NCBI RefSeq assembly: GCF_000378045.1 | Contig: NZ_KB899089.1 | Span: 124,001-188,000, forward strand | Direction of reading: 5' to 3' | Length of the DNA: 64,000 nucleotides | Origin: Marinobacterium rhizophilum DSM 18822 | GTDB lineage: Bacteria > Pseudomonadota > Gammaproteobacteria > Pseudomonadales > Balneatricaceae | Shown: in pieces, positions 1 to 64,000 of the stretch | Layout of the letters: each line of letters opens with the position of its first letter | Position numbering within the stretch: position 1 is the first letter of the stretch | Made by a program: the position numbers and the translations under genes | Notes under the pieces: model-generated | What the model was told of the DNA's origin: nothing | Databases searched by the model: none | What the model saw: only the letters and a program-made list of their open reading frames with translations

Positions 1-2
1 AA

Positions 3-1232
3 CGCCTTGGCAAGGCAACCGGCCTTGTTTCCGACACTCGCTTGACCCATGCAACCCCCGCCGCCTTTGCCGCCCATCAGCCGCATCGATCACTGGAAAA
101 CGAGATTGCAGTGCAGATGCTTGAAACCGGCCCTGATGTGATGCTGTCCGGGGGGCTGCGACACTGGATACCGCAGGAAGCTAACGACAAGGGCGAGGTC
201 TATCATCAGTTACAGGCCATGGCAGGCGACAGTTTCCAACTCAAATCCAAGCGCAAGGACAGCCGCAATTTGTTGACTGAAGCCCAGGCCCGGGGCTATC
301 AGCTGGCGTTCAACCGAGCACAGCTTGGCGCCGCGGACCGTTCTGGCAAATTGCTGGGCCTGTTCGCCGACTCCGGCATGATGGACGGTATTCGCTACAG
401 CCAGACACACGAGGATGAAGCACGCAGTGAGCCGACCCTGACCGAGATGACCGCAAGCGCACTGGATGTGCTAAGCAAGGATGAAGACGGATTCTTTCTG
501 ATGGTGGAAGGTGGGCAAATTGACTGGGCCGGCCACAACAACGATACCGGCACCATGCTGCACGAGATGGTTAAATTCGATGAGGCCATCGGCTATGTGC
601 AGCAGTGGGCCCAGGGACGCGATGATACCCTGATCATTGTTACGGCCGACCACGAAACCGGCTCCTTCGGCTTCAGTTATTCAGCGGCCAACCTGCCCAA
701 GGCATCTTCGCTGCCAGGCCCGGCGTTTGAATCCCGCCAGTACCAGCCGAACTTCAACTTCGGCACGACCAGCCAGCTCGATGACATTTATGCCCAGCGC
801 AAAAGCTTTCCGGACATGATGAGCGAATTCGCGGAACTGGCACAGGCCGACCGTACCGCCAGCAACCTGGCCGGTATTATCAGTGCCAATAATGCCTACG
901 CCATCACCGAAGAGCAGGCCACGCGGATTCTGGCGATGACCGACAATCCTTACCTGGCGTCGGATCACAGTTACCTGTCCGCGGAGAAACTGCCCAAGGT
1001 GCAGGACTTCCAGGCATTTTACGTCTATGGCGACGAGATTCAGTACGACCTTATCGGACGAGAACTGGCCCAGGCGCAGAATGTGGTCTGGGGCACAGGT
1101 ACCCACACCAGCACTCCGGTTAACGTGATTGCCTGGGGGCCGGACGCGGCAATCCGCCCGCTATCCGGCCTGTTGCACCATACCGAGATCGGTCAGCACC
1201 TGCAGGCCGTAATGGATGCTCCCGCCCCGTAA
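3..1232 (+). CDS. Alkaline phosphatase family protein (5' end outside window)
   Basis: Phosphomonoesterase of the PhoA-type alkaline phosphatase superfamily, expected to act outside the cytoplasm. The reading frame is open from the first bases of the window (reading RLGKATGLVSDTRLTHATP), so the signal peptide and serine nucleophile region lie upstream. The metal-ligand blocks are visible: VEGGQIDWAGH (Glu, Asp and His ligands) near residue 170, TADHETGSF (Asp-His pair) near 215, and GTHTSTPVNV (distal His) near 365. An internal TTG at 42 could be mistaken for a start, but the family alignment runs through it. Two tandem hairpins follow the stop and separate the gene from the convergent cyclase gene. 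The family is clear. Substrate and regulation (possibly phosphate starvation) cannot be seen because the promoter is missing. Confidence 0.9.
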   Translation, partial: RLGKATGLVSDTRLTHATPAAFAAHQPHRSLENEIAVQMLETGPDVMLSGGLRHWIPQEANDKGEVYHQLQAMAGDSFQLKSKRKDSRNLLTEAQARGYQLAFNRAQLGAADRSGKLLGLFADSGMMDGIRYSQTHEDEARSEPTLTEMTASALDVLSKDEDGFFLMVEGGQIDWAGHNNDTGTMLHEMVKFDEAIGYVQQWAQGRDDTLIIVTADHETGSFGFSYSAANLPKASSLPGPAFESRQYQPNFNFGTTSQLDDIYAQRKSFPDMMSEFAELAQADRTASNLAGIISANNAYAITEEQATRILAMTDNPYLASDHSYLSAEKLPKVQDFQAFYVYGDEIQYDLIGRELAQAQNVVWGTGTHTSTPVNVIAWGPDAAIRPLSGLLHHTEIGQHLQAVMDAPAP

Positions 1233-1261
1233 ACTTGCAGTAATTGCCAGCGCGATTGTGC

Positions 1262-1343
1262 AACCACTGCCTTGAGTGCATCGCAAGGCAGTGGTCTGCC
1301 GGAAAAGCACAGGCCCCGCGAATTCGACGGGGCCTGTGTTTTT
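1262..1343 (+). terminator. Tandem hairpins with rho-independent terminator after the phosphatase gene
   Basis: Two consecutive inverted repeats lie between convergent genes. The first has 11-bp arms at 1263-1273 and 1285-1295. The second has perfect 11-bp arms at 1308-1318 and 1328-1338 and is followed by five T residues (1339-1343), which is a classic intrinsic terminator for plus-strand transcription. Four A residues at 1303-1306 could give a weak terminator for the opposite strand too. Confidence 0.8.
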
Positions 1344-1353
1344 ATGCCATGAC

Positions 1354-3471
1354 TCAAGACCGGTTCTTCAAGCCGATCACCTCATACACCTCCAGCGGCT
1401 TCTGCTTGCCCTTCACCCGAATACGCTGCAGTGGCCGCACCTCCACATCCGCCTGCACCGCAGCGTAGATCTGCGCGCTGATCAGGATCTGGTTGATACC
1501 GCTGTGCTCCTGCAGGCGTTTGGCGGTGTTCACATCATCGCCGATGGCGGTATATTCAATACGCTCTTGGGTTCCGATCAGGCCCAGTACGGCATCTCCC
1601 ATATGGATGCCGATACCAAAGGACAGTCGCAGCGGGGCCGGCAGCTCCTGGTGCAGTGCCGCGATCGCGCTACGGATCCGCAACGCCGTGCGTACCGCCC
1701 GCAGGGCGTGATCCGCCTGCGGCAGTGGGGCATTGAACCAGGCCATGATGGCATCGCCGAGAAACTTGTCGATTGTGCCTTCCTCCGCCAGTACCGCATC
1801 AGCCATGGCCCCCAGATAACGGTTCAGCAAGCCTACCAGCTGTTCCGGTGCCATCTGTTCGCTAATACGGGTAAAACCATGAATATCGGCGAATATTGCC
1901 GTGATTTCTGAGCGTTTTCCCCCCAGCTCCAAACGGTCTGGATCAAGCTGGTCCAGAATTGCCGGTGATACCATGTGTTCCAGCAAGCGACGCTGCGACT
2001 CCATCTGCTTCATTTCGGTCACGTCATCGATCACGATGGCGATGCCCTGCGTCTGTTCGGCACCCCGTAATGCCGACAGGTTGACGCGTAGATGTACCAA
2101 TCCGCGCTCGGGTAACTCCGCACAGACCTCAAGGCCGATGACCGGCCGGTGGGACTGCATAACGCCCTCAACATGGGGTAGTACCAGCTGCCCCAGCGGT
2201 GACAACAGGCCGCCGATCGTCTGACCCACCAGCCCGCTGCTGTCGCTGTAGCCCAGGATTCGCAGCGCCGCCAGATTGCACAGTGAGATCCGCCCCTGCA
2301 GGTCGGTCGTCAGCACCCCGCTGACAATGGAGGAAAAGACATTGTCGAGCAGGTTTTTCAGTTCTGTCGCCTCGGTCAGGGACTGACGCAACTGCTTTTC
2401 CCGCGCCTGCAGCTGAGCCGCCATATGGTCGAACGCATTACCGAGCTGGGTGAGTTCGCCGTGACCGGGAGCCAACCGGGTACGGGTCGTGAGGTCTCCT
2501 GTCTGCAGCCGGTCCACGCCCTCACGCAGCTGTTCCAGGGGTTGGAGAATCTGTCGTCGGGTAAAACGCACGATACTGCGCACCAGTAGCCACGCCAATA
2601 CCAGCGCCAGCAGCATAATCACCACACGGACCAACACAGGACCCAGCGCTTCTTCCAGTGGCTGCTCGACGATGGCATACCAGGGTGCCAGTTCCATGCG
2701 CATGCCAAAACCGATCACCGGGTTGGCATCGAGGCTGGAATAATAATGCAGACCACCATCACCAATATCGCCGGGCGACAGGCCAAGCTGCTGCTCCAGC
2801 GTGGCATCGCTGTACAGCAGGCGCAGGTTGCGATGCGCCACCAGATGCCCGCGTTCATCAGCGATGTAGATATAGCCGCTATCACCCACCGCCAGACTGA
2901 TGGCAATGTTCCACAGGGTGGTCAAATCGAACCGCGCCACCAGCGATGCCGAAAATACACCCAGTTCATTGGTCACCGGGGCTGCCAGGGTGACAGTCGG
3001 CACACTGAATTCGCCAAAATCGACAGGCCCCAGATAACTGTTGCCCAGCCGAACCGTGGCAAACCAGGGCTGTTCGCGTCGCGGGGCCTGATCTGGCCGC
3101 CCAGCCCGGCTGCGCTGTAAAAGCACCTGACCGGCGGGATCAATCAACTCCAGCTCGAACAGGGTCGGCCGGCGGGCAATCAGCTGACGCATCAGGTTGC
3201 CCTTGTCCCGGGTCTGGCTCAGCGCAGCAGCCGTGGCAACCAGGTCACTGCGAACATCCAGCAAATACGAATCGAAGGCATGGGTTGCTGTCAAACCGGC
3301 GACACGGAACTGGCGCTCCAACCGGTCCTTTGCCCCCAGCAAGCTGATCATAATGGCCACGGCAAGCCCGAACAGGGTGATACAGGCCAGCAGCAACACA
3401 CGCTTATGCAGGCGCCGTCCGAGGGAGCCTGTTTTATCAATAAGCCTGTGCTTGATACCCATGGCGGTCAC
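1354..3471 (-). CDS. Membrane-bound class III adenylate/guanylate cyclase with periplasmic sensor, HAMP and PAS domains
   Basis: A 705-residue class III nucleotide cyclase, predicted to make cAMP (or cGMP) at the inner membrane. Order: short cytoplasmic N-terminus, TM1 (about 24-46), a roughly 230-residue periplasmic double-CACHE-like sensor (GDSGYIYIADERG near 200), TM2 (about 280-300), HAMP, a PAS segment (about 370-480), then the cyclase domain (about 520-690). Metal aspartates are in IFADIHGFT and KFLGDAIMAWF. The Lys of the latter block and Asp in YTAIGDDVN fit adenine specificity, and the Arg of NTAKRLQEHS is the transition-state residue, so the enzyme looks active. It starts 11 bp after the periplasmic-binding lipoprotein gene, so the two are almost certainly cotranscribed and may form a sensor pair. 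The ligand is unknown. Confidence 0.9.
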   Translation of the reverse strand: MTAMGIKHRLIDKTGSLGRRLHKRVLLLACITLFGLAVAIMISLLGAKDRLERQFRVAGLTATHAFDSYLLDVRSDLVATAAALSQTRDKGNLMRQLIARRPTLFELELIDPAGQVLLQRSRAGRPDQAPRREQPWFATVRLGNSYLGPVDFGEFSVPTVTLAAPVTNELGVFSASLVARFDLTTLWNIAISLAVGDSGYIYIADERGHLVAHRNLRLLYSDATLEQQLGLSPGDIGDGGLHYYSSLDANPVIGFGMRMELAPWYAIVEQPLEEALGPVLVRVVIMLLALVLAWLLVRSIVRFTRRQILQPLEQLREGVDRLQTGDLTTRTRLAPGHGELTQLGNAFDHMAAQLQAREKQLRQSLTEATELKNLLDNVFSSIVSGVLTTDLQGRISLCNLAALRILGYSDSSGLVGQTIGGLLSPLGQLVLPHVEGVMQSHRPVIGLEVCAELPERGLVHLRVNLSALRGAEQTQGIAIVIDDVTEMKQMESQRRLLEHMVSPAILDQLDPDRLELGGKRSEITAIFADIHGFTRISEQMAPEQLVGLLNRYLGAMADAVLAEEGTIDKFLGDAIMAWFNAPLPQADHALRAVRTALRIRSAIAALHQELPAPLRLSFGIGIHMGDAVLGLIGTQERIEYTAIGDDVNTAKRLQEHSGINQILISAQIYAAVQADVEVRPLQRIRVKGKQKPLEVYEVIGLKNRS

Positions 3472-3481
3472 GGCCTGGCCT

Positions 3482-4555
3482 CTACTTCTGGAATTGCACC
3501 ACGTTCTCCGCGGTAATGAGGTGGATGTTGTCCCACAATTGCACGGGCGGAAAAGACGCCCCTGATTCGAGATGGCGCACCATCAGCTGCACGGCGCTGA
3601 ACGCCTGTAACTCGGGTTGCTGGGCGACGGTAGCGTGAATACGGCCCGCGCGGATTGCCAGCAATGCATCGGCATTGGCGTCAAATCCGGTGATAATGAT
3701 GCCCTGGCGATTCACAGCCTCGATCGCATCGGCGGCACCGAGGGCCATGACGTCATCCGCCGCCAGGATGGCATCGATGGTATGAAAACGCTGCAACCAG
3801 CCGGCGGTAATATCCTGCGCCCGGTCGCGCTGCCAGCCGCCGGACTCCAGCCCCAGCACATTGATGTTTCCCTCACGCAATCCTGCCATCATGCCGTTGC
3901 GCCGATCGAGCGCATTCTGATTTCCGGCAGGCCCTTCCAGAATCAGTACATTGCCCTGGCCTTCCAGCTGCTCGACCACCCAGCGCCCCAGCAGCCGCCC
4001 GGCTTTGAAGTTGTCGAAACCGATAAAGGTGAGGGTACCCTCGGCATTCAGCGGCGTGTCATAGACGATCACCGGCAGCCCGGCCCTGACAGCCTTCTCG
4101 ACCACCGGCGACAGACGATAGCTGTCCAGCGGTGCAATGATGACACCGTCGGTGCGCCCCTTGGCGATCAGGTTGTCCAGGCTCTTTATCTGGGCCTCGA
4201 CACCGTATTGCGCCACGCCCAGCGACGTCAGGTAAATCCCCATGTTTTCACGGGCCCGCTCGGCTCCTGCCTGGGCACGACGCCAGTACGGGTTGGCCCA
4301 GGCATAGTTTTTCATCAGGAAGGCGATGTGCCAGGGCTTTCCGGCCTTGATGCGCACAGTCGGCCCGATCGGGTTACGGGCCGAGGCGGTACTGGCGACA
4401 TTTTCAGCCAGAACCCGGGATGGCTTTACCATGCGCGCTGCTTCAGGCTTGTCCGGATCGCAGGCCGACAGCAATCCGGCAATCAGCAACAGAGTGCCGC
4501 AAAGCGAAATCGAGGCGCTCCACCGGCTCAGCACAAGTCTGCCTTGTCTGATCAT
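3482..4555 (-). CDS. Sugar-type periplasmic binding lipoprotein, partner of the cyclase
   Basis: A 357-residue type I periplasmic binding protein (RbsB/LacI-like, Peripla_BP_4 fold). It has a hydrophobic N-terminal segment with lipobox LLSAC, making Cys32 the lipidated residue. The next residue is Asp, which in E. coli retains lipoproteins at the inner membrane. Fold landmarks include DGVIIAPLDS, VIVYDTPLN, ILAADDVMALGAADA and ITGFDANADA. GAGGAAG lies about 7 bp before the ATG. No ABC permease or ATPase adjoins it; the only neighbour is the cyclase gene 11 bp downstream. I infer that it delivers a sugar- or autoinducer-like ligand signal to the cyclase's periplasmic domain and is not a transporter component. 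The family call is firm; the signalling role is inferred. Confidence 0.87.
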   Translation of the reverse strand: MIRQGRLVLSRWSASISLCGTLLLIAGLLSACDPDKPEAARMVKPSRVLAENVASTASARNPIGPTVRIKAGKPWHIAFLMKNYAWANPYWRRAQAGAERARENMGIYLTSLGVAQYGVEAQIKSLDNLIAKGRTDGVIIAPLDSYRLSPVVEKAVRAGLPVIVYDTPLNAEGTLTFIGFDNFKAGRLLGRWVVEQLEGQGNVLILEGPAGNQNALDRRNGMMAGLREGNINVLGLESGGWQRDRAQDITAGWLQRFHTIDAILAADDVMALGAADAIEAVNRQGIIITGFDANADALLAIRAGRIHATVAQQPELQAFSAVQLMVRHLESGASFPPVQLWDNIHLITAENVVQFQK

Positions 4556-4699
4556 CGTGCTTCCTCATCGTCACGACCCGCCGGGCCTCCCTGACCGGTA
4601 TGCGTCGCATTGTGTGGAGTAACACCGTCAGTCTAAGCAACTTCCGTCAGATTAGCCTTCAGGCTATTAACCGAGCGATAACACAGGCCGCCGCAATCC

Positions 4700-4931
4700 T
4701 GTGGATAAGGTGTGTGTACACTTGAATGACTGCAGTCGACAAGTTTTCCACAGACACTTTTTCCCCGCTGTGGATTATTCCCTGATCAACTTTTTGAGAC
4801 GCAGCAGTGGTGGGGGTCATAACCAATTGTTATGAGCTTGTGTGGAGCTTATACACAGACTTGTTCAAGTATTTTGTGCACAGTTTCTCGGAATTATAAA
4901 ATAAATGTTATGCACACCCCGGTTATGCACA
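4700..4931. promoter_or_regulatory. Cluster of DnaA boxes in an AT-rich intergenic region
   Basis: The 399-bp gene-free gap 4556-4954 contains many 9-mers matching the DnaA box TTWTNCACA. Perfect matches: 4700-4708 (minus strand, TTATCCACA), 4744-4752 (TTTTCCACA), 4849-4857 (TTATACACA), 4908-4916 and 4923-4931 (both TTATGCACA). One-mismatch copies: 4769-4777 (minus, TAATCCACA) and 4874-4882 (TTGTGCACA). An A+T run occupies about 4888-4910 between boxes, and one GATC lies at 4784. This may be a replication origin or a DnaA-titrating/reactivating locus (datA- or DARS-like). No dnaA, dnaN, mnmG or par gene is in the window, so the function is undecided. Confidence 0.7.
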
Positions 4932-4954
4932 GAATGAAAACCGGCACCCGTGCC

Positions 4955-5671
4955 TTAACGCCCGACGACGTTATACATATAAGGTCGCCCGTTGCCCCGC
5001 TGCTTTTGTTCCACGCAGATGTCCGGGGCAAATAACAACAGGAAGTCCTTGAAGCTGGCTGCGCCGAAGGTTCGGGGGTCAAAGTCCGGTCGCTGGCGCT
5101 TGAGCAGGCTGCCGGCAAGGCCCATGTTCATCCAGCCTTCGTCGTCGGCATTTTCCCGCCAGGCCTTGATCAGCAGCCGCTTGATCTGATCCAGATCCGG
5201 ATTGCCCGGCAGGGTTTCAGCCGGCGTATCGCCAAGGATCTCGGTGAAAATGAAGTCGTCGCAGGCGTTGCGAAAAGAAATGGGTGTTTTCTTTTCACCA
5301 AAGCCGAACACATAGATTTCCGACTGCTTGAGGCGCGATGCCAGACTGGTGAAGTCGCTGTCACTGCTGACGATGGCAAAGGCATCAAAGCGCTTGGAAT
5401 ACAGCAGATCCATGGCATCGATGATCATGGCGCCATCGGTTGAATTCTTGCCGGTGGTATAGGCAAACTGCTGACACGGCTGAATCGCCAGCTCGTTAAG
5501 GGTGGTACGCCAGTTCTTGAGGTTTTCCGACGACCAGTCACCGTAGGCACGCTTGACCACGATATGGCCGTGTCCCGACAGCTCATCCAGAATATGCTTG
5601 GTCTTGGAGCGCTGCGCATTATCGGCATCGATAAGTACGGCGATTTTCTTGTGTTGGTCCAGATCTTTCAT
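4955..5671 (-). CDS. NYN-domain (PIN-like) nuclease with OST-HTH/LOTUS domain
   Basis: A 238-residue protein of the LabA/DUF88 group. The N-terminal NYN domain has the expected acidic pattern: VLIDADNAQ near residue 12, STDGAMIIDAMDLL near 100, and IVSSDSDFTSLA near 120. These acidic residues would bind a metal ion for RNA cleavage. The C-terminal 75 residues (IKRLLIKAWRENADDEGW onward, ending with RPYMYNVV) look like an OST-HTH/LOTUS RNA-binding module. It is probably a cytoplasmic ribonuclease acting on unknown RNAs. It is monocistronic, and its stop lies right beside the DnaA-box cluster. The start at 5671 has only a weak ribosome site. Confidence 0.85.
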   Translation of the reverse strand: MKDLDQHKKIAVLIDADNAQRSKTKHILDELSGHGHIVVKRAYGDWSSENLKNWRTTLNELAIQPCQQFAYTTGKNSTDGAMIIDAMDLLYSKRFDAFAIVSSDSDFTSLASRLKQSEIYVFGFGEKKTPISFRNACDDFIFTEILGDTPAETLPGNPDLDQIKRLLIKAWRENADDEGWMNMGLAGSLLKRQRPDFDPRTFGAASFKDFLLLFAPDICVEQKQRGNGRPYMYNVVGR

Positions 5672-5759
5672 GCCCTGATACCGCTCTATTGCCTGCTGCT
5701 GAAAGATTCAGCCTAGCGTCTGAAACGGATTCTGGGTAGCGGTTACGGCTGTGGCAGGC

Positions 5760-6983
5760 TCAGACTGCGACCGCCGGCCTGCGCAGACGCAATACCGGAC
5801 GCTCGTCGATAAAGATATGAATCACGGCGGTGAACAACGCAATCGTCGCAGCAGACCACCAGACAATGTTGTATGTGCCTGTGGTGTCATACAGATAGCC
5901 GCCCAGCCAGACCCCCATGAAGGACCCCAGCTGGTGGTTCAGGAAGACAATGCCATACAGCGTGCCCATGTGACGCAGCCCGAACATCTGCGCCACCAGA
6001 CCGGAGGTCGCGGGCACGGTAGCCAGCCATAGAAAGCCGGTGGCGATGGAAAACAGGTACACCGTCGTGATACTGATCGGTAGTAGCATAAACAGCGCGA
6101 TAACCAATGCCCGCAACGCATAGATAATGCCCAGCAGGTTCTTTTTGGAATACTTGCCCGACCAGGACCCGAACAGCAGACAGCCAAAGATATTGAACAG
6201 CCCGATCAGCGACAGGCTGATCACGGCCACCTGGGGATCGAATCCACTGTCGGTGAGATACGCCGGCATGTGCACGGTAATAAAGGCCAACTGGAAACCG
6301 CAGACAAAGAAGCCCGCAATCAGCAACCAGTAATGCACATGGCTGGTCGCTTCTTTCAGGGCCTCCGGCAGGGTCTGTTCGGGATCAGCCGTGCCCTGTG
6401 TATTGGCCTTGTCCGCATCGCCGCGAAAGGGTGCGGACAGCAACAGCATACTCAGGGCGCCTCCTGCCAGCAGCAGCAGTGCCGTCTGCCAGCCGTAGCT
6501 GGAGATAAAGCTCTGCGCGACAGGAATCACCAGCAGCTGGCCGGCGGATCCCGCTGCGGTGCCCAGACCCAGTGCCAAGGCGCATCGTTCCGGTGCCACC
6601 ATTCTGGCCAGTGCCGGCAAAACCACGCCAAAGCCCGTACCGGCAATGCCCATGCCCACCAGAATACCGGCACCGGTATGCAGCGCCCAGATACTGTCAG
6701 CGGTGGCGGTGATATAGAGTCCCAGCGCATAGACGATGGCACCGCCTATCAGGGTTCGCGTCGTACCAAAACGGTCAGCGACGGCGCCGGCAAACGGCTG
6801 GAACAACCCCCAGCACAGGTTCTGCAATGCCAGTGAGAAAGCGAATATCTCCCGGCCATAACCAAAGGTCTCGGAAATCGGCGCCATGAAAAAGCCCATG
6901 GAGGAACGCAGGCCAAAATTGATTGCCAGCAACAAACAGGCAAAGGCGACAAAGATACTCAGCAGCTTGACCGGGGTACGCAT
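5760..6983 (-). CDS. MFS transporter, monocarboxylate/oxalate-formate antiporter type
   Basis: A 407-residue major facilitator with about twelve hydrophobic segments. The N-terminal half resembles the OFA/monocarboxylate-porter branch: the segment NFGLRSSMGFFMAPISETFG, then GAVADRFGTTRTLIGGA as the loop 2-3 motif. The gene stands alone on the minus strand. The substrate cannot be read from the sequence; small carboxylates are the usual guess for this branch. A cytoplasmic C-terminal tail ends in RLRRPAVAV. Confidence 0.8.
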   Translation of the reverse strand: MRTPVKLLSIFVAFACLLLAINFGLRSSMGFFMAPISETFGYGREIFAFSLALQNLCWGLFQPFAGAVADRFGTTRTLIGGAIVYALGLYITATADSIWALHTGAGILVGMGIAGTGFGVVLPALARMVAPERCALALGLGTAAGSAGQLLVIPVAQSFISSYGWQTALLLLAGGALSMLLLSAPFRGDADKANTQGTADPEQTLPEALKEATSHVHYWLLIAGFFVCGFQLAFITVHMPAYLTDSGFDPQVAVISLSLIGLFNIFGCLLFGSWSGKYSKKNLLGIIYALRALVIALFMLLPISITTVYLFSIATGFLWLATVPATSGLVAQMFGLRHMGTLYGIVFLNHQLGSFMGVWLGGYLYDTTGTYNIVWWSAATIALFTAVIHIFIDERPVLRLRRPAVAV

Positions 6984-7132
6984 TGGACGCTATTCCATAT
7001 CAACCGAGGCTAAGGGTCGGAAAAGAAGGGGCAGTGGCCAAGTATTGTAGCTTAGCCCTCAGCACTCAACCAAGTTACAGCAGGGTGTCGTCTGGGCATC
7101 ACCCTCAACAGGGTTAGCGCAGCAATTCAGCA

Positions 7133-9016
7133 TCAGAAATAGTAGCCCAGCGACAACACGGCTTCTTCGGCAAGATCCTTGCGGTACCCAAGACGCAGGT
7201 CGAGATTGGTGTCCAGCTGCTTTCTCAGCTCCAGCGTAATGCTGGCATGCGCGTCATGTGCGCCGTCCAGTCCCTGCCGCTGGGCAAGCTGCAGGCGCCC
7301 GCTATAGGCCTCTCCCAGATTCATATTGGCGAATACAGCTGCCTTCACGCTCAAATAGCCGCTATTTTGATACTTGTCCTGCAGCATGCCGCCTGCACTG
7401 ATTCCCAGCAGCAGGTTCTGGCTGATGCGTCTCGCCTTGCCCAGAGCCCCTTCCGCCACCACAACAAGACACTCACTGCAGCCGAGACTGTCAGCCTGGG
7501 CACCGACTCTCAGCTTCCAGTAACGGCCACTGTCACCGGGCAAGCCGGTGACCGAATCATTCAGGCTCTCGAGGTTAATCAGATTGAACCGGCGCAGTTC
7601 GGTCTGGCCATTGAAGTGCACGGCCGTAATCTCGCCCATCGACAGCACCGAGTTTTTGATATGGCCGTTGCCAGAGTCCAGTACATCGTAATAGGCCGGC
7701 CGCAGACTCAGCAGCAGACCGTCACCCCGCACACTATTGTGTAGCGCCCCTAGACGTACCAGGCTGGGATCGCGCCCGTGGTGTGGCGCCGAACGCCGCT
7801 TTAGCGGCATCTCGGTCGCACCCGGCGGCAAGCTGAAGCGGGCCTGCAATACCCGCTGGTAATGGCGGTTGTTTGCATCCACGACGCCTTGCTCAGGCTC
7901 GCGAACATACTGGTAGTAATCCAGCAGCGTATCGAGAATACGCTGGCGTGCCGCCAGGTTCGATGCATTATCCAGCAGCCTGGGCAATTGATCGGGCTGC
8001 TGCGCCGCCGCCCTCACCGCCGCGCGCTCCGGCGCACTCAGCGCATAGAAACGTGTGTAAAGCCGGGTTTGCCGGGAGGGATGGTATCGCACCTCGCGAA
8101 TCAGCGGCTGCCCGTGCAGTGTGCCTTGCGCCATTTTCTGGATCACCGCTTGCGGAATGGTGGCAACGCGGGAGTTGGGAAGGACATCGAGCCCCTCGAT
8201 GATATTCAGCAGTTCGGCTATGCGGTAGGCGCAGTTCTTGCGGAAAAAATAATAGGTGTATTCACGCCGAAGCACCTCCCAGCCATGGGCAACCACGAAA
8301 TCGACCTGGGCGCGGCTCAGGTTGAGTTCGTACTCCCACAGATCCCGCAACTCCACCTCGCCATAGACCCCAGTGTGAAAATAGTACTCAACTTCACTGA
8401 AACCACCGATATAGCCGCCAAAAACGCCTTTGTACATGTACCGCAGCGGATTTTCATTGGGCGGCACCACAGCGCCATAATTCAGACTGTTGTCCAGCAG
8501 CTGCGACTGACCGGAATCACCGGCGGAATTGAACTTGAGCAGGGTATGCCCATAGAACGAAGCCGGATTGCCCAGATAGCCGGTGGCGTATACCAGGCTG
8601 AGGGAGTCGATGCCATTGCGGCGATTCCATTCGGTGAAAGCCGCACACTCCAGGGCTGCCGGCGCCTTCAGCCCCAGAAGCTGACGGGTCCAGATAAAGC
8701 GTGCCGGAAAGCGGCACTGGGCGTGCGCGTCGGGATCGTTACCGGGTTCCAGGGCGAATGCATTCAGCGTCGCCTCGAACTCCGCCTGCGGATCCGTTGC
8801 GCCCGTGCCGGCCAGAAAGAACGCATCATCATGAATAGCACTGCGAAAACCACTGCTCGAACCGCTGTCTGGCTCATAGTGCAACAACTTTAGCCAGGTC
8901 GGCTCCAGCCAGGCGCGGGTTGCAGCGTCTATTGACGCCTGCTGCGCCTGGGCAAGACCGGGCCATAGAGGAGCCACTGCCATATAGCACAGCAGCACAA
9001 GAGTACGTATTGGCAT
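7133..9016 (-). CDS. DUF4105 protein (Lnb-like periplasmic domain plus outer-membrane-like C-terminus)
   Basis: About 627 residues with a Sec signal (MPIRTLVLLCYMAVAPLWPG, cut near AQA-QQ). That ATG at 9016 is preferred over one at 9109, which would overlap the upstream gene and mask the signal. The middle part carries the DUF4105/Lnb N-terminal periplasmic domain: ASFYGHTLLKFN, a conserved aromatic stretch, and YTYYFFRKNCAYRIAELL with the conserved Asn-Cys. The last 200 residues alternate polar and hydrophobic residues and end in LSLGYYF, with a terminal Phe like beta-barrel proteins. It lies 64 bp after the DUF3015 gene, a pairing I recall from other gammaproteobacteria. Function is unproven; an acyltransferase or protease-like activity is possible by analogy with Lnb. 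Confidence 0.8.
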   Translation of the reverse strand: MPIRTLVLLCYMAVAPLWPGLAQAQQASIDAATRAWLEPTWLKLLHYEPDSGSSSGFRSAIHDDAFFLAGTGATDPQAEFEATLNAFALEPGNDPDAHAQCRFPARFIWTRQLLGLKAPAALECAAFTEWNRRNGIDSLSLVYATGYLGNPASFYGHTLLKFNSAGDSGQSQLLDNSLNYGAVVPPNENPLRYMYKGVFGGYIGGFSEVEYYFHTGVYGEVELRDLWEYELNLSRAQVDFVVAHGWEVLRREYTYYFFRKNCAYRIAELLNIIEGLDVLPNSRVATIPQAVIQKMAQGTLHGQPLIREVRYHPSRQTRLYTRFYALSAPERAAVRAAAQQPDQLPRLLDNASNLAARQRILDTLLDYYQYVREPEQGVVDANNRHYQRVLQARFSLPPGATEMPLKRRSAPHHGRDPSLVRLGALHNSVRGDGLLLSLRPAYYDVLDSGNGHIKNSVLSMGEITAVHFNGQTELRRFNLINLESLNDSVTGLPGDSGRYWKLRVGAQADSLGCSECLVVVAEGALGKARRISQNLLLGISAGGMLQDKYQNSGYLSVKAAVFANMNLGEAYSGRLQLAQRQGLDGAHDAHASITLELRKQLDTNLDLRLGYRKDLAEEAVLSLGYYF

Positions 9017-9080
9017 GAGGGTACGGACTTTCAGAGTGGCGGGCTTGCCAGTGCAGGAGACTGGCGAGCCCGGGTCAGGC

Positions 9081-9584
9081 TCAGGCTGCGCAGTTGGCAG
9101 CAGCGGCATTCACCACATCATAGTAGATAGCGGCTTTTTCAATCTTGCTCTGGTCGGCATAACCGGCCACACCGACCTGCTGACCCATCTGGCTGCGCAC
9201 GGTGTTGATCACAGCAGGCCGGGCACCCTGACGGCAATCCAGAATCTGCAGCATGGCGCTGAGGTGTTGACCCTCGCCCTGCGCTGTTTCTTCGGCCAGA
9301 TTGTCATAGGTGTCCAGGATGAACTGAGCGACTTCGACATTGCGCTTGCTGCAAGTCTCCGGGCTGGAGGTTGCAGACGTCACCGCCGTGATGCCCAGAT
9401 CCCAGATAATGTTGGAGGTCACCGCCGCCCAGTGGGTGGTCGGGAACAGTGCTGCCCCGATACCACAGTTCACATACGGATTAGGGCCGGAGCCGACAGG
9501 TTTGGTTTCTGCCAGGGTGGCAGCGGACATGCTCAACGCGGTGCCCGCGAGCACCAGAGATAACAGGTTGTGCTTGATGTTCAT
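9081..9584 (-). CDS. DUF3015 family secreted protein
   Basis: A 167-residue predicted periplasmic protein. MNIKHNLLSLVLAGTALSMS with AATLA-E is a Sec signal. GGAGGGG lies about 11 bp before this ATG, which decides the start at 9584 over an in-frame ATG at 9617. The mature part matches DUF3015: NPYVNCGIGAALF, IIWDLGITAVTSATSSPETC and the later DCRQ. Three or four cysteines suggest disulfides. It is the first gene of a two-gene unit with the DUF4105 protein. No biochemical role is known to me. Confidence 0.83.
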   Translation of the reverse strand: MNIKHNLLSLVLAGTALSMSAATLAETKPVGSGPNPYVNCGIGAALFPTTHWAAVTSNIIWDLGITAVTSATSSPETCSKRNVEVAQFILDTYDNLAEETAQGEGQHLSAMLQILDCRQGARPAVINTVRSQMGQQVGVAGYADQSKIEKAAIYYDVVNAAAANCAA

Positions 9585-10059
9585 TCGTAGACGCCCCTCC
9601 AGGGCAAGTAAATCCATTTATCCGTGTTTTGCGCGCAGAGCCAGCAGCCCAAGGCAACAGACTCAAAAATACCGCACCGCCGTTCACCGTCAACAGAATA
9701 CGCTAGCAACGCGCTGCATTTGCGCTAAAAGGCGCCGCTAATTCATAGAAAGTTCAGGCGCGCCGAGAATACAGCATGAACAGGGGCCGGGAAATAGGCA
9801 AAAAGCGTTAGAGCGCAATGGCAGCAGTGCACCGAACCTCGCTTCTAAGCAGCCGCGTCCGGCGGCTACGCTTTTTGGTTTGAGCCGCGCAGCGCTGATT
9901 ATCGACATTACATTCAGCCCCCGGGCCAAGGCGATGCTATATTTTTTGAGCTCGTCGCTGTATGAAGTCTTGCACCGGCACGACTTCGAGTGGGGCACGG
10001 CAACCCACTGTGCACCGCTCATGCAGCTCAAAGGACTCGATAGAAACAAGGAGACGTTC
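9585..10059. other. Divergent intergenic region without a recognised gene
   Basis: About 475 bp between the minus-strand DUF3015 gene and the plus-strand hydrolase gene. It must hold both promoters. AAGGAG at 10048-10053 is the hydrolase ribosome site. An open frame runs upstream of the hydrolase start (from 9880) but has no coding character and no ribosome site. I see no convincing operator or RNA gene. Confidence 0.5.
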
Positions 10060-12174
10060 ATGCTTCGCCCCATACGGCGCGTTCTGCGCTTATGCTGTGC
10101 ACTATTTCTGTGCCTTGCCCTTAGCCCTGCAATCGCAGTCGCCCAGAGTCAGGGATTCAATCAATTACCGGATTTCGTTGGCAGTATCCGCAGCGCGCGC
10201 TATGACGGTGTCAACGACGACCTTCTGACCGCGGGTCTAGGCCTGGCTGGCCTGCAGGCCGCGTCCCCGCCGGTGTCCAGCCCTCCGACCGCGCGCGATA
10301 TCCGCCGCCTGGCGATCTATAACAATTACCGCGCGCTGGTCGACGTGGCCAGCAGTGGCGGTTTCGGCAGCCTGTTTGGACCCCGCACCAGCGTCGATGC
10401 CGACGGCAACGTCAACAGCGGCGGCAGCGGCATGATCGCGGGCACCGAGTACCTGGCCTATGCGGACGATGGCAGCGGCAGGCAGAATGTCACGCTGATG
10501 GTGCAGGTGCCGGCACATTTCAGCCTCGACAGCCCCTGTATTGTTACCGGCACGTCGAGCGGTTCGCGCGGCGTCTACGGCGCGATTAGCACCGCTGGCG
10601 AATGGGGCCTGCAAAAGGGCTGCGCGGTGACCTATGCCGACAAGGGCACCGGTACCGGGCTGCACGATCTCGCTGCCCATACCGTCAGCCTTATCGACGG
10701 TGAACGTGCCGATGCCATGGCGGCCGGCAGCTCGTCTAGCTTCACAGCCGATCTCGACGACCCGGCCCGCGCCGATTTCCTCGCAGAGTGGCCCAATCGC
10801 GTCGCCATCAAGCACGCGCATTCCAGGCAGAATCCCGAAGCCGACTGGGGCTTGCATACGCTGCAGGCGGTGCAATTTGCGTTCTACGTGCTCAACGAGC
10901 AGTTCGGCCCCGAACACAAACACCAGGGACACAAGGTCATATTGCGTCCCTCCAACACCCTCGTCATCGCCTCCAGCGCATCCAATGGCGCCGGCGCCGC
11001 GCTCGCGGCCGCAGAACAGGACGAGGGTCACTGGATCGACGGTGTCGCGGTCAGCGAGCCGCAGATCCAGCTCGTACCCGACGCCCGCGTCAGTGTGGAA
11101 CGCGGTAAGCATTCGTTCACGGGTAGCGGCAAGGCGTTGTTCGATTACACGAGTTTCGCCAACCTTTACCAGCCCTGTGCCGCACTGTCGACGGGCGCTG
11201 CAGCGGCACCCGGTCGGACCTTCGTATCAGCCACGAGCGCTGCCAACCGCTGTGCCGCACTGCATGCCAATGGCCTGCTGAGCGCCAACGACTTGGCCGG
11301 TCAGGCGGAGGAGGCGCTGGAGCGCCTGGTCAACTATGGCTGGGAGCCGGAATCGGTATTGCTGCATGCGTCGCACTATGCCTTTGCGACGCCGGCGATC
11401 GCCCTGCTCTATGCCAACGCCTATGGCCGGTTTGGCGTCGAGGAACGCCTTTGCGACTACAGCTACGCCGGCGTCGACGCCACGGGAGCGCCGGCCGCCA
11501 TATCGAGCACAAATCTGGATCTGAGCTTCGGTACCGGCAACGGCATTCCGCCGACGGCAGGCGCGCAAATCATCAACGACAATTCAGTCGGCGGGCCGCT
11601 GCGTGATGCAATGTCGATCTCGCCGTCAACCGGGCGGGCGGACTTCAACATTGACGGTGCGCTGTGTCTGCGCGATCTGCTGCAGGGGAGTTCCACTGAC
11701 GCGCTGCGCGTACGGCAGGGTGTCAGCGAAGTACTGCACCAGGCGGATCTGCACGGCAAGCCAGCGATCATCGTGCATGGCCGTTCCGATGCACTGGTAC
11801 CGGTCGGGTTCAGTTCAAGGCCCTATTTCGGCCTGAACCAGCTGGTCGAACAGGGCCGCAGCCGGCTGAGCTATATCGAGGTGACCAATGCCCAGCACTT
11901 TGACGCCTTTATCGACCATGCCGCCCTGCCGGGCTACGACAGCAATTTCGTGCCGCTGCACGTCTATCTGACCGACGCCCTCGACCTGATGTTCGATCAC
12001 CTGAACGAGGGCACGCCCCTGCCACCGTCACAGGTGGTGCGCACCACGCCACGGGGCGGCGCACCTGGCGCTGCCCCGGCGCTGACCGCTGCCAACGTGC
12101 CACCGATCGCGGCGCAACCCGCGCCGGACGACCGCATCACGTTCCACAGCGGTACGGTGTACGTGCCAGACTAG
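10060..12174 (+). CDS. D-(-)-3-hydroxybutyrate oligomer hydrolase
   Basis: A 704-residue secreted hydrolase (3HB-oligomer hydrolase family, EC 3.1.1.22), which cuts soluble 3-hydroxybutyrate oligomers released from polyhydroxybutyrate into monomers. A Sec signal spans residues 1-29 (LCLALSPAIAVAQ). Family landmarks are VTGTSSGSRGVYGAI near 165, with the nucleophile-type Ser context, GWGLQKGCAVTYADKG-like sequence near 190, and PAIIVHGRSDALVPVGFSS near 570, with the acid residue. AAGGAG precedes the ATG at 10060 by 6 bp; a longer frame upstream lacks support. The gene stands alone. Together with a depolymerase elsewhere it would allow use of external PHB. Confidence 0.88.
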   Translation: MLRPIRRVLRLCCALFLCLALSPAIAVAQSQGFNQLPDFVGSIRSARYDGVNDDLLTAGLGLAGLQAASPPVSSPPTARDIRRLAIYNNYRALVDVASSGGFGSLFGPRTSVDADGNVNSGGSGMIAGTEYLAYADDGSGRQNVTLMVQVPAHFSLDSPCIVTGTSSGSRGVYGAISTAGEWGLQKGCAVTYADKGTGTGLHDLAAHTVSLIDGERADAMAAGSSSSFTADLDDPARADFLAEWPNRVAIKHAHSRQNPEADWGLHTLQAVQFAFYVLNEQFGPEHKHQGHKVILRPSNTLVIASSASNGAGAALAAAEQDEGHWIDGVAVSEPQIQLVPDARVSVERGKHSFTGSGKALFDYTSFANLYQPCAALSTGAAAAPGRTFVSATSAANRCAALHANGLLSANDLAGQAEEALERLVNYGWEPESVLLHASHYAFATPAIALLYANAYGRFGVEERLCDYSYAGVDATGAPAAISSTNLDLSFGTGNGIPPTAGAQIINDNSVGGPLRDAMSISPSTGRADFNIDGALCLRDLLQGSSTDALRVRQGVSEVLHQADLHGKPAIIVHGRSDALVPVGFSSRPYFGLNQLVEQGRSRLSYIEVTNAQHFDAFIDHAALPGYDSNFVPLHVYLTDALDLMFDHLNEGTPLPPSQVVRTTPRGGAPGAAPALTAANVPPIAAQPAPDDRITFHSGTVYVPD

Positions 12175-12378
12175 CCCGTGTAGTCGCGGCCGCTTCCGAT
12201 GCTTACGGCAACGCGAAGTGCAATCCCGGGCCCGGCGGGCTTGTACGTTGTGGGCAGCGACAAGACATCCACGGGATCGTGCTTCAGTCCAGCGAGGCCC
12301 CCTCCAATGGAGCAAGCTCGATCAGGCTCCATCCGGCGCAAGATGGCAGTATGGTCGGGTCGTTGACGGGAGGCGCCG

Positions 12379-13251
12379 GTGAAAGGGAAAGGCAACACGC
12401 ATATCGAGCAACGGATCTGCCGGGTTCGCAGCTATATCGAGAGCAATCTGGATGCTGAACTCACGCTGGACGCATTGAGCGGTGTCGCAGGCTTTTCCAA
12501 GTATCACTTTCACCGGCTATTCAGCGCCTATACCGGTTTGAGCCTCATCCGTTTCGTACTGCTTGTGCGATTGAAGCGCGCTTCCTACCGGATCGCCTTC
12601 AAGGATGAGGTGAAAATTATCGACATAGCGCTTGAGGCGGGCTTTGACAGTTCCGAAGCCTTCTCCCGCGCATTCAAGCGGGAATTGGGCCAGAGCCCAT
12701 CCGCATTCAAGACGAATCCCGAGTGGACGAAATGGCATAGGGCATTTCGCTTTCGTTTGCCCGGTACAGGAGACAGGAAAATGGACGTTGGCATAGTCGA
12801 GTTAGAAGAAATCAAGGTGGCTTACATCGAGCACAAGGGACCACCCGATCGGGTGCTGGATACGGCAGCACGTTTCATCGCGTGGCGCAAAGCTACGGGG
12901 CTGTCACCGGTTGGCAGCAGCAGGACCTTCGGGGTGCCTCATAACGACCCCAATACGACAAGGCCGGAGGATTTTCACTTCGATATCTGCGGCTCGGTCA
13001 GCTGCGACGTGCCGGAGAACGGCTACGGCGTGAAAACCGGCAGCATTCCCGGCGGGCGCTGCGCCATTTACCGTCATCGCGGCAGCCACGACCTGATCGA
13101 TGAGAACATTTACGCGCTGTACCGTAACTGGCTGCCGAAGAGCGGGGAGGAATGCAGGGATTTCCCCTGTTTCTTCCAATACCTGAACTTCGCTCACGAC
13201 GTGGATGAGTGCGACCTGTTGACCGATATCTACCTGCCGTTGAAAGGCTAG
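12379..13251 (+). CDS. AraC-family regulator with GyrI-like effector domain
   Basis: A 290-residue regulator with a GTG start. The DNA-binding AraC/XylS double HTH is N-terminal (about 8-110; LDALSGVAGFSKYHFHRLF, then IIDIALEAGFDSSEAFSRAF). The C-terminal half (about 130-290) is a GyrI/SOUL-like small-molecule-binding domain (VAYIEHKGPPD, GRCAIYRHRGSHDLI). This layout matches the Rob/SbmC-related group of multidrug or stress regulators. It stands alone between the hydrolase gene and the tRNA repeats, so its targets cannot be guessed from neighbours. Confidence 0.87.
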   Translation: MKGKGNTHIEQRICRVRSYIESNLDAELTLDALSGVAGFSKYHFHRLFSAYTGLSLIRFVLLVRLKRASYRIAFKDEVKIIDIALEAGFDSSEAFSRAFKRELGQSPSAFKTNPEWTKWHRAFRFRLPGTGDRKMDVGIVELEEIKVAYIEHKGPPDRVLDTAARFIAWRKATGLSPVGSSRTFGVPHNDPNTTRPEDFHFDICGSVSCDVPENGYGVKTGSIPGGRCAIYRHRGSHDLIDENIYALYRNWLPKSGEECRDFPCFFQYLNFAHDVDECDLLTDIYLPLKG

Positions 13252-13326
13252 ACGGCTGACTTCGCGCAGGCACTCCGCCTCGCGACAAGTGGAGTGGAGT
13301 GGCACGGTACCCGAAGTCGGGCAAAG

Positions 13327-13508
13327 TGCCGGGAACAGTTTGGCATATTGGCGCGCAGCGACGATCACCCGAAGGGCAGACTGGCCACGGGGTGGTGGCC
13401 AGCAATCGAACCCGGGGTCGATGGAGCCCAACCACTGAACGTTCAGACACAAAAAAGCCCCACTGTTGCTAGCGAGGCTTCTAGGTTTAACTTGGTGCTG
13501 TAGGCGGA
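13327..13508. repeat. Direct repeat unit A (tRNA 3'-end remnant, terminator copy and spacer)
   Basis: Imperfect direct repeat of unit B, offset by about 186-188 bp. Both share a central block (GCGCGCAGCGACGATCACCC), a near-palindrome around CGAACCCGGGGTCGAT, a terminator-like block, and an end resembling the 3' end of the adjacent tRNA-Phe. In unit A that end reads, on the minus strand, TCCGCCTACAGCACCA, which looks like the last bases of a lost or degenerated tRNA. No tRNA body precedes it. Confidence 0.75.
13451..13480 (-). terminator. Terminator-like hairpin in repeat unit A
   Basis: Minus-strand stem with arms AAGCCTC and GGGGCTT followed by six T residues. It is a near copy of the terminator after tRNA-Phe but has no intact gene directly upstream. 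Confidence 0.6.
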
Positions 13509-13514
13509 CCAAAT

Positions 13515-13694
13515 TGCCGGGAGCAATTTGGTATATCGGCGCGCAGCGACGATCACCCGAAGGGCGAGCTACAGGGATGTAGCGAGTCATCGAACCCGGG
13601 GTCGATGAAGCCTCACCCACTGAACATCCAGCAGACACAAAAAAGCCCCACTATCACTAGCGAGGCTTTAAAGTAAGTTGGTGCCCGGAGGCGG
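13515..13694. repeat. Direct repeat unit B, ending inside tRNA-Phe
   Basis: Second copy of the unit at 13327-13508. It begins at a perfect 9-bp inverted repeat (CCAAATTGC at 13509-13517, GCAATTTGG at 13523-13531), carries the tRNA-Phe terminator, and runs into the 3' end of the intact tRNA-Phe gene. Duplication of a tRNA 3' end plus its downstream DNA is typical of integration scars. Confidence 0.75.
13639..13668 (-). terminator. Rho-independent terminator of tRNA-Phe
   Basis: About 10 bp after the tRNA 3' end on the minus strand: arms AAGCCTC and GGGGCTT (one G-T pair), a 12-base loop, then a run of six T residues. Confidence 0.8.
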
Positions 13695-13754
13695 AATCGA
13701 ACCACCGACACGAGGATTTTCAATCCTCTGCTCTACCGACTGAGCTATCCGGGC
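13679..13754 (-). tRNA. tRNA-Phe (anticodon GAA)
   Basis: A 76-nt tRNA including an encoded CCA. On the minus strand it starts GCCCGGATAGCTCAGTCGG. The anticodon stem GAGGA/TCCTC encloses TTGAAAA (anticodon GAA), the T arm contains GGTTCGATTCC, and the acceptor ends CCGGGC-A-CCA. It is nearly identical to E. coli tRNA-Phe in the conserved positions. It is followed by its own terminator and by tandem repeats that include its 3' end. Confidence 0.97.
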
Positions 13755-13871
13755 AACTCAAGAGGCGCGTATTATTCTACGCGCAAGCCCCCTTGTCAAT
13801 GCGATATTTCCATAAATTTCATGGGTTTTGCAGTAAATGCCAAATCCATTGGTATCACGGTTTACTGCAGA

Positions 13872-14222
13872 TCAGTGATCATCCATATAACGCTTGGCCT
13901 GCTCCTGCCCCCGGGTCTGTGTGCCCCAGTCCAAACGGTGGTGCAGGGCGCTTTTGGCCAGTATGTAGCTGCTCACCGGCGTGGTAAGCAGCAGGAATAC
14001 CGCAATCAGCAAGTGATGCGGATTCAGCATGCCGCTGTTCCAGGACGACAACAGCAGGGCACCGACCAGCAGCCCCCACATCCCCAGGGTGGTGGCCTTG
14101 GTTGGCGCGTGCAGCCGGGTATAAAAATCCGGCAGGCGCACCAGACCAAAGGAGCCCAGCAGTATAAAAGCGCCGCCGCCGAGTAGAAAAAACGAGACAA
14201 TCAGTTCAAACCAGAATGGCAC
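13872..14222 (-). CDS. mrpG: Na+(K+)/H+ antiporter subunit G
   Basis: A 116-residue MnhG/MrpG/PhaG subunit with three membrane segments. The family motif GSFGLVRLPDFYTRLHAPTK spans about 24-43, followed by TLGMWGLLVGALL. It is the last gene of the Mrp operon in transcription order. Unlike the tightly packed upstream genes, it is separated from mrpF by 141 bp containing a strong hairpin, so its expression may be tuned separately. The C-terminal tail is charged and cytoplasmic. Confidence 0.92.
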   Translation of the reverse strand: MPFWFELIVSFFLLGGGAFILLGSFGLVRLPDFYTRLHAPTKATTLGMWGLLVGALLLSSWNSGMLNPHHLLIAVFLLLTTPVSSYILAKSALHHRLDWGTQTRGQEQAKRYMDDH

Positions 14223-14296
14223 AGGTCGCTCTCCCTTGTAACAAAGCTTTTATTAACCAGACGATGGAAAAGACCTTCCGGCCCTGTACCGTCATC

Positions 14297-14324
14297 GCCC
14301 TTGAAATCAGTGTGTTTCAAGGGC
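14297..14324. repeat. Perfect 10-bp-arm hairpin between mrpF and mrpG
   Basis: Arms GCCCTTGAAA (14297-14306) and TTTCAAGGGC (14315-14324) with an 8-base loop. No T tract follows on the minus strand, so it is not a classical terminator. The same two arms recur at 59641-59688. Confidence 0.7.
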
Positions 14325-14363
14325 TTGCGCTGCCCCATGATGGCGCCTCACTGCGCCACTGGA

Positions 14364-14633
14364 TTATTCAATAATATCGCCCCGTAACAGGTACTTGCAT
14401 ACAGCAACGGTGCTGACAAACCCCAGCAGGGCGATCAGCAAGGCGGCCTCGAAATAGAGCGCGGTTACCTTCCAGACACCAAACATGATGATCAGCGCGC
14501 TGCTGTTGATATACAGGGTATCCAGCGCCAGAATCCGGTCCGGCAGGCTAGAGCGCGTACACAGGCTCCAGAGATTAAGCATCATCGCCAGGCAAAGCAT
14601 GGCGAACACTAATGGTATAACCCAGCTCAGCAT
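14364..14633 (-). CDS. mrpF: Na+(K+)/H+ antiporter subunit F
   Basis: An 89-residue MnhF/MrpF subunit with three membrane helices. The conserved SLPDRILALDTLYINSSALI lies at about 29-48 and includes the family's Asp-Arg and Asp residues. It overlaps mrpE by 7 bp, indicating translational coupling. It assembles with subunits A-E and G into one inner-membrane complex that exchanges cytoplasmic Na+ or K+ for H+. Confidence 0.92.
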   Translation of the reverse strand: MLSWVIPLVFAMLCLAMMLNLWSLCTRSSLPDRILALDTLYINSSALIIMFGVWKVTALYFEAALLIALLGFVSTVAVCKYLLRGDIIE

Positions 14634-15115
14634 TCGAAAATCTCCCGCAGCCGCGCCTCGTAACGGCGCTTGATAGTCGCGATCAATTGCGCCTCGTCTT
14701 CCAGATCCAGCACATGCAGCAACAGCCGGCTCTGATCTGCTGATACATCGGCACTGACGGTCCCCGGCGTGAGGGAAATGGTGCTGGCCAGTACCGTGAT
14801 CGGAAAGCCCTGCGTAATATCCAGCGGTACCTCGACGAAGGCCGGACGCAACTGCAGCCGAGGCCGCAGCATCAGGCGCGCTACCTGCATATTAGCCACC
14901 AGGATGTCCCACAGCACCAGAAACAGGTACAGCAGCGCCTTGATCGGACGTTTGATGGACGGCTGCGGATTACGCAGGCGCATTGTCAGCAACGGAATCA
15001 GCAGCGCCAGAACGGACCCCAACAGCAGATGGCCGGGGGCCAGCGTTTGATTCAGCAACAGCCAGACCACCAGCAACAGCAAGCTGGTATGGGGCAGTGG
15101 TAACCAGGTACGCAT
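14627..15115 (-). CDS. mrpE: Na+(K+)/H+ antiporter subunit E
   Basis: A 162-residue MnhE/MrpE subunit. The ATG at 15115 (MRTWLPLPHTSLLLLVVWLL) lies one base after the mrpD stop and is preferred over an in-frame ATG at 15178 inside mrpD. Two hydrophobic segments are followed by the cytoplasmic part with VEVPLDI, the ITVLASTISLTPGT motif and LLLHVLDLED. It is needed for assembly and full activity of the Mrp complex. Confidence 0.92.
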   Translation of the reverse strand: MRTWLPLPHTSLLLLVVWLLLNQTLAPGHLLLGSVLALLIPLLTMRLRNPQPSIKRPIKALLYLFLVLWDILVANMQVARLMLRPRLQLRPAFVEVPLDITQGFPITVLASTISLTPGTVSADVSADQSRLLLHVLDLEDEAQLIATIKRRYEARLREIFEC

Positions 15116-15116
15116 G

Positions 15117-16637
15117 TTATTTGACCTCCAGCTGAGCGAGCGGCAGCAGCACACTGCCGATCTGGCCATGCACATCATGCAGTTGCTGCGCCGTAGCGGC
15201 CGTCAGCTGCGTAACCGGGGCGGCAAAAATAGATAGCAGCAGCGGCATGGCAAGCAACAGCACAACCGCCAGAAGCTGCACTGGATGGGCCCTTTCCGTC
15301 TCGGCCGGGCTGCCTGCCAGATTCCAGAAAAGAGTACTCCCGGCACGGGAGAGCGCGATTAGCGCAACCAGGCTGCTGCCCAGCAGAAGTGGCCAGAGCC
15401 AGCTCATTTCCTGCACGCTACTGGCAGCATTCAGCATCAGCACCTTGCCGATAAATCCCGACAACGGTGGCATGCCGATGACCGCGATCGCGCCAATAAA
15501 AAACAGCGACCCCAGCAGCCTGTCCTGCCCAACTCCCCGAGCCGACACCAGCCGGTCGCGCACCTTGCCACGCTGGCGTGCAATCAGGTCGGCCAACAGG
15601 AAGAGTCCGGCGCTGATCAGGGTACTGTGCAACAGATAATACAGTGCTGCCGCCGTCGCGGTTTCACGCTGCAGCGCAATAACCGCCAGCAGCGAACCCA
15701 CCGAGACGATGATCAGGTTGGCGATGAGCCGGCGCAGATCCTGCGCGGCCAGCGTGCCGATAGCACCGATCAGAATCGTCATCAGTGCCAACGGCCAAAG
15801 CCAGGGCCCGGCGATATGACTGAGCGTGCCGGCCGCCTCGCCAAAGATCATGGTAAAGACCCTCAGGATGGCATAGATACCCACTTTGGTCATGATCGCG
15901 AACAGCGCCGCCACCGCCGGTGTCGAGGCGGCATAGGCCGCCGGTAGCCAGAACTGCAGTGGCAGCATCGCCGCCTTTAACCCGAACACGATCAGCAGCA
16001 TCAGACCACCGGCCTGCACCAGGGGCGCATCACGGGGATCAAGCAGCTGTACCTTGAGCGCCAGGTCAGCGATATTCAGGGTCCCGAGGGTGCCGTACAG
16101 AATACCCAGCGCAAACAGGAAAATGGCCGAGCCCGCCAGATTCAGAATCACATAGTGCAGACCCGCCCGGGTGCGCGTCTTGCCGCCACCGAACATCAGC
16201 AGTCCATAGGATGCAATCAGCAGAATTTCGAAAAATACAAAAAGGTTAAACAGGTCACCGGTCAGGAAAGCGCCATTGATACCCAGAATCTGGAACTGCA
16301 GCAACGGCTGGAAGAAGGATCCCTCTTCTTCCCGCGGACCAAAGGTATAGAGCAGCGAACAGAAGGCCAGTACGGATGTTAACAGCAGCAACAGGGTACT
16401 GAGACGGTCGGCCACCAGCACGATGCCAAAGGGTGCGGCCCAGTCGCCCAGGGCATAAACCTCGACCAGCCCCTGTTGTGCCTGTTTCAGCAGCACGGCA
16501 CTGATCAGCACGGTCACACCTGACAACAGCAGCGCAAAGTTGCGCTGGCGGATACGGCTTGTACCGATCGGCGGCAGTAGCATCAGCAGGCCGGCAAGCA
16601 ACGGCAGAATAAGCGGTAAAAGGATCAGATGCTGCAT
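15117..16637 (-). CDS. mrpD: Na+(K+)/H+ antiporter subunit D
   Basis: A 506-residue MnhD/MrpD subunit homologous to the proton-pumping Nqo13/14 (NuoM/N) subunits of complex I. About fourteen membrane helices. Visible are the TM5 glutamate region (VFFEILLIASYGLLM), the lysine/glutamine segment KAAMLPLQFWLPAAYAAS of helix 7 and STPAVAALFAIMTKVGIYA. The start at 16637 (MQHLILLPLILPLL) is one base after the mrpC stop; a longer in-frame start at 16703 would sit inside mrpC and begin with polar sequence. Confidence 0.92.
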   Translation of the reverse strand: MQHLILLPLILPLLAGLLMLLPPIGTSRIRQRNFALLLSGVTVLISAVLLKQAQQGLVEVYALGDWAAPFGIVLVADRLSTLLLLLTSVLAFCSLLYTFGPREEEGSFFQPLLQFQILGINGAFLTGDLFNLFVFFEILLIASYGLLMFGGGKTRTRAGLHYVILNLAGSAIFLFALGILYGTLGTLNIADLALKVQLLDPRDAPLVQAGGLMLLIVFGLKAAMLPLQFWLPAAYAASTPAVAALFAIMTKVGIYAILRVFTMIFGEAAGTLSHIAGPWLWPLALMTILIGAIGTLAAQDLRRLIANLIIVSVGSLLAVIALQRETATAAALYYLLHSTLISAGLFLLADLIARQRGKVRDRLVSARGVGQDRLLGSLFFIGAIAVIGMPPLSGFIGKVLMLNAASSVQEMSWLWPLLLGSSLVALIALSRAGSTLFWNLAGSPAETERAHPVQLLAVVLLLAMPLLLSIFAAPVTQLTAATAQQLHDVHGQIGSVLLPLAQLEVK

Positions 16638-16638
16638 A

Positions 16639-16992
16639 TCAGGTGCGTTCCTCTGAATCGGCATCGATGACCGGCACGCGACCGTCCACATGGTCGTTGC
16701 CAAGGTCTCCGCGGGCCCGCATGGCCAGAATCACCACAAACGCCGTCATGGCAAAGCCAATCACGATGGCCGTCAGCACCAGGGCCTGGGGCAGCGGATC
16801 GGAATGATCGCTCGAGGTGCCCAGCACGGCGGCACCTCCGACACTGAGCCGTCCCGAAGCGAACAGAAACAGGTTCACGCCATAGGACAGCAGGGTCAGA
16901 CCGACCACCACCGGAAAGGTGCGTCCACGCAACAGCAGAAAAACACCCGAGGCAGTCAAAACGCCGACACAGGCGGCATAAAGGGCTTCCAT
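16639..16992 (-). CDS. mrpC: Na+(K+)/H+ antiporter subunit C
   Basis: A 117-residue MnhC/MrpC subunit, homologous to NuoK, with three membrane helices. Conserved segments: GVFLLLRGRTFPVVVGLTLL, YGVNLFLFASG and DPLPQALVLTAIVIGFAMTA. Its ATG shares one base with the mrpA stop (TAATG), so it is translationally coupled. The tail is hydrophilic and acidic. Confidence 0.93.
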   Translation of the reverse strand: MEALYAACVGVLTASGVFLLLRGRTFPVVVGLTLLSYGVNLFLFASGRLSVGGAAVLGTSSDHSDPLPQALVLTAIVIGFAMTAFVVILAMRARGDLGNDHVDGRVPVIDADSEERT

Positions 16993-19787
16993 TAATCTTG
17001 CTCCTTGGTCACGGGTCTTTCACTGGTCGTCATCTGGCCCAGATTCGCAAGAATCAGCAGGGTCGACCCCACCACGGTCAGATAGACGCCCAGGTCGAAG
17101 GTCATGGCACTGGCCAGTTCAAAATCGCCCACCAGCGGCAGGTGGAAGTGATCAAACCAGGAGGTCAGGAAGGGGCGGCCGAACAACCAGCTGGCCGCTC
17201 CTGTCAGGGTCGACAGCAGCACACCGCAGGCGATCACACGCGGATAGACCAGCTGCAGTCGCTCCTTCATCCAGTCCACGCCCTGAGCCACGTACTGCAG
17301 AATCAGCGCCACCGCCGTAACCAGTCCGGCGATGAAGCCACCGCCCGGCATATTGTGGCCGCGCAGAAAAATAAACACCGAAACCAGCAGTGCCAGCGGC
17401 AGTACGCTCTGGGATATCGTGGCCAGAATGAGCGGATGGCGGTCGCGGGCCCACTGCCGGCCGTCGGCATCGCCCGAGGGCATAAACAGGCGCAGTCCCG
17501 CCAGCAAGTTGTATATACCCAGCGCCGCGATTCCCAGCACCGTGATTTCACCCAGGGTGTCGAAGCCGCGGAAATCCACCAGAATAACGTTAACGACGTT
17601 GTCACCGCCGCCGCCGGTCTTGCTGTTCAGCAAGAAGAAGTCGGAAATCGTGCTGAAGCTGCGGGTCATCATGGCGTAGCAGATGCTGCCCATCAGGCCC
17701 CCAATCACAACGGCCAGTGAAAGGTCGCGCAGTATTCGCCCGGGGCGCGATTCCCTCGGGGTGCGCTGCGGCAGGAAAAACAGTGCCAGCATCAGCAGAA
17801 TCAGCGTCACCACCTCCACCACCAGCTGTGTCAGGGCCAGATCCGGCGCAGAGAAACGCGCGAACACCAGCGATACGGCCAGCCCCACCACCGACAGCGT
17901 CAGCAGTGCAAGCACTCGGTGGCGGTTATAGATCACCGTCGCCAGGGCGCCGCAGCACAGCAACAACGCCACGGCCAGGGAGACGCCATCCACCGGCAGC
18001 TGAGGCCGGTTGCCCGTCAGCTTGACCAGATCGAGCATCGACGACGCCACCAGCACGACCCACATCAACAGCATCATGAGCAGGTAGCGTTGCAGGGACA
18101 CTTTGTCGAGCCGTTCCATCAGCCAGCCAGCAGCTGCAACCAGACGACGCACTGCCCGTTCAAAGGCCTCGTTGGCATCGAACTCCGGAAACTGCTTCTG
18201 AAACGCATAGATATAACGCCGGTTAAAGTACACCAGCAGGCCACCGGACATCGCCACCAGACTCATGATCAGCGGCGTGTTGATACCGTGCCAGATCGCC
18301 AGGCTGTATTCAGGCAAATCCCCCCCCAGTACCGCAGAGGAGGCCAGGGCCAGCAACGGCCCGACCACCAGGCTCGGGAAAATGCCCACCAGCAGACAAA
18401 GTCCAACCAGAATTTCGACCGGCACCTTCATGTAGCGCGGTGGTTCATGGGGCGTTTTCGGCAGGTTGATTGGCTCGCCATTGAAAAACACATCGTGAAT
18501 AAAGCGTATTGAATACGCCACCGAGAAGACCCCGGCCAGCGTCGCCAGCACTGGAATGATCCAGGAAAGCGAGCCCAGGAAGTGCTGCTGCAGGGTTTCG
18601 GCGAAGAACATTTCCTTGGACAGGAAACCATTCAACAGCGGTACGCCCGCCATGGCGAGCGCCGCCACCATGGCCAGTACGGCGGTATAGGGCATGTACT
18701 TCCACAGCCCATTGATGCGCCGCATATCACGTGAGCCACACTCGTGATCGATAATGCCGGCGGCCATGAACAGCGACGCCTTGAAGGTGGCATGGTTGAT
18801 GATATGAAACACGGCTGCCACGGCCCCAAGTTTCGTACCGAGTCCGAAGAGCAGCGTAATCAGGCCCAGATGGCTGACGGTAGAGTAGGCCAGCAGGCCC
18901 TTGAGGTCATGCTTGAACAGGGCGAAGTAAGCGCCCACTAGCAGCGTCGTCAGGCCGGTCAGGCTGACCAGCACAAACCAGAGGTCGGTGCCGGCGAGCG
19001 CGGGATAAAGCCGCGCCATCAGGAACAGTCCCGCCTTGACCATCGTGGCCGAATGCAGATAGGCGCTGACCGGTGTCGGCGCCGCCATGGCATGGGGCAG
19101 CCAGAAATGGAACGGAAACTGGGCTGACTTGGTAAAAACGCCCAGCAGCACCAGCACCAGGGTAACCGGATACCAGGCATGGCTACGGATCAGGTCGCCG
19201 CTGGCCAGAACCGCATCAAGCTCGTAGCTGCCGACGATCTTGCCCAGCAGCAGAATCCCCGCCAGCAGCGCCAGCCCGCCGGCACCGGTCACGGTCAGTG
19301 CCATGCGGGCGCCCCGGCGCGCCTCACTATTGTGCCACCAGTAACTGATCAGCAGAAAAGAGCTGATGCTGGTGAATTCCCAAAACACCCATAACTGCAA
19401 CAGGTTGCCCGACAGCACGATGCCCAGCATCGCCGTCATGAACAGCATCAGATAGGCATAGAGGCGTGGCAGAGAATCCTGCGCAGACAAATAGTAGCGC
19501 GCGTAAAGGATCACCAGCAGGCCAATCCCCAGGATCAGAATGGCGAAAAGCAGTGCCAGGCCATCAAAGCGAAAGCTGATGCTCAGGTTAAGCGCAGGAA
19601 TCCAGTCCAGCTGCGCCAGGATCGAGCTGCTACCCTCGATTTGAGGAATCAGGCTCAGGGTCAGTATTAGCGCCAGCGCCGGCAGCGCCGCGGTGGCCCA
19701 GGCGCAAGCCGTGCGCCCCAAACTCGCCGTCAAAATCGGGACGAGTGCCCCCAGCAGTGGTAGCAGGGGTATCCACATGAGAGTCAT
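16992..19787 (-). CDS. mrpA: Na+(K+)/H+ antiporter subunits A and B fused
   Basis: A 931-residue fusion of MrpA with MrpB, as in PhaAB-type (group 2) operons. The N-terminal ~500 residues are NuoL-like ([57 protein letters not shown]). A NuoJ-like region follows ([20 protein letters not shown]), then a C-terminal MrpB domain ([20 protein letters not shown]). As the first gene of the operon it carries both ion-path elements. The ATG at 19787 has an AGGA about 13 bp upstream; a second ATG three codons later is possible. The operon probably provides Na+ extrusion and alkaline pH tolerance, as expected for a marine bacterium. Confidence 0.94.
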
Positions 19788-19921
19788 GCCGTGTTCATTC
19801 CTGTTCCAGGCAGAATTGATAGTGAGCAGCCAGAATTCGACGGGCCGGTTTCATATCGACAAAGGGCCGGTGCAATAGCCGCCAACAGCCCGGCAGGATG
19901 CAATGTACGTGCCTTTCGTGT

Positions 19922-20200
19922 TCAGGACTTGTCGCTGGGCGGCACGTAACCTTCAGCCTGAGCGTAATCATCCCCGCTCATGAACTTGTCCATTTCCTGT
20001 TGCAGAAATTCCCGGGTCGATGGATCCATCATGTTCAGGTGCTTCTCGTTGATCAGCAACGTCTGATGTGCGGTCCATTCGGTCCAGGCCTTCTTAGAAA
20101 TATGCTCGTAGATATCCATGCCCTTGGGACCGGGATAGGGTGGACGCGCAAGGCCTTCCAGCTCCTGTTGGTACTTGCGGCAGAATACGGTACGGGTCAT
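19922..20200 (-). CDS. yggX: Fe(2+)-trafficking / oxidative damage protection protein
   Basis: A 92-residue YggX protein, found in gammaproteobacteria next to mutY. It begins [17 protein letters not shown], with the conserved Cys at position 7, and contains [20 protein letters not shown] and [12 protein letters not shown]. YggX protects iron-sulfur proteins and lowers the labile iron burden. The start at 20200 is set by the family alignment. It sits 196 bp after mutY, so it may have its own promoter in addition to readthrough. Confidence 0.95.
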
Positions 20201-20396
20201 CGGTGTCTCCAAAAAAGTTATTGTCTCGGCGGGCGAACAGGTTGCCCTGCGTACTGGCCCTTGTGTGCACGAAGCTGGGCCCCTTACCGTTGCTTCTGCA
20301 AGGCAAGGATTTGCGCCATCCCTGGCGGTCATACCGCATACGCATGAACAGTTGACTGCTGCGGCACAAGCCGCAGTTATTACGTCCCTGTACCCC

Positions 20397-21440
20397 CTAA
20401 CAAGCCTGACAGATGGCCAGGAGCCGTTTGACCGGTGCGGCCAAACCCACACTGGCGGGGCGCTGTATGTTATACCAGAGTCGCGGCGCCCCTTCCATGA
20501 CAGCCCCTGCGTCACTCGGCCGCACGATAACCGGCGTGATATCCAGATGAAAGTGACTGAAAGTATGCCGCAGCGGGGCCAGAACCTTAGCGCCGGCCAA
20601 CTCCAGCGCCAAGCCGGTTTCGAGCTCGGCATCGCGCAGGTCTGTTGCCTGGGGCAGACTCCAGAGCCCCCCCCAGAGACCGCTCGGCGGGCGTTGCTGC
20701 AGGAGTATTTCACCGGCCTCGTTCTGCACCATCAGCATCAGTGTCTGGCGCACCGGTAGCACCTTTTTAGGCCGCGGCACCGGCAGTTCGGCGGTGCGGC
20801 CCTGGGCAAGGGCCGCACAGTCTTGCTGCAGTGGGCAGCGTTCACACTTGGGCTTGCTGCGGCTGCAGAGCGTCGCGCCCAGGTCCATCATGGCCTGGGT
20901 ATAGTCACCCACACGATGCCAGGGCGTGTTGCGCTCGGCATAGAGCCAGAGCTCCTGCATCACCGCTGTACTCCCGGTCCAGCCGTCCAGCGCATAAAAA
21001 CGGGCCAGTACGCGCTTGACGTTGCCATCCAGGATGGCGGCGCGACGGCCGGTTGAAATGGACAGAATGGCGCCCGCGGTGGATCGGCCGATGCCGGGCA
21101 GCGCTTCCAGCCCCTCGACGGTTTGCGGAAAGCTGCCTTCCAACTCGCGGGCAACAATCCCGGCCGCCTTGTGCAGGTTACGGGCCCGGGCATAGTAGCC
21201 AAGGCCCGTCCAGAGGTGCAGTACCTCATCCTGGTCCGCCGCGGCCAGACTCTGCACATCCGGAAAACGCGCGATGAAACGTTCGAAATACGGAATCACC
21301 GTAGCAACCTGTGTCTGCTGCAGCATGATTTCGGATATCCAGGTGTGGTAACTGCTCTTGTCCGCCTGCCAGGGCAGGTCATGGCGGCCGTTCTGGTCAA
21401 ACCAGTCGAGTACCGCCGTGCTGAATTGATCACTCGTCAT
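20397..21440 (-). CDS. mutY: A/G-specific adenine DNA glycosylase
   Basis: A 347-residue MutY, which removes adenine mispaired with 8-oxoguanine. The catalytic Glu is in [10 protein letters not shown] (about 36-46). A helix-hairpin-helix runs through [12 protein letters not shown], and the catalytic Asp is in [12 protein letters not shown]. The [4Fe-4S] cysteines follow the pattern C-x6-C-x2-C-x5-C in [17 protein letters not shown]. The C-terminal NUDIX-like 8-oxoG recognition domain starts near [16 protein letters not shown]. The ATG overlaps the asmA stop by one base (TAATG). Confidence 0.97.
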
Positions 21441-23593
21441 TAGTTGCCGAAAAGCCCCTTAAGCAGTTGCTTGGCATCATCCCCAAGCTTCTCCTGAATG
21501 CGTTCCTTGACCTTTTCTTCCACTTTCTGCTCTACATCCTGCTTCAGCCGGGCCTTGAGCAGCTCCTTGAACACGCTCAGGTCGGGACGACACAGCTGAG
21601 CCGGGGGCGTATCGAAGGATCCCTTGCAGTTAACCGGCCATTCGACGCCCTGGATCTTGTTGTTCACCGAGCAGCTCTGCTTGAACAGATCTTCCTGGAT
21701 CGTCAGGCCCAGGCGGTAATCGATCAGTGCCTGGGGCAGGTTCACCGAGCCTATTCCCTTAAGGCCGATCGCATCCAGCGATGCCTGCAGATCCTCATTG
21801 CTCACGACGCCATTGCGAATCGTAAAATTGCCCCCAAGGTTTGCAAAGGGGGTGGAGTCGTCGACCTGTTCGGCATTGACACCCAGGCTCGCAAGATTGT
21901 TAAACCCCCGGCAGACCGTCTGAGCCATATCGATACCGCTGATGGTGCCATCCACCACACTGAACCTGGCCGTTCCGTTGAGGCTGTTGACGATGGCATG
22001 CACCGAACGCCCCTGGGCACTGATCTCGGACTGGCTGCTCAGGGTGCCGGTCATGGCCGGTTTTTCCTCGGTGTTCAACGCCTGCAGCAGGTCGCCAATC
22101 TGCAAGCCGCTGACATTGTTGCTGGATTTCAGCTTCACCGGCGTGCCACGGACATCCAGTACGGCGCTGTTGCGCACCGTGCCACCAAACAGGTTGACGT
22201 TCACTCTGGAGGCATTGACCAGACCGTTACGGGCATTGACCGCCAGATCCACATCACTCAGCGTCATGCCCGAAAGCTGCAGTTTCTGCAGTTTGAACTG
22301 GGCATCCAGCAGCAGCGCGCGCAATGGCTCAACCGGAATAACTTCGTCTTTGGAATAACGCTCAGCCGTGCCCGCCTTGTCGCTCGCCTTGTTGTCGGCC
22401 GGGCTGGCGGCCTGACTCTGGGGCGGCAGGTAGCGATCGGCATTGAGCTCGTCGCCATTCAGTGCCACACCAATGGCGCCATCGGCCAGGCTGTAGGTCA
22501 GGGCCCCGCTGAAGTGCGTGTCATCCAGCGTCAGGGCCAGCGGTTCGAGACTCAGCTGACTCGCCGTGCCGCCCAGTGCGGCACTCAGCGACAGCTTGGT
22601 CAGTGCCGTTGCATCCTGCATGGCGGGAAGAGGCTGGCCGATCTGCTCAAGCAGGCTGCGCGGGTTGAACTCTGCCAGCTTGAGTTCTCCACCCAGTATC
22701 GGTTTGGCGAAATCCTGCACCGACAGCGAGCCGCTGGCTTTCAGGTTCGCCAGACTCAGGTTCAAGTTGTCGATGCGCGCCAGCTGTGCGATCAGATCGG
22801 CGGCCACATCACCGCTGAGTTTCAGTTCCACGGCTTCATCGCCCAACTCGGCGAGGCGCAGTTGCACACTGCTATCCAGGCCGCGCAGACGATACTGCTT
22901 CGTCAGCGGGTCGAACTGCATGTCGGCCTTCAGCCGGGTATCGGCACTGAGCGTTGGCGCGACCGCGGCACCGGCCGACTGGTCCAGCTTGAAGCTCAGC
23001 TCGATCGGGAAGTAGGTGCCCTGCTGGACGCGGCCCGAGTTCAGCGCCAGGTCCTGCAACTGCACGCGGCTGCCGGCCTTGAGGTCGGTATAGGCAATAC
23101 GGCCATTACTGACGGCGATGCTTGCAATATCCACTGCCAGGTCCGCGCCTGCAGCGTTGCCATCGCCTTCATCACCGCGACTCCCGGAATGCGCTTGCCT
23201 GGCGTCCGGCAGGCTCCAGTTATTGCTGCCATCCGCCGCCTGGACCAGGTTAAGGTCCAGCCCGTCGACCTTGATACTGCTCATCTCAACCTGGCGGGAC
23301 AGCAGCGGCAACAGTTTCACCGACACATTGGCCTGTTCCAGGCTCGCCAGCGCAGGCTGCTGTGGGTACTGCACTTTGACCTGGCTGAGTTCCAGCCCCA
23401 GCCATGGCAACATCGTCCAGCCGATATCACCGTCGATACTCAGTTCCAGCCCGGCTTTCTCAAGTACCAGCCGCTCGATGTCAGCCTTGTAATCATTCGG
23501 TTCAAAAAAAACACCAAGCAGAATCCCTGCTGTCGCAATCAGGATGACTACCAGACCAACCAGGCCCAGTATAATTTTCGTCAAGCCTTTCAT
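21440..23593 (-). CDS. asmA: AsmA family protein
   Basis: A 717-residue AsmA protein: one N-terminal inner-membrane anchor ([20 protein letters not shown]) followed by a long periplasmic beta-rich chain, now viewed as part of the bridge-like lipid-transport superfamily. AsmA hallmarks are [20 protein letters not shown] and [18 protein letters not shown] near the N-terminus, and the C-terminal block ending in coiled-coil-like [17 protein letters not shown]. The ATG at 23593 has a GGAGG-type site; an in-frame ATG four codons earlier is less likely. It heads the asmA-mutY-yggX unit. Confidence 0.92.
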
Positions 23594-23782
23594 GGCCGCC
23601 TCCATTCATATCGTCAGTGCGCCAGCATAATCGGATCCCGTCAGGAAGCAACGTTTTAGCGTATTGAGCTGCGCGGTACAGGCCTCCTTAAAGGTGCCGG
23701 AATCATCACCCGCGCCGGGTCGTGCGCCGCCCCGGAGTTAGTTGTATAATCGCCGCCTTGATCAAGCTATCTGGAGCCCCCC

Positions 23783-24376
23783 ATGGCAGAGCGTACCGCC
23801 ACGGTCACCCGCAATACACTGGAGACGAAAATCACCGTCTCGGTCAATCTCGACGGCAGTGGCAAACTGAATGCTGATACCGGGGTTCCGTTCCTCGAGC
23901 ACATGCTTGACCAGATCGCCCGCCACGGCCTGCTGGATATGGATATTCACTGCGTGGGTGACATTCATATAGACGATCACCACACCGTCGAGGATATCGG
24001 CATTACCCTGGGCCAGGCAGTGGCGAAAGCCGTGGGGGACAAGAAGGGCATCATGCGTTACGGACACGCCTATGTGCCGCTGGATGAAGCCCTGTCCCGC
24101 GTGACGATCGACTTCTCCGGCCGCCCTGGCCTGCACATGGATGTCGAGTTTACCCGCGCTTCTATCGGCCGGCTGGATACCCAGCTGTTCTGGGAGTTTT
24201 TCCAGGGCTTCGTCAACCATGCCGGCGTCACCCTGCATATTGACAACCTGAAAGGGTTTAACGCTCACCACCAGGCCGAAACCATCTTCAAGGCATTCGG
24301 CCGCGCGGTGCGCTTTGCGCTTCAGATCGACGAGCGTGCCGCCCACCAGGTGCCCTCCACCAAGGGAAGCCTGTAA
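23783..24376 (+). CDS. hisB: Imidazoleglycerol-phosphate dehydratase
   Basis: A 197-residue monofunctional HisB, sixth step of histidine synthesis. Manganese-binding motifs are present: [11 protein letters not shown] near 72 and [17 protein letters not shown] near 165, plus [13 protein letters not shown]. There is no fused histidinol-phosphatase domain, unlike the E. coli enzyme. It is the first gene of the hisB-H-A-F cluster on the plus strand. Its TAA is directly followed by the ATG of a micro-ORF. Confidence 0.97.
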
Positions 24377-24463
24377 ATGTCGAGTATTGCGGTTATTGAC
24401 GGCGGTCTGCAGGGGAGTCTTCACAGGACGCAATTTTTCGGCCCGGCCAAGGAGGTGCGCTAA
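24377..24463 (+). CDS. 28-codon micro-ORF between hisB and hisH, related to the hisH start
   Basis: An ATG directly follows the hisB TAA, and the 28-codon frame ends in TAATG, sharing one base with the hisH ATG. It reads [18 protein letters not shown] and so on. The first eight residues resemble the hisH start ([11 protein letters not shown]), and GCGGTTATTGA is identical in the two. It looks like a 5' duplication of hisH whose frame stayed open, coupling hisB and hisH translation. Whether a peptide is made or matters is unknown. Confidence 0.45.
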
Positions 24464-25113
24464 TGTCTGGCAGTGTGGCGGTTATTGATTACGGCATGGG
24501 CAATCTGCATTCCGTGGCCAAGGCGCTGGAATTCGTGCAGCCGGGGGTTGAGGTGCGGGTGACCGCCGATCCCGAACAGGTGCGCAGCGCCGACCGGGTA
24601 CTGCTGCCGGGCGTGGGCGCCATTCGCGACTGCATGGCAGAAATTCGTCGCCTGGGCGTCGACCGCGAAGTGGCCGAGGCCATTGCATCGGGCAAGCCGT
24701 TCCTGGGCATCTGCGTCGGCTACCAGGCGCTGATGCAGCATTCGGAAGAAAACGGCGGTGTCGACTGCCTGGGCGAGTTCGAAGGCCAGGTACGTTTTTT
24801 CGGCGACGATCTGCGCGACAGCGCGGGTGAAAAGCTCAAGGTACCGCACATGGGGTGGAACTGCGTCGAACAGGCCACAGATCACCCGCTGTGGGCCGAC
24901 ATCGACAACGGCAGCCGTTTCTATTTCGTGCACAGCTACTACGTACAGCTGAGTAAGCGCGATCAGGTCGCCGCCACCTGCGAGTATGGCACCCGGTTTG
25001 ACGTGGCACTGCAGCACAAGAATGTGTTCGCCACCCAGTTCCACCCCGAAAAGAGCCAGAAGGCCGGGTTGCAGCTGCTGAAGAATTTCCTGAACTGGGA
25101 CGGCACCCTCTAG
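24463..25113 (+). CDS. hisH: Imidazole glycerol phosphate synthase, glutaminase subunit
   Basis: A 216-residue class I glutamine amidotransferase that feeds ammonia to HisF. The nucleophile Cys is in [11 protein letters not shown] (about 80), and the His-Glu of the triad are in [10 protein letters not shown] near 190. The N-terminus [18 protein letters not shown] is typical. GGAGG lies before the start at 24463. Translation is probably coupled to the upstream micro-ORF. Confidence 0.97.
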
Positions 25114-25220
25114 CCCGGCTAAGCTGCCGGGCTGCAGACGACCCTGAGTCCCACCCTGAACGACGGTGACATCCCCTGTACAGCGGCCGTCACCGGCATC
25201 AAACGATCAGCGAGACCATT

Positions 25221-25958
25221 ATGCTTATTATCCCTGCGATTGATCTGAAAGACGGTAAATGCGTGCGCCTGCGTCAGGGCCGGATGGATGACTCCACAGT
25301 ATTCTCCGACAACCCGGTAGAAATGGCCGCCAAATGGGTTGAAGCCGGCTGCCGCAGACTGCACCTGGTGGACCTGAACGGCGCCTTTGCCGGCACCCCG
25401 GTGAATGGCGAGATCGTCAGCGCCATCGCCAAGGCCTATCCGAACCTGCCGATCCAGATCGGTGGCGGTATTCGCAGCGCCGAAACCATCGAAGCCTACC
25501 TCAAGGCCGGCGTCGACTATGTCATCATCGGCACCAAGGCCGTTAAAGAACCCGAGTTCGTCACCGAGATGTGCCGCCGTTTCCCGGGTCACATCATTGT
25601 CGGCCTCGACGCCCAGGATGGCTATGTCGCCACCGATGGCTGGGCCGAAATCTCCAGCGTCAAGGCGGTGGATCTGGCCAAGCGTTTTCGCAACGACGGC
25701 GTGTCTTCCATTGTCTATACCGATATCAGCCGTGACGGCATGATGCAGGGCGTCAATGTCGAGGCCACCGCGGAACTGGCCCGCGAAAGCGGCATTCCGG
25801 TTATCGCCTCCGGCGGCGTCACCGATATCAAGGATATCCATGCACTGGCCGCCGTGGCGGATCAGGGCATTCTGGGTGCCATCACCGGACGTGCCATCTA
25901 TGAAGGCACACTGGATGTGGCAGAAGCCCAGCAGCTCTGCGACCAACTCGACAACTGA
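25221..25958 (+). CDS. hisA: Phosphoribosylformimino-5-aminoimidazole carboxamide ribotide isomerase
   Basis: A 245-residue (beta/alpha)8 barrel with an Amadori rearrangement activity. The catalytic Asp is in [14 protein letters not shown] at the N-terminus and the second Asp in [14 protein letters not shown]. Phosphate-binding glycines are in QIGGGIRS and IASGGVTD. It lies 107 bp after hisH and 13 bp before hisF, in the conserved hisH-A-F order. Confidence 0.97.
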
Positions 25959-25971
25959 AGGAAGCACCGCC

Positions 25972-26745
25972 ATGGCATTGGCCAAACGTATCATTCCCTG
26001 TCTTGATGTCGAGAACGGCCGTGTCGTCAAGGGCGTGCAGTTCCTCGATATCCGCGATGCCGGTGATCCGGTCGAAGTTGCCCGCAAGTATGATGAGCAG
26101 GGCGCCGACGAGATCACCTTCCTCGACATCACCGCCAGTCACGAAGGCCGCGACACCATGGTGCACACGGTCGAAAAAATGGCCTCGCAGGTGTTCATCC
26201 CGCTGACGGTCGGTGGCGGCATTCGTACCTGTGACGATATACGCCGCATGCTCAACGCCGGGGCCGACAAGGTATCCATCAATACCGCTGCGGTGTTCAA
26301 CCCGGAATTCGTGCGCGAAGCCGCGCAGCGTTTTGGTTCGCAGTGCATCGTGGTGGCTATTGATGCCAAGAAGGTGTCGCTGCAGGGCGAGCCGGATCGC
26401 TGGGAGATCTTCACCCATGGCGGGCGCAAGCCCACCGGGCTCGATGCCGTGGAGTGGTCACGCAAGATGGTCGAATATGGCGCCGGCGAGATCCTGCTGA
26501 CGTCCATGGACCGCGACGGCACCAAGAACGGGTTTGACCTGGGTGTGACCCGGGCCATTTCCGAAGCCGTGCATGTGCCCGTGATCGCCTCGGGCGGCGT
26601 GGGCAACCTGGATCACCTAGTGGCGGGCTGCATTGAAGGCAAGGCCGATGCGGTACTGGCGGCATCCATCTTTCACTTCAATGAATACAGCATTCCCCAG
26701 GCCAAGGCTTACATGCGCGAACACGGTATCGAAGTTCGGCTCTAG
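25972..26745 (+). CDS. hisF: Imidazole glycerol phosphate synthase, cyclase subunit
   Basis: A 257-residue (beta/alpha)8 barrel that condenses PRFAR with ammonia from HisH to give IGP and AICAR. The catalytic Asp pair is in [17 protein letters not shown] and [14 protein letters not shown]. The ATG at 25972 follows GAAGGAAG; an earlier in-frame ATG lies inside hisA and is ignored. It is the last gene of the cluster. A perfect inverted repeat follows and overlaps the convergent GGDEF-EAL stop. Confidence 0.97.
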
Positions 26746-26806
26746 CGCTCTGCAGGGCTTGGCACGAATCTGTTCTGCCAAGCTCTACAGGCCGCACTGG
26801 CACTGT

Positions 26807-26830
26807 GAGTAACACCGTCCGGTGTTACTC
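26807..26830. terminator. Inverted repeat between convergent hisF and GGDEF-EAL genes
   Basis: Perfect arms GAGTAACACCG (26807-26817) and CGGTGTTACTC (26820-26830) with a 2-base loop. It lies between the convergent 3' ends and covers the stop codon of the minus-strand gene. No T tract follows on either strand, so it may act as a bidirectional mRNA end-stabiliser or a weak terminator. Confidence 0.5.
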
Positions 26831-28984
26831 GACCGACTCCTGCTCGAGCTCCACATCCCCCATCCGTTCCAGCAGTTTTTCCAGTGCCATGGGACACCCC
26901 AGCAGATAACCCTGTGCATGGGTCGCCTTCATTTCACGCAGTGCCTGCAGCTGATATTCGGTTTCTACACCTTCGGCGATGGACTGAATGCCCAGCGACT
27001 TGGAGAGCGCGAGTATCGCCTCTACCACAGGGCAATAGGTGCCGGGCAACTGGTTGTTGATAAAGCTGCGATCGATTTTCAGGCCGTCAATCGGCAGGGT
27101 GGTCAGGTAGCTCAACGACGAATAGCCGGTACCAAAGTCATCGATCAGCACGCGCAGGCCCGCATGCTGCCAGTGCAGCAGGGTTTCGGCGCACTTCTCA
27201 ACATTGCGCATCATGGTGGTTTCGGTAATTTCAATGCGCAGATTGCGCGGCGGCACCTGCTCACGCTGCAAAATGTCGAGAATACCGTCACGCAGCCGAT
27301 CGGACTGCAGCGCCACGCCGGAAACATTGAGCGACAGTTTGAAATCCGGCGCCTGCGGCAGGATATCCTGGCGCAGTGCCCGGCAACTGCGCTCCATCAC
27401 CCAGAGCGTCAGGGACTCAATTCGATCGGAGTCTTCCACAATGGGAATAAAACGTATCGGCGGGATGAGTCCGTGCTGCGGATGGTTCCAGCGCACCAGC
27501 GCCTCGGCGCCGCAAAGCTGGTTCGTCTGCAGATCGATGATGGGCTGATATTCCAGAAACAGCTGCGATTCGGCAATCGCCTGATCGATCCCCTGCAGCA
27601 CCATGAGATGATCCTGCAACTGCGTCTTCATGTCCTGGCAAAAGAAGCTGTATTGATGGCGCCCGGCATGCTTGGCCGCATACATGGCGATATCGGCATT
27701 GCGCATCATGTCCTGGGCCGTTTCGCCATCCTCGGGATAGAGGGTGATGCCGATACTCGCCGATACATTGAAACACTGTCCCGCCAGACTCACCGGATCA
27801 GCGAACAGCGCGCTGACGCGCTGCGCCAGGGTATCGGCGCCCGCCACATCCCGTAACGGGAACACCAGGGTAAACTCATCCCCCCCCAGACGCGCAATCA
27901 GCGGTTTGACCGCGCCTGCCAGACCTTCGTGCGACACATCATCCACCAGCATCTGCAGGCGGGCTGCCACGAGCGTCAGTACCTGATCCCCGACATCATG
28001 TCCGGCACCGTCATTGACCTGCTTAAAATGATCCAGGTCGATAAACATCATGGCCAGGAACTCGCCCCGTTGCTTGCAGCCAGACAGCAGCTGTTCAAGC
28101 TCCTGCTGTAGCAGGCGCCGATTGGCCAGCCCGGTCAGGGGGTCATGAAACGCCAGCCGTGAGACTTCGCCATGGCTGCTCTGCACCCGCAAGCGCATCT
28201 GCTCCAGCGCCTCGGCCAGTTCGCCTACCTCGTCTTCGCGCTCGAGGCTGAAACTGATGTCCTCATCATTGGCCCGCACAAGGCGGCTGCGAATGGCAAG
28301 GTCCTTCAGCGGACGGGTCAGGCACCGGCTCACCGTCATGGACAGCGCCAGGATGCACAACACGAGTATGACAAAGCCAAGCAGCAGCACCAGCCTGACC
28401 TCCCGGTGCAGCCCGCTCAGCGTGCCGACCAGTTCCCCGGACATCTTATCTATATCGGTTTGCGCTGCGCCGTAGGACACGGAAAAACGTACCGCCGCCA
28501 GGGTCGTCGTGCCCGAGACGATCGGATAGACCACATGCAGGTACTGGCCGAGCGCGCGGGCCCCCGGTCGAAAATGATTCCCCAGCCCCGCCGGAATCCG
28601 ACTACCCAGGGGTTGGCCGTAGGCCAGCAGGTCGGCGCTGGCATCGTGCAGTATCTTTCTGTCCTTGTCGTAGATATAGATATAGCCGATCTCGCTTTGC
28701 GCCTTGAGCTGCGACAGTATGTCTTCAATGGCACTGAAGTCCCGCTGATATACCGGATCGGCCAGACTGTTGGCCAGCGTCTCTGCAAGCAACAGGGCAT
28801 CGCGGCTCACCTGACGCACAATACTGGTCTCGATGACATCCTGTCCGGCCGCAGTGATACGGCTGTACACACCCTGCAGGATATAAAGTGAAAACAGCAA
28901 CAAGGCACTGCTGGCACCAATGGTGACCAGCATCAGTATGGCGCCGTAGCGTGTGGCGATAGAACGCCGCAGCAGGGCTACCAT
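26825..28984 (-). CDS. Membrane sensor diguanylate cyclase/phosphodiesterase (HAMP-GGDEF-EAL)
   Basis: A 719-residue c-di-GMP enzyme. TM1 (about 15-38), a periplasmic sensor of about 150 residues (IGYIYIYDKDRKILHD), TM2 (about 200-220), HAMP, GGDEF (about 285-440) and EAL (about 465-705). The GGDEF motif is intact (ARLGGDEFTLVF) but no RxxD inhibitory site is seen upstream. The EAL motifs are intact too: AEALVRWNHP, RIEITETTMM, LIDDFGTGYSSL and SIAEGVETE, so both activities are possible. Its start overlaps the PhnD-like binding protein gene by 7 bp, so the two are translationally coupled and probably work as sensor plus enzyme. Confidence 0.93.
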   Translation of the reverse strand: MVALLRRSIATRYGAILMLVTIGASSALLLFSLYILQGVYSRITAAGQDVIETSIVRQVSRDALLLAETLANSLADPVYQRDFSAIEDILSQLKAQSEIGYIYIYDKDRKILHDASADLLAYGQPLGSRIPAGLGNHFRPGARALGQYLHVVYPIVSGTTTLAAVRFSVSYGAAQTDIDKMSGELVGTLSGLHREVRLVLLLGFVILVLCILALSMTVSRCLTRPLKDLAIRSRLVRANDEDISFSLEREDEVGELAEALEQMRLRVQSSHGEVSRLAFHDPLTGLANRRLLQQELEQLLSGCKQRGEFLAMMFIDLDHFKQVNDGAGHDVGDQVLTLVAARLQMLVDDVSHEGLAGAVKPLIARLGGDEFTLVFPLRDVAGADTLAQRVSALFADPVSLAGQCFNVSASIGITLYPEDGETAQDMMRNADIAMYAAKHAGRHQYSFFCQDMKTQLQDHLMVLQGIDQAIAESQLFLEYQPIIDLQTNQLCGAEALVRWNHPQHGLIPPIRFIPIVEDSDRIESLTLWVMERSCRALRQDILPQAPDFKLSLNVSGVALQSDRLRDGILDILQREQVPPRNLRIEITETTMMRNVEKCAETLLHWQHAGLRVLIDDFGTGYSSLSYLTTLPIDGLKIDRSFINNQLPGTYCPVVEAILALSKSLGIQSIAEGVETEYQLQALREMKATHAQGYLLGCPMALEKLLERMGDVELEQESVE

Positions 28985-29859
28985 GCCAGGTAGCTTTGAT
29001 AGATGTCATTCAGCAATTGCATGTCATCCGGCAGAATGGGTTCAAAGCCGGTCGTTTGTTCGTAACGAGCCAGCAGTTCGGGCGAGTTTTCGGGCGTCAT
29101 GCCCAGCAACAGGCTTTGCAGTGCAGTGGTCAATGCCGGTTCCAGTCCCTCGGACACCAGCTCCAGTGCCCGTGGATAAGAGGGCGAGCGATAGATAATA
29201 CGCAGCTCCGGACGCAGGCTCGGCGGTACCCGCGCCGGATTACTCCAGTCAGCAGTGCTCAGGGCACCCGCTACGACCAGTGCCTTGTGTACCCAGAGTG
29301 CATTGTTGCGTTCATTACGGCTGAAGATGTAGCTGACTTGCCCCTTTACAGGTGGCTGTTGCAGACTTTCCATCGCCTGCAGCCTAATGCCCCGCTGCTC
29401 CAGCATTCTGCGCGGCAGATAGTAGCTACTGAAAGAATCCGCATGCTCGAACGCAATCGTCTGGCCAACCAGATCACCCAGTTCACGCACCGGCGAGTCC
29501 GCCCGTGTATAAATAATGCTTTGGTATTCCCGCTGACCACGTTTCCATTTGCGCAGCAGTGGGCGAGCGCCGGCTTCATGCATCAGGCGTGCCGCGGTAA
29601 AGGAAGTCTCGGTCACCCAGTCCACCTCGCCTCGGCGCATCGCGGCGACCAATTCCTCAGCCGCTGGATAAAGCTTTACCTCGCCCGCGGAGATGCCCAG
29701 GCCTTGCAGCTGTTGCGCCGCGTACTCAACCATCGGCCGCAGTTGCGCATAATCCTTTTCCGTCCGCTCGCTGACCTGCCCCAGCACCAACACTCGGGCC
29801 TGCACCGTAAAACTCAGCCCCAGCAACAATAACAACAACGGTATAAATCGTGACAGCAT
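28978..29859 (-). CDS. PhnD-like periplasmic binding protein, partner of the GGDEF-EAL enzyme
   Basis: A 293-residue type II periplasmic binding protein of the phosphate/phosphonate (PhnD/PtxB) group. A Sec signal (LLLLLLGLSFTVQA) is followed by VLVLGQVSERTEKDYAQLRP. Typical PhnD-like landmarks are MRRGEVDWVTETSFTAARLM, the GQTIAFEHADSFSSYYLPRR segment and YRSPSYPRALELVSEGL. No permease or ATPase genes adjoin. The gene overlaps the GGDEF-EAL gene, so I infer that it tunes c-di-GMP turnover in response to a bound ligand. The ligand is unknown. Confidence 0.88.
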   Translation of the reverse strand: MLSRFIPLLLLLLGLSFTVQARVLVLGQVSERTEKDYAQLRPMVEYAAQQLQGLGISAGEVKLYPAAEELVAAMRRGEVDWVTETSFTAARLMHEAGARPLLRKWKRGQREYQSIIYTRADSPVRELGDLVGQTIAFEHADSFSSYYLPRRMLEQRGIRLQAMESLQQPPVKGQVSYIFSRNERNNALWVHKALVVAGALSTADWSNPARVPPSLRPELRIIYRSPSYPRALELVSEGLEPALTTALQSLLLGMTPENSPELLARYEQTTGFEPILPDDMQLLNDIYQSYLAW

Positions 29860-30046
29860 GTTAACTGTTATCTATATGGATTGGGCAACTTATCAAAGTA
29901 CTTGAATTTATTGGGGAATAAAAGAGTGTAAACCGCTTGGGCTCAAAAGCGGCAGCCTCGCTGCGATCCTGCCGCACTTTGCGCTCGATCATCATTGCCA
30001 GCACGAGTTCGCGGTTCCCGCCAACGGGTGCTCGGCGTATCATTGA

Positions 30047-31162
<1,116 letters not shown>

Positions 31163-31258
31163 CGAATAACGGCGCCCCGGCAGGCAGCCGGGCTGGCAGC
31201 CTGTCGGACTTAGCGCTGATCTACTGCTAGTCGGCCGCGAATATCAGGAGCACAGGGA

Positions 31259-33466
31259 ATGAACACTCAGATCGCAAAACCCGTCGTCGAACCGGTTGTC
31301 GAACCGATGATAGAACCGGCCGATATCGAAGCCGCCGAGGCGGCACAGGCGCTGCTCGAAAGCCGTGAAAGCTTGGCAATTACCGAACCGGTGGAACAGA
31401 CCCCACTGGACCTGAAGGCGCCAGAGCTTTATATCAACCAGGAACTCAGCCACCTGCAGTTCAACGTTCGGGTACTGGAGCAGGCACTGGACCCCACGTA
31501 CCCGCTGCTGGAGCGGTTGATGTTCCTCTTGATCTTTTCCAGCAATCTGGACGAGTTCTTCGAGATTCGCGTCGCCGAGCAGCTGCGCCAGCTCAAGTAC
31601 GGTCGCGAGGCCGTGGGGCCCGATGCCATGCATCCGCAGAAAATGCTCGAGCGTATCAGCGAAATCTGCGACATCAACGTCACCCGCCAGTACAAAATCC
31701 TCAATGAGACCATCTTCCCAGAGCTGGCGAAGCAGGGTATTCACTTCGTGCGCCGCGGCGACTGGAACAAGGAGCAGCGCGCCTGGGTGAAGGACTGGTT
31801 CGAACAGAACGTGGTACCGGTAATCAGTCCCATCGGGCTCGACCCCTCGCACCCGTTTCCGCGCCTGGTCAACAAGAGCCTCAATTTCATCGTTCAACTG
31901 GATGGCAAGGACGCCTTCGGCCGCGAAACGGGCCTGGCCATCATTCCGGCGCCACGCTCTCTGCCCCGCCTGGTCCGCCTGCCCGACGAGCTGTGCGAGG
32001 GCGGCGACAACCTGGTTTTCCTGTCGTCGATGATTCACGAATTCGCCCACGACCTGTTCCCCGGCATGAAGATCGAGGGCTGCTACCAGTTCCGCATTAC
32101 CCGCAATGCGGATTTAACCTTCGACTTCGAGGAGATCGAGGACCTGGCCCGCACCCTCAAGGGTGAACTGCACTCACGCAAATATGGCGATGCGGTGCGC
32201 CTCGAAATAGACAACCGCACGCCGGAGAAGTACATCCGCTTCCTGCAGCAGGAATTCACCCTCAGTGACAGTCAGGTGTACCGCGTCGATGGCCCGGTGA
32301 ACCTGACCCGCCTGATGGCGGTGCGCGACCTGGTGGAGCGCGCCGACCTGCGCTGGAAGCCCTTCTCGCCCGGTATCCCCAACAAGCTCAAGGACGAAAA
32401 GACCGTGTTCGAGAGCCTGAGTTCCAGCGAACAGCTGCTGCTGCACCCCTGGCAGTCGTTTTCACCGGTGGTCGACCTGCTGCGCCAGGCCGCCAAGGAC
32501 CCCAAGGTGCTGGCCATCAAGCAGACGCTGTACCGCACCGGCGTAAAATCCGACATCGTCAATGCACTGGTCGAGGCAGCCCGTAACGGCAAGGAAGTCA
32601 CAGTGGTGATCGAGTTGCGCGCCCGCTTCGACGAGGAGAGCAACCTCAATCTGGCCAGCCGGTTGCAGGAAGCCGGCTGCCTGGTGGTGTACGGTGTGGT
32701 CGGTTACAAGTGCCATGCCAAGCTGATGCTGATTATCCGCCAGGAAGGCAGCAAGCTGGTGCGCTACTGCCACCTGGGCACCGGCAACTACCACTCCGGT
32801 ACCGCGCGCCTTTACACCGATTACAGCTTTATGACCGCCGACCCGGAAATGGGCGAAGACGTGCACAAGGTGTTTCAGCAGCTGACCGGCATGGGCAAGA
32901 TCCAGCGCTTGAAAAAGCTCTATAACGCACCCTTTACCCTGCACGCCAAGATGCTCGAACTGATGCATCGCGAAACCAAGAATGCCCGCGCCGGCAAACC
33001 GGCACGCATTATCGTCAAGGTCAATGGCCTGACCGAACCCAAGCTGATCCGCGGTCTGTACGAAGCTTCCCAGGCCGGGGTCAAGGTTGACCTGGTGGTA
33101 CGCGGCACCTGCCGGCTGCGCCCCGGCATTGAAGGTATTTCCGACAATATTCGGGTCGTGTCGATCGTCGGCCGTTTCCTGGAACATACCCGGGTCTACT
33201 ATTTCGAGAATTCTGATGGCAAACCCGAAGTGTTCTGCGCCAGTGCCGACTGGATGGAGCGCAACATGCTGCACCGGGTCGAAACCGGCTTCCAGCTGTC
33301 CGGCAAGCATGCCGAACGCATCAAGCGCGAACTCGACTACTACCTGCGGGACAACACCCACAGCTGGGCACTGGCCTCGGACGGCAGCTATACCCTTAAT
33401 ACGCCGGCCGAAGGCGAAGAGCCGTTCAGCGCTCAGCAGCAACTGCTGAGCGAATACGCCAGCTAA
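31259..33466 (+). CDS. ppk: Polyphosphate kinase 1
   Basis: A 735-residue PPK1 that reversibly makes inorganic polyphosphate from ATP. The N-terminal domain holds ELSHLQFNVRVLEQALD. The two PLD-like catalytic domains hold FIELRARFDEESN-like sequence, GYKCHAKLMLIIRQEG, and RYCHLGTGNYHSGTARLYTD, which carries the autophosphorylated histidine, and HAKMLELMHRE. The first ~50 residues form an acidic extension with a short Pro-Val-Glu-Pro repeat that is absent from E. coli PPK. Start at 31259 with CAGGAG upstream. It is probably monocistronic downstream of hemB. Confidence 0.96.
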   Translation: MNTQIAKPVVEPVVEPMIEPADIEAAEAAQALLESRESLAITEPVEQTPLDLKAPELYINQELSHLQFNVRVLEQALDPTYPLLERLMFLLIFSSNLDEFFEIRVAEQLRQLKYGREAVGPDAMHPQKMLERISEICDINVTRQYKILNETIFPELAKQGIHFVRRGDWNKEQRAWVKDWFEQNVVPVISPIGLDPSHPFPRLVNKSLNFIVQLDGKDAFGRETGLAIIPAPRSLPRLVRLPDELCEGGDNLVFLSSMIHEFAHDLFPGMKIEGCYQFRITRNADLTFDFEEIEDLARTLKGELHSRKYGDAVRLEIDNRTPEKYIRFLQQEFTLSDSQVYRVDGPVNLTRLMAVRDLVERADLRWKPFSPGIPNKLKDEKTVFESLSSSEQLLLHPWQSFSPVVDLLRQAAKDPKVLAIKQTLYRTGVKSDIVNALVEAARNGKEVTVVIELRARFDEESNLNLASRLQEAGCLVVYGVVGYKCHAKLMLIIRQEGSKLVRYCHLGTGNYHSGTARLYTDYSFMTADPEMGEDVHKVFQQLTGMGKIQRLKKLYNAPFTLHAKMLELMHRETKNARAGKPARIIVKVNGLTEPKLIRGLYEASQAGVKVDLVVRGTCRLRPGIEGISDNIRVVSIVGRFLEHTRVYYFENSDGKPEVFCASADWMERNMLHRVETGFQLSGKHAERIKRELDYYLRDNTHSWALASDGSYTLNTPAEGEEPFSAQQQLLSEYAS

Positions 33467-33803
33467 ATACCCTTCACTACGTGCAGGACGCACAGCGCGG
33501 ATACTGACGCCTGTGCGCAACTGCACCTTCCCAGATCCCTCCGACACTTGCGCCTAATCGGCGCCGCCGCTTTCCTCCGACCACCACCACCGCTACACTT
33601 TCACTTCATACCATCAGGTATTTGTTATCACTGCCTATGGAAAATTTGCCTTTTGCCGATTTTTCCGGAGAATAACGTCCCTTTCCGGCCAGCAACCGAC
33701 CGGAGAACATCGGGTATGTGGCGCAACCAGATACATACCGGGCGGTCACACAGAGATCCTGTCTGAATCAGCCTTAACTTCAAGCTATAACGGAATCTAC
33801 AAG
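33467..33803. other. Intergenic region upstream of the amino-acid ABC operon
   Basis: About 337 bp without a convincing gene. It should carry the operon's promoter. I see no clear terminator for ppk and no recognisable operator or riboswitch. Confidence 0.4.
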
Positions 33804-34580
33804 ATGCCCCAAGCTCAACCGGCACTTGAACTGGTCGATATACACAAGTCCTATGGCGATCTGGCCGTCATTAAGGGCATCTCGCTCAAGGCCAATGATG
33901 GCGATGTCATATCGATCCTGGGGTCGAGCGGCTCAGGCAAAAGCACACTGCTGCGTTGCATCAACCTGCTGGAGCACCCCAATGCCGGGCGTATTATTGT
34001 CGCCGGCGAAGAGCTGGCGCTTAAACCCGGCAAGGACGGCTACCTCGAAGCCAGCAGCCGCACTCAGCTGGAATCCATGCGATCACGCATCGGCTTTGTG
34101 TTTCAGAGCTTCAACCTCTGGCCCCACAAGACCATCCTGGACAACATTACCGAAGCCCCCATCCGGGTACTTAAGCAGCCCCGCGCCCAGGCCATTGCTC
34201 GCGCCGAAGAGCTGCTGGCCCGCGTTGGCCTGGCCGACAAGCGTAATGCCTACCCCGGCAACCTGTCCGGCGGCCAGCAGCAGCGCATTGCCATTGCCCG
34301 TGCCCTGGCCATGGATCCGCAGGTACTGCTGTTTGACGAACCCACCTCCGCACTAGATCCGGAGCTGGTCAACGAAGTACTCAGCGTCATGCGCTCACTG
34401 GCTGACGAGGGCAGAACAATGCTGATCGTTACCCATGAGATGCGCTTTGCCCGCGAAGTATCGAGCCAGGTCGTTTTCCTCCACCAGGGGCAGATCGAGG
34501 AAATAGGCTCACCGGAACAGGTTTTCGACAACCCCAAGTCCGCACGGGTAAGGGATTTCATGTCGAGTCATCTATCGTGA
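33804..34580 (+). CDS. Polar amino-acid ABC transporter ATPase (HisP/GlnQ type)
   Basis: A 258-residue nucleotide-binding subunit with every catalytic motif: Walker [15 protein letters not shown]-loop [13 protein letters not shown], signature [16 protein letters not shown], Walker [14 protein letters not shown] and H-loop IVTHEMRFA. It is close to HisP and to opine/octopine uptake ATPases. First gene of a four-gene uptake operon; a GC-rich hairpin and the binding-protein gene follow. The transporter cannot be assigned beyond histidine, arginine, ornithine or opine-like substrates. Confidence 0.93.
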
Positions 34581-34586
34581 CACGGG

Positions 34587-34602
34587 GGCCCGCTGGCGGG
34601 CC
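34587..34602 (+). repeat. Intercistronic hairpin after the ABC ATPase gene
   Basis: Arms GGCCCGC and GCGGGCC around a 2-base loop in the 58-bp gap before the binding-protein gene. No T run follows, so it is more likely an mRNA stability element than a terminator. Confidence 0.5.
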
Positions 34603-34638
34603 TACAATAAGAAAAACCATCAGCCAAGAGATAACCGT

Positions 34639-35394
34639 ATGAATCTGCGCAAACTCCTTGTGACCCTGAGCCTCGTGGCAGGCACAGCCCTGGCGGCCAG
34701 CGTCGCCCAGGCGGAAAAAATCCGCATTGCCACCGAAGGTGCCTATGCACCTTTCAACATGATCGATTCCAATGGCGAACTCAAGGGATTCGATGTCGAC
34801 ATCGCCCATGCACTCTGCGCCGAGATGAAGGCCGACTGCGAGCTCGTGGCACAGGACTGGGATGGCATTATCCCCGGCCTGCTGACGCGCAAGTACGATG
34901 CAATCATTGCCTCCATGTCCATCACGGATGAGCGCCTTCGAGTCGTGGATTTTACCGATCGCTACTATTCCAACGTACTCGCCTTTGCGGCCGCCAAGGA
35001 TAGCGACTTCAAAACCGACATGGACAGCCTCAAGGGCAAGGTCATCGGCGCCCAGCGCGCGACCATTGCAGGCCTGTACCTGGAAGACAACCTGGCCGAC
35101 ACTGTCGAAGTAAAGCTCTACGACACCCAGGACAATGCCTACCTCGACCTGGCGGCCGGCCGCCTGGATGGGCTGCTGTCCGACAAGTTCCCGGCCTACG
35201 ACTGGATGCAGAGCGAGGAAGGCCAGGGCTTCGAATTCAAGGGCGCGGATATCGACATTGACGACAAGATAGCCATCGCCGTGCGCAAGAACGATCCCCT
35301 CAAAGAGAAGTTCAATGCCGCGATCAAGGCCATTGTGGACAATGGCACCTATGAGAAGATCAATGCCGAGTACTTCCCGTTCTCGATCTACTGA
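34639..35394 (+). CDS. Periplasmic amino-acid-binding protein (ArgT/HisJ type)
   Basis: A 251-residue type II (SBP_bac_3) binding protein. The signal MNLRKLLVTLSLVAGTALAA is cut near VAQA-EK. Ligand-site landmarks are IATEGAYAPFNMIDSNGELK, GFDVDIAHALC, WDGIIPGLLTRKYDAIIASM and SITDERLRVVDFTD. This is the lysine/arginine/ornithine/histidine or octopine/nopaline branch. It sits between the ATPase and permease genes and is flanked by two hairpins, a common way to raise the level of the binding protein over the membrane parts. Confidence 0.92.
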   Translation: MNLRKLLVTLSLVAGTALAASVAQAEKIRIATEGAYAPFNMIDSNGELKGFDVDIAHALCAEMKADCELVAQDWDGIIPGLLTRKYDAIIASMSITDERLRVVDFTDRYYSNVLAFAAAKDSDFKTDMDSLKGKVIGAQRATIAGLYLEDNLADTVEVKLYDTQDNAYLDLAAGRLDGLLSDKFPAYDWMQSEEGQGFEFKGADIDIDDKIAIAVRKNDPLKEKFNAAIKAIVDNGTYEKINAEYFPFSIY

Positions 35395-35400
35395 TTTGCC

Positions 35401-35431
35401 CGGGTACGGCACTCGCTGAGTGCCGTACCCG
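35401..35431 (+). repeat. Strong hairpin between the binding-protein and permease genes
   Basis: Perfect 14-bp arms, CGGGTACGGCACTC (35401-35414) and GAGTGCCGTACCCG (35418-35431), with a 3-base loop. The sequence after it (TATTCCCC) has no T run. It probably stabilises the upstream message or partially attenuates the permease genes. Confidence 0.7.
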
Positions 35432-35461
35432 TATTCCCCTTTGCCACAGGACACGTCACTA

Positions 35462-36154
35462 ATGGATCTTCAGGGTTTCGGTCATCTGCTATTATCCGGC
35501 GCCTGGGTGACATTGAAGCTGGCCTTAACGAGCCTTTTCTTCGGCCTGCTGCTCGGCCTGATCGGCGCCGCGGCTAAACTCTCGAGCTTTCGCCTGGCCC
35601 GCCTGCTGGGCACTCTCTACACCACCCTGATAAGGGGCATTCCGGAACTGCTGCTGGTCCTGAGCATTTATTTCGGCGGCTCGATGCTCCTCATGTGGCT
35701 GGCGAGCTTTTTCGGCTATACCGACTATATCGAAATCAGCGCCTTTGCCGCTGGTGTGGCGGCATTGTCCATCGCCTTTGGCGCCTATTCGACCGAGGTG
35801 TTCCGCGCCGCCCTGATTGCCTTGCCCAAGGGCCAGTGAGAATCGGCCTATGCGCTGGGCATGACGCGCCCACAGACCTTTTTCCGCATTATCCTTCCCC
35901 AGGTCTGGCGCCTGGCACTGCCGGGCCTTGGCAACCTGTTCCAGGTACTGCTCAAAGACACCGCACTGGTCTCGGTCGTCGGCCTGGATGAGCTGATGCG
36001 CCAAGCCTACGTGGCTTCAGGCTCAACCAAGGAGCCCTTTACCTTTTATATGGCCGCTGCCTTCATTTACCTGGGCCTCACAGCGCTTGCGACCATCGCC
36101 ACCATGCTGATGGAACGGGCCAGCAATCCTGTGTCCCGCGGAGCACGCGCATGA
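35462..36154 (+). pseudogene. Amino-acid ABC permease (HisQ type) with an in-frame TGA
   Basis: The first permease gene of the operon is interrupted by a TGA at 35837-35839, codon 126 of about 231. Upstream the frame reads YSTEVFRAALIALPKGQ and downstream, in the same frame, ESAYALGMTRPQTFFRIILP. Together they form the conserved EAA loop, where the family usually has a Trp-Glu or similar after Gly-Gln. A single G-to-A change (TGG to TGA) explains it. Everything else is intact, including GIPELLLVLSIYFGG and the C-terminal membrane helices. The cause may be a true nonsense mutation, a sequencing error, or readthrough. If real, transport would be lost unless both halves assemble or the stop is read through. 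Confidence 0.85.
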
Positions 36155-36218
36155 TTCAGCCGTGCCGTCGCCTTAATTCATACATTGCCCACGGACACAA
36201 TATGTCAGAGGTTTGCCG

Positions 36219-36959
36219 ATGAGCTGGGACTGGAGCGTCATTCTGAAGTACTTGCCCAGGTTGCTGGAAGGCACCTGGCTGACGCTGGAACTGGTGGCCA
36301 TCTCGGGCCTGATCGGCATTATCCTGGCACTGCCGCTGGCATTGATGCGGGTATCGGCCAGCCCCTGGGTACGCGCCTTTCCTTTTGCCTATATCTTCTT
36401 TTTCCGCGGCACACCGCTGCTGGTGCAGATATTCCTGATTTACTATGGCGCCTCGCAGTTTGAAGCGGTCAAGCAATCGGTACTGTGGAATGTATTGAGC
36501 CAGCCTTACTGGTGCGCCATTATCGCCTTCTCGATGAATACCGCTGCCTACAGCGCCGAGCTGATTCGCGGCGCCATCCAGGCCATCCCCAGGGGCGAGA
36601 TCGAGGCAGCCGAGGCACTTGGCATGAGCAAACCACTGCAGGTACGTCGCATCGTGCTGCCCCGCGCCTTTGGTATCGTCCTGCCGGCCTATGGCAACGA
36701 GTTGATACTGATGCTCAAGGGCAGCTCCCTGGCATCCACCATCACGCTGCTCGACCTTACCGGCATGGCCCGCACCATCATCGCCCGCACCTATACGCCG
36801 CTGGAGATATTCCTCGCTGCCGGCGTGATCTACCTATTGATCAGTGGCGCCTTCATCGGTTGCTTCCGCCTGCTGGAAAGCCGCCTCAACCGGTACCAGT
36901 ACTACCGTCACCAGGTACCGGCGGAACTGACCAAGATAGACCCGCGTCTGCAGGACTGA
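36219..36959 (+). CDS. Amino-acid ABC permease (HisM type)
   Basis: A 246-residue inner-membrane permease with five or six helices. It has the HisM/ArtM signature FFFRGTPLLVQIFLIYYG and an intact EAA loop (EIEAAEALGMSKPLQVRRIV) that docks on the ATPase. The ATG at 36219 has AGAGG about 8 bp upstream and is preferred over a TTG two codons earlier. It forms the heterodimer partner of the interrupted permease just upstream, and the gap between them is 64 bp. Confidence 0.93.
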   Translation: MSWDWSVILKYLPRLLEGTWLTLELVAISGLIGIILALPLALMRVSASPWVRAFPFAYIFFFRGTPLLVQIFLIYYGASQFEAVKQSVLWNVLSQPYWCAIIAFSMNTAAYSAELIRGAIQAIPRGEIEAAEALGMSKPLQVRRIVLPRAFGIVLPAYGNELILMLKGSSLASTITLLDLTGMARTIIARTYTPLEIFLAAGVIYLLISGAFIGCFRLLESRLNRYQYYRHQVPAELTKIDPRLQD

Positions 36960-37461
36960 TAACGGCCCCTGTCAGTGCCTGCACACTGCGCCGTTTGGAC
37001 ATTTCGTGCGAACCGAATCATCTTCGCTTCCGACTAAGTCCCCTTTTCGCCTCCTGGCGACTTACTTTTCTTTGCTCGTGCGAAAGAAAAAGTAAGCAAA
37101 AACTCTCTACAACAGGACGACGCCCGAAGAAACCGGCCCAAGGGCTACGCTGCGCCCCGAGAGGATTTTTCGGGCGCAGCTGACGTCACATCCCTGTACC
37201 GCATCTGCAGTTCGGCATCCATGCCTCGCCCCTGACGGGCCTGATCGAAAAATACTCCCGGTGCTCGCCGGCTTATGGACATGGATGTCCTGTATGCAGG
37301 CAATGCAGGAGCAATTGCCCGTCCTAACGGGTCCCAGGTTCCACCTTCGGCTCTCTGGAAGTGTACCGGAATCCCCGCAGGTGCTGTTGGAGCTCAAAAG
37401 CGGCAAAACAAAAATTAGTGAGGGAAAGGCCAAAGTTTCCCGTTAATCTGCGAAGAACCAG
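36960..37461. other. Gene-free stretch with a repeat-like hairpin
   Basis: About 500 bp between the convergent ABC operon and rubredoxin gene. Near 37060-37096 it holds an inverted repeat, CTTACTTTTCTTTGC and GAAAGAAAAAGTAAG, inside a block resembling a dispersed intergenic repeat that I recall from other gammaproteobacteria. Several more short GC-rich palindromes follow (for example around 37150-37180). No credible open frame is visible. Confidence 0.45.
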
Positions 37462-37483
37462 AAAAAGCCCGCAGTGGGCGGGC
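37462..37483 (-). terminator. Rho-independent terminator of the Rieske/ALDH/rubredoxin operon
   Basis: On the minus strand: arms GCCCGC and GCGGGC (37478-37483 and 37467-37472), a 5-base loop, then five T residues. It lies about 80 bp after the rubredoxin-reductase stop. Confidence 0.8.
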
Positions 37484-37561
37484 AAAAGACTATTTACGAC
37501 TCGTTTACAGGCGGGCAGGCACCGCGGTCACAACGCCTGCCGCCCCAGGGTTAAACACCAA

Positions 37562-38932
37562 TCATGCGACGGATTCTTCCAGCACCTGGCCGCAACGGTC
37601 CAGCCATTGCTGGCGCTCGGCAGTCTGGTCTCCGGCCAGTACGAAGCCTTGCAGCGTACCGCAGGCCTGCACAAAGAAGGCCCGCATGCCGCTCTCCAGT
37701 GTTTCAACCTGCCATTCACCCTCGATATCAGCGCCTGGCGGCAGCAGTGTCAGGGGCAGGGCAGGCGTCTTGACGATCACCGGCATCAACGGGTATTGCG
37801 CCATGGTTGGACGTCCCAGCAGGGTGTCTGCCAGCGCACGCATGCCATAATTGATCGGCGCTATATAAGGCAGCAGCTGACCATTTATTTCGGCGCAGTC
37901 ACCTAGGGCAAAGACATCCGGTGCGCTGGTACGCAGACCGCCGTTGATGACAATGCCGCGGTTAACCTTGATACCAGCAGCCTTTGCCAGCGCCATGCGC
38001 GGACGCAGACCCACGGCAGAAATTACCAGGTCGCTTGCCAACTCGGTACCATCACGCAATTGCAGACGGTAAGTGTCACCAGCACGCTCGATGCGCTCGA
38101 CGGTATTTTCCAGGTACCAGCTGACACCCGCTTCTGACAATTTCTGCTGCAGCTGCTCACCGACGGCCCTGGGCATCAGGCGATCCATCGGCCAGCCGGT
38201 GAGGCCAACCACGTCCACGCTGTAACCCGCCGAGACCAGGTCATTGGCAAACTCGCAGCCAATCAACCCGTTGCCAATGATGGTAACGCGCTTGCAGCCT
38301 TCCAGGTGATCCCGCATCAGGCGGTAATCCTGCAGGTCGTTAACGCTCAGCACATCGTCGGCGCCAGAGCCTGCCAACGGCAGCCGAATGGGCTCGGCAC
38401 CGAGGGCCAGTACAAGTTTGCTGTACAGCTGCTGCCCGACATCGGTGTGCAGCACATGATGCTCTGCATCGATACTCTGAACGCGGCAGCGAGTATAGAT
38501 TCGAATGTTCAGGCGCGCTTCTATCTGCAGCGGTGTTTCGCTGACCAGATCCGCCGCCGACTTGCCACGCGCCAACGCGTTGGACAGCGCGGGTTTGGAG
38601 TAGTGATGCCCATCATCCGTGGTAAACAGCACGATCGGCTTTTCAGGGCTGCGCTGGCGCAACGCCTCGGCCATGCCATAACCGGCGTAGCCACTGCCGA
38701 TGATCACGACGGGCGGCTCATTGCCGAGTACCGCCGCGGCTACCGCATGGGCCGGCTTAACCTCAGCCGTGATCTCGATCATCTCGAAATCAGCCTTGCC
38801 AACGCCGCAGTCCGGACAGATCCAGTCCTCGGGCACGTCTTCCCAGCGGGTACCTGCAAGGATACCGTCCGACGGCCAGCCCTTGGCCTCGTCATAAATC
38901 AGCCCACAGATGATGCACAGCCACTTTTTCAT
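37562..38932 (-). CDS. Rubredoxin fused to FAD-dependent rubredoxin reductase
   Basis: A 456-residue fusion. Residues 1-50 are rubredoxin, with iron ligands in CIICGLIYD and [10 protein letters not shown] linker leads to a two-dinucleotide-fold reductase (about 72-456): FAD site [20 protein letters not shown](P)H site [16 protein letters not shown] and the second FAD motif [12 protein letters not shown]. It would pass electrons from NAD(P)H through FAD to the attached Fe(Cys)4 centre. It lies 42 bp downstream of the aldehyde dehydrogenase gene in an operon led by a Rieske oxygenase. I infer that it is that enzyme's electron donor, in place of the usual ferredoxin reductase. Alternatively it could serve oxidative stress defence. 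Confidence 0.93.
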
Positions 38933-38974
38933 TATTAGACCCTCTTACAAACCCACCGACTACTGGGCTTCGTA

Positions 38975-40420
38975 TTATCGGGAGACGCGAATCGCCACGT
39001 TCTTGGTACGTACGTAGCTGTAGAGCGCTTCCTGACCCTTTTCACGGCCATAGCCGGACAAACCGTTACCACCGAACGGGGTTTCGATGCCGCCGGCAAA
39101 CCACTCATTGACGAAGACCTGGCCTGCATCCAGTGCCCGGGAGGCACGCAGTGCACGGCTGATGTCCTGGGTGAACACACCGGCCACCAGACCGTAGTCT
39201 GTGTTGTTGGCCAGGGCGTACGCGTCCTCTTCGGTATCGAACGGCGTGATCGCCACTACCGGACCAAACACCTCGTCGCCAAACAGGCGCATGTCGGTGG
39301 TCACGTCGGCAAAGACCGTCGGCTGTACAAAGGCACCGGGCAGACCCGCAACCGCCGCGCCGCCGCAGACCAGCCGGGCGCCATCCTCGACCGCCTGACG
39401 GCAGATTTCCAGAATGCCGTCACGCTGGCCCATCGAGACCACCGGCGTCATGTCGGGATTGTCCTTGCCGGCACCGACACTCAGGCTTGAGGCCAGCTCC
39501 GCCACGCGCGCCACCACGTCGTCGTAGATGTCGCGGTGCACCAGCAGGCGGGACATCGCCGAGCAGACCTGGCCGGCATTAAAGAAAATACCCCAGCGCA
39601 CGCTGCTGATGAGCTGATCCAGATCGGCATCCGGGAAAACCACGGCGGCGGACTTGCCACCCAGTTCCATGACGCAGGGCACGGCATTTTCAGCCGCTGA
39701 ACGCATGATGGCACGCCCGGTCGGTACGGAACCGGTGAACACGATCTGATTGGTTTCCCGGTGCGCCACCAGGGCGGCACCGATTTCGCGTCCGGGGCCG
39801 GCCAGAATGCTCAGAGCCCCCTTGGGCAGACCCGCACGCTCACACGCGGTAGCCAGCACGGTAATCGCCAGCGGCGACAGTTCGGGCGACTTGACGATCA
39901 CGGCATTGCCGGCAGCCAGTGCCGGTGCCAGGGAGCGGGCACAGATGGAGACTGGGAAGTTCCAGGGAACGATCTGCACCGAGATGCCCTGGGGCTCATA
40001 GCTGGTGAAATCAACGTAGTCTTCACCCAGCGGAATGGATCTGCCTTCGATCTTGTCCGCCATGCCGGCGTAGTATTCGAAATAGCGGGCCGCTTCGCTG
40101 ACCTCGTCACGGGCATCATTGATCGACTTGCCGTTTTCGCGTGATGCCAGTATTGCCGCGTCGTCCACCAGCGCGCGAATCTCGGCGCCGATGCGGTACA
40201 TCAGCTCGGCCCGCTGCGCCGGACGCTGACGGGTCAGGCGGCCTTCGCGCACGCATGCGCGCGCAGCAGCGATCGCCCGCTCGGCGTCATCGAGGCTGGC
40301 GCTGGCGACGGTCGCGAAAACCTCATTGGTGGACGGATCCCGTACGTCGATGGCCGTCTCGCTGTCGACCCACTCACCGTCGATAAAGTTAAGCCAATGA
40401 TTGGAGTTGGAGTTCAACAT
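38975..40420 (-). CDS. NAD(P)-dependent aldehyde dehydrogenase
   Basis: A 481-residue ALDH superfamily enzyme. The catalytic Cys is in FFNAGQVCSAMSRLLVH, the general-base Glu in CVMELGGKSAAVV, the cofactor segment is IVPWNFPV, and VFTGSVPTGRAI is the Rossmann turn. It is nearest to the betaine-aldehyde / semialdehyde group. It is the second gene of the operon, 104 bp after the Rieske oxygenase gene. If the oxygenase cleaves carnitine, malic semialdehyde would be its substrate; if it demethylates betaine, an aldehyde from another step would be. This assignment is an inference. Confidence 0.92.
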   Translation of the reverse strand: MLNSNSNHWLNFIDGEWVDSETAIDVRDPSTNEVFATVASASLDDAERAIAAARACVREGRLTRQRPAQRAELMYRIGAEIRALVDDAAILASRENGKSINDARDEVSEAARYFEYYAGMADKIEGRSIPLGEDYVDFTSYEPQGISVQIVPWNFPVSICARSLAPALAAGNAVIVKSPELSPLAITVLATACERAGLPKGALSILAGPGREIGAALVAHRETNQIVFTGSVPTGRAIMRSAAENAVPCVMELGGKSAAVVFPDADLDQLISSVRWGIFFNAGQVCSAMSRLLVHRDIYDDVVARVAELASSLSVGAGKDNPDMTPVVSMGQRDGILEICRQAVEDGARLVCGGAAVAGLPGAFVQPTVFADVTTDMRLFGDEVFGPVVAITPFDTEEDAYALANNTDYGLVAGVFTQDISRALRASRALDAGQVFVNEWFAGGIETPFGGNGLSGYGREKGQEALYSYVRTKNVAIRVSR

Positions 40421-40524
40421 GGAATTGCTGCCCTTGAGTCAGTTTGCAGGTGTGGCGCCTGAAATGAGGCCAGTCGCGCGGATCTTGCAACCCGGCGACC
40501 GGCTTCAGGTGCTCAAGTGAAGAA

Positions 40525-41709
40525 TCAGCCCTGGGCGGATTCGGCGTACTTATTGGCGACCCAGGTGTGGAAGTGGTGCGTCGGACCATCCAGAACCGGC
40601 GAGAAGACGCCCCCCTGGTAACCCGGCGACTGACGACCCGCCTGCATGCCCTCGACCGCGAACACATCTTCACCGAAGACCACTTTCCAGGCTTCCAGCT
40701 GGGCCTGACGGCAGGCAGCGTATTCGTCGCCACAGGCCTCTTCGGTGACGTAGAACAGGCGCAGGTTTTCCAGCGTACGGTTATGGGCACGGGGCTCCAG
40801 GATGATCGTGAAGAAGTGGTCCGCCTGAATGCCCAGCAATACGTTGGGGTACAGCGACACATACTCCGCCTGGCGCAGCTTGTCCTGCGGCCATGCCTCG
40901 AAGCGCGGCAGACGGGTTCCGGCGACATCCGACAGGTTGTAGGTATAGCTGCCCTGACCGGACATGCCCTCGCTGACTTCCAGGTTGTAGTGCTGGTCCA
41001 GTGGCGAGTAGGTGTTCAGGCTCGGGTGTACCCAGGGCAGGTGATAGGCTTCGCAATAATTCTCGATTGCCAGCTTGTAGTTGCAGTTCACCTCCAGCTG
41101 CATCTGGCTGCCGGTCGGCGCGATGTGCAGGTTGTTCCAGCCATCCTTGCCGCAGAACTCGCTCCAGCGCTGCACCAGCGGTGCGATGAAAGTATCAAAA
41201 TCGACCGCGTCACCGGACAGGTTGATGAACACCATACCCATCCAGACATGGGAACGAACGCTGCGCAGACCGTGCTTCTCGCAGACAAAGCCTTCTGCCT
41301 TGTGTACGCCGACACCACCAATGTGCGGGGTGCCCTTGAGGTTGCCGTTCAGGTCGTAGGTCCAGGAATGGTAGGGGCAACGCACCATGCCTTCGACTTC
41401 GGTTTCCTCGCTCAGCAAAATCATGCCGCGGTGGCTGCAGACATTGTGGAAAACGTTATATTCGCCGCCCCGGTTACGCATGATGGCGAGCGGCAGTCCC
41501 ATGAAGTCAACGGGCTTGGCAAAGCCGTTGCGCGGCAGATCACTGGTGTAACCGATCGCGGCCCAGGTCTTGCCCAGCACTTCGTCACGTTCGAACTCGA
41601 ACAGGGCCGGATCGGCATAGGCTGCATTCGGCATGCCGGCGGCTTCCGCGATCGGCTTGCGTACTTCGTCCAGGATTTCCATCGGAATCAAGCGAGAATT
41701 TGTTGTCAT
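40525..41709 (-). CDS. Rieske non-heme iron oxygenase, quaternary-amine type (CntA/GbcA-like)
   Basis: A 394-residue oxygenase alpha subunit. The [2Fe-2S] Rieske cluster ligands are in NVCSHRGMILL and RCPYHSWTYD (about 90-115). The mononuclear iron site is in the block around residue 210: NYKLAIENYCEAYHLPWVHP, with the two His ligands. The bridging position between the centres carries Glu (ENYCEAYH) where most Rieske dioxygenases have Asp. Glu at this place is known for carnitine monooxygenase CntA and is typical of the betaine/stachydrine demethylase group. A GGAGAG ribosome site precedes the ATG. With the divergent BCCT carrier, this supports carnitine, betaine or a similar trimethylammonium substrate. 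Confidence 0.88.
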   Translation of the reverse strand: MTTNSRLIPMEILDEVRKPIAEAAGMPNAAYADPALFEFERDEVLGKTWAAIGYTSDLPRNGFAKPVDFMGLPLAIMRNRGGEYNVFHNVCSHRGMILLSEETEVEGMVRCPYHSWTYDLNGNLKGTPHIGGVGVHKAEGFVCEKHGLRSVRSHVWMGMVFINLSGDAVDFDTFIAPLVQRWSEFCGKDGWNNLHIAPTGSQMQLEVNCNYKLAIENYCEAYHLPWVHPSLNTYSPLDQHYNLEVSEGMSGQGSYTYNLSDVAGTRLPRFEAWPQDKLRQAEYVSLYPNVLLGIQADHFFTIILEPRAHNRTLENLRLFYVTEEACGDEYAACRQAQLEAWKVVFGEDVFAVEGMQAGRQSPGYQGGVFSPVLDGPTHHFHTWVANKYAESAQG

Positions 41710-42453
41710 GGTGTTCTCTCCACTCTCCGCCTTGCGTTCAGGCTCTGCGTTATCGTAGCCACCGAAACCTTGATATCACTCAATCAAATAGTCCCGGCGT
41801 TGTGTTAGGGCGCATACTAGAGTCGGAAAGGCGTCTCGGAAAACGATTTTTCGGCCACCAGGTCATTACAAAATCTCATGCTTTGATAAGTTACTGAACT
41901 ACCGGAAATTTCTCCGGACTGCACCAAAAAATGTCACTCCACCAGTCACACTCCGCCGAAGTAGGACCTCAATCAGGACCAAAGCCAGGCCTTGCTTTCA
42001 GGCATCGCGACCTTGACCTGTCCAGATACGTCCTGTGGCCTGAAACAGACACAGGCAGCTCAGATCGACGCATTTAATCGGTGCAGCGGTTATCGACTCA
42101 CGTCTAACTCATGACGAAAACAAATAAGAGACCATGGCAAGTCCTGTTGCTGGAAACCGCACCTGGCTGGCGTTTTCTATCTCCAGGCAAAAACATGACC
42201 CAATATCATGAACTGAAGACATGGCTTCTGATGGCAAGGGTACGAAGACATCATGATCCCATTACAAAAAATCATGGGGTAATGCAAAAAACTCGTTTGA
42301 TCCAGGTCAATGTTTTTCCCACTATTGCGCTCCGATAGTTCCGGCGCGGACTTGCGTCCTTCGCCCCCTCCCTGGCAGATCACGCAGTCGCCAGCGCGCT
42401 TTTTCCCTGGGGGAAAAGCAAGACGAAATATAATAACCAAGGTGGAAAACCCG
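41710..42453. promoter_or_regulatory. Long divergent control region between the Rieske and BCCT genes
   Basis: About 744 bp without a convincing gene. It must hold promoters for the minus-strand Rieske operon and the plus-strand BCCT gene, and is the likely target of the nearby LysR regulator. A short open frame at 42111-42338 has no ribosome site and no recognisable product. Several CATGA/TCATG half-sites cluster at 42190-42275 but I could not define an operator. Confidence 0.45.
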
Positions 42454-44154
42454 ATGAGAAACGACTCCGGCCTGATCCGTGGCGTCGACCCGACCGTCAC
42501 GATCATTTCCAAGATCCTGGTCATTGGCTTCGTGCTCTTCTGCGGCCTGATGGCCAAAGAAGCCGGTGCCTTCTTTCAGGAAATTTCCGACAGCATCCTG
42601 AACAACTTCAAGTGGTTCTACCTGTCCCTCGTGACCGGAGTACTGGGTCTGCTGATCTACCTGATGTTCAGCCGCTACGGCCATATCCGCCTGGGCCGGG
42701 ACGACGAAAAGCCCGAATTCAGTTACCGCTCCTGGCTGGCGATGCTGTTCAGCGGCGGCATGGGCATTGGCCTGATCTTCTGGTCGGTCGCCGAACCGAT
42801 GTGGCACTATGCCGGCAATCCCTTTGCCGCCGCAGGCCTCAGTAACGAAGCTGCCCAGACGGCAATGCGCATCACCTTTTTCCACTGGGGCCTGCACCCC
42901 TGGGCCATTTTCATTGTCGTGGCACTGGTGATGGCCTACTTCGCCTATCGCAAGGGGCTGCCGCTGACCATGCGTTCGGTGCTCTACCCGCTGATCGGCG
43001 ACAAGATCTACGGTCCGATTGGTCACACCGTCGACATCCTGACCGTCGCCATCACGGCCTTTGGCGTGTCGCAGTCGCTGGGCCTGGGTGTCATCCAGAT
43101 GAACACCGGCCTCAACAACGTGTTTGGCTTCGAGATCAGCATCGGCAACCAGCTGCTGATGATCGGCGTTATAAGCTTCCTGGCCATTATTTCGGTACTG
43201 TCGGGCGTGGGCCGCGGTATTCGCCTGCTGTCCGAATGGAACATGCTCTTGTCCATCCTGCTGGTGCTGGTGGTGCTGTTTATCGGACCGACCCGATATA
43301 TCCTGCATACCCTGATCGAGAGCACCGGCGACTATGTCAGCAACCTGGTCGCACTGAGCACCTGGAGCGACGCCCAGGACGACAGCGGCTGGCAGAACTG
43401 GTGGACCGCTTTCTACTGGCCCTGGTGGATGACCTGGTCTCCCTTCGTCGGCATGTTTATCGCCCGCATCTCCCGCGGCCGCACCATCCGCGAACTGATT
43501 ATGGGCGCCCTGATCGTACCGACCCTGGTCACCTTCGTCTGGATGTCGGTGTTCGGCGGCTCCGCGCTGAAGATGGAGCAGAATGACCGTATCGCGCATC
43601 AGGAACAGGTCGAGGCCGGCGTTCTGACCGGCGAAGCTGCCGAGTTCAAGGGCGGCGATATTCTGCTGGCGACCAAGGCGGAGACCACCTCGGCGATCTT
43701 CACCCTGTTCTCAAAGCTGGATTCGGGCATGTTCGGCCAGGTTCTCACCATCCTGACGACACTGCTGCTGGCCACCTACTTCATTACCTCGGCGGACTCC
43801 GGCACCCTGGTGCTCTGTACTCTCAATTCGAGGGGCAGCCCGGAACCGCCAATGCTGCTGAGGGTCATCTGGGGCGTGATGCAGGCGTTCATCGCCGGCG
43901 GGTTGCTCTATGCCGGCGGGCTGAAAGCGGTCCAGACCGCCTCCATCGTTGCCGGCCTGCCAATCGCGGTACTGACGCTGCTGATGTCCATCAGCCTGAT
44001 GAAGGCACTGCGGGCCGAGACAAGCCTGGCACCCACTCCGATCGGGCCACTGCGTGGCAGCAAGCCCCACCCCGTGAGCACCAGCGAGAGCAGCAATGTG
44101 CCTCAGATCGACGCGGCTCAACCTGTGATGCTGCGAGCCAGCGGCGAGCGCTGA
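42454..44154 (+). CDS. BCCT family betaine/carnitine/choline transporter
   Basis: A 566-residue carrier with twelve membrane segments. BCCT hallmarks are present: MLFSGGMGIGLIFWSVAEPM, the signature WWMTWSPFVGMFIARISRG, and TRYILHTLIES in the amphipathic region. The ATG at 42454 follows AAGGTGG by 9 bp; an earlier in-frame start at 42310 adds 48 residues with no family match. It is divergent from the Rieske operon and followed by a terminator and a LysR gene. It probably imports the quaternary-amine substrate, driven by Na+ or H+. The cytoplasmic C-terminus is long and polar. Confidence 0.93.
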   Translation: MRNDSGLIRGVDPTVTIISKILVIGFVLFCGLMAKEAGAFFQEISDSILNNFKWFYLSLVTGVLGLLIYLMFSRYGHIRLGRDDEKPEFSYRSWLAMLFSGGMGIGLIFWSVAEPMWHYAGNPFAAAGLSNEAAQTAMRITFFHWGLHPWAIFIVVALVMAYFAYRKGLPLTMRSVLYPLIGDKIYGPIGHTVDILTVAITAFGVSQSLGLGVIQMNTGLNNVFGFEISIGNQLLMIGVISFLAIISVLSGVGRGIRLLSEWNMLLSILLVLVVLFIGPTRYILHTLIESTGDYVSNLVALSTWSDAQDDSGWQNWWTAFYWPWWMTWSPFVGMFIARISRGRTIRELIMGALIVPTLVTFVWMSVFGGSALKMEQNDRIAHQEQVEAGVLTGEAAEFKGGDILLATKAETTSAIFTLFSKLDSGMFGQVLTILTTLLLATYFITSADSGTLVLCTLNSRGSPEPPMLLRVIWGVMQAFIAGGLLYAGGLKAVQTASIVAGLPIAVLTLLMSISLMKALRAETSLAPTPIGPLRGSKPHPVSTSESSNVPQIDAAQPVMLRASGER

Positions 44155-44174
44155 TTACAGCGAAGCGTTAAAAG

Positions 44175-44210
44175 CACCGGCCTTCGCACTGGACGAACGC
44201 CGGTGTTTTT
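44175..44210 (+). terminator. Rho-independent terminator after the BCCT gene
   Basis: Arms CACCGGC (44175-44181) and GCCGGTG (44199-44205) followed by five T residues (44206-44210). It separates the transporter from the LysR gene. Confidence 0.8.
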
Positions 44211-44358
44211 ATTGGCAGCAGGCACAATCAGGCCGAGGTTCAGGACAACGGGGCTGCTACACTGCCCGCGTATGTCCACAATGACCGCTGCCCGCTCCCG
44301 GCGGGCATGACGGATAACCCCTTGACCGCCTGGACAATAAGAGACTGGAGACGTCTGG

Positions 44359-45291
44359 TTGAAGATAAAACCCTTACCGCCACTGAACAGCCTGGTGGCG
44401 TTTGAAGCGGCTGCCCGCCATCTTAGCTTTACTCAGGCGGCGCTTGAGCTGAGCGTGACTCAGGGCGCCATCAGTCGCCAGATTCGCCACCTTGAAGAAT
44501 ACCTGGGGCGCAGCCTCTTTGTGCGCGACAAGCGACAACTGACCCTTACCCAAACCGGCGCCGAATACTACGACAGTGTGCAGCAATCCCTGCTGCTGAT
44601 ATCCAGCGCCACCGGCACGATCTTGCAGTGGCAGGGTAACCAGCAACTGACCGTTGTTACATCCAACGCGATGGCATCGCTCTGGCTGCTGCCGCGCCTG
44701 CCGGAATTTCAGGACCAGCATCCTGATGTCGATGTGCGCATCCTGGCCACGGACTCGCTGCAGGGACTGCGCAACTCCGAGTTTGATGTCGCGCTCTTTT
44801 ATTGCCGCACACCGCCGGCGGGCCTGGCCGCGACGCCGCTGTTCAACGAAAGGGTCTTTCCCGTCTGCAGTCCGGCCTTTCTGGCACGGCACAGCAATAC
44901 AGAGTCAGGCGAGGGTGGCGCCGAGGATATTCTGGGTACGACCCAGCTCTGGCTGGACTCAGCGGAGGACTGGCTGAACTGGAATCAGTGGTTCATTTCG
45001 ACAGGGCTCGCACCGAAGGAACCTCGCCGGCGCCTGAACCTGAACAACTACCCCATGCTGGTGCAGGCCGCACTCAATGGGCAGGGCGTGGCGCTGGGGT
45101 GGGAGCAACTGGTGGCCGGATACTTGCAAAGCGGCTTGCTGGTCAGACCCGTGGCGATGGAACTGAATACCACCGCCCGCTTTTACATGCTGGAGCCGGA
45201 GGAACCCATGCGACGTAAACCTGGCGTGGAGCAGTTCCGTCACTGGCTGCTGCAGCGGGTCAACGAGAGCGAGACTGAACAGACGTCCTGA
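44359..45291 (+). CDS. LysR-family regulator (GcvA-like)
   Basis: A 310-residue LysR regulator with a TTG start at 44359, preceded by GGAG about 8 bp upstream. The N-terminal winged HTH has the GcvA-type opening LPPLNSLVAFEAAARHLSF and the recognition helix VTQGAISRQIRHLEEYLGR. The C-terminal effector domain starts near residue 92 (LTVVTSNAMASLWLLPRLP). Its place after the BCCT terminator suggests that it controls the transporter and the divergent Rieske operon in response to the amine or a product. That is inferred from position. Confidence 0.9.
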   Translation: MKIKPLPPLNSLVAFEAAARHLSFTQAALELSVTQGAISRQIRHLEEYLGRSLFVRDKRQLTLTQTGAEYYDSVQQSLLLISSATGTILQWQGNQQLTVVTSNAMASLWLLPRLPEFQDQHPDVDVRILATDSLQGLRNSEFDVALFYCRTPPAGLAATPLFNERVFPVCSPAFLARHSNTESGEGGAEDILGTTQLWLDSAEDWLNWNQWFISTGLAPKEPRRRLNLNNYPMLVQAALNGQGVALGWEQLVAGYLQSGLLVRPVAMELNTTARFYMLEPEEPMRRKPGVEQFRHWLLQRVNESETEQTS

Positions 45292-45307
45292 GCCCGGCAA
45301 CCCGGGC
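45292..45307. terminator. Weak hairpin between LysR and the small hypothetical gene
   Basis: Arms GCCCGG and CCGGGC around CAAC, between convergent genes, without a T run. Confidence 0.35.
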
Positions 45308-45329
45308 GCATCCCCAGCCAGGTCGCTGT

Positions 45330-45596
45330 TTAATAAAGCGCCTTTTCGTCCCGTACTACATCGCGCAGCAGCTTGAGGAACAGCTTGTCGGCATCGCTGT
45401 GCTCAACCGGGATCTTGACATTGGTAGTCGCGGACAGCTCGTCGGCAATCAGGACATCGGCGTTCTTCTCATTGATATACTTGCGGGCAATATCCAGTGC
45501 CTTGGTGTTGATATCGGGTTCAACCAGCACCTTGCGAATAAACAGCAGCAACTCATTGATCACCTTGTCTTTGTTTTTGATTTCAGACACATTCAT
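45330..45596 (-). CDS. Small uncharacterised protein, 88 residues
   Basis: I do not recognise this protein. It starts MNVSEIKNKDKVINELLLF, is highly charged (many Lys, Asp, Glu), predicted mostly helical, cytoplasmic and without cysteine. GGAG sits about 11 bp before the ATG. Its codons are more A+T-rich than those of the neighbours, though the coding pattern looks real. It is isolated, convergent with the LysR gene and back-to-back with the ilvI leader region. Confidence 0.6.
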   Translation of the reverse strand: MNVSEIKNKDKVINELLLFIRKVLVEPDINTKALDIARKYINEKNADVLIADELSATTNVKIPVEHSDADKLFLKLLRDVVRDEKALY

Positions 45597-46157
45597 GGTG
45601 CGACTCCGCTAAGACATTTTCCCGCACTATAACCTGTTTTCAGGGGGCTGTGCAGCCGTTGTGGCGCAGCCCTGAATGCACGGCGGGATCGATTTTCAGT
45701 ATCTCATTTCCCCCAGCCCCAGGCGCAAAAAGCGGTGCCCGGCATCGCCCCAGCCAGGAAAACGACATCAACGTCATGCCGTTTTCAACCTGGAAACCGT
45801 CAAATTGCCCCACAAACCGGCTTTTTGCCCCTATTCGGCCGCCATTGGTTGATCGAAACTTGGCCCGGTGAGAGAATGTGCAGCTCAAATTTTGAGGCCT
45901 TGAGCGCGTAGGTAACCCCGAAGCTCTGGCGAGTCGATCTCCAGTATCGTCTCCCGCTGGTCTGCCGGCTGAGCAATCCTCAGCACCGGTAAGCACCCGA
46001 ACATGAGCCGCCACGTCTCTGCCCTGGAATGGTCGAGAATTTTGCCACCAAAGCATCAACGCCGCTTAAGTGGGTGGGTCACGTTCAACGTTGCAGAAAC
46101 AAAAACTGTTACGCGCCTTTTCCTTGCCGGGAACTGGTGCATCAGAGGGTGAATACT
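45597..46157. other. Leader/intergenic region upstream of ilvI
   Basis: About 560 bp with no clear gene. It must hold the ilvIH promoter and perhaps a leader control. A minus-strand frame at 45885-46067 has coding-like composition and ends YLRAQGLKI-stop, but it follows an in-frame stop and lacks a plausible start. It could be a gene remnant or chance. Confidence 0.4.
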
Positions 46158-47879
46158 GTGGAATTATTATCAGGCGCAGAAATGGTTGTTCGTGCCCTTC
46201 ATGACGAGGGTGTGAAGTACATCTATGGTTATCCGGGCGGTGCCTTGCTGCACGTCTACGACGCCCTGTTCCGCCAGGAAGATGTGCAACATATACTGGT
46301 GCGCCATGAACAGGCGGCAACTCACATGGCCGATGCCTATGCGCGTGCGACCGGCAAGGCCGGCGTGGCGCTGGTAACATCCGGCCCCGGCGCGACCAAT
46401 GCGGTTACCGGCATTGCGACCGCCTACATGGACTCGATCCCCATGGTGGTGATCACCGGTCAGGTCATGAGTCACCTGATCGGGGAAGATGCGTTTCAGG
46501 AAACCGACATGATGGGTATTTCCCGTCCGATCGTGAAACACAACTTCAGCGTGTCCCGTCCCGAAGAAATTCCGACGATCATCAAGAAGGCGTTCCACAT
46601 TGCCCAGACCGGTCGTCCGGGTCCGGTGGTTGTGGATATCCCCAAGGACATGACGTCGCCGACCGAACGTTACGAGTACGAATACCCCAAGTCGGTCAAG
46701 CTGCGTTCCTACAGCCCGATCAGCCGCGGTCACAGCGGCCAGATCAAGAAGGCGACCGACCTGCTGCTGGCAGCCAAGCGTCCGGTACTTTACACCGGCG
46801 GCGGCGTCATCATGGGCAACGCCAGCGACGAGCTGATCCAGCTGGCCCGCATGCTCAACTACCCGGTCACCAATACCCTGATGGGGTTGGGCGGTTTCCC
46901 GGGAACGGATCGCCAGTTTATCGGCATGCTTGGCATGCACGGCAGCTATGAAGCCAACATGGCGATGCACCACTCGGACCTGATTCTGGCCGTGGGCGCG
47001 CGCTTTGACGATCGTGTCACCAACGGCCTGGACAAGTTCTGCCCCACCGCCAAGATCATCCATATCGATATCGATCCGGCATCCATCTCCAAGACCATCA
47101 AGGCCGACATCCCCATCGTGGGCCCGGCGCAGGCGGTTCTGGCGGAAATGATCGAGCTGGTCGCAGCGTCGAAGAAACAGCCCGATGCGGCGGCGCTGAA
47201 GACCTGGTGGGAACAGATCGACGAATGGCGCACACGCCACGGCGGTCGCTACCGCACCGACGACTCCGACAAGATGAAGCCCCAGCAGGTCATCGAAATG
47301 CTGAGCAAGGTCACCAACGGCGACGCCTATGTGTGTTCCGATGTGGGCCAGCACCAGATGTTCGCGGCGCAGTATTACAAGTTCAACAAACCCAATCGCT
47401 GGATCAACTCAGGCGGTCTGGGCACCATGGGCTTCGGTCTGCCGGCGGCCATGGGTGTGAAAATGAACTTCCCTGATGCCGACGTGGCCTGCGTCACCGG
47501 CGAGGGTAGCATCCAGATGAACATTCAGGAGCTTTCCACCTGCAAGCAGTACGACCTGCCGGTGAAAATCATCAACCTGAACAACCAGTCGCTGGGCATG
47601 GTGCGCCAGTGGCAGGACATGAACTACGAATCGCGTCACTCGCACTCGTACATGAAGTCCCTGCCCGACTTCATCAAGCTGGCCGAGGCCTACGGCCATG
47701 TCGGCATGAAGGTCGAAAAGTATTCCGACCTCGAAGCAGCCATGCGCGAAGCCTTTGCCATGAAGGATCGTCTGGTGTTCATGGATATCTATGTGGATCC
47801 GTTCGAGCACGTGTACCCCATGCAGGTACCGCGCGGCTCAATGCGTGACATGTGGCTGACCAAAACGGAGAGAACCTGA
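46158..47879 (+). CDS. ilvI: Acetolactate synthase large subunit
   Basis: A 573-residue thiamin-diphosphate enzyme of branched-chain amino acid synthesis. The catalytic Glu is in [15 protein letters not shown], the FAD-domain segment is in [20 protein letters not shown], and the ThDP/Mg motif runs [17 protein letters not shown] to NLNNQSLG. The GTG at 46158 is chosen because AGAGG lies 8 bp upstream and [11 protein letters not shown] aligns with the E. coli IlvI start (574 residues). Earlier in-frame starts at 46029 and 46149 fit less well. It lies two bases before ilvH. Confidence 0.95.
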
Positions 47880-47881
47880 GC

Positions 47882-48373
47882 ATGCGACATATCATTTCAG
47901 TTCTGTTGGAAAACGAACCGGGTGCCCTGTCTCGCGTCGTTGGCCTGTTCTCCCAGCGCAACTACAACATCGAGTCCCTTACCGTGGCCCCGACTGACGA
48001 TGCGACCCTGTCGCGCCTGACCGTCACCACCGTGGGCGATGACCGGGTCATTGAGCAGATCACCAAGCACCTGAACAAGCTGATTGACGTTGTGAAAGTG
48101 GTGGACCTGACCGAAGGCGAGCACATCGAGCGCGAGCTGATGATGATCAAGCTCAAGGCGTCGGGTGCCAACCGGGCCGAGATCAAGCGCACCGCGGATA
48201 TATTCCGTGGCCAGATCATCGATGTCACGCCCAACACCTACACGGTGCAGCTGATCGGTGCGAGCGACAAGCTCGACGCCTTCATCAGTGCCCTGGGCAC
48301 CACCAGCATCATGGAAGTGGTGCGTTCCGGTGTGTCGGGCATCGCCCGCGGCGAGAAAACCCTGAGCCTCTGA
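47882..48373 (+). CDS. ilvH: Acetolactate synthase small (regulatory) subunit
   Basis: A 163-residue regulatory subunit. The N-terminal ACT domain, which binds valine for feedback inhibition, reads ISVLLENEPGALSRVVGLFS and YNIESLTVAPTDD. The C-terminal ALS_ss domain (about 85-160) contains ELMMIKLKASGANRAEI and ITVTPNTYTVQLIG-like sequence. The ATG at 47882 follows GAGAACCTGAGC at the ilvI end. A strong terminator follows. Confidence 0.96.
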   Translation: MRHIISVLLENEPGALSRVVGLFSQRNYNIESLTVAPTDDATLSRLTVTTVGDDRVIEQITKHLNKLIDVVKVVDLTEGEHIERELMMIKLKASGANRAEIKRTADIFRGQIIDVTPNTYTVQLIGASDKLDAFISALGTTSIMEVVRSGVSGIARGEKTLSL

Positions 48374-48401
48374 TTGTCTCAATCAGATCGGGCCTGTAAA
48401 A

Positions 48402-48432
48402 AAGCCGTTCCCGTCAGGGAGCGGCTTTTTTT
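48402..48432 (+). terminator. Rho-independent terminator of ilvIH
   Basis: Arms AAGCCGTTCCC (48402-48412) and GGGAGCGGCTT (48417-48427, one G-T pair), a short loop, then a run of T residues to 48432. Confidence 0.9.
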
Positions 48433-48567
48433 TGTGGCACCGCTTGCGACTCTCGCCGACCAGAAAAATGGCCAGGGAAGCCATGAGGGCCGGTACGCCG
48501 ACAGCAACAAAATTCATCTCGCCCCCGCTGCATTGCCATCCGCACTCACCCGGAACCCGGAACACCG

Positions 48568-50028
48568 CTATATTTGCCGGTACAGGATTTCTAGTCCCCG
48601 TTCGATCAATGCTTGCGAATAACCGGCAAAACCGATGACCAGCCCTTGACGGTCCTCCAGCCCGTCGTAGTAATGGGAAAGCGGCCGTATCCCGAGCCCC
48701 TGCGACTGCAATGCATGACAAAGAGCCTGATCGCAGCTCCCCGGCGGCAGCAGGAATACCGAATGCATGCCGCCATCAGCCTCGATACGTTTCAGACGAC
48801 CACCGAACATTTCCTCAACCCTGCGGTTGAGGAAATCCCGTCGTCGCCTGTACAGCTTGCGCATGCGCCGCACATGACTGGCGAACTGGCCCGAGGACAT
48901 GAACTCGGCCAGCGCCAGCTGCGGCAGGAGCGAAAGGCCGCCATCAATATAGCGCCGGGCATTATGAAAAGGCTCCACCAGGGCCTGGGGCAGGACCAGA
49001 TAGCCAAGACGGATCGACGGATGCAGAATACGGCTGAAGGTTCCGGCATAGAGCACGCAATGCTCTCCACCGAGTCCCTGCAGCGACGTCAGTGGCGGAC
49101 CATCGAAACGAAACTCGCTGTCGTAGTCATCTTCGATCAGCCAGCTGCCGGTTTCCGTGGCCCAGTTCAGCAACTCCAGCCGCCTCTGCAGACTGAGGGT
49201 ATAGCCCATCGGATAGTTTCGCGACGGTGTCAGCAGTGCCAATCGGGCCTCGGGGGACTGCGCCAGGCCGTTCTGCAGACAGAACCCCTCTTCATCGGCG
49301 GCTACCGCGATCCGATGCGCGCCGACCGCCGCGATGGCGCCGTCAATGCCCGGATACCCCGGTTGCTCCACCAGGATCGGATTGCCAGCATCCAGCAAAA
49401 GCTGCAGCGCCAGGTACAGCGCCTGCTGGGACCCCGAGCAGACCATGACCTGCTGCGCCTCGCAACGCACGCCTCGCACCACCTGCAGATAGCGGGCTAT
49501 CTCCCGTCTCAACGACTCAACGCCCATCGCTGAGGCTCTCGACTCATGCTTCATTCGGCGTCCGGCTCGACTCACCGCACGCTGCCACTGTGACCAGGGA
49601 AAGCTGTCCAGACAGGGACGCGCCGGCGCCAGCAGCTCGGGCCCCGCGCGGTCGTAGAGGCGACCGGGCGGCGGTAGCCGCCCTGCCATGGACGAGAGTC
49701 CAGCTGGGCGCCCGGCATCCCCCTGTTGCGCCAGCGTCTGTTCGCTGCGCAGTTCGGGCTCAGGAAGCTGAGCGGACACGAAGCTGCCTGCACCGTGACG
49801 CGTTTCTATATAGCCTTCGGCCTGCAGCATTTCGTAAGCGGTCTTAACCGTCGTACGGGAGATGCCCAGCGCCTGGCTGAGCGCCCGGCTGGCCGGCAGT
49901 TTGGCACCAGACGCCAGATCCCCGGTGAGAATGGCCTGCTGAAATGCGCGGAACAGGTTGCGATACTGCGCAACCCCGGTACCCGTCTTGAGAAACGGCA
50001 AAAAGAGCTCGGAGGGACTCTTAGTCAT
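48568..50028 (-). CDS. MocR/PdxR-type regulator (GntR HTH plus aminotransferase domain) lacking the PLP lysine
   Basis: A 486-residue fusion regulator. A GntR winged HTH (about 15-90; LPASRALSQALGISRTTVKT) is joined to a fold-type-I aminotransferase domain (about 110-480). Landmarks are MVCSGSQQALYLALQLLLDA, LTPSRNYPMGYTLSLQRR and DDYDSEFRFDG. The PLP-lysine segment reads LYAGTFSRILHPSIRLGYL, with Arg where MocR proteins have the Schiff-base Lys (codon CGT), so an internal aldimine cannot form in the usual way. It is divergent from a PPOX-family flavoprotein gene and probably controls it. How it senses its effector without the lysine is open. Confidence 0.88.
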   Translation of the reverse strand: MTKSPSELFLPFLKTGTGVAQYRNLFRAFQQAILTGDLASGAKLPASRALSQALGISRTTVKTAYEMLQAEGYIETRHGAGSFVSAQLPEPELRSEQTLAQQGDAGRPAGLSSMAGRLPPPGRLYDRAGPELLAPARPCLDSFPWSQWQRAVSRAGRRMKHESRASAMGVESLRREIARYLQVVRGVRCEAQQVMVCSGSQQALYLALQLLLDAGNPILVEQPGYPGIDGAIAAVGAHRIAVAADEEGFCLQNGLAQSPEARLALLTPSRNYPMGYTLSLQRRLELLNWATETGSWLIEDDYDSEFRFDGPPLTSLQGLGGEHCVLYAGTFSRILHPSIRLGYLVLPQALVEPFHNARRYIDGGLSLLPQLALAEFMSSGQFASHVRRMRKLYRRRRDFLNRRVEEMFGGRLKRIEADGGMHSVFLLPPGSCDQALCHALQSQGLGIRPLSHYYDGLEDRQGLVIGFAGYSQALIERGLEILYRQI

Positions 50029-50121
50029 CCTAGAGTGGGCCCTAAAAGTTTTAAAAAATGGATCTCAACTTAAACCCATTAAGCGCCTAACCTGAGCCCA
50101 CTTCAAGCAGAGTAAACAGCC

Positions 50122-50718
50122 ATGACCGCAATAGACATAACCGAAAGAACCCGCCTGAGGCGCGGGCCCAAACGGGCCTGCTATGACCGCAAGGCCATTT
50201 ACAACATCCTTGACGAAGCTTTTGTCTGCCATCTGGGCGCCAGTATGCACGGCGGCACGGCAGTTCAGCCCACGTTCCACTGGCGCATTGGTGACGAGCT
50301 CTACGTGCATGGATCGAGCAAGAATGGCCTGTTCCAGTCGATTCTGGCGGGAGAGACGGCCTGCGTCACGGTCACACTGCTGGATGGACTGGTCTTCGCC
50401 CGCTCCGCCTTCCACCACTCGGCGAATTTCCGCTCGGTAATGCTGTATGGCAAAGGGCGCCTGGTGGAAGACCCGGTCGAAAAGCGCAGCGCGCTCGACA
50501 GGATGCTGGAGAAGTTCAGCCCCGGCCGCTCGCGCGAGGCGCGACCGCCAAATGAGACCGAGATGAAAGCCACTGCGGTGATCGCCTTTGCGATCGAAGA
50601 GGTTTGCGCCAAGGTCCGCACCGGCGGCCCTGTCGACGACGAGGCGGATCTGTCACTGCCGGTCTGGGCCGGCGTCAAACCGGTAATCACCACGATCGGT
50701 GAGCTGATACCGGATTGA
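50122..50718 (+). CDS. PPOX-fold (pyridoxamine 5'-phosphate oxidase-like) flavoprotein
   Basis: A 198-residue protein of the FMN-binding split-barrel (PPOX/NimA-like) family. Landmarks are YDRKAIYNILDEAFVCHLG, VQPTFHWRIGDELYVHGSSK and ACVTVTLLDGLVFARSAFHH, as in the branch annotated as pyridoxamine 5'-phosphate oxidase family protein. It may bind FMN or F420 and act as a reductase or oxidase; the substrate is unknown. It is divergent from the MocR gene across 93 bp that contain GAGTGGGC / GCCCACTT half-sites. The 3' end of this gene recurs, diverged, about 265 bp downstream. Confidence 0.82.
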   Translation: MTAIDITERTRLRRGPKRACYDRKAIYNILDEAFVCHLGASMHGGTAVQPTFHWRIGDELYVHGSSKNGLFQSILAGETACVTVTLLDGLVFARSAFHHSANFRSVMLYGKGRLVEDPVEKRSALDRMLEKFSPGRSREARPPNETEMKATAVIAFAIEEVCAKVRTGGPVDDEADLSLPVWAGVKPVITTIGELIPD

Positions 50719-50760
50719 ACGGCGGAAGGTCTTGTGGCTGCTGACAACCTTTTTCAGAAT

Positions 50761-50921
50761 GGGTGGGTTAGCGGCGCATGGGCACAGCCGTACCGAGTCC
50801 TACAGGGCGATGAGCGTCGCATAACCCACCATTTTGCAATCCTCACCTCCAAGGTGGATTACGGCGCGCCCGCATTATGCAGAAATCTTTTAGCGGCTGC
50901 GGAGCGCAGCCTAACCCACCC
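50761..50921. mobile_element. 161-bp element bounded by perfect 11-bp inverted repeats (MITE- or REP-like)
   Basis: Ends are GGGTGGGTTAG (50761-50771) and CTAACCCACCC (50911-50921). An extra TAACCCACC lies inside at 50822-50830, with GGTGGATTA at 50854-50862, so the interior can fold extensively. No open frame is present and no target duplication is visible. It separates the PPOX gene from a diverged copy of that gene's tail. Confidence 0.55.
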
Positions 50922-50927
50922 TCTCAT

Positions 50928-50984
50928 GGCCGGGCCGGCGTCAAGCCGGTCAGCACCCGCATCAGCGCGCTGGTCCCGGATTGA
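50928..50984 (+). pseudogene. 3'-end remnant of a second PPOX-family gene
   Basis: In frame it reads AGVKPVSTRISALVPD-stop, against AGVKPVITTIGELIPD-stop at the end of the intact gene at 50122-50718. The next bases (ACCGGCGGGAG and AACGGCGGAAG) also match. Only the last 16-19 codons survive. It is diverged, not a recent exact copy, so it probably is the end of a former tandem paralogue truncated by the inverted-repeat element or a deletion. Confidence 0.7.
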
Positions 50985-51000
50985 CCGGCGGGAGCGGCGC

Positions 51001-51429
51001 TTAGCGTTTGCGTTCCGCCATTTCGATAAGCGCGTTGATCCGGCCGATATTCATCGTCAGCTCATCGCGAAAGGAGGCCAATTCCTGGATTTTCCGATCG
51101 ACCGCGACCAGATGCTGTTTCAAAAGGCCGACGACCGCCCGCTTCCCCATAACGCCATCGTCTCCAACGAAATAAAGCTCGATCACCTCCGTGATTTCAT
51201 CGAGAGACAGGCCGATGGACTTCAACTTATGGATCAGTTCAAGGCGTTCGATCGCCGTTTCGTCATAGTAGCGATACCCGCTCCCCTTCCTCTGAGCAGG
51301 AAAGAGCAGTTTCTTTTGCTCGTAAAAGTGGATCGTACGCTGGCTCACATTGCAGCGCCGCGCCAGTTCGCCAATGGTAAAGACGTCTTTTGAGGTCTCT
51401 TCGATACTCGATGTGGCCTTATCGGTCAA
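51001..51429 (-). CDS. MerR-family transcriptional regulator of the downstream-named cluster
   Basis: A 142-residue MerR regulator. HTH and wing: FTIGELARRCNVSQRTIHFY and GSGYRYYDETAIERLELIHK, followed by a long dimerisation helix. There are no C-terminal metal-site cysteines, so the effector is probably organic. I choose the TTG at 51429 (TTGACCGATAAG), which has GGGAGG 4 bp upstream. An ATG at 51492 would sit only two bases after a TATACA -10 element (51495-51500), so it would not be in the transcript. It is the last gene of the five-gene minus-strand cluster and has its own promoter with a dyad operator, so it is probably autoregulated. Confidence 0.87.
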   Translation of the reverse strand: MTDKATSSIEETSKDVFTIGELARRCNVSQRTIHFYEQKKLLFPAQRKGSGYRYYDETAIERLELIHKLKSIGLSLDEITEVIELYFVGDDGVMGKRAVVGLLKQHLVAVDRKIQELASFRDELTMNIGRINALIEMAERKR

Positions 51430-51494
51430 ATGGCCTCCCAGGTTTTTCCGATTCTCCGTACATTGGCCATAGCGTACAGGGTCAGACTCCATCC

Positions 51495-51524
51495 TGTATA
51501 TCTACATTTGACGTGAACTGTAAA
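51495..51524 (-). promoter_or_regulatory. merR promoter with dyad operator in an 18-bp spacer
   Basis: Minus strand: -35 TTTACA (51519-51524), 18-bp spacer, -10 TATACA (51495-51500). A 20-bp dyad with arms TACATTT and AACTGTA spans 51503-51522, between the two boxes, the classic MerR layout. It includes the 15-bp motif ACGTCAAATGTAGAT (minus strand, 51500-51514), which recurs at 55723 and 55876. Confidence 0.7.
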
Positions 51525-51565
51525 GACGAAGCCCGCCAACCGGACGAGTCTTCAACGCCTGTATG

Positions 51566-53089
51566 TCAGTTACCGCTTTCGGTGAGTCGCACGACAGGGC
51601 GCCGGGCTGGCGCCAAGCCAAGATAGGCCGCGATGCAGCCCACCAGCGCAAAGGCCACTGCCCCCCACATACCAATTCCGAAGGCATCGGCATAGCCCTG
51701 CGAAAGAGCGGTTTCCACGACGGTCCTTGCGGCAGCGGGCAAGTTGGCTAGCGCTTCCGGACTCTTTACCAGCACATCCTGGGCGTCGAGGACTCCGCCG
51801 TCGACCAGGGCCGGATAGTCGCCAACGACCCTTGCCGTATTCAGCCGGTCATGGAAGTTCAGTACGGCCCCGATGACACCAAAGGCCAGCGCAGCGCCCA
51901 GTTGCCGCATGGTGTTGAGGATCCCTGAAGCCTGGCCCTGCTTTCCGTCCGGGGCGGAGATCAGGACCGCCTTGATGGCTGGCGAGATAACCAACGGCGC
52001 CCCGATACCGTAGAGCAGCATGGCGGCGAACGCCATGAGATAGCTGCGCTCGGCCGACGTCACAGCGAACAGAACCGCGGAGCTTGCGACCAGAAGCACA
52101 CCCAACCGGATAGGGGCGTGCGGCCCGGCGCGATCGGCCCAGATGCCGCCGAGACGGGCGACGACGAGAATTGGCAGACCGGCGGGAAGCAGCGACAACC
52201 CCGCCATCTGCGGCGACATGCCGAGCGCCACCTGGCTCCACAGCGCCCAGAAAGCGACGCACATGACACAGACCTGGGTCGTCAACAGGATCAGGTTGGC
52301 GCTTGAGAAGGCCTTATGGCGGAAAAGGGACAGATCGACCATGGCGAAGCGGGACGATCTCTGCAGCAGCAGAAAAAGTGTCAATCCGAGAACGGCGCAG
52401 GCAAAAAGGCCGAGCGTGTGCGGCGTTCGCCAACCCCACTCCACCGCCTGCATCAGCGCCACGATCAGGCCACCAAAACCGAAGATGAAACTGGCCAGGC
52501 TGAGCGGCTTGATGTCCGGCATACGCATGGGCTCCGTGTCCCCGGGGACCGCACGACGCACGATCAGGAATACCAGCAGGCCAAGCGGAGCGTTGAGGTG
52601 GAATATCCAGCGCCAGCTCAGCTGTTCGGCGATGAAGCCCCCCAGAAAGGGGCCGATGGCGAGGAAAAAGGCGCCATAAGCGGCGGACGTGCCCAAGGCT
52701 GCACCTTGCCGCTCCGGGGGAAAGACGCGGGCGATCAGCAGCGCGTAGGTGGCCAGCATCATCGCCGCCCCCACTCCCTGCACCGCCCGGGCGGCGATCA
52801 ACATTTCGCCACTGGCACTGAAACCGCAGCCCAGCGACGCCACGACGAAGACCGCCATGCCTGCATCGAAGACGCGGCGGGCACCCAGCCTGTCGGCCGA
52901 GTGGCCGGCGGGTAATACGAAGACGGCGAGCGTGAGGAAGAAGGCATTAAGCGTCCACTGCAGGGCGAGTGCTGAAATGCCGAATTCGGCCTGGATGGAC
53001 GGCAGGGTGACGGCCACGCCCGTTTCATCGATGAACGTCATCGACAGAAAGATCGACATGGCGATGGTGGTGAGCGTTGTTGGCGACAT
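51566..53089 (-). CDS. DHA2-type MFS multidrug exporter (EmrB/QacA-like)
   Basis: A 507-residue drug:H+ antiporter with fourteen membrane segments. Landmarks are TFIDETGVAVTLPSIQAEFG in TM1 (motif D1), LPAGHSADRLGARRVFDAGM (motif A) and AARAVQGVGAAMML (motif B), then FLAIGPFLGGFIAEQLSWRW (motif C, antiporter). It lies 109 bp after paralogue B and 73 bp before the merR promoter region, so it would be cotranscribed with the dioxygenase cluster. It may export the cluster's product or an inducer. Substrate unknown. Confidence 0.92.
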   Translation of the reverse strand: MSPTTLTTIAMSIFLSMTFIDETGVAVTLPSIQAEFGISALALQWTLNAFFLTLAVFVLPAGHSADRLGARRVFDAGMAVFVVASLGCGFSASGEMLIAARAVQGVGAAMMLATYALLIARVFPPERQGAALGTSAAYGAFFLAIGPFLGGFIAEQLSWRWIFHLNAPLGLLVFLIVRRAVPGDTEPMRMPDIKPLSLASFIFGFGGLIVALMQAVEWGWRTPHTLGLFACAVLGLTLFLLLQRSSRFAMVDLSLFRHKAFSSANLILLTTQVCVMCVAFWALWSQVALGMSPQMAGLSLLPAGLPILVVARLGGIWADRAGPHAPIRLGVLLVASSAVLFAVTSAERSYLMAFAAMLLYGIGAPLVISPAIKAVLISAPDGKQGQASGILNTMRQLGAALAFGVIGAVLNFHDRLNTARVVGDYPALVDGGVLDAQDVLVKSPEALANLPAAARTVVETALSQGYADAFGIGMWGAVAFALVGCIAAYLGLAPARRPVVRLTESGN

Positions 53090-53198
53090 GGGTGTTCCTT
53101 GAGCTCAGTTGGGGAGAGAAGCGGCCTGCCCGGATGCCGGGGCGCCGCGGCAGGGGGGCCGCCCAATCGGACGCCTTCCGGCTTTTCACCGCAGGGGC

Positions 53199-53837
53199 TT
53201 AATCGTTTACGGTCTGGATCAGGCGATCGACCCAGGGATCGTGCAACCACTGCTCAGTCATGCGGCGTTTGCGTTGCGAATCCCAGGAAATATCGCGCTC
53301 GAAGGAAACAATGCCACCGTCGTGACCGACGACTACCCAGGCCCAGGTTCCGGTTGTCGCGTCGAACATCTTCACACGAACGCCAATGGCGGCCCGGCTG
53401 CCGCCGGTTTCGCATTCAACGAAGGCGAAGCCACTGTGATGGGGCGGCTCCAGGGGCTCCTTCCTGAGCGGCTTCACCCAGCGTTCCTCCGCCCGCTTGG
53501 CGAGGTCCGGTGCCGCCGCAGCCAGAAACTCCCGGGCCCGCTGGAGTGCGACCTGTTCTTCGGGAACCGCATTGGAGTAGCGGCGATCCATATGGTGCAC
53601 GCCGTCAAGGCGCTCCTCTTCCAAGTTGATCAGCACAGAGAAATGTTCGCCGCCGAGACCGGTGTTGCGCCCATCGCTTCTTTCATGGCGCAGGAGCAGC
53701 AGCGGCCGGGCATCCTGGATCACCTTCCGCTGGCACGCCAGTACGTAACCGTCCGGTATGCAGAGATAACCTTCGATCAGTTTCAAGGCACGCATCAGTA
53801 CGGCAGCTTCGGTATTGGAGGCATTCATAATCGACAT
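53199..53837 (-). CDS. Uncharacterised protein, cytosolic paralogue B
   Basis: I do not recognise this family. The 212-residue protein (start 53837, or Met4 at 53828) shares with paralogue A (54973-55641) the blocks RNTGLGGEHFSVLI, APDL...W, WVVVGHDGGIVSFERDISW and RMTEQWLHD.W. It has no signal peptide, so it is probably cytosolic, whereas A is secreted. The conserved Gly-Gly-Glu-His, aromatic residues and Glu-Gln-Trp-Leu-His-Asp suggest a ligand or active site. It follows the dioxygenase by 25 bp and precedes the MFS exporter by 109 bp. Function unknown. Confidence 0.8.
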   Translation of the reverse strand: MSIMNASNTEAAVLMRALKLIEGYLCIPDGYVLACQRKVIQDARPLLLLRHERSDGRNTGLGGEHFSVLINLEEERLDGVHHMDRRYSNAVPEEQVALQRAREFLAAAAPDLAKRAEERWVKPLRKEPLEPPHHSGFAFVECETGGSRAAIGVRVKMFDATTGTWAWVVVGHDGGIVSFERDISWDSQRKRRMTEQWLHDPWVDRLIQTVND

Positions 53838-53862
53838 TCCATGTCTTCGTTAGGGTTTGGGA

Positions 53863-54910
53863 TCAAGCGGCGTCCGATCGGGGCGGCATGGCTCCGCCGC
53901 GTAGTGCACCGGCTTCGGTGCGGCCGTAAATGGCGGAAAAGTCCGGTGCCAACGGACGGCTGTTGGGTGTGCTGAGCCATAGACGATACAGCAGGCGCTT
54001 TTGCTCCGGCTCCTCGGTATCGTCGAACGCAGCCCGCCCGTGAAGGGTGACAAAGTTGTTGACCCACTGGATGTCGCCGGGCTCGAACGGAATGCGCACC
54101 AGCAGTTCCGGCGACAGGCACAGCGAATCGATCAGGTCCAGCGCCTCGATCTGCAGCTCGGTCAAGCGGGGCGTGCCCGGCAGCTCTTGGGCGGTTCGAA
54201 TGAAATGCCGCAGATAGCGGGCCGCGAAATAGCCTTGGTGCCGAGTAAACACCGGCAAGGCGTAGACATCGTTTCCCCCCCCCGGCTTCCCAGGCGGTGC
54301 GGCGGTGATAGAACGGTTGATAGAGAACTTCGGCCAGATCCGGGCGCTTTCGAAGAATAGCGTTGTGCAGGGCCGGGGCGCTGACCAGATAACTTTCGCC
54401 GCCCCTGATGGCGGTGCGCAGGCATAACAGACCTATGGCATCGCTGCGGTCGGTATGAAACGGCAGGCGATCGCTGGTCCGGGTTCCGCGGGCGGCGGTA
54501 TCCTTCAGCTTGTCGCCGCCGTCCCGCACCAGACCGACCCGCTCGCCCCTGGTGCTCTGCGGCAACAGTGTACCGAGGTACCGGCCGAGACCGGCGAAAA
54601 TGATCTTGAGATCGTCCTCACTGTAGTTTTTGACAGGAAGACCACGCATCATCGTGATGCCGACGCCGTTTTCCAGGCTCTCGCCGATGCCGCGCAAGCG
54701 CTCCGCCAGGCCATCCAGCGGAAAGTCGTCCAGCGTGAGTTCCGCCAGGTCGACGCTCCGGCGGGTAGCCAGTTTCAAGGCGGCGTCGATTTCAGCAAGG
54801 TCGCCGGGGCTAAAAATGTAATGCCAATCGGCCTGCTGGGACTGCAGCTGCGCAGCGGTCCAGCAAGCGGGATCATTCAGCGGCGTGATGACGGATGAGT
54901 CGTACTCCAT
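53863..54910 (-). pseudogene. TauD/TfdA-like Fe(II)/2-oxoglutarate dioxygenase, frame broken at a G9 tract
   Basis: A dioxygenase of about 348 residues in two frames. The first part starts at 54910 (MEYDSSVITPLNDPACW; AAGGAA upstream) and holds the iron motif RLPFHTDRSDAIG (His-x-Asp). It breaks at nine C residues (54275-54283; nine G on the coding strand). Reading with eight G continues as WEAGGGNDVYALPVFTRHQG, then GDIQWVNNFVTLHGRAAFDD, which carries the distal His, and YRLWLS. So one extra G shifts the frame. It may be a real phase-variable slip, a fixed null mutation or a homopolymer read error. It sits between the two paralogous genes in a MerR-controlled cluster. Substrate unknown. Confidence 0.85.
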
Positions 54911-54972
54911 GGTGCATTCCTTGTCAGATGAAGTGGAACGAAGTGAGGCTGATATCCCTGAGGTCATACACC

Positions 54973-55641
54973 TCAGCCCTGCTGCGGCACGTTGTCGGCC
55001 AGCCAGGCGTCATGAAGCCACTGTTCCGTACCGCGTTTGCCCGGGAAGGTGATCCACCGGACATCGCGTTCGAAGGTGACTATCTCGTCGTCGGCGCCGA
55101 CGACGACCCAGAAATAAAGACCGTCAGCGCGATTGCGGCATTTAACCTTCATGCCCGCAAGCGTCACCTCCTTTCGCGCCCCGCCTGCCGCAGCGGTGTG
55201 CACAGTCTCGTCATGCCGGGCAATCCACAGCACCCGCATGTCCCGCAACAGGTCGGGAGCGGTACGGCGCAGGTAGTCCATGGCAATGGACCGTGCCTTC
55301 TTCTCGTCGGGTAGGGCAGTGTCTTCGAATTTGACATCCATGCGGGTATAGCCTTTCAGAACACCGTTATCGCCGATGATGGCGCTGATATGCTCGCCGC
55401 CCAGGCCGGTATTGCCGCCGTCCAGGCGCTCATAACGAAGGAGGGTGGCAGGGGTGTCATCGACGTCGACCTTCAGCATTGCCGTGCGGTGATAGGTCTT
55501 GGGGAAGGAAATCGTCCTTAACGTTTGGGCAGCGCTTTCATTAAGCACCGCGACCTCCACTGCTGCGCTAACGGAGGAAACCAGCGCCAGGTGCATTGCA
55601 GCAGTAAGGATTCCGGCTTTGACTCGGTTCAGTGTCGCCAT
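54973..55641 (-). CDS. Uncharacterised protein, secreted paralogue A
   Basis: I do not recognise this family. A 222-residue protein with a Sec signal (MATLNRVKAGILTAAMHLAL, cut near SVSA-AV). GAGGAGA is about 9 bp before the ATG at 55641, which decides it over an earlier in-frame ATG at 55716. The mature region aligns with paralogue B: GGNTGLGGEHISAII, RTAPDLL...W, FWVVVGADDEIVTFERDVRW and TEQWLHDAWL. The pair suggests the same fold used on two sides of the membrane. It is first in the MerR cluster and has its own promoter at about 55700-55730. Confidence 0.82.
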   Translation of the reverse strand: MATLNRVKAGILTAAMHLALVSSVSAAVEVAVLNESAAQTLRTISFPKTYHRTAMLKVDVDDTPATLLRYERLDGGNTGLGGEHISAIIGDNGVLKGYTRMDVKFEDTALPDEKKARSIAMDYLRRTAPDLLRDMRVLWIARHDETVHTAAAGGARKEVTLAGMKVKCRNRADGLYFWVVVGADDEIVTFERDVRWITFPGKRGTEQWLHDAWLADNVPQQG

Positions 55642-55699
55642 TCTGTGTCTCCTCGGTAGTATCGATTTTCGGCGCAACTCGGGACGGCGCCGACGAGGG

Positions 55700-55737
55700 A
55701 AATTAGCAAACAACATAATCTTACGTCAACTGTAGAT
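55700..55737 (-). promoter_or_regulatory. Promoter and operator motif upstream of paralogue A
   Basis: Minus strand: -35 TTGACG (55724-55729), 18-bp spacer, -10 TAATTT (55700-55705). The 15-bp motif, plus-strand ACGTCAACTGTAGAT (55723-55737), overlaps the -35 box. It differs at one position from the motif in the merR promoter. AATCT and AGATT arms flank it (55718-55739). Confidence 0.6.
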
Positions 55738-55875
55738 TGTTAAACGAGACTTGCAATACCCGACCAATGTCAGCCAACGGCCACCCCCTAATCCCCTTGT
55801 GCGCGGTCTACGGCGATAAAGGAGAATCGTTGCAATAATTAATAGCAGCGTGAAATGAACTTAAAAATCAACTTG

Positions 55876-55890
55876 ACGCAAAATGTAGAT
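55876..55890 (+). promoter_or_regulatory. Third copy of the MerR-cluster motif
   Basis: ACGCAAAATGTAGAT, plus strand, preceded by TTGACG (55873-55878). It differs at two positions from the copy at 51500 and at three from the copy at 55723. AAATC and GATTT arms flank it. It lies upstream of the truncated HAD frame and could act on either strand. Confidence 0.5.
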
Positions 55891-55913
55891 TTTAGCTTGA
55901 CTGCATACACAAC

Positions 55914-56381
55914 TTGTCGCATCTATCCCGGGAAACCGGATGGATCAAGGCCGACGAGATCATCGGGCGATTGCGACAAATGAGTGCTGACGGTGCCAGC
56001 CGCAAAGATGTCAATCGCGAATATTACCAAGCTTATGCGGGACTGAACCGAGATGAAGTTCGGTACCTGGCGCGTCGCTGGCTGGAAAGCATGCTGGCGG
56101 TAGGGGCACAGCATTTCTTTAATGGTGCGGTCTTGTCCCGTCTTCGCATGCATGCTGCCAACGGGGTGGAACCGGTTTTCGTCTCTGGCTCTGCCTTCGA
56201 CCTGCTGGAGCCGCTGGCGGCTCACCTGAGAGTGCGGCGGTGCTGTCCGACGCCGCACCGACCGCGTCAGGCAATCGTGTTTGCACAAACTCTCCAGGAA
56301 AAGGGTAATGCTTGGCATTCCACAAACGGTCATCTTGGCCGGCTTGGGATTCTGGCTGCTGATCGCAGCTATCAACAATAG
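55914..56381 (+). pseudogene. Truncated HAD-IB phosphatase fragment
   Basis: The frame 55914-56234 resembles the middle of HAD-IB hydrolases: WIKADEIIGRLRQMSADGAS, then YYQAYAGLNRDEVRYLARRW, and motif II GVEPVFVSGSAFDLLEPLAA. The N-terminal nucleophile motif DxDGT is missing; the frame begins with a TTG inside what would be the middle of the protein. After LAAHLRV the similarity stops and the frame runs on as low-value sequence to 56381, overlapping the DUF2165 start. So both ends are lost and it cannot be a working phosphatase. Confidence 0.6.
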
Positions 56382-56787
56382 GGTTGATGCGACGACCAAC
56401 ATCGTCAATATTCGCGCCATGATAACGCTGGAGTTGCTACGCGAGGAGGAAATAAGGGGGCAAGGGCTGCTGGGGCGGGCTATTCCTGGTCATTGGGCGC
56501 CAACTCTGTTGCGCGGGATCGTCGCTATTCAGTTGCTGACCTCCGTTTCGCTTCTTATCGCTGCCGCATGGCGCCTATGGGCGCTGGTCGACCCGGCAGC
56601 CACGCCCATGGCTTCGCTGACGGCCAATGCCGCCTTGACTCTGTTTTCGGGTCTATGGCTCGGATTTCTTTGCGGTGGCTTGTGGTTCGGTTACTGGATC
56701 AAGCAAGGAGCCATTCAACTGGTGCATTTACTGCTGGCCTTGACCATTCTTGCCCTGCTGTTGGTGAATCTCCCCATGCAACATTAG
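56308..56787 (+). CDS. DUF2165 family small membrane protein
   Basis: A 159-residue protein with four hydrophobic segments, matching the DUF2165 layout (about 165 residues). The ATG at 56308 has AGGAAAAGG about 3-10 bp upstream. Landmarks are GFWLLIAAINNRVDATTNI near the start, conserved in the family, and WLGFLCGGLWFGYWIKQGAI. It is an inner-membrane protein of unknown function. It overlaps the tail of the HAD remnant frame. Confidence 0.78.
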   Translation: MLGIPQTVILAGLGFWLLIAAINNRVDATTNIVNIRAMITLELLREEEIRGQGLLGRAIPGHWAPTLLRGIVAIQLLTSVSLLIAAAWRLWALVDPAATPMASLTANAALTLFSGLWLGFLCGGLWFGYWIKQGAIQLVHLLLALTILALLLVNLPMQH

Positions 56788-56994
56788 AGGCTGTGGGAGG
56801 TCGTCATAACCGGCGGCGACTGGCTTCTGAGCACGATGTTGATGGGCGGTTCAGGCCCTGCTGTCCTGGGCCGGTGTCGATAGATGCGGCAGCAGCGCCC
56901 CGTTGCGAATGGTTTGGCTCCAAAGCCAAAGCTTCGCGGCGGGGAAGTGCCCGTAAGTTTGGGTACGCCGCTGCTACGATCACCTTTCCAACGC

Positions 56995-59250
56995 TCAGCT
57001 CTTCACCACATCGACGAAGTAATGGTCCTCGCCGTCGACCTTCTCGCGCACGAGGCCATGTACGTCGGTCTCGAAACCCGGGAAGCGGCCATTGAAGTCA
57101 CGCACGAACTGCAGGTAGCTGACGATGATCTTGTTGTAGCACTCGCCCGGAATCAGCAATGGAATCCCGGGCGGATAGGGCGTGACCAGCATGGCGGTAA
57201 TGCGGCCTTCAAGATCGTCAATCGCCACACGCTCAACCTGACGGTGCGCCATCTTGGCCCAGGCATCGGCCGGGGTCATGGCCGGCTGAATCTTGGACAG
57301 GTACATGTCGGTGGTGATACGTGCCACATCGTACTGACGGTAGACATCGTGAATATCGCTGCAGAGGTCGCGCAGACCCACGCGTTCGTAGCGGGGAAAG
57401 CGCTGCACGAATTCCGGCATCACGCGCCACAGCGGCTCGTTGTTGTCGAAATCATCCTTGAACTGCTGCAGCTCGGTCACCATGGAGTTCCAGCGCCCCT
57501 TGGTGATACCGATGGTAAACATGATGAAGAACGAATAGAGCCCGGTCTTCTCGATAATAATGCCATGCTCGGCCAGATACTTGCTGACGATCGCAGCCGG
57601 AATGCCGACGTCATCGAAGCTGCCGTCGACATCCAGTCCCGGCGTGATGATGGTGGCCTTGATGGGGTCCAGCATGTTGAAACCGGACTCGATTTCACCA
57701 AAGCCGTGCCAGCGGTCGCCAGAGTGAATAACCCAGTCATCGCGATCGCCCATACCCTCATCGGTCAGGTTGTCCGGCCCCCAGACCTTGAACCACCAGT
57801 CATCGGCACCAAACTCGTCATCCACCTTGCGCATGGCACGGCGGAAATCCAGCGCTTCCAGAATGGACTCTTCCACCAGCGCGGTGCCCCCCGGAGCCTC
57901 CATCATCGCGGCCGCCACGTCGCAGGACGCGATAATGGCGTACTGCGGACTGGTCGACGAGTGCATCAGGTAGGACTCGTTGAAGCGGTGCGTATCGAGT
58001 TTGCGGCTCTTGCTGTCCTGCACCAGGATCTGCGACGCTTGGGACAGGCCTGCCAGCAGCTTGTGGGTCGACTGTGTCGCAAACACCAGGGTGTCGTCCG
58101 AGCGCGGCCGGCCCTGCCCAATGGCGTGCATGTCACGGTAGAAACTGTGGAAGGCGGCATGGGGCAGCCAGGCTTCGTCAAAGTGCAGCGTATCGATGGT
58201 ACTGCCCAGCATGTCCTTGATGGTTTCGACGTTGTAGAGCACACCGTCGTACGTGCTTTGCGTAATGGTCAGGATACGCGGTTTCTTGTTGGCCGCATTG
58301 CGGGCAAAGGGGTTGTCTGCAATTTTCTGGCGAATGGTCGCCGGGTCGAATTCACTCTTGGGAATCGGGCCAATGATGCCGTAATGATTGCGGGTCGGCA
58401 TCAAAAACACCGGAATCGCACCGGTCATGATGATCGAATGCAGGATCGACTTGTGGCAGTTGCGGTCCACCACCACGATGTCGCCGGGGGCAACGGTGGA
58501 GTGCCAGACCACCTTGTTGGAGGTCGAGGTACCGTTGGTCACGAAGAACAGGTGGTCGCAGCCAAAGATCCGGGCGGCATTGCGTTCACTGGCGGCCACC
58601 GGCCCCGTGTGATCCAGCAGCTGGCCCAGCTCGTCCACGGCATTGCAGACATCGGCACGCAGCAGGTTCTCGCCAAAGAACTGATGGAACATCTGTCCGA
58701 CCGGACTTTTCAGGAACGCCACGCCACCGGAATGACCCGGACAATGCCAGGAGTAGGAACTGTCACTGGCGTAATCCATCAGCGCATCAAAGAATGGTGG
58801 TGCCAGAGAATCCAGGTACTTCTTGGCTTCACGTATGATATGCCGCGCCACGAACTCGGGCGTATCTTCGAACATGTGAATAAAGCCGTGTAGCTCGCGC
58901 AGAATCTCGTTGGGAATATGGCGCGACGTGCGGGTTTCGCCGTACAGGAAAATGGGAATATCGGAATTGCGCTTGCGCACTTCCCGGATAAAGCCACGGA
59001 TACCCGCCAGCGCCTTTTCCACATCGGCATCACTGCCATCGCCGAACTCTTCATCGTCGATCGACACGATAAAACTGGAGGCACGACTGGCTTGCTGCGC
59101 AAAGGCGGTGAGGTCGCCGTAACTGGTGAAGCCGATGACCTCTAAGCCTTCCTGGCCAATGGCTTCAGCCAGGTCGCGAATGCCGGAACCCGAGATATTT
59201 TCAGAACGAAAGTCTTCATCAATGATGACTACAGGAAAGCGAAATTTCAT
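56995..59250 (-). CDS. PLP-dependent lysine/arginine/ornithine decarboxylase (LdcA-like)
   Basis: A 751-residue fold-type-I basic amino acid decarboxylase, the same length as P. aeruginosa LdcA. Response-regulator-like wing domain at the N-terminus (FPVVIIDEDFRSENISGSG). The large PLP domain has the Schiff-base lysine in FATQSTHKLLAGLSQASQ, LHFDEAWLPHAAFH with the cofactor Asp, and PGHSGGVAFLKSPVG. The ATG at 59250 (MKFRFPVVIIDED) is chosen by alignment; a frame opening at 59337 has no support. Lysine versus arginine specificity cannot be fixed from the sequence; cadaverine or agmatine formation links to acid tolerance and polyamines. Confidence 0.92.
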   Translation of the reverse strand: MKFRFPVVIIDEDFRSENISGSGIRDLAEAIGQEGLEVIGFTSYGDLTAFAQQASRASSFIVSIDDEEFGDGSDADVEKALAGIRGFIREVRKRNSDIPIFLYGETRTSRHIPNEILRELHGFIHMFEDTPEFVARHIIREAKKYLDSLAPPFFDALMDYASDSSYSWHCPGHSGGVAFLKSPVGQMFHQFFGENLLRADVCNAVDELGQLLDHTGPVAASERNAARIFGCDHLFFVTNGTSTSNKVVWHSTVAPGDIVVVDRNCHKSILHSIIMTGAIPVFLMPTRNHYGIIGPIPKSEFDPATIRQKIADNPFARNAANKKPRILTITQSTYDGVLYNVETIKDMLGSTIDTLHFDEAWLPHAAFHSFYRDMHAIGQGRPRSDDTLVFATQSTHKLLAGLSQASQILVQDSKSRKLDTHRFNESYLMHSSTSPQYAIIASCDVAAAMMEAPGGTALVEESILEALDFRRAMRKVDDEFGADDWWFKVWGPDNLTDEGMGDRDDWVIHSGDRWHGFGEIESGFNMLDPIKATIITPGLDVDGSFDDVGIPAAIVSKYLAEHGIIIEKTGLYSFFIMFTIGITKGRWNSMVTELQQFKDDFDNNEPLWRVMPEFVQRFPRYERVGLRDLCSDIHDVYRQYDVARITTDMYLSKIQPAMTPADAWAKMAHRQVERVAIDDLEGRITAMLVTPYPPGIPLLIPGECYNKIIVSYLQFVRDFNGRFPGFETDVHGLVREKVDGEDHYFVDVVKS

Positions 59251-59814
59251 GTGGGGCCAGTCACTCAGTAATAACAGATGAGTATGGGAAGCGCGCGGTA
59301 CTGCTGCACGAACGACTCGGTCATGCCAGCGCACCATTCACACCACAGAATCAGCCGATGCCAGCGCATGTGACGCCCCCGGATATTTCTGCGAAAACGC
59401 TCAAAACATCATAGCAGCGCTGCCTACGCCTTACGACAGACCCTGCATTGGAAACCCTGTCGCAGGGCAGTAATTTTACCAGATTGATATCCATGTGATA
59501 GCAGATAATACAATCTGCTAGAATCGCTCCCCCGCAACGGCATTCAGACCAGGCTGCGGCCGTCCTGGCACCGAAAACCTGTGCCAGGGCTACACTAGTA
59601 ACCCAGCAATTAAACAGGCGTCGTTGTCGGTTTGATCGTCGCCCTTGAAAACCGGACGCAATGTTGCGCCCCCTTGGATTTCAAGGGCCAGGCCATCCGT
59701 TTCAATGACAGGCCCGATGATGCCTTCATGCATCATGCAGCAATGAACGATATTTTTCATACCCGCTTAAGTTAAGGCGACGCTGTTGGACGAATTTCAG
59801 GAAAATCTATCGGC
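59251..59814. promoter_or_regulatory. Divergent control region with palindrome and repeated hairpin
   Basis: About 560 bp between the decarboxylase and the ABC-like gene. A perfect palindrome with 8-bp arms, TAGCAGAT (59499-59506) and ATCTGCTA (59513-59520), is separated by AATACA and looks like a regulator-binding site. Downstream is an inverted repeat, GCCCTTGAAA (59641-59650) and TTTCAAGGGC (59679-59688), with the same arms as the one between mrpF and mrpG and a nested CGCAA/TTGCG pair. No gene is seen. Confidence 0.55.
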
Positions 59815-62800
59815 ATGAAGCGGCGACAAGGCCCATCCAGCCCCCCTCCGGATCGGTTAGAGCCCACACTGCTGAGCTTTATCTGGCGATACAGCTCCCG
59901 GCATCAGATCGCGCTGCTGGCCATTACGCTGCTGTCCTTTCCGATCCTCTATGCCAGCCTGGAACTGCCCAAGCGAATCCTCAACGATGCCATTGGCGGC
60001 ACCGACTTCCCGTACCTGATCCTGGGCGTTGAATTCGAACAACTGCACTTGCTGCTGCTGCTCAGTTTCGCCTTTCTGCTCACGGTATTGTGCAGCGGCC
60101 TGATCAAGATGCGGCTGAATATCTACAAGGGTATCGTTGGCGAGCGCCTGCTGCGACGCCTGCGCTACCGCTTGATCGGCCAGGTGATGCGTTTTCCCGT
60201 TGCCCGTTTCAGGCGCACCTCCCAGGGTGAAGTAGTGTCCATGGTCACGGCCGAGGTGGAGCCCCTCAGTGGCATCATGGGTGACGCCCTGGCGCTGCCG
60301 CTGTTCCAGGCCGGGCAGATGCTCACCATTCTGACGTTCCTGTTTATCCAGAACCCCTGGTTTGGCCTTGCCGCCGTGGCGCTGGTACCGCTGCAGGCCA
60401 TTATTACGCCGCTGCTGCAGAGGCGCATCAACCGGCTGCACCGCGAACGGGTACGCCGGGTACGCAAGCTGTCGGAGCTGATCGGGGAATGCGTGCAGGG
60501 ACTCGATGACCTGCGCAGCAACGGCGGCACCCCCTACGCACTGGCGATATTCAGTCACCGTCTGGGCGGCATATTCCAGGTCCGGGGGGATATCTTCCGC
60601 AAGAAGTTCTTCATGAAGTTTCTTAACAACTTCATCAACAATCTGCCGCCTTTTTTGTTCTATGCGGTGGGTGGCTACCTGGTCATTCAGGGGTCGCTGT
60701 CCATCGGGGCACTGGTCGCGGCCATCACGGCCTACAAGGACATCGTCACACCCTGGCGTGAACTGCTCAATTACATCAGCCAGATTCAGGAAACCAGCGA
60801 CCGTTACAAGAGCCTGCGCGACCAGTTCCAGCCCGACGACATTCTCGACGCCGGGCTGTTCGAGGAACAGCAAGAGGCATTGCCACGTCTCAACGGCCCG
60901 ATCAGCTTTGATCGGGTCAGCGTCACCGACCCCAACGGTAGCCGAATACTGTCAGACATCAGCCTGCAGATCCCCCCCGGCGCCACAGTGGCGATCCAGA
61001 GCAACAACAGCACAGTACGCAAAGCCTTATCCCAGGTGCTGTCCCGCAGCGTCAGCCTGTCGTCCGGTGAGGTGACGATCAGCGGACACAAGCTGTGCCA
61101 GCTGAACCAGGCCATCATCTCGGCGCGGATCGGCATCGCCTCCTCAACCCCCTACCTGTTCAATGCCTCGGTGGGGGAAAACGTCTATATGCCGCTGCGG
61201 CGCAACCCCCGCGTCAACCTCAGCAGCAGCGAGCTGGACGACCCCGAGCTGCTGGAGGCCCTGGCCTCCGGTAACAGTACCTATCCGGTCAATGCCGAAT
61301 GGCTGGATCTGAATATTGCCGGTTTCAGCAAGCTGGACGAACTGAATCAGTGGTGGCTGATGATTGTCGATGCCATGGGCAGCGAGGACTATCTGTCACA
61401 GCGCGCCCTGGATGCCCGCTTTGAGCCCTCCGACCGGCCCTCTCTGGCGGCCAAGATAATTGAGCTTCGTCCCCGGCTGGCGCGCCGGCTGGCAGCGGAA
61501 AACCTGACCCGCTTTATTCACCCCTTCACGCGCCAGGCCCTGAACCCAAGCCTGACACTGACGGAAAACCTGCTGTTTGCAATCCATATCCATTCCAGCC
61601 GGGACGAGCAGGCGGCCACCACCAGCCAGCTGATCAAGCGCTTCAACGCCGCAGGGTTTGGGCCGGAGCTGGAGCATTTCGCTCACAGCATGCTGGACAC
61701 GCTGGTGAATACCTTTGCCGCCATCGGCCCCAACCATCCGATTTTCAAGCGCCTGGGCGGGCTGACCCCCGAAACCTACGCGGCCCTGCAGGATGTGCAG
61801 CAAAAACAGCACAGCGGCCGCGCGCTGACGGCCGTCGAATCCGAACTGCGCCTGACGCTTCCCTTTATGATCACCGCCGAGCAACTGGACATGCCACTGC
61901 CCAGCGGCATCAGCACCGCCGTGCTTCGAATGCGCGAGGCCTGCGTTCCGCTGCACGAAGCGCTGTTCCAGAGCCGCTACCGGCCGCTGGATGAACAGCG
62001 CATCAACCCCGGCATCAGCGTGCTGGAGAACCTGATTTTCGGCAAGCTCGCCCGCGCCGGTGAAACCAACGAACGCAGCATTCGCAGCATCATTGCCGAA
62101 GAGCTGCTGCAGGCCGAATTGCACGGCCCGCTGTCCATGCTGATCCGCAGCATTCCGGTGGGGCTTGGCGGCACCGAAGTGCCGCCCATCGCACAGGAGC
62201 GCTTTGCCTTCCTGCGCGCCACCATAAAAAAACCGGACATCCTGGTGCTGGACCAGGCCCTGGCAAGCCATTCCGTTGCCCAGCGCAGTGAGGCACTGCG
62301 CAAGATCCGGCACCTGCTGCCCGAGGCCACCATCATTGTACTGGAGCCAACCATTAGCGATAGCGAACAGTTTGACTTGACCATCCAGCTCGAAGACGGC
62401 CGTGTCCCTGTCGATGGCAGCCCCCGGGCGCCAACGGTCCCGACGCCGGAAACCATTGAAGACTTCGAGAGCAAGCGCAGTGTCATTGCCAGCACCGCGG
62501 CCTTTGCTAAATTGAACCCCGCCCAGGTACGCCTGCTGGCCTATGCATCAAGCTGGGTACGGGTCGGTGCCGGTGAACACCTGTTCAGTCACGGCGATGT
62601 GCCCGACGGCGCCTATATCGTGGTCGACGGCCTGGCCGAGCTGCACTGGCCTGATGCATCTGCTGAAGACAAACCCATCAGCGAGGTCGGCCCGGGCCGC
62701 CTGATTGGCGACCTCTCCGTGATTATCGATCAGCCACGCAACATGAACCTGCAAGCGATCAAACCCGTGCTTGCCCTGCGTATCGAGCGTCGCGAGCTGC

Positions 62801-62913
62801 TGGAAATTATCGAAAACGATACCGTCGTGGCGATGAATCTGCTGCGTACCGTATCGGGACACCTGTTCGGCGCCGCCGAAACCATTCGCAACGAGCGCGC
62901 GCAAGAGCACTGA
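59815..62913 (+). CDS. ABC exporter-like membrane protein with degenerate ATPase motifs and C-terminal cNMP-binding domain
   Basis: A 1032-residue protein. The N-terminal ~330 residues form an ABC type-1 transmembrane domain (six helices; [19 protein letters not shown]). The ATPase-like part is degenerate: the Walker A position reads [17 protein letters not shown] (no GKS/T), the signature position reads [18 protein letters not shown], while the Walker B-like [14 protein letters not shown] is near 807. Three similar post-Q-loop motifs recur: [24 protein letters not shown] and [12 protein letters not shown]. The last ~125 residues are a cyclic-nucleotide-binding domain ([39 protein letters not shown]). 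It may respond to cAMP without pumping. Function unknown. Confidence 0.85.
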
Positions 62914-62923
62914 TGGCAAAACA

Positions 62924-64000
62924 ATGATCCAGCTTCGGCCGTACCAGCAGGAAGCCGTCGACGCGACGCTCAGGCATTTTCGCGCCGGTGATGAACCCGC
63001 CGTCATCGTGCTGCCCACCGGGGCCGGCAAGAGCCTGGTGATCGCGGAACTGGCACGTCTCGCACGCCGCCGTATTCTGGTACTGGCCCATGTGCGCGAA
63101 CTGGTGGAGCAGAATCACGCCAAGTACGCCGCCTTTGGCCTCAGCGCCGGCATTTTTTCGGCGGGACTCGGGCTGAAAGACACCGGGCATCAGGTCACCT
63201 TCGCCAGCGTGCAGTCGGTGACCCGCAACCTGGACCGGTTCCAAAATGCCTATTCCCTGCTCATCATCGACGAATGCCACCGGGTCAGCGACGGCGATGA
63301 CAGCCAGTATCAGCAGGTTATCACCGCCCTGCGCGCCCAGAACCCCCACCTCAAGGTACTGGGCCTGACCGCCACCCCCTACCGCCTGGGCCAGGGGTGG
63401 ATCTACCAGTACCACTATCGCGGTTTTGTGCGCAGCGAAGATGCCCGCCCGTTTCGGCACTGCATCTACGAGCTGCCGCTGTCGCAGCTGATCCGCGAGG
63501 GCTACCTTACGAAGCCCGAACTGGTGGATGCGAGCATCGCCCACTACGACTTTTCGGCGCTGCAGGCCAACGCCGCCGGCCACTACAGCGAAACGCAGCT
63601 CAACAGCCTGCTGAGCCGCTACCCGCGCGTGACCCAGGCGATCTGCGAGCAAATTCAGGCGCTCGCCGGCGAGCGCGCCGGCGTGATGATTTTCGCCGCC
63701 ACCATTCGGCACGCGCTGGAAATCACCGGCTACCTGCCCAGCGACTGCACCGCCCTGGTCACGGGCACGACCCCCGCAGCGGAGCGTGAAGCACTGATCA
63801 CCCGCTTCAAGGCACGCGAGCTCAAATACCTGGTGAACGTGGCCGTGCTGACCACCGGCTTTGATGCCCCCCACGTCGACCTGATCGCCATCCTGAGACC
63901 TACCCAGTCGGTCAGCCTCTACCAGCAAATCGTCGGCCGTGGCCTGCGCCTGGCGCCCGGCAAGACCGACTGCCTGGTAATCGACTATGCCGGCAACGGC
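62924..64000 (+). CDS. radD: SF2 DNA repair helicase RadD (YejH), 3' end outside window
   Basis: 359 codons are visible, open to the window end. It matches Rad[20 protein letters not shown], Walker [23 protein letters not shown] box [15 protein letters not shown], motif [22 protein letters not shown], and motif [17 protein letters not shown]. The start at 62924 is 10 bp after the ABC-like gene stop. RadD works with RecA and SSB in double-strand break repair. The missing part should carry the C-terminal zinc-finger-like region. Confidence 0.95.

What the first reader, a model, noticed from the sequence alone, without database searches (positions are those of the whole stretch)
51001..55641. 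Uncharacterised paralogue pair around a Fe(II)/2OG dioxygenase, with exporter and MerR regulator
Two proteins of a family I do not recognise flank a TauD-like dioxygenase: A is secreted (signal peptide), B is cytosolic. They share blocks GLGGEH, WVVVG.D and TEQWLHD.W. All genes run the same way with a DHA2 exporter and a MerR regulator. This is the best candidate for an undescribed system in the window: an inducible pathway that modifies a small molecule and exports it, with matching binding or enzyme domains on both sides of the membrane.
Basis: partly seen in the sequence, partly recalled or inferred. Interest (0 to 1): 0.75.

Follow-up and report, generated by a model that had tools for sequence, protein, structure and literature searches.

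The report
Unnamed protein family beside AfsA signal genes
Two related, unnamed bacterial proteins sit in what looks like a MerR-switched export operon; many of their relatives lie next to genes of the type that makes butenolide signal molecules, and in this genome that synthesis half appears to have been lost.

Summary
Proteins A and B (54973-55641, 53199-53837, both minus) are true paralogues (37% identity, E 3e-34) flanking a TauD-like dioxygenase split over two frames, with a DHA2-like exporter and a MerR regulator. No Pfam or NCBIfam model passes its cut-off on either. Weak Pfam hits and two AlphaFold models point to a double PepSY-like fold.

The new point is what the family travels with. 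Of 19 loci compared, 14 have an MFS gene in the cluster, 9 a MerR and 7 a MarR. Nine have AfsA, HAD and DUF2165 beside the family gene. The window keeps DUF2165 and a HAD fragment, and its assembly has no AfsA. In Chromobacterium subtsugae an operon with the same gene order is the most strongly up-regulated at high density (PMC12114271, passages). An operator-like sequence lies before merR and before A and nowhere else in the genome with fewer than two mismatches (pattern drawn from these sites).

Best reading: the sensing, handling and export half of an AfsA-type butenolide module. The dioxygenase is an extra, in 2 of 19 loci. The family's own function is inferred.

The parts
51001..51492 (-). 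MerR-family regulator; true start may be internal (a TTG at 51429 preceded by GGGAGG; inference). No Cys after the HTH domain, so probably not a thiol/metal sensor (inference).
   Evidence: PF13411 E 6e-22; none of the NCBIfam matches listed reaches its cut-off; 48% to the MerR of L004
51501..51516 (+). operator-like site TCTACANTTGACGTNA upstream of merR
   Evidence: pattern drawn from the window's sites
51566..53089 (-). DHA2-like MFS exporter
   Evidence: PF07690 E 7e-48; EmrB/DHA2 subfamily model E 4e-61 but below its cut-off; 60% to the L004 exporter
53199..53837 (-). protein B, member of the unnamed family without a clear signal peptide
   Evidence: AF2 model pLDDT 83.8
53863..54910 (-). 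TauD-like Fe(II)/2OG dioxygenase, coding split over two frames at a run of nine C (54275-54283)
   Evidence: PF02668 in both frames; 54% and 61% to the intact L004 homologue in two pieces
54973..55641 (-). protein A, secreted-type member of the unnamed family
   Evidence: AF2 model pLDDT 81.4
55721..55736 (-). operator-like site upstream of A
   Evidence: pattern drawn from the window's sites
55874..55889 (-). third operator-like site (2 mismatches) beside the HAD fragment
55914..56280 (+). HAD-IB phosphatase fragment: the end with motif I and the C-terminal end missing
   Evidence: PF12710 positions 48-123 of 189, 27.1 bits against cut-off 27; tblastn with HADs of L004 and L006
56281..56787 (+). 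DUF2165 small membrane protein, apparently intact
   Evidence: PF09933 E 6e-15; 47% to L004 DUF2165

Best explanation
The locus is the inducible handling-and-export half of an AfsA-type (butenolide or gamma-butyrolactone-like) metabolite module that arrived by horizontal transfer and has since lost its synthesis half. In complete relatives, an AfsA-like hotdog enzyme would join a beta-keto acyl thioester to dihydroxyacetone phosphate, the HAD phosphatase would remove the phosphate, and an MFS pump would export the product (inferred from the known chemistry of AfsA). The unnamed family (A and B) has a predicted double PepSY-like fold and most likely binds the product or the exporter rather than catalysing a step: as a periplasmic partner where it is secreted, and as a cytosolic one where it is not. 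In the Pseudochrobactrum/window variant a second copy (B) and a 2OG dioxygenase were added, the latter probably hydroxylating the molecule before export by the DHA2-like pump. MerR binds TCTACAnTTGACGTnA before itself and before A and switches the unit on. Shown: paralogy, neighbourhoods, presence of operator-like sites, absence of AfsA from the assembly, truncation of HAD. Inferred: horizontal gain and loss, MerR binding, the molecule, the binding role, the hydroxylation.
For: 9 of 19 family loci have AfsA, HAD and DUF2165 adjacent (AfsA split over two frames in one), whereas AfsA by the profile A2 is in 1 of 329 genomes sampled from the phylum. L004 has the complete order AfsA-HAD-DUF2165-A-dioxygenase-B-DHA2 with a divergent MerR, and the window has the HAD fragment and DUF2165. 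AfsA absent from the window's genome while the same profile hits 7 of 10 genomes in the same call. C. subtsugae operon with the same gene order goes up together, log2FC 7.2-9.2 (PMC12114271, passages). Operator-like sites. PepSY-like fold. AfsA-type chemistry: PMC7756379 passages.
Against: Seven loci with intact family genes show no AfsA, HAD or DUF2165 in the fetched stretch (L011, L016, L046, L017, L048, L049, L050), so the ligand need not be an AfsA product. The AfsA-bearing loci are not independent (two close pairs). Fold matches to solved structures have E above 0.02 at best, B's next best after YpeB are copper amine oxidases and A's include RseB and LolA, and the two sequence halves show no detectable repeat. 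Invariant His/Arg/Glu/Lys residues (R69, H84, H143, K167, E191, R192) could equally mark an active site. The operator pattern was drawn from the sites it finds, and L004 has no such site at two mismatches. Window genes may be non-functional: dioxygenase split, HAD truncated.
Confidence: 0.45

Rival explanations
1. A stand-alone resistance/detoxification unit: MerR or MarR senses a toxic natural product, the MFS pump exports it, the family protein binds or traps it, and the dioxygenase inactivates it. The link with AfsA is secondary.
For: MarR-MFS-family gene on a conjugative Oligella plasmid that also carries sul2; MerR-MFS-family gene in Gilliamella without AfsA in the genome; MerR with a secreted-type family protein in L017, L048-L050, in L049 followed by another MFS gene; the pump named CdeAB-OprM in C. 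subtsugae is called a multidrug efflux pump (PMC7240160 passage).
Against: AfsA-HAD-DUF2165 beside the family gene in 9 of 19 loci from several classes; rise with the cell's own density in C. subtsugae rather than with a toxin (the figure legend names 9 h and 18 h samples, so growth phase is not separated in what I saw).
Confidence: 0.3
2. The family is an enzyme of the AfsA pathway itself, acting after AfsA and HAD (for example an isomerase, dehydratase or lactone hydrolase).
For: First gene of the co-induced operon in C. [quoted passage not shown] several invariant polar residues.
Against: I know of no catalytic PepSY-like domain (recalled; PMC2954215 section 3.3 describes inhibitors and binders); occurs without AfsA beside it; 9 of 19 sequences look secreted; Ruegeria's AfsA-HAD stretch has no family member.
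Confidence: 0.15
3. In this genome the locus is only a decaying remnant with no current function (compatible with the best explanation for its origin).
For: Dioxygenase in two frames, HAD truncated, AfsA gone; family gene also decayed in L051 and L052; 0 of 6 other genomes placed in the same genus have the family (one weak match there rejected).
Against: A, B, the exporter, MerR and DUF2165 are all open over their length, and operator-like sites stand before merR and A; the frame break lies in a homopolymer of a 58-contig assembly and may be a sequencing error.
Confidence: 0.3

Closest known systems
C. subtsugae ATCC 31532 operon U6115_04630-04665 (PMC12114271)
   Same: By gene order: family gene (their 'hypothetical protein'), AfsA-related hotdog protein, HAD-IB hydrolase, DUF2165, regulator, DHA2-type export pump.
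   Different: Window lacks AfsA and has only a HAD fragment; has MerR instead of MarR, a second family copy, a dioxygenase, no OMF/HlyD partners beside it. That U6115_04630 belongs to the family is by synteny with strain PRAA4-1 (L008), not by comparing its sequence.
Streptomyces A-factor / gamma-butyrolactone and butenolide clusters (AfsA with phosphatase); gladiostatin PBS domain (PMC7756379)
   Same: AfsA hotdog domain (PF03756 E 1e-16 in L006) with a phosphatase.
   Different: AfsA relatives with one matched AfsA stretch, beside an HAD-IB phosphatase, DUF2165 and the unnamed family. An ArpA-type receptor was not searched for.
PepSY / DUF4901 (YcdB, YcdC) / YpeB / BLIP-like fold
   Same: Predicted helix-plus-four-strands twice; B model matches YpeB 5boi prob 1.00, TM 0.48, E 0.027; DUF4901 is hit by 3 of 11 members, best E 3e-4.
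   Different: A and B do not pass Pfam's cut-off; own conserved C-terminal motif (FERDI.W...R.TEKWLHD.W); 10 of 19 sequences show no clear secretion signal.
FrbJ and 7n7v 'predicted hydroxylase' (TauD-like)
   Same: The two solved relatives of the intact L004 dioxygenase at E up to 0.001 (1e-44 and 7e-55).
   Different: Substrate unknown; here it lies between two family genes.

Membership tests
PepSY / DUF4901-type domain | match above Pfam cut-off | tested here: not met
   A: DUF4901 14 bits against 27; B: no DUF4901 or PepSY match. 3 of 11 members at E up to 5, best E 3e-4, scores against the cut-off not shown for those
PepSY / DUF4901-type domain | helix plus four-stranded sheet repeat | tested here: inconclusive
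   Both AF2 models show it; Foldseek against the PDB at best E 0.026-0.027, against viral models one unnamed siphovirus protein at E 3.5e-4; no sequence repeat by hhalign
AfsA-type butenolide/GBL cluster | AfsA hotdog gene present | tested here: not met
   No AfsA in window or genome; met in 9 of 19 related loci
AfsA-type butenolide/GBL cluster | product is a butenolide or butyrolactone | not testable with these tools
   needs metabolite analysis
MerR-regulated operon | MerR-family DNA-binding domain | tested here: met
   PF13411 E 6e-22
MerR-regulated operon | matching operator at the regulated promoters | tested here: inconclusive
   2 sites sharing 14 of 16 bases, before merR and A; no other match under two mismatches in 5.36 Mb, but the pattern was drawn from these sites. 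Similar sites in L048-L050 (0-1 mismatch) and L017 (2); none in L004. Binding not tested
DHA2 MFS exporter | MFS fold and DHA2-subfamily model | tested here: inconclusive
   PF07690 met; best EmrB/DHA2 model 207 bits against cut-off 230
TauD-like Fe(II)/2OG dioxygenase | HxD...H triad in one open frame | tested here: not met
   triad present but split over two frames in the window; the L004 homologue is one open frame

The most novel reading that the evidence does not exclude
The family is a new class of signal-handling protein of Gram-negative AfsA-type butenolide modules: a double PepSY-like protein that carries or gates the lactone across the envelope with an MFS pump, and that has repeatedly broken away with its MerR/MarR switch to become an eavesdropping or resistance unit in strains, like this one, that no longer make the molecule.
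Probability: 0.25. Interest if true: 0.75.

Novelty: new variant of a known kind. Interest (0 to 1): 0.55.

Why it matters
AfsA-type signal genes are best studied in actinomycetes (general knowledge); their role in proteobacteria is largely open (the C. subtsugae authors call their finding unexpected and unexplained). A recurrent companion family with exporter and regulator gives that question a handle: it says which genes to delete and where the molecule should accumulate. Strains that keep the handling half without the synthesis half, such as this one, are natural tests of whether the molecule is sensed by non-producers.

Tried and rejected
Matches dropped before counting loci: L012 Streptomyces (51 residues, E 4e-4); G006/L002 (86 residues at 31%, E 2.5e-4, inside a longer frame that looks like an FAD monooxygenase by eye); G509/L031 (E 5e-4 inside a 1358-residue frame). 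Viral contigs and phages gave no relative. PADLOC gave nothing for five proteins. No relative of the family in the PDB by sequence at E up to 1. Greedy longest-ORF calling mislabels high-GC loci; replaced by homology-based calling. One search was a translation in the wrong frame. One search failed on one wrong coordinate and was repeated without it. EmrR/EmrCAB of C. violaceum (PMC6249546, passages) was considered as the matching locus and not pursued: the passages shown name no AfsA or HAD neighbours. Klebsiella michiganensis (PMC12708576, one passage) and Ruegeria show another AfsA-tautomerase-HAD-LysR-MFS cluster; the 20.7 kb fetched from Ruegeria has no family member.

Literature: searches. 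The family has no name to search for, so absence from print is not claimed beyond these. Papers seen: passages only of PMC12114271, PMC7756379, PMC6249546, PMC12708576, PMC7240160; outline and one section of PMC2954215; the rest as listings.
Full report
Observation. A and B share 37% identity over about 200 residues, E 3e-34, including all three quoted blocks. The block GLGGEH by itself also occurs in an unrelated MocR-type protein of the same window (48568-50028), but the full alignment leaves no doubt about paralogy. The dioxygenase matches TauD in two frames meeting at nine C.

What A and B are. Neither has a Pfam or NCBIfam match above cut-off. A family alignment of 11 members has 23 invariant columns, among them R69, H84, S86, H143, K167, E191, R192 and the C-terminal R203, E206, W208, D211, W213 of A. 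DUF4901 (YcdB/YcdC repeat) is found in 3 of 11 members, best E 3e-4. AlphaFold models (pLDDT 81 and 84) show a helix and four strands, twice (my reading of the strand lists). The A model's best solved matches are BLIP-like periplasmic proteins (4poi E 0.026, 4hbr 0.043), then RseB and LolA (E 0.1 and above). The B model's best is YpeB (5boi, prob 1.00, TM 0.48, E 0.027), followed by many copper amine oxidases with TM 0.27. Among viral models one unnamed siphovirus protein matches A at E 3.5e-4. The evidence for the fold is therefore moderate. Sequence halves do not align. A 2010 paper groups PepSY, BLIP and DUF2874 as likely binders and inhibitors (PMC2954215, outline and section 3.3).

Where the family occurs. 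It is rare: 2 of 398 genomes of a phylum sample, own included; own only, 1 of 96, in the relatives search once a spurious second match is dropped; 1 of 12, the seed; 2 of 61, seed included, after dropping a weak third match; 4 of 392, three of them already known; 6 of 394, seed included; 2 of 296, seed included; one plasmid of 72,556; no phage or viral contig. In some searches at most seven first-look candidates per genome were scored (at most ten), so these are lower bounds. One scan of the genome-contig collection gave nine loci, eight kept.

Neighbours. I compared 19 loci: the window, L004-L011, L016, L017, L046-L053. AfsA with HAD and DUF2165 is beside the family gene in 9 (L004-L010, L047, L053; the AfsA of L010 is split over two frames). 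An MFS gene lies in 14 clusters: 13 of the AraJ-like or DHA2 kind (in L008 only the downstream DHA2 pump) and L049, where a different MFS gene starts 289 bases after the family gene. MerR is adjacent in 9 (window, L004, L010, L011, L017, L048, L049, L050, L053; that of L050 is broken; that of L004 lies next to AfsA at the other end of the block). MarR is present in 7 (L005-L009, L016, L047). L046 has TetR, a short-chain dehydrogenase and MFS. The family gene is decayed in L051 and L052. Dioxygenase and a second family copy occur in 2 (window, L004). The loci are not independent: L006/L007 and L009/L047 are close pairs.

The AfsA link. The neighbour scores PF03756 E 1e-16 in Rugamonas and 2e-14 in Pseudochrobactrum. 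The AfsA profile finds 1 of 329 genomes in a phylum sample, so the pairing is far above background; that one genome had no family member. The profile hits 7 of 10 chosen genomes but not the window's, nor those of L017 and Gilliamella. The window still has DUF2165 and a HAD fragment lacking its catalytic N-terminus, and a third operator-like site, with two mismatches, beside that fragment. Compared with L004 the block A-dioxygenase-B-exporter is turned around relative to HAD-DUF2165, and MerR lies at its far end. I read this as rearrangement with loss of AfsA and part of HAD (inference).

Independent evidence. A transcriptome of C. subtsugae ATCC 31532 reports the operon hypothetical-AfsA-HAD-DUF2165-MarR-OMF-HlyD-DHA2 as its most strongly up-regulated one, log2FC 7.2 to 9.2; the authors suggest A-factor-like synthesis and leave the first gene unexplained (PMC12114271, passages). 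The samples compared are 9 h (QS-) and 18 h (QS+), so growth phase is not separated in what I saw. The first gene corresponds by order to the family gene in L008. AfsA-like domains condense 3-keto thioesters with DHAP to phosphorylated butenolides (PMC7756379, passages).

Regulation. The two sites before merR and before A share 14 of 16 bases. The pattern TCTACANTTGACGTNA was drawn from them, so their exact match is by construction; what is informative is that no other place in 5.36 Mb matches with none or one mismatch. With two mismatches there are seven more, two of them in this locus (one the other strand of the merR site); the backwards control gives nine in all, not broken down by mismatch. 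Within the window at three mismatches, four matches are not unusual (14 of 100 shuffles reach four). In other loci, searched with a looser pattern, sites with no mismatch lie between MerR and the family gene in L048, L049 and L050, with one mismatch before MerR in L048 and L049, and with two mismatches between them in L017. Matches with two mismatches also fall elsewhere in L017, L048, L050, L051, L010 and L011, which look like chance, so the L017 site is weak. L004 has none.

Compartments. A 15-residue hydropathy peak of 1.7 or more near the N-terminus is seen in 9 of 19 sequences, A among them; L050 (1.29) is unsure. B (1.40), both L004 copies and the six AfsA-cluster copies of L005-L009 and L047 stay below it. 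So secretion varies within the family and the pairing of one secreted with one cytosolic copy is not conserved in L004. In the tree, A pairs with L004-A (95/93) and B with L004-B (100/100), so the duplication is older than these two clusters.

Origin. The family is in none of the 6 other genomes placed in the window's genus and none of the 53 others from its family in that sample, which suggests horizontal gain.

Mechanism. I favour a MerR-switched handling-and-export unit for an AfsA-type lactone, with A and B as binding proteins. The rival of a free-standing resistance unit is close behind, because seven loci with intact family genes show no AfsA beside them and one is on a conjugative plasmid. 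An enzyme role is less likely but open.

Noticed in passing
window 48568-50028 and 50122-50718: GntR/aminotransferase (MocR-type) regulator that by coincidence contains GLGGEH, the paralogues' first block, divergent from a pyridoxamine-phosphate-oxidase-like gene.
   Followed up: partly
L016 8071-10531 (NZ_CP065724.1): MarR-MFS-family gene on a conjugative Oligella ureolytica plasmid that also carries sul2.
   Followed up: partly
L019 9968-12590 (Ruegeria pomeroyi megaplasmid): A second kind of proteobacterial AfsA cluster: AfsA, a hypothetical protein, tautomerase, HAD-IB, with LysR, aldo/keto reductase and MFS nearby, without the family; a similar gene list is given for a Klebsiella michiganensis island (PMC12708576, passage).
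   Followed up: partly
L017, L048, L049, L050: MerR with one secreted-type family protein and no AfsA beside them: the smallest form of the system. L049 has another kind of MFS gene 289 bases downstream.
   Followed up: partly
L051, L052: Broken family genes; L051 keeps flanks that look like those of L048 and L050 (by eye), so the gene seems to be lost in place.
   Followed up: no
L046 3975-7290: TetR, short-chain dehydrogenase, MFS and family gene: another regulator class for the same pair.
   Followed up: partly
no window position: BFVD entry A0A8S5SLL9: An unnamed siphovirus protein is the best structural match to A among viral models (E 3.5e-4, 14% identity).
   Followed up: no
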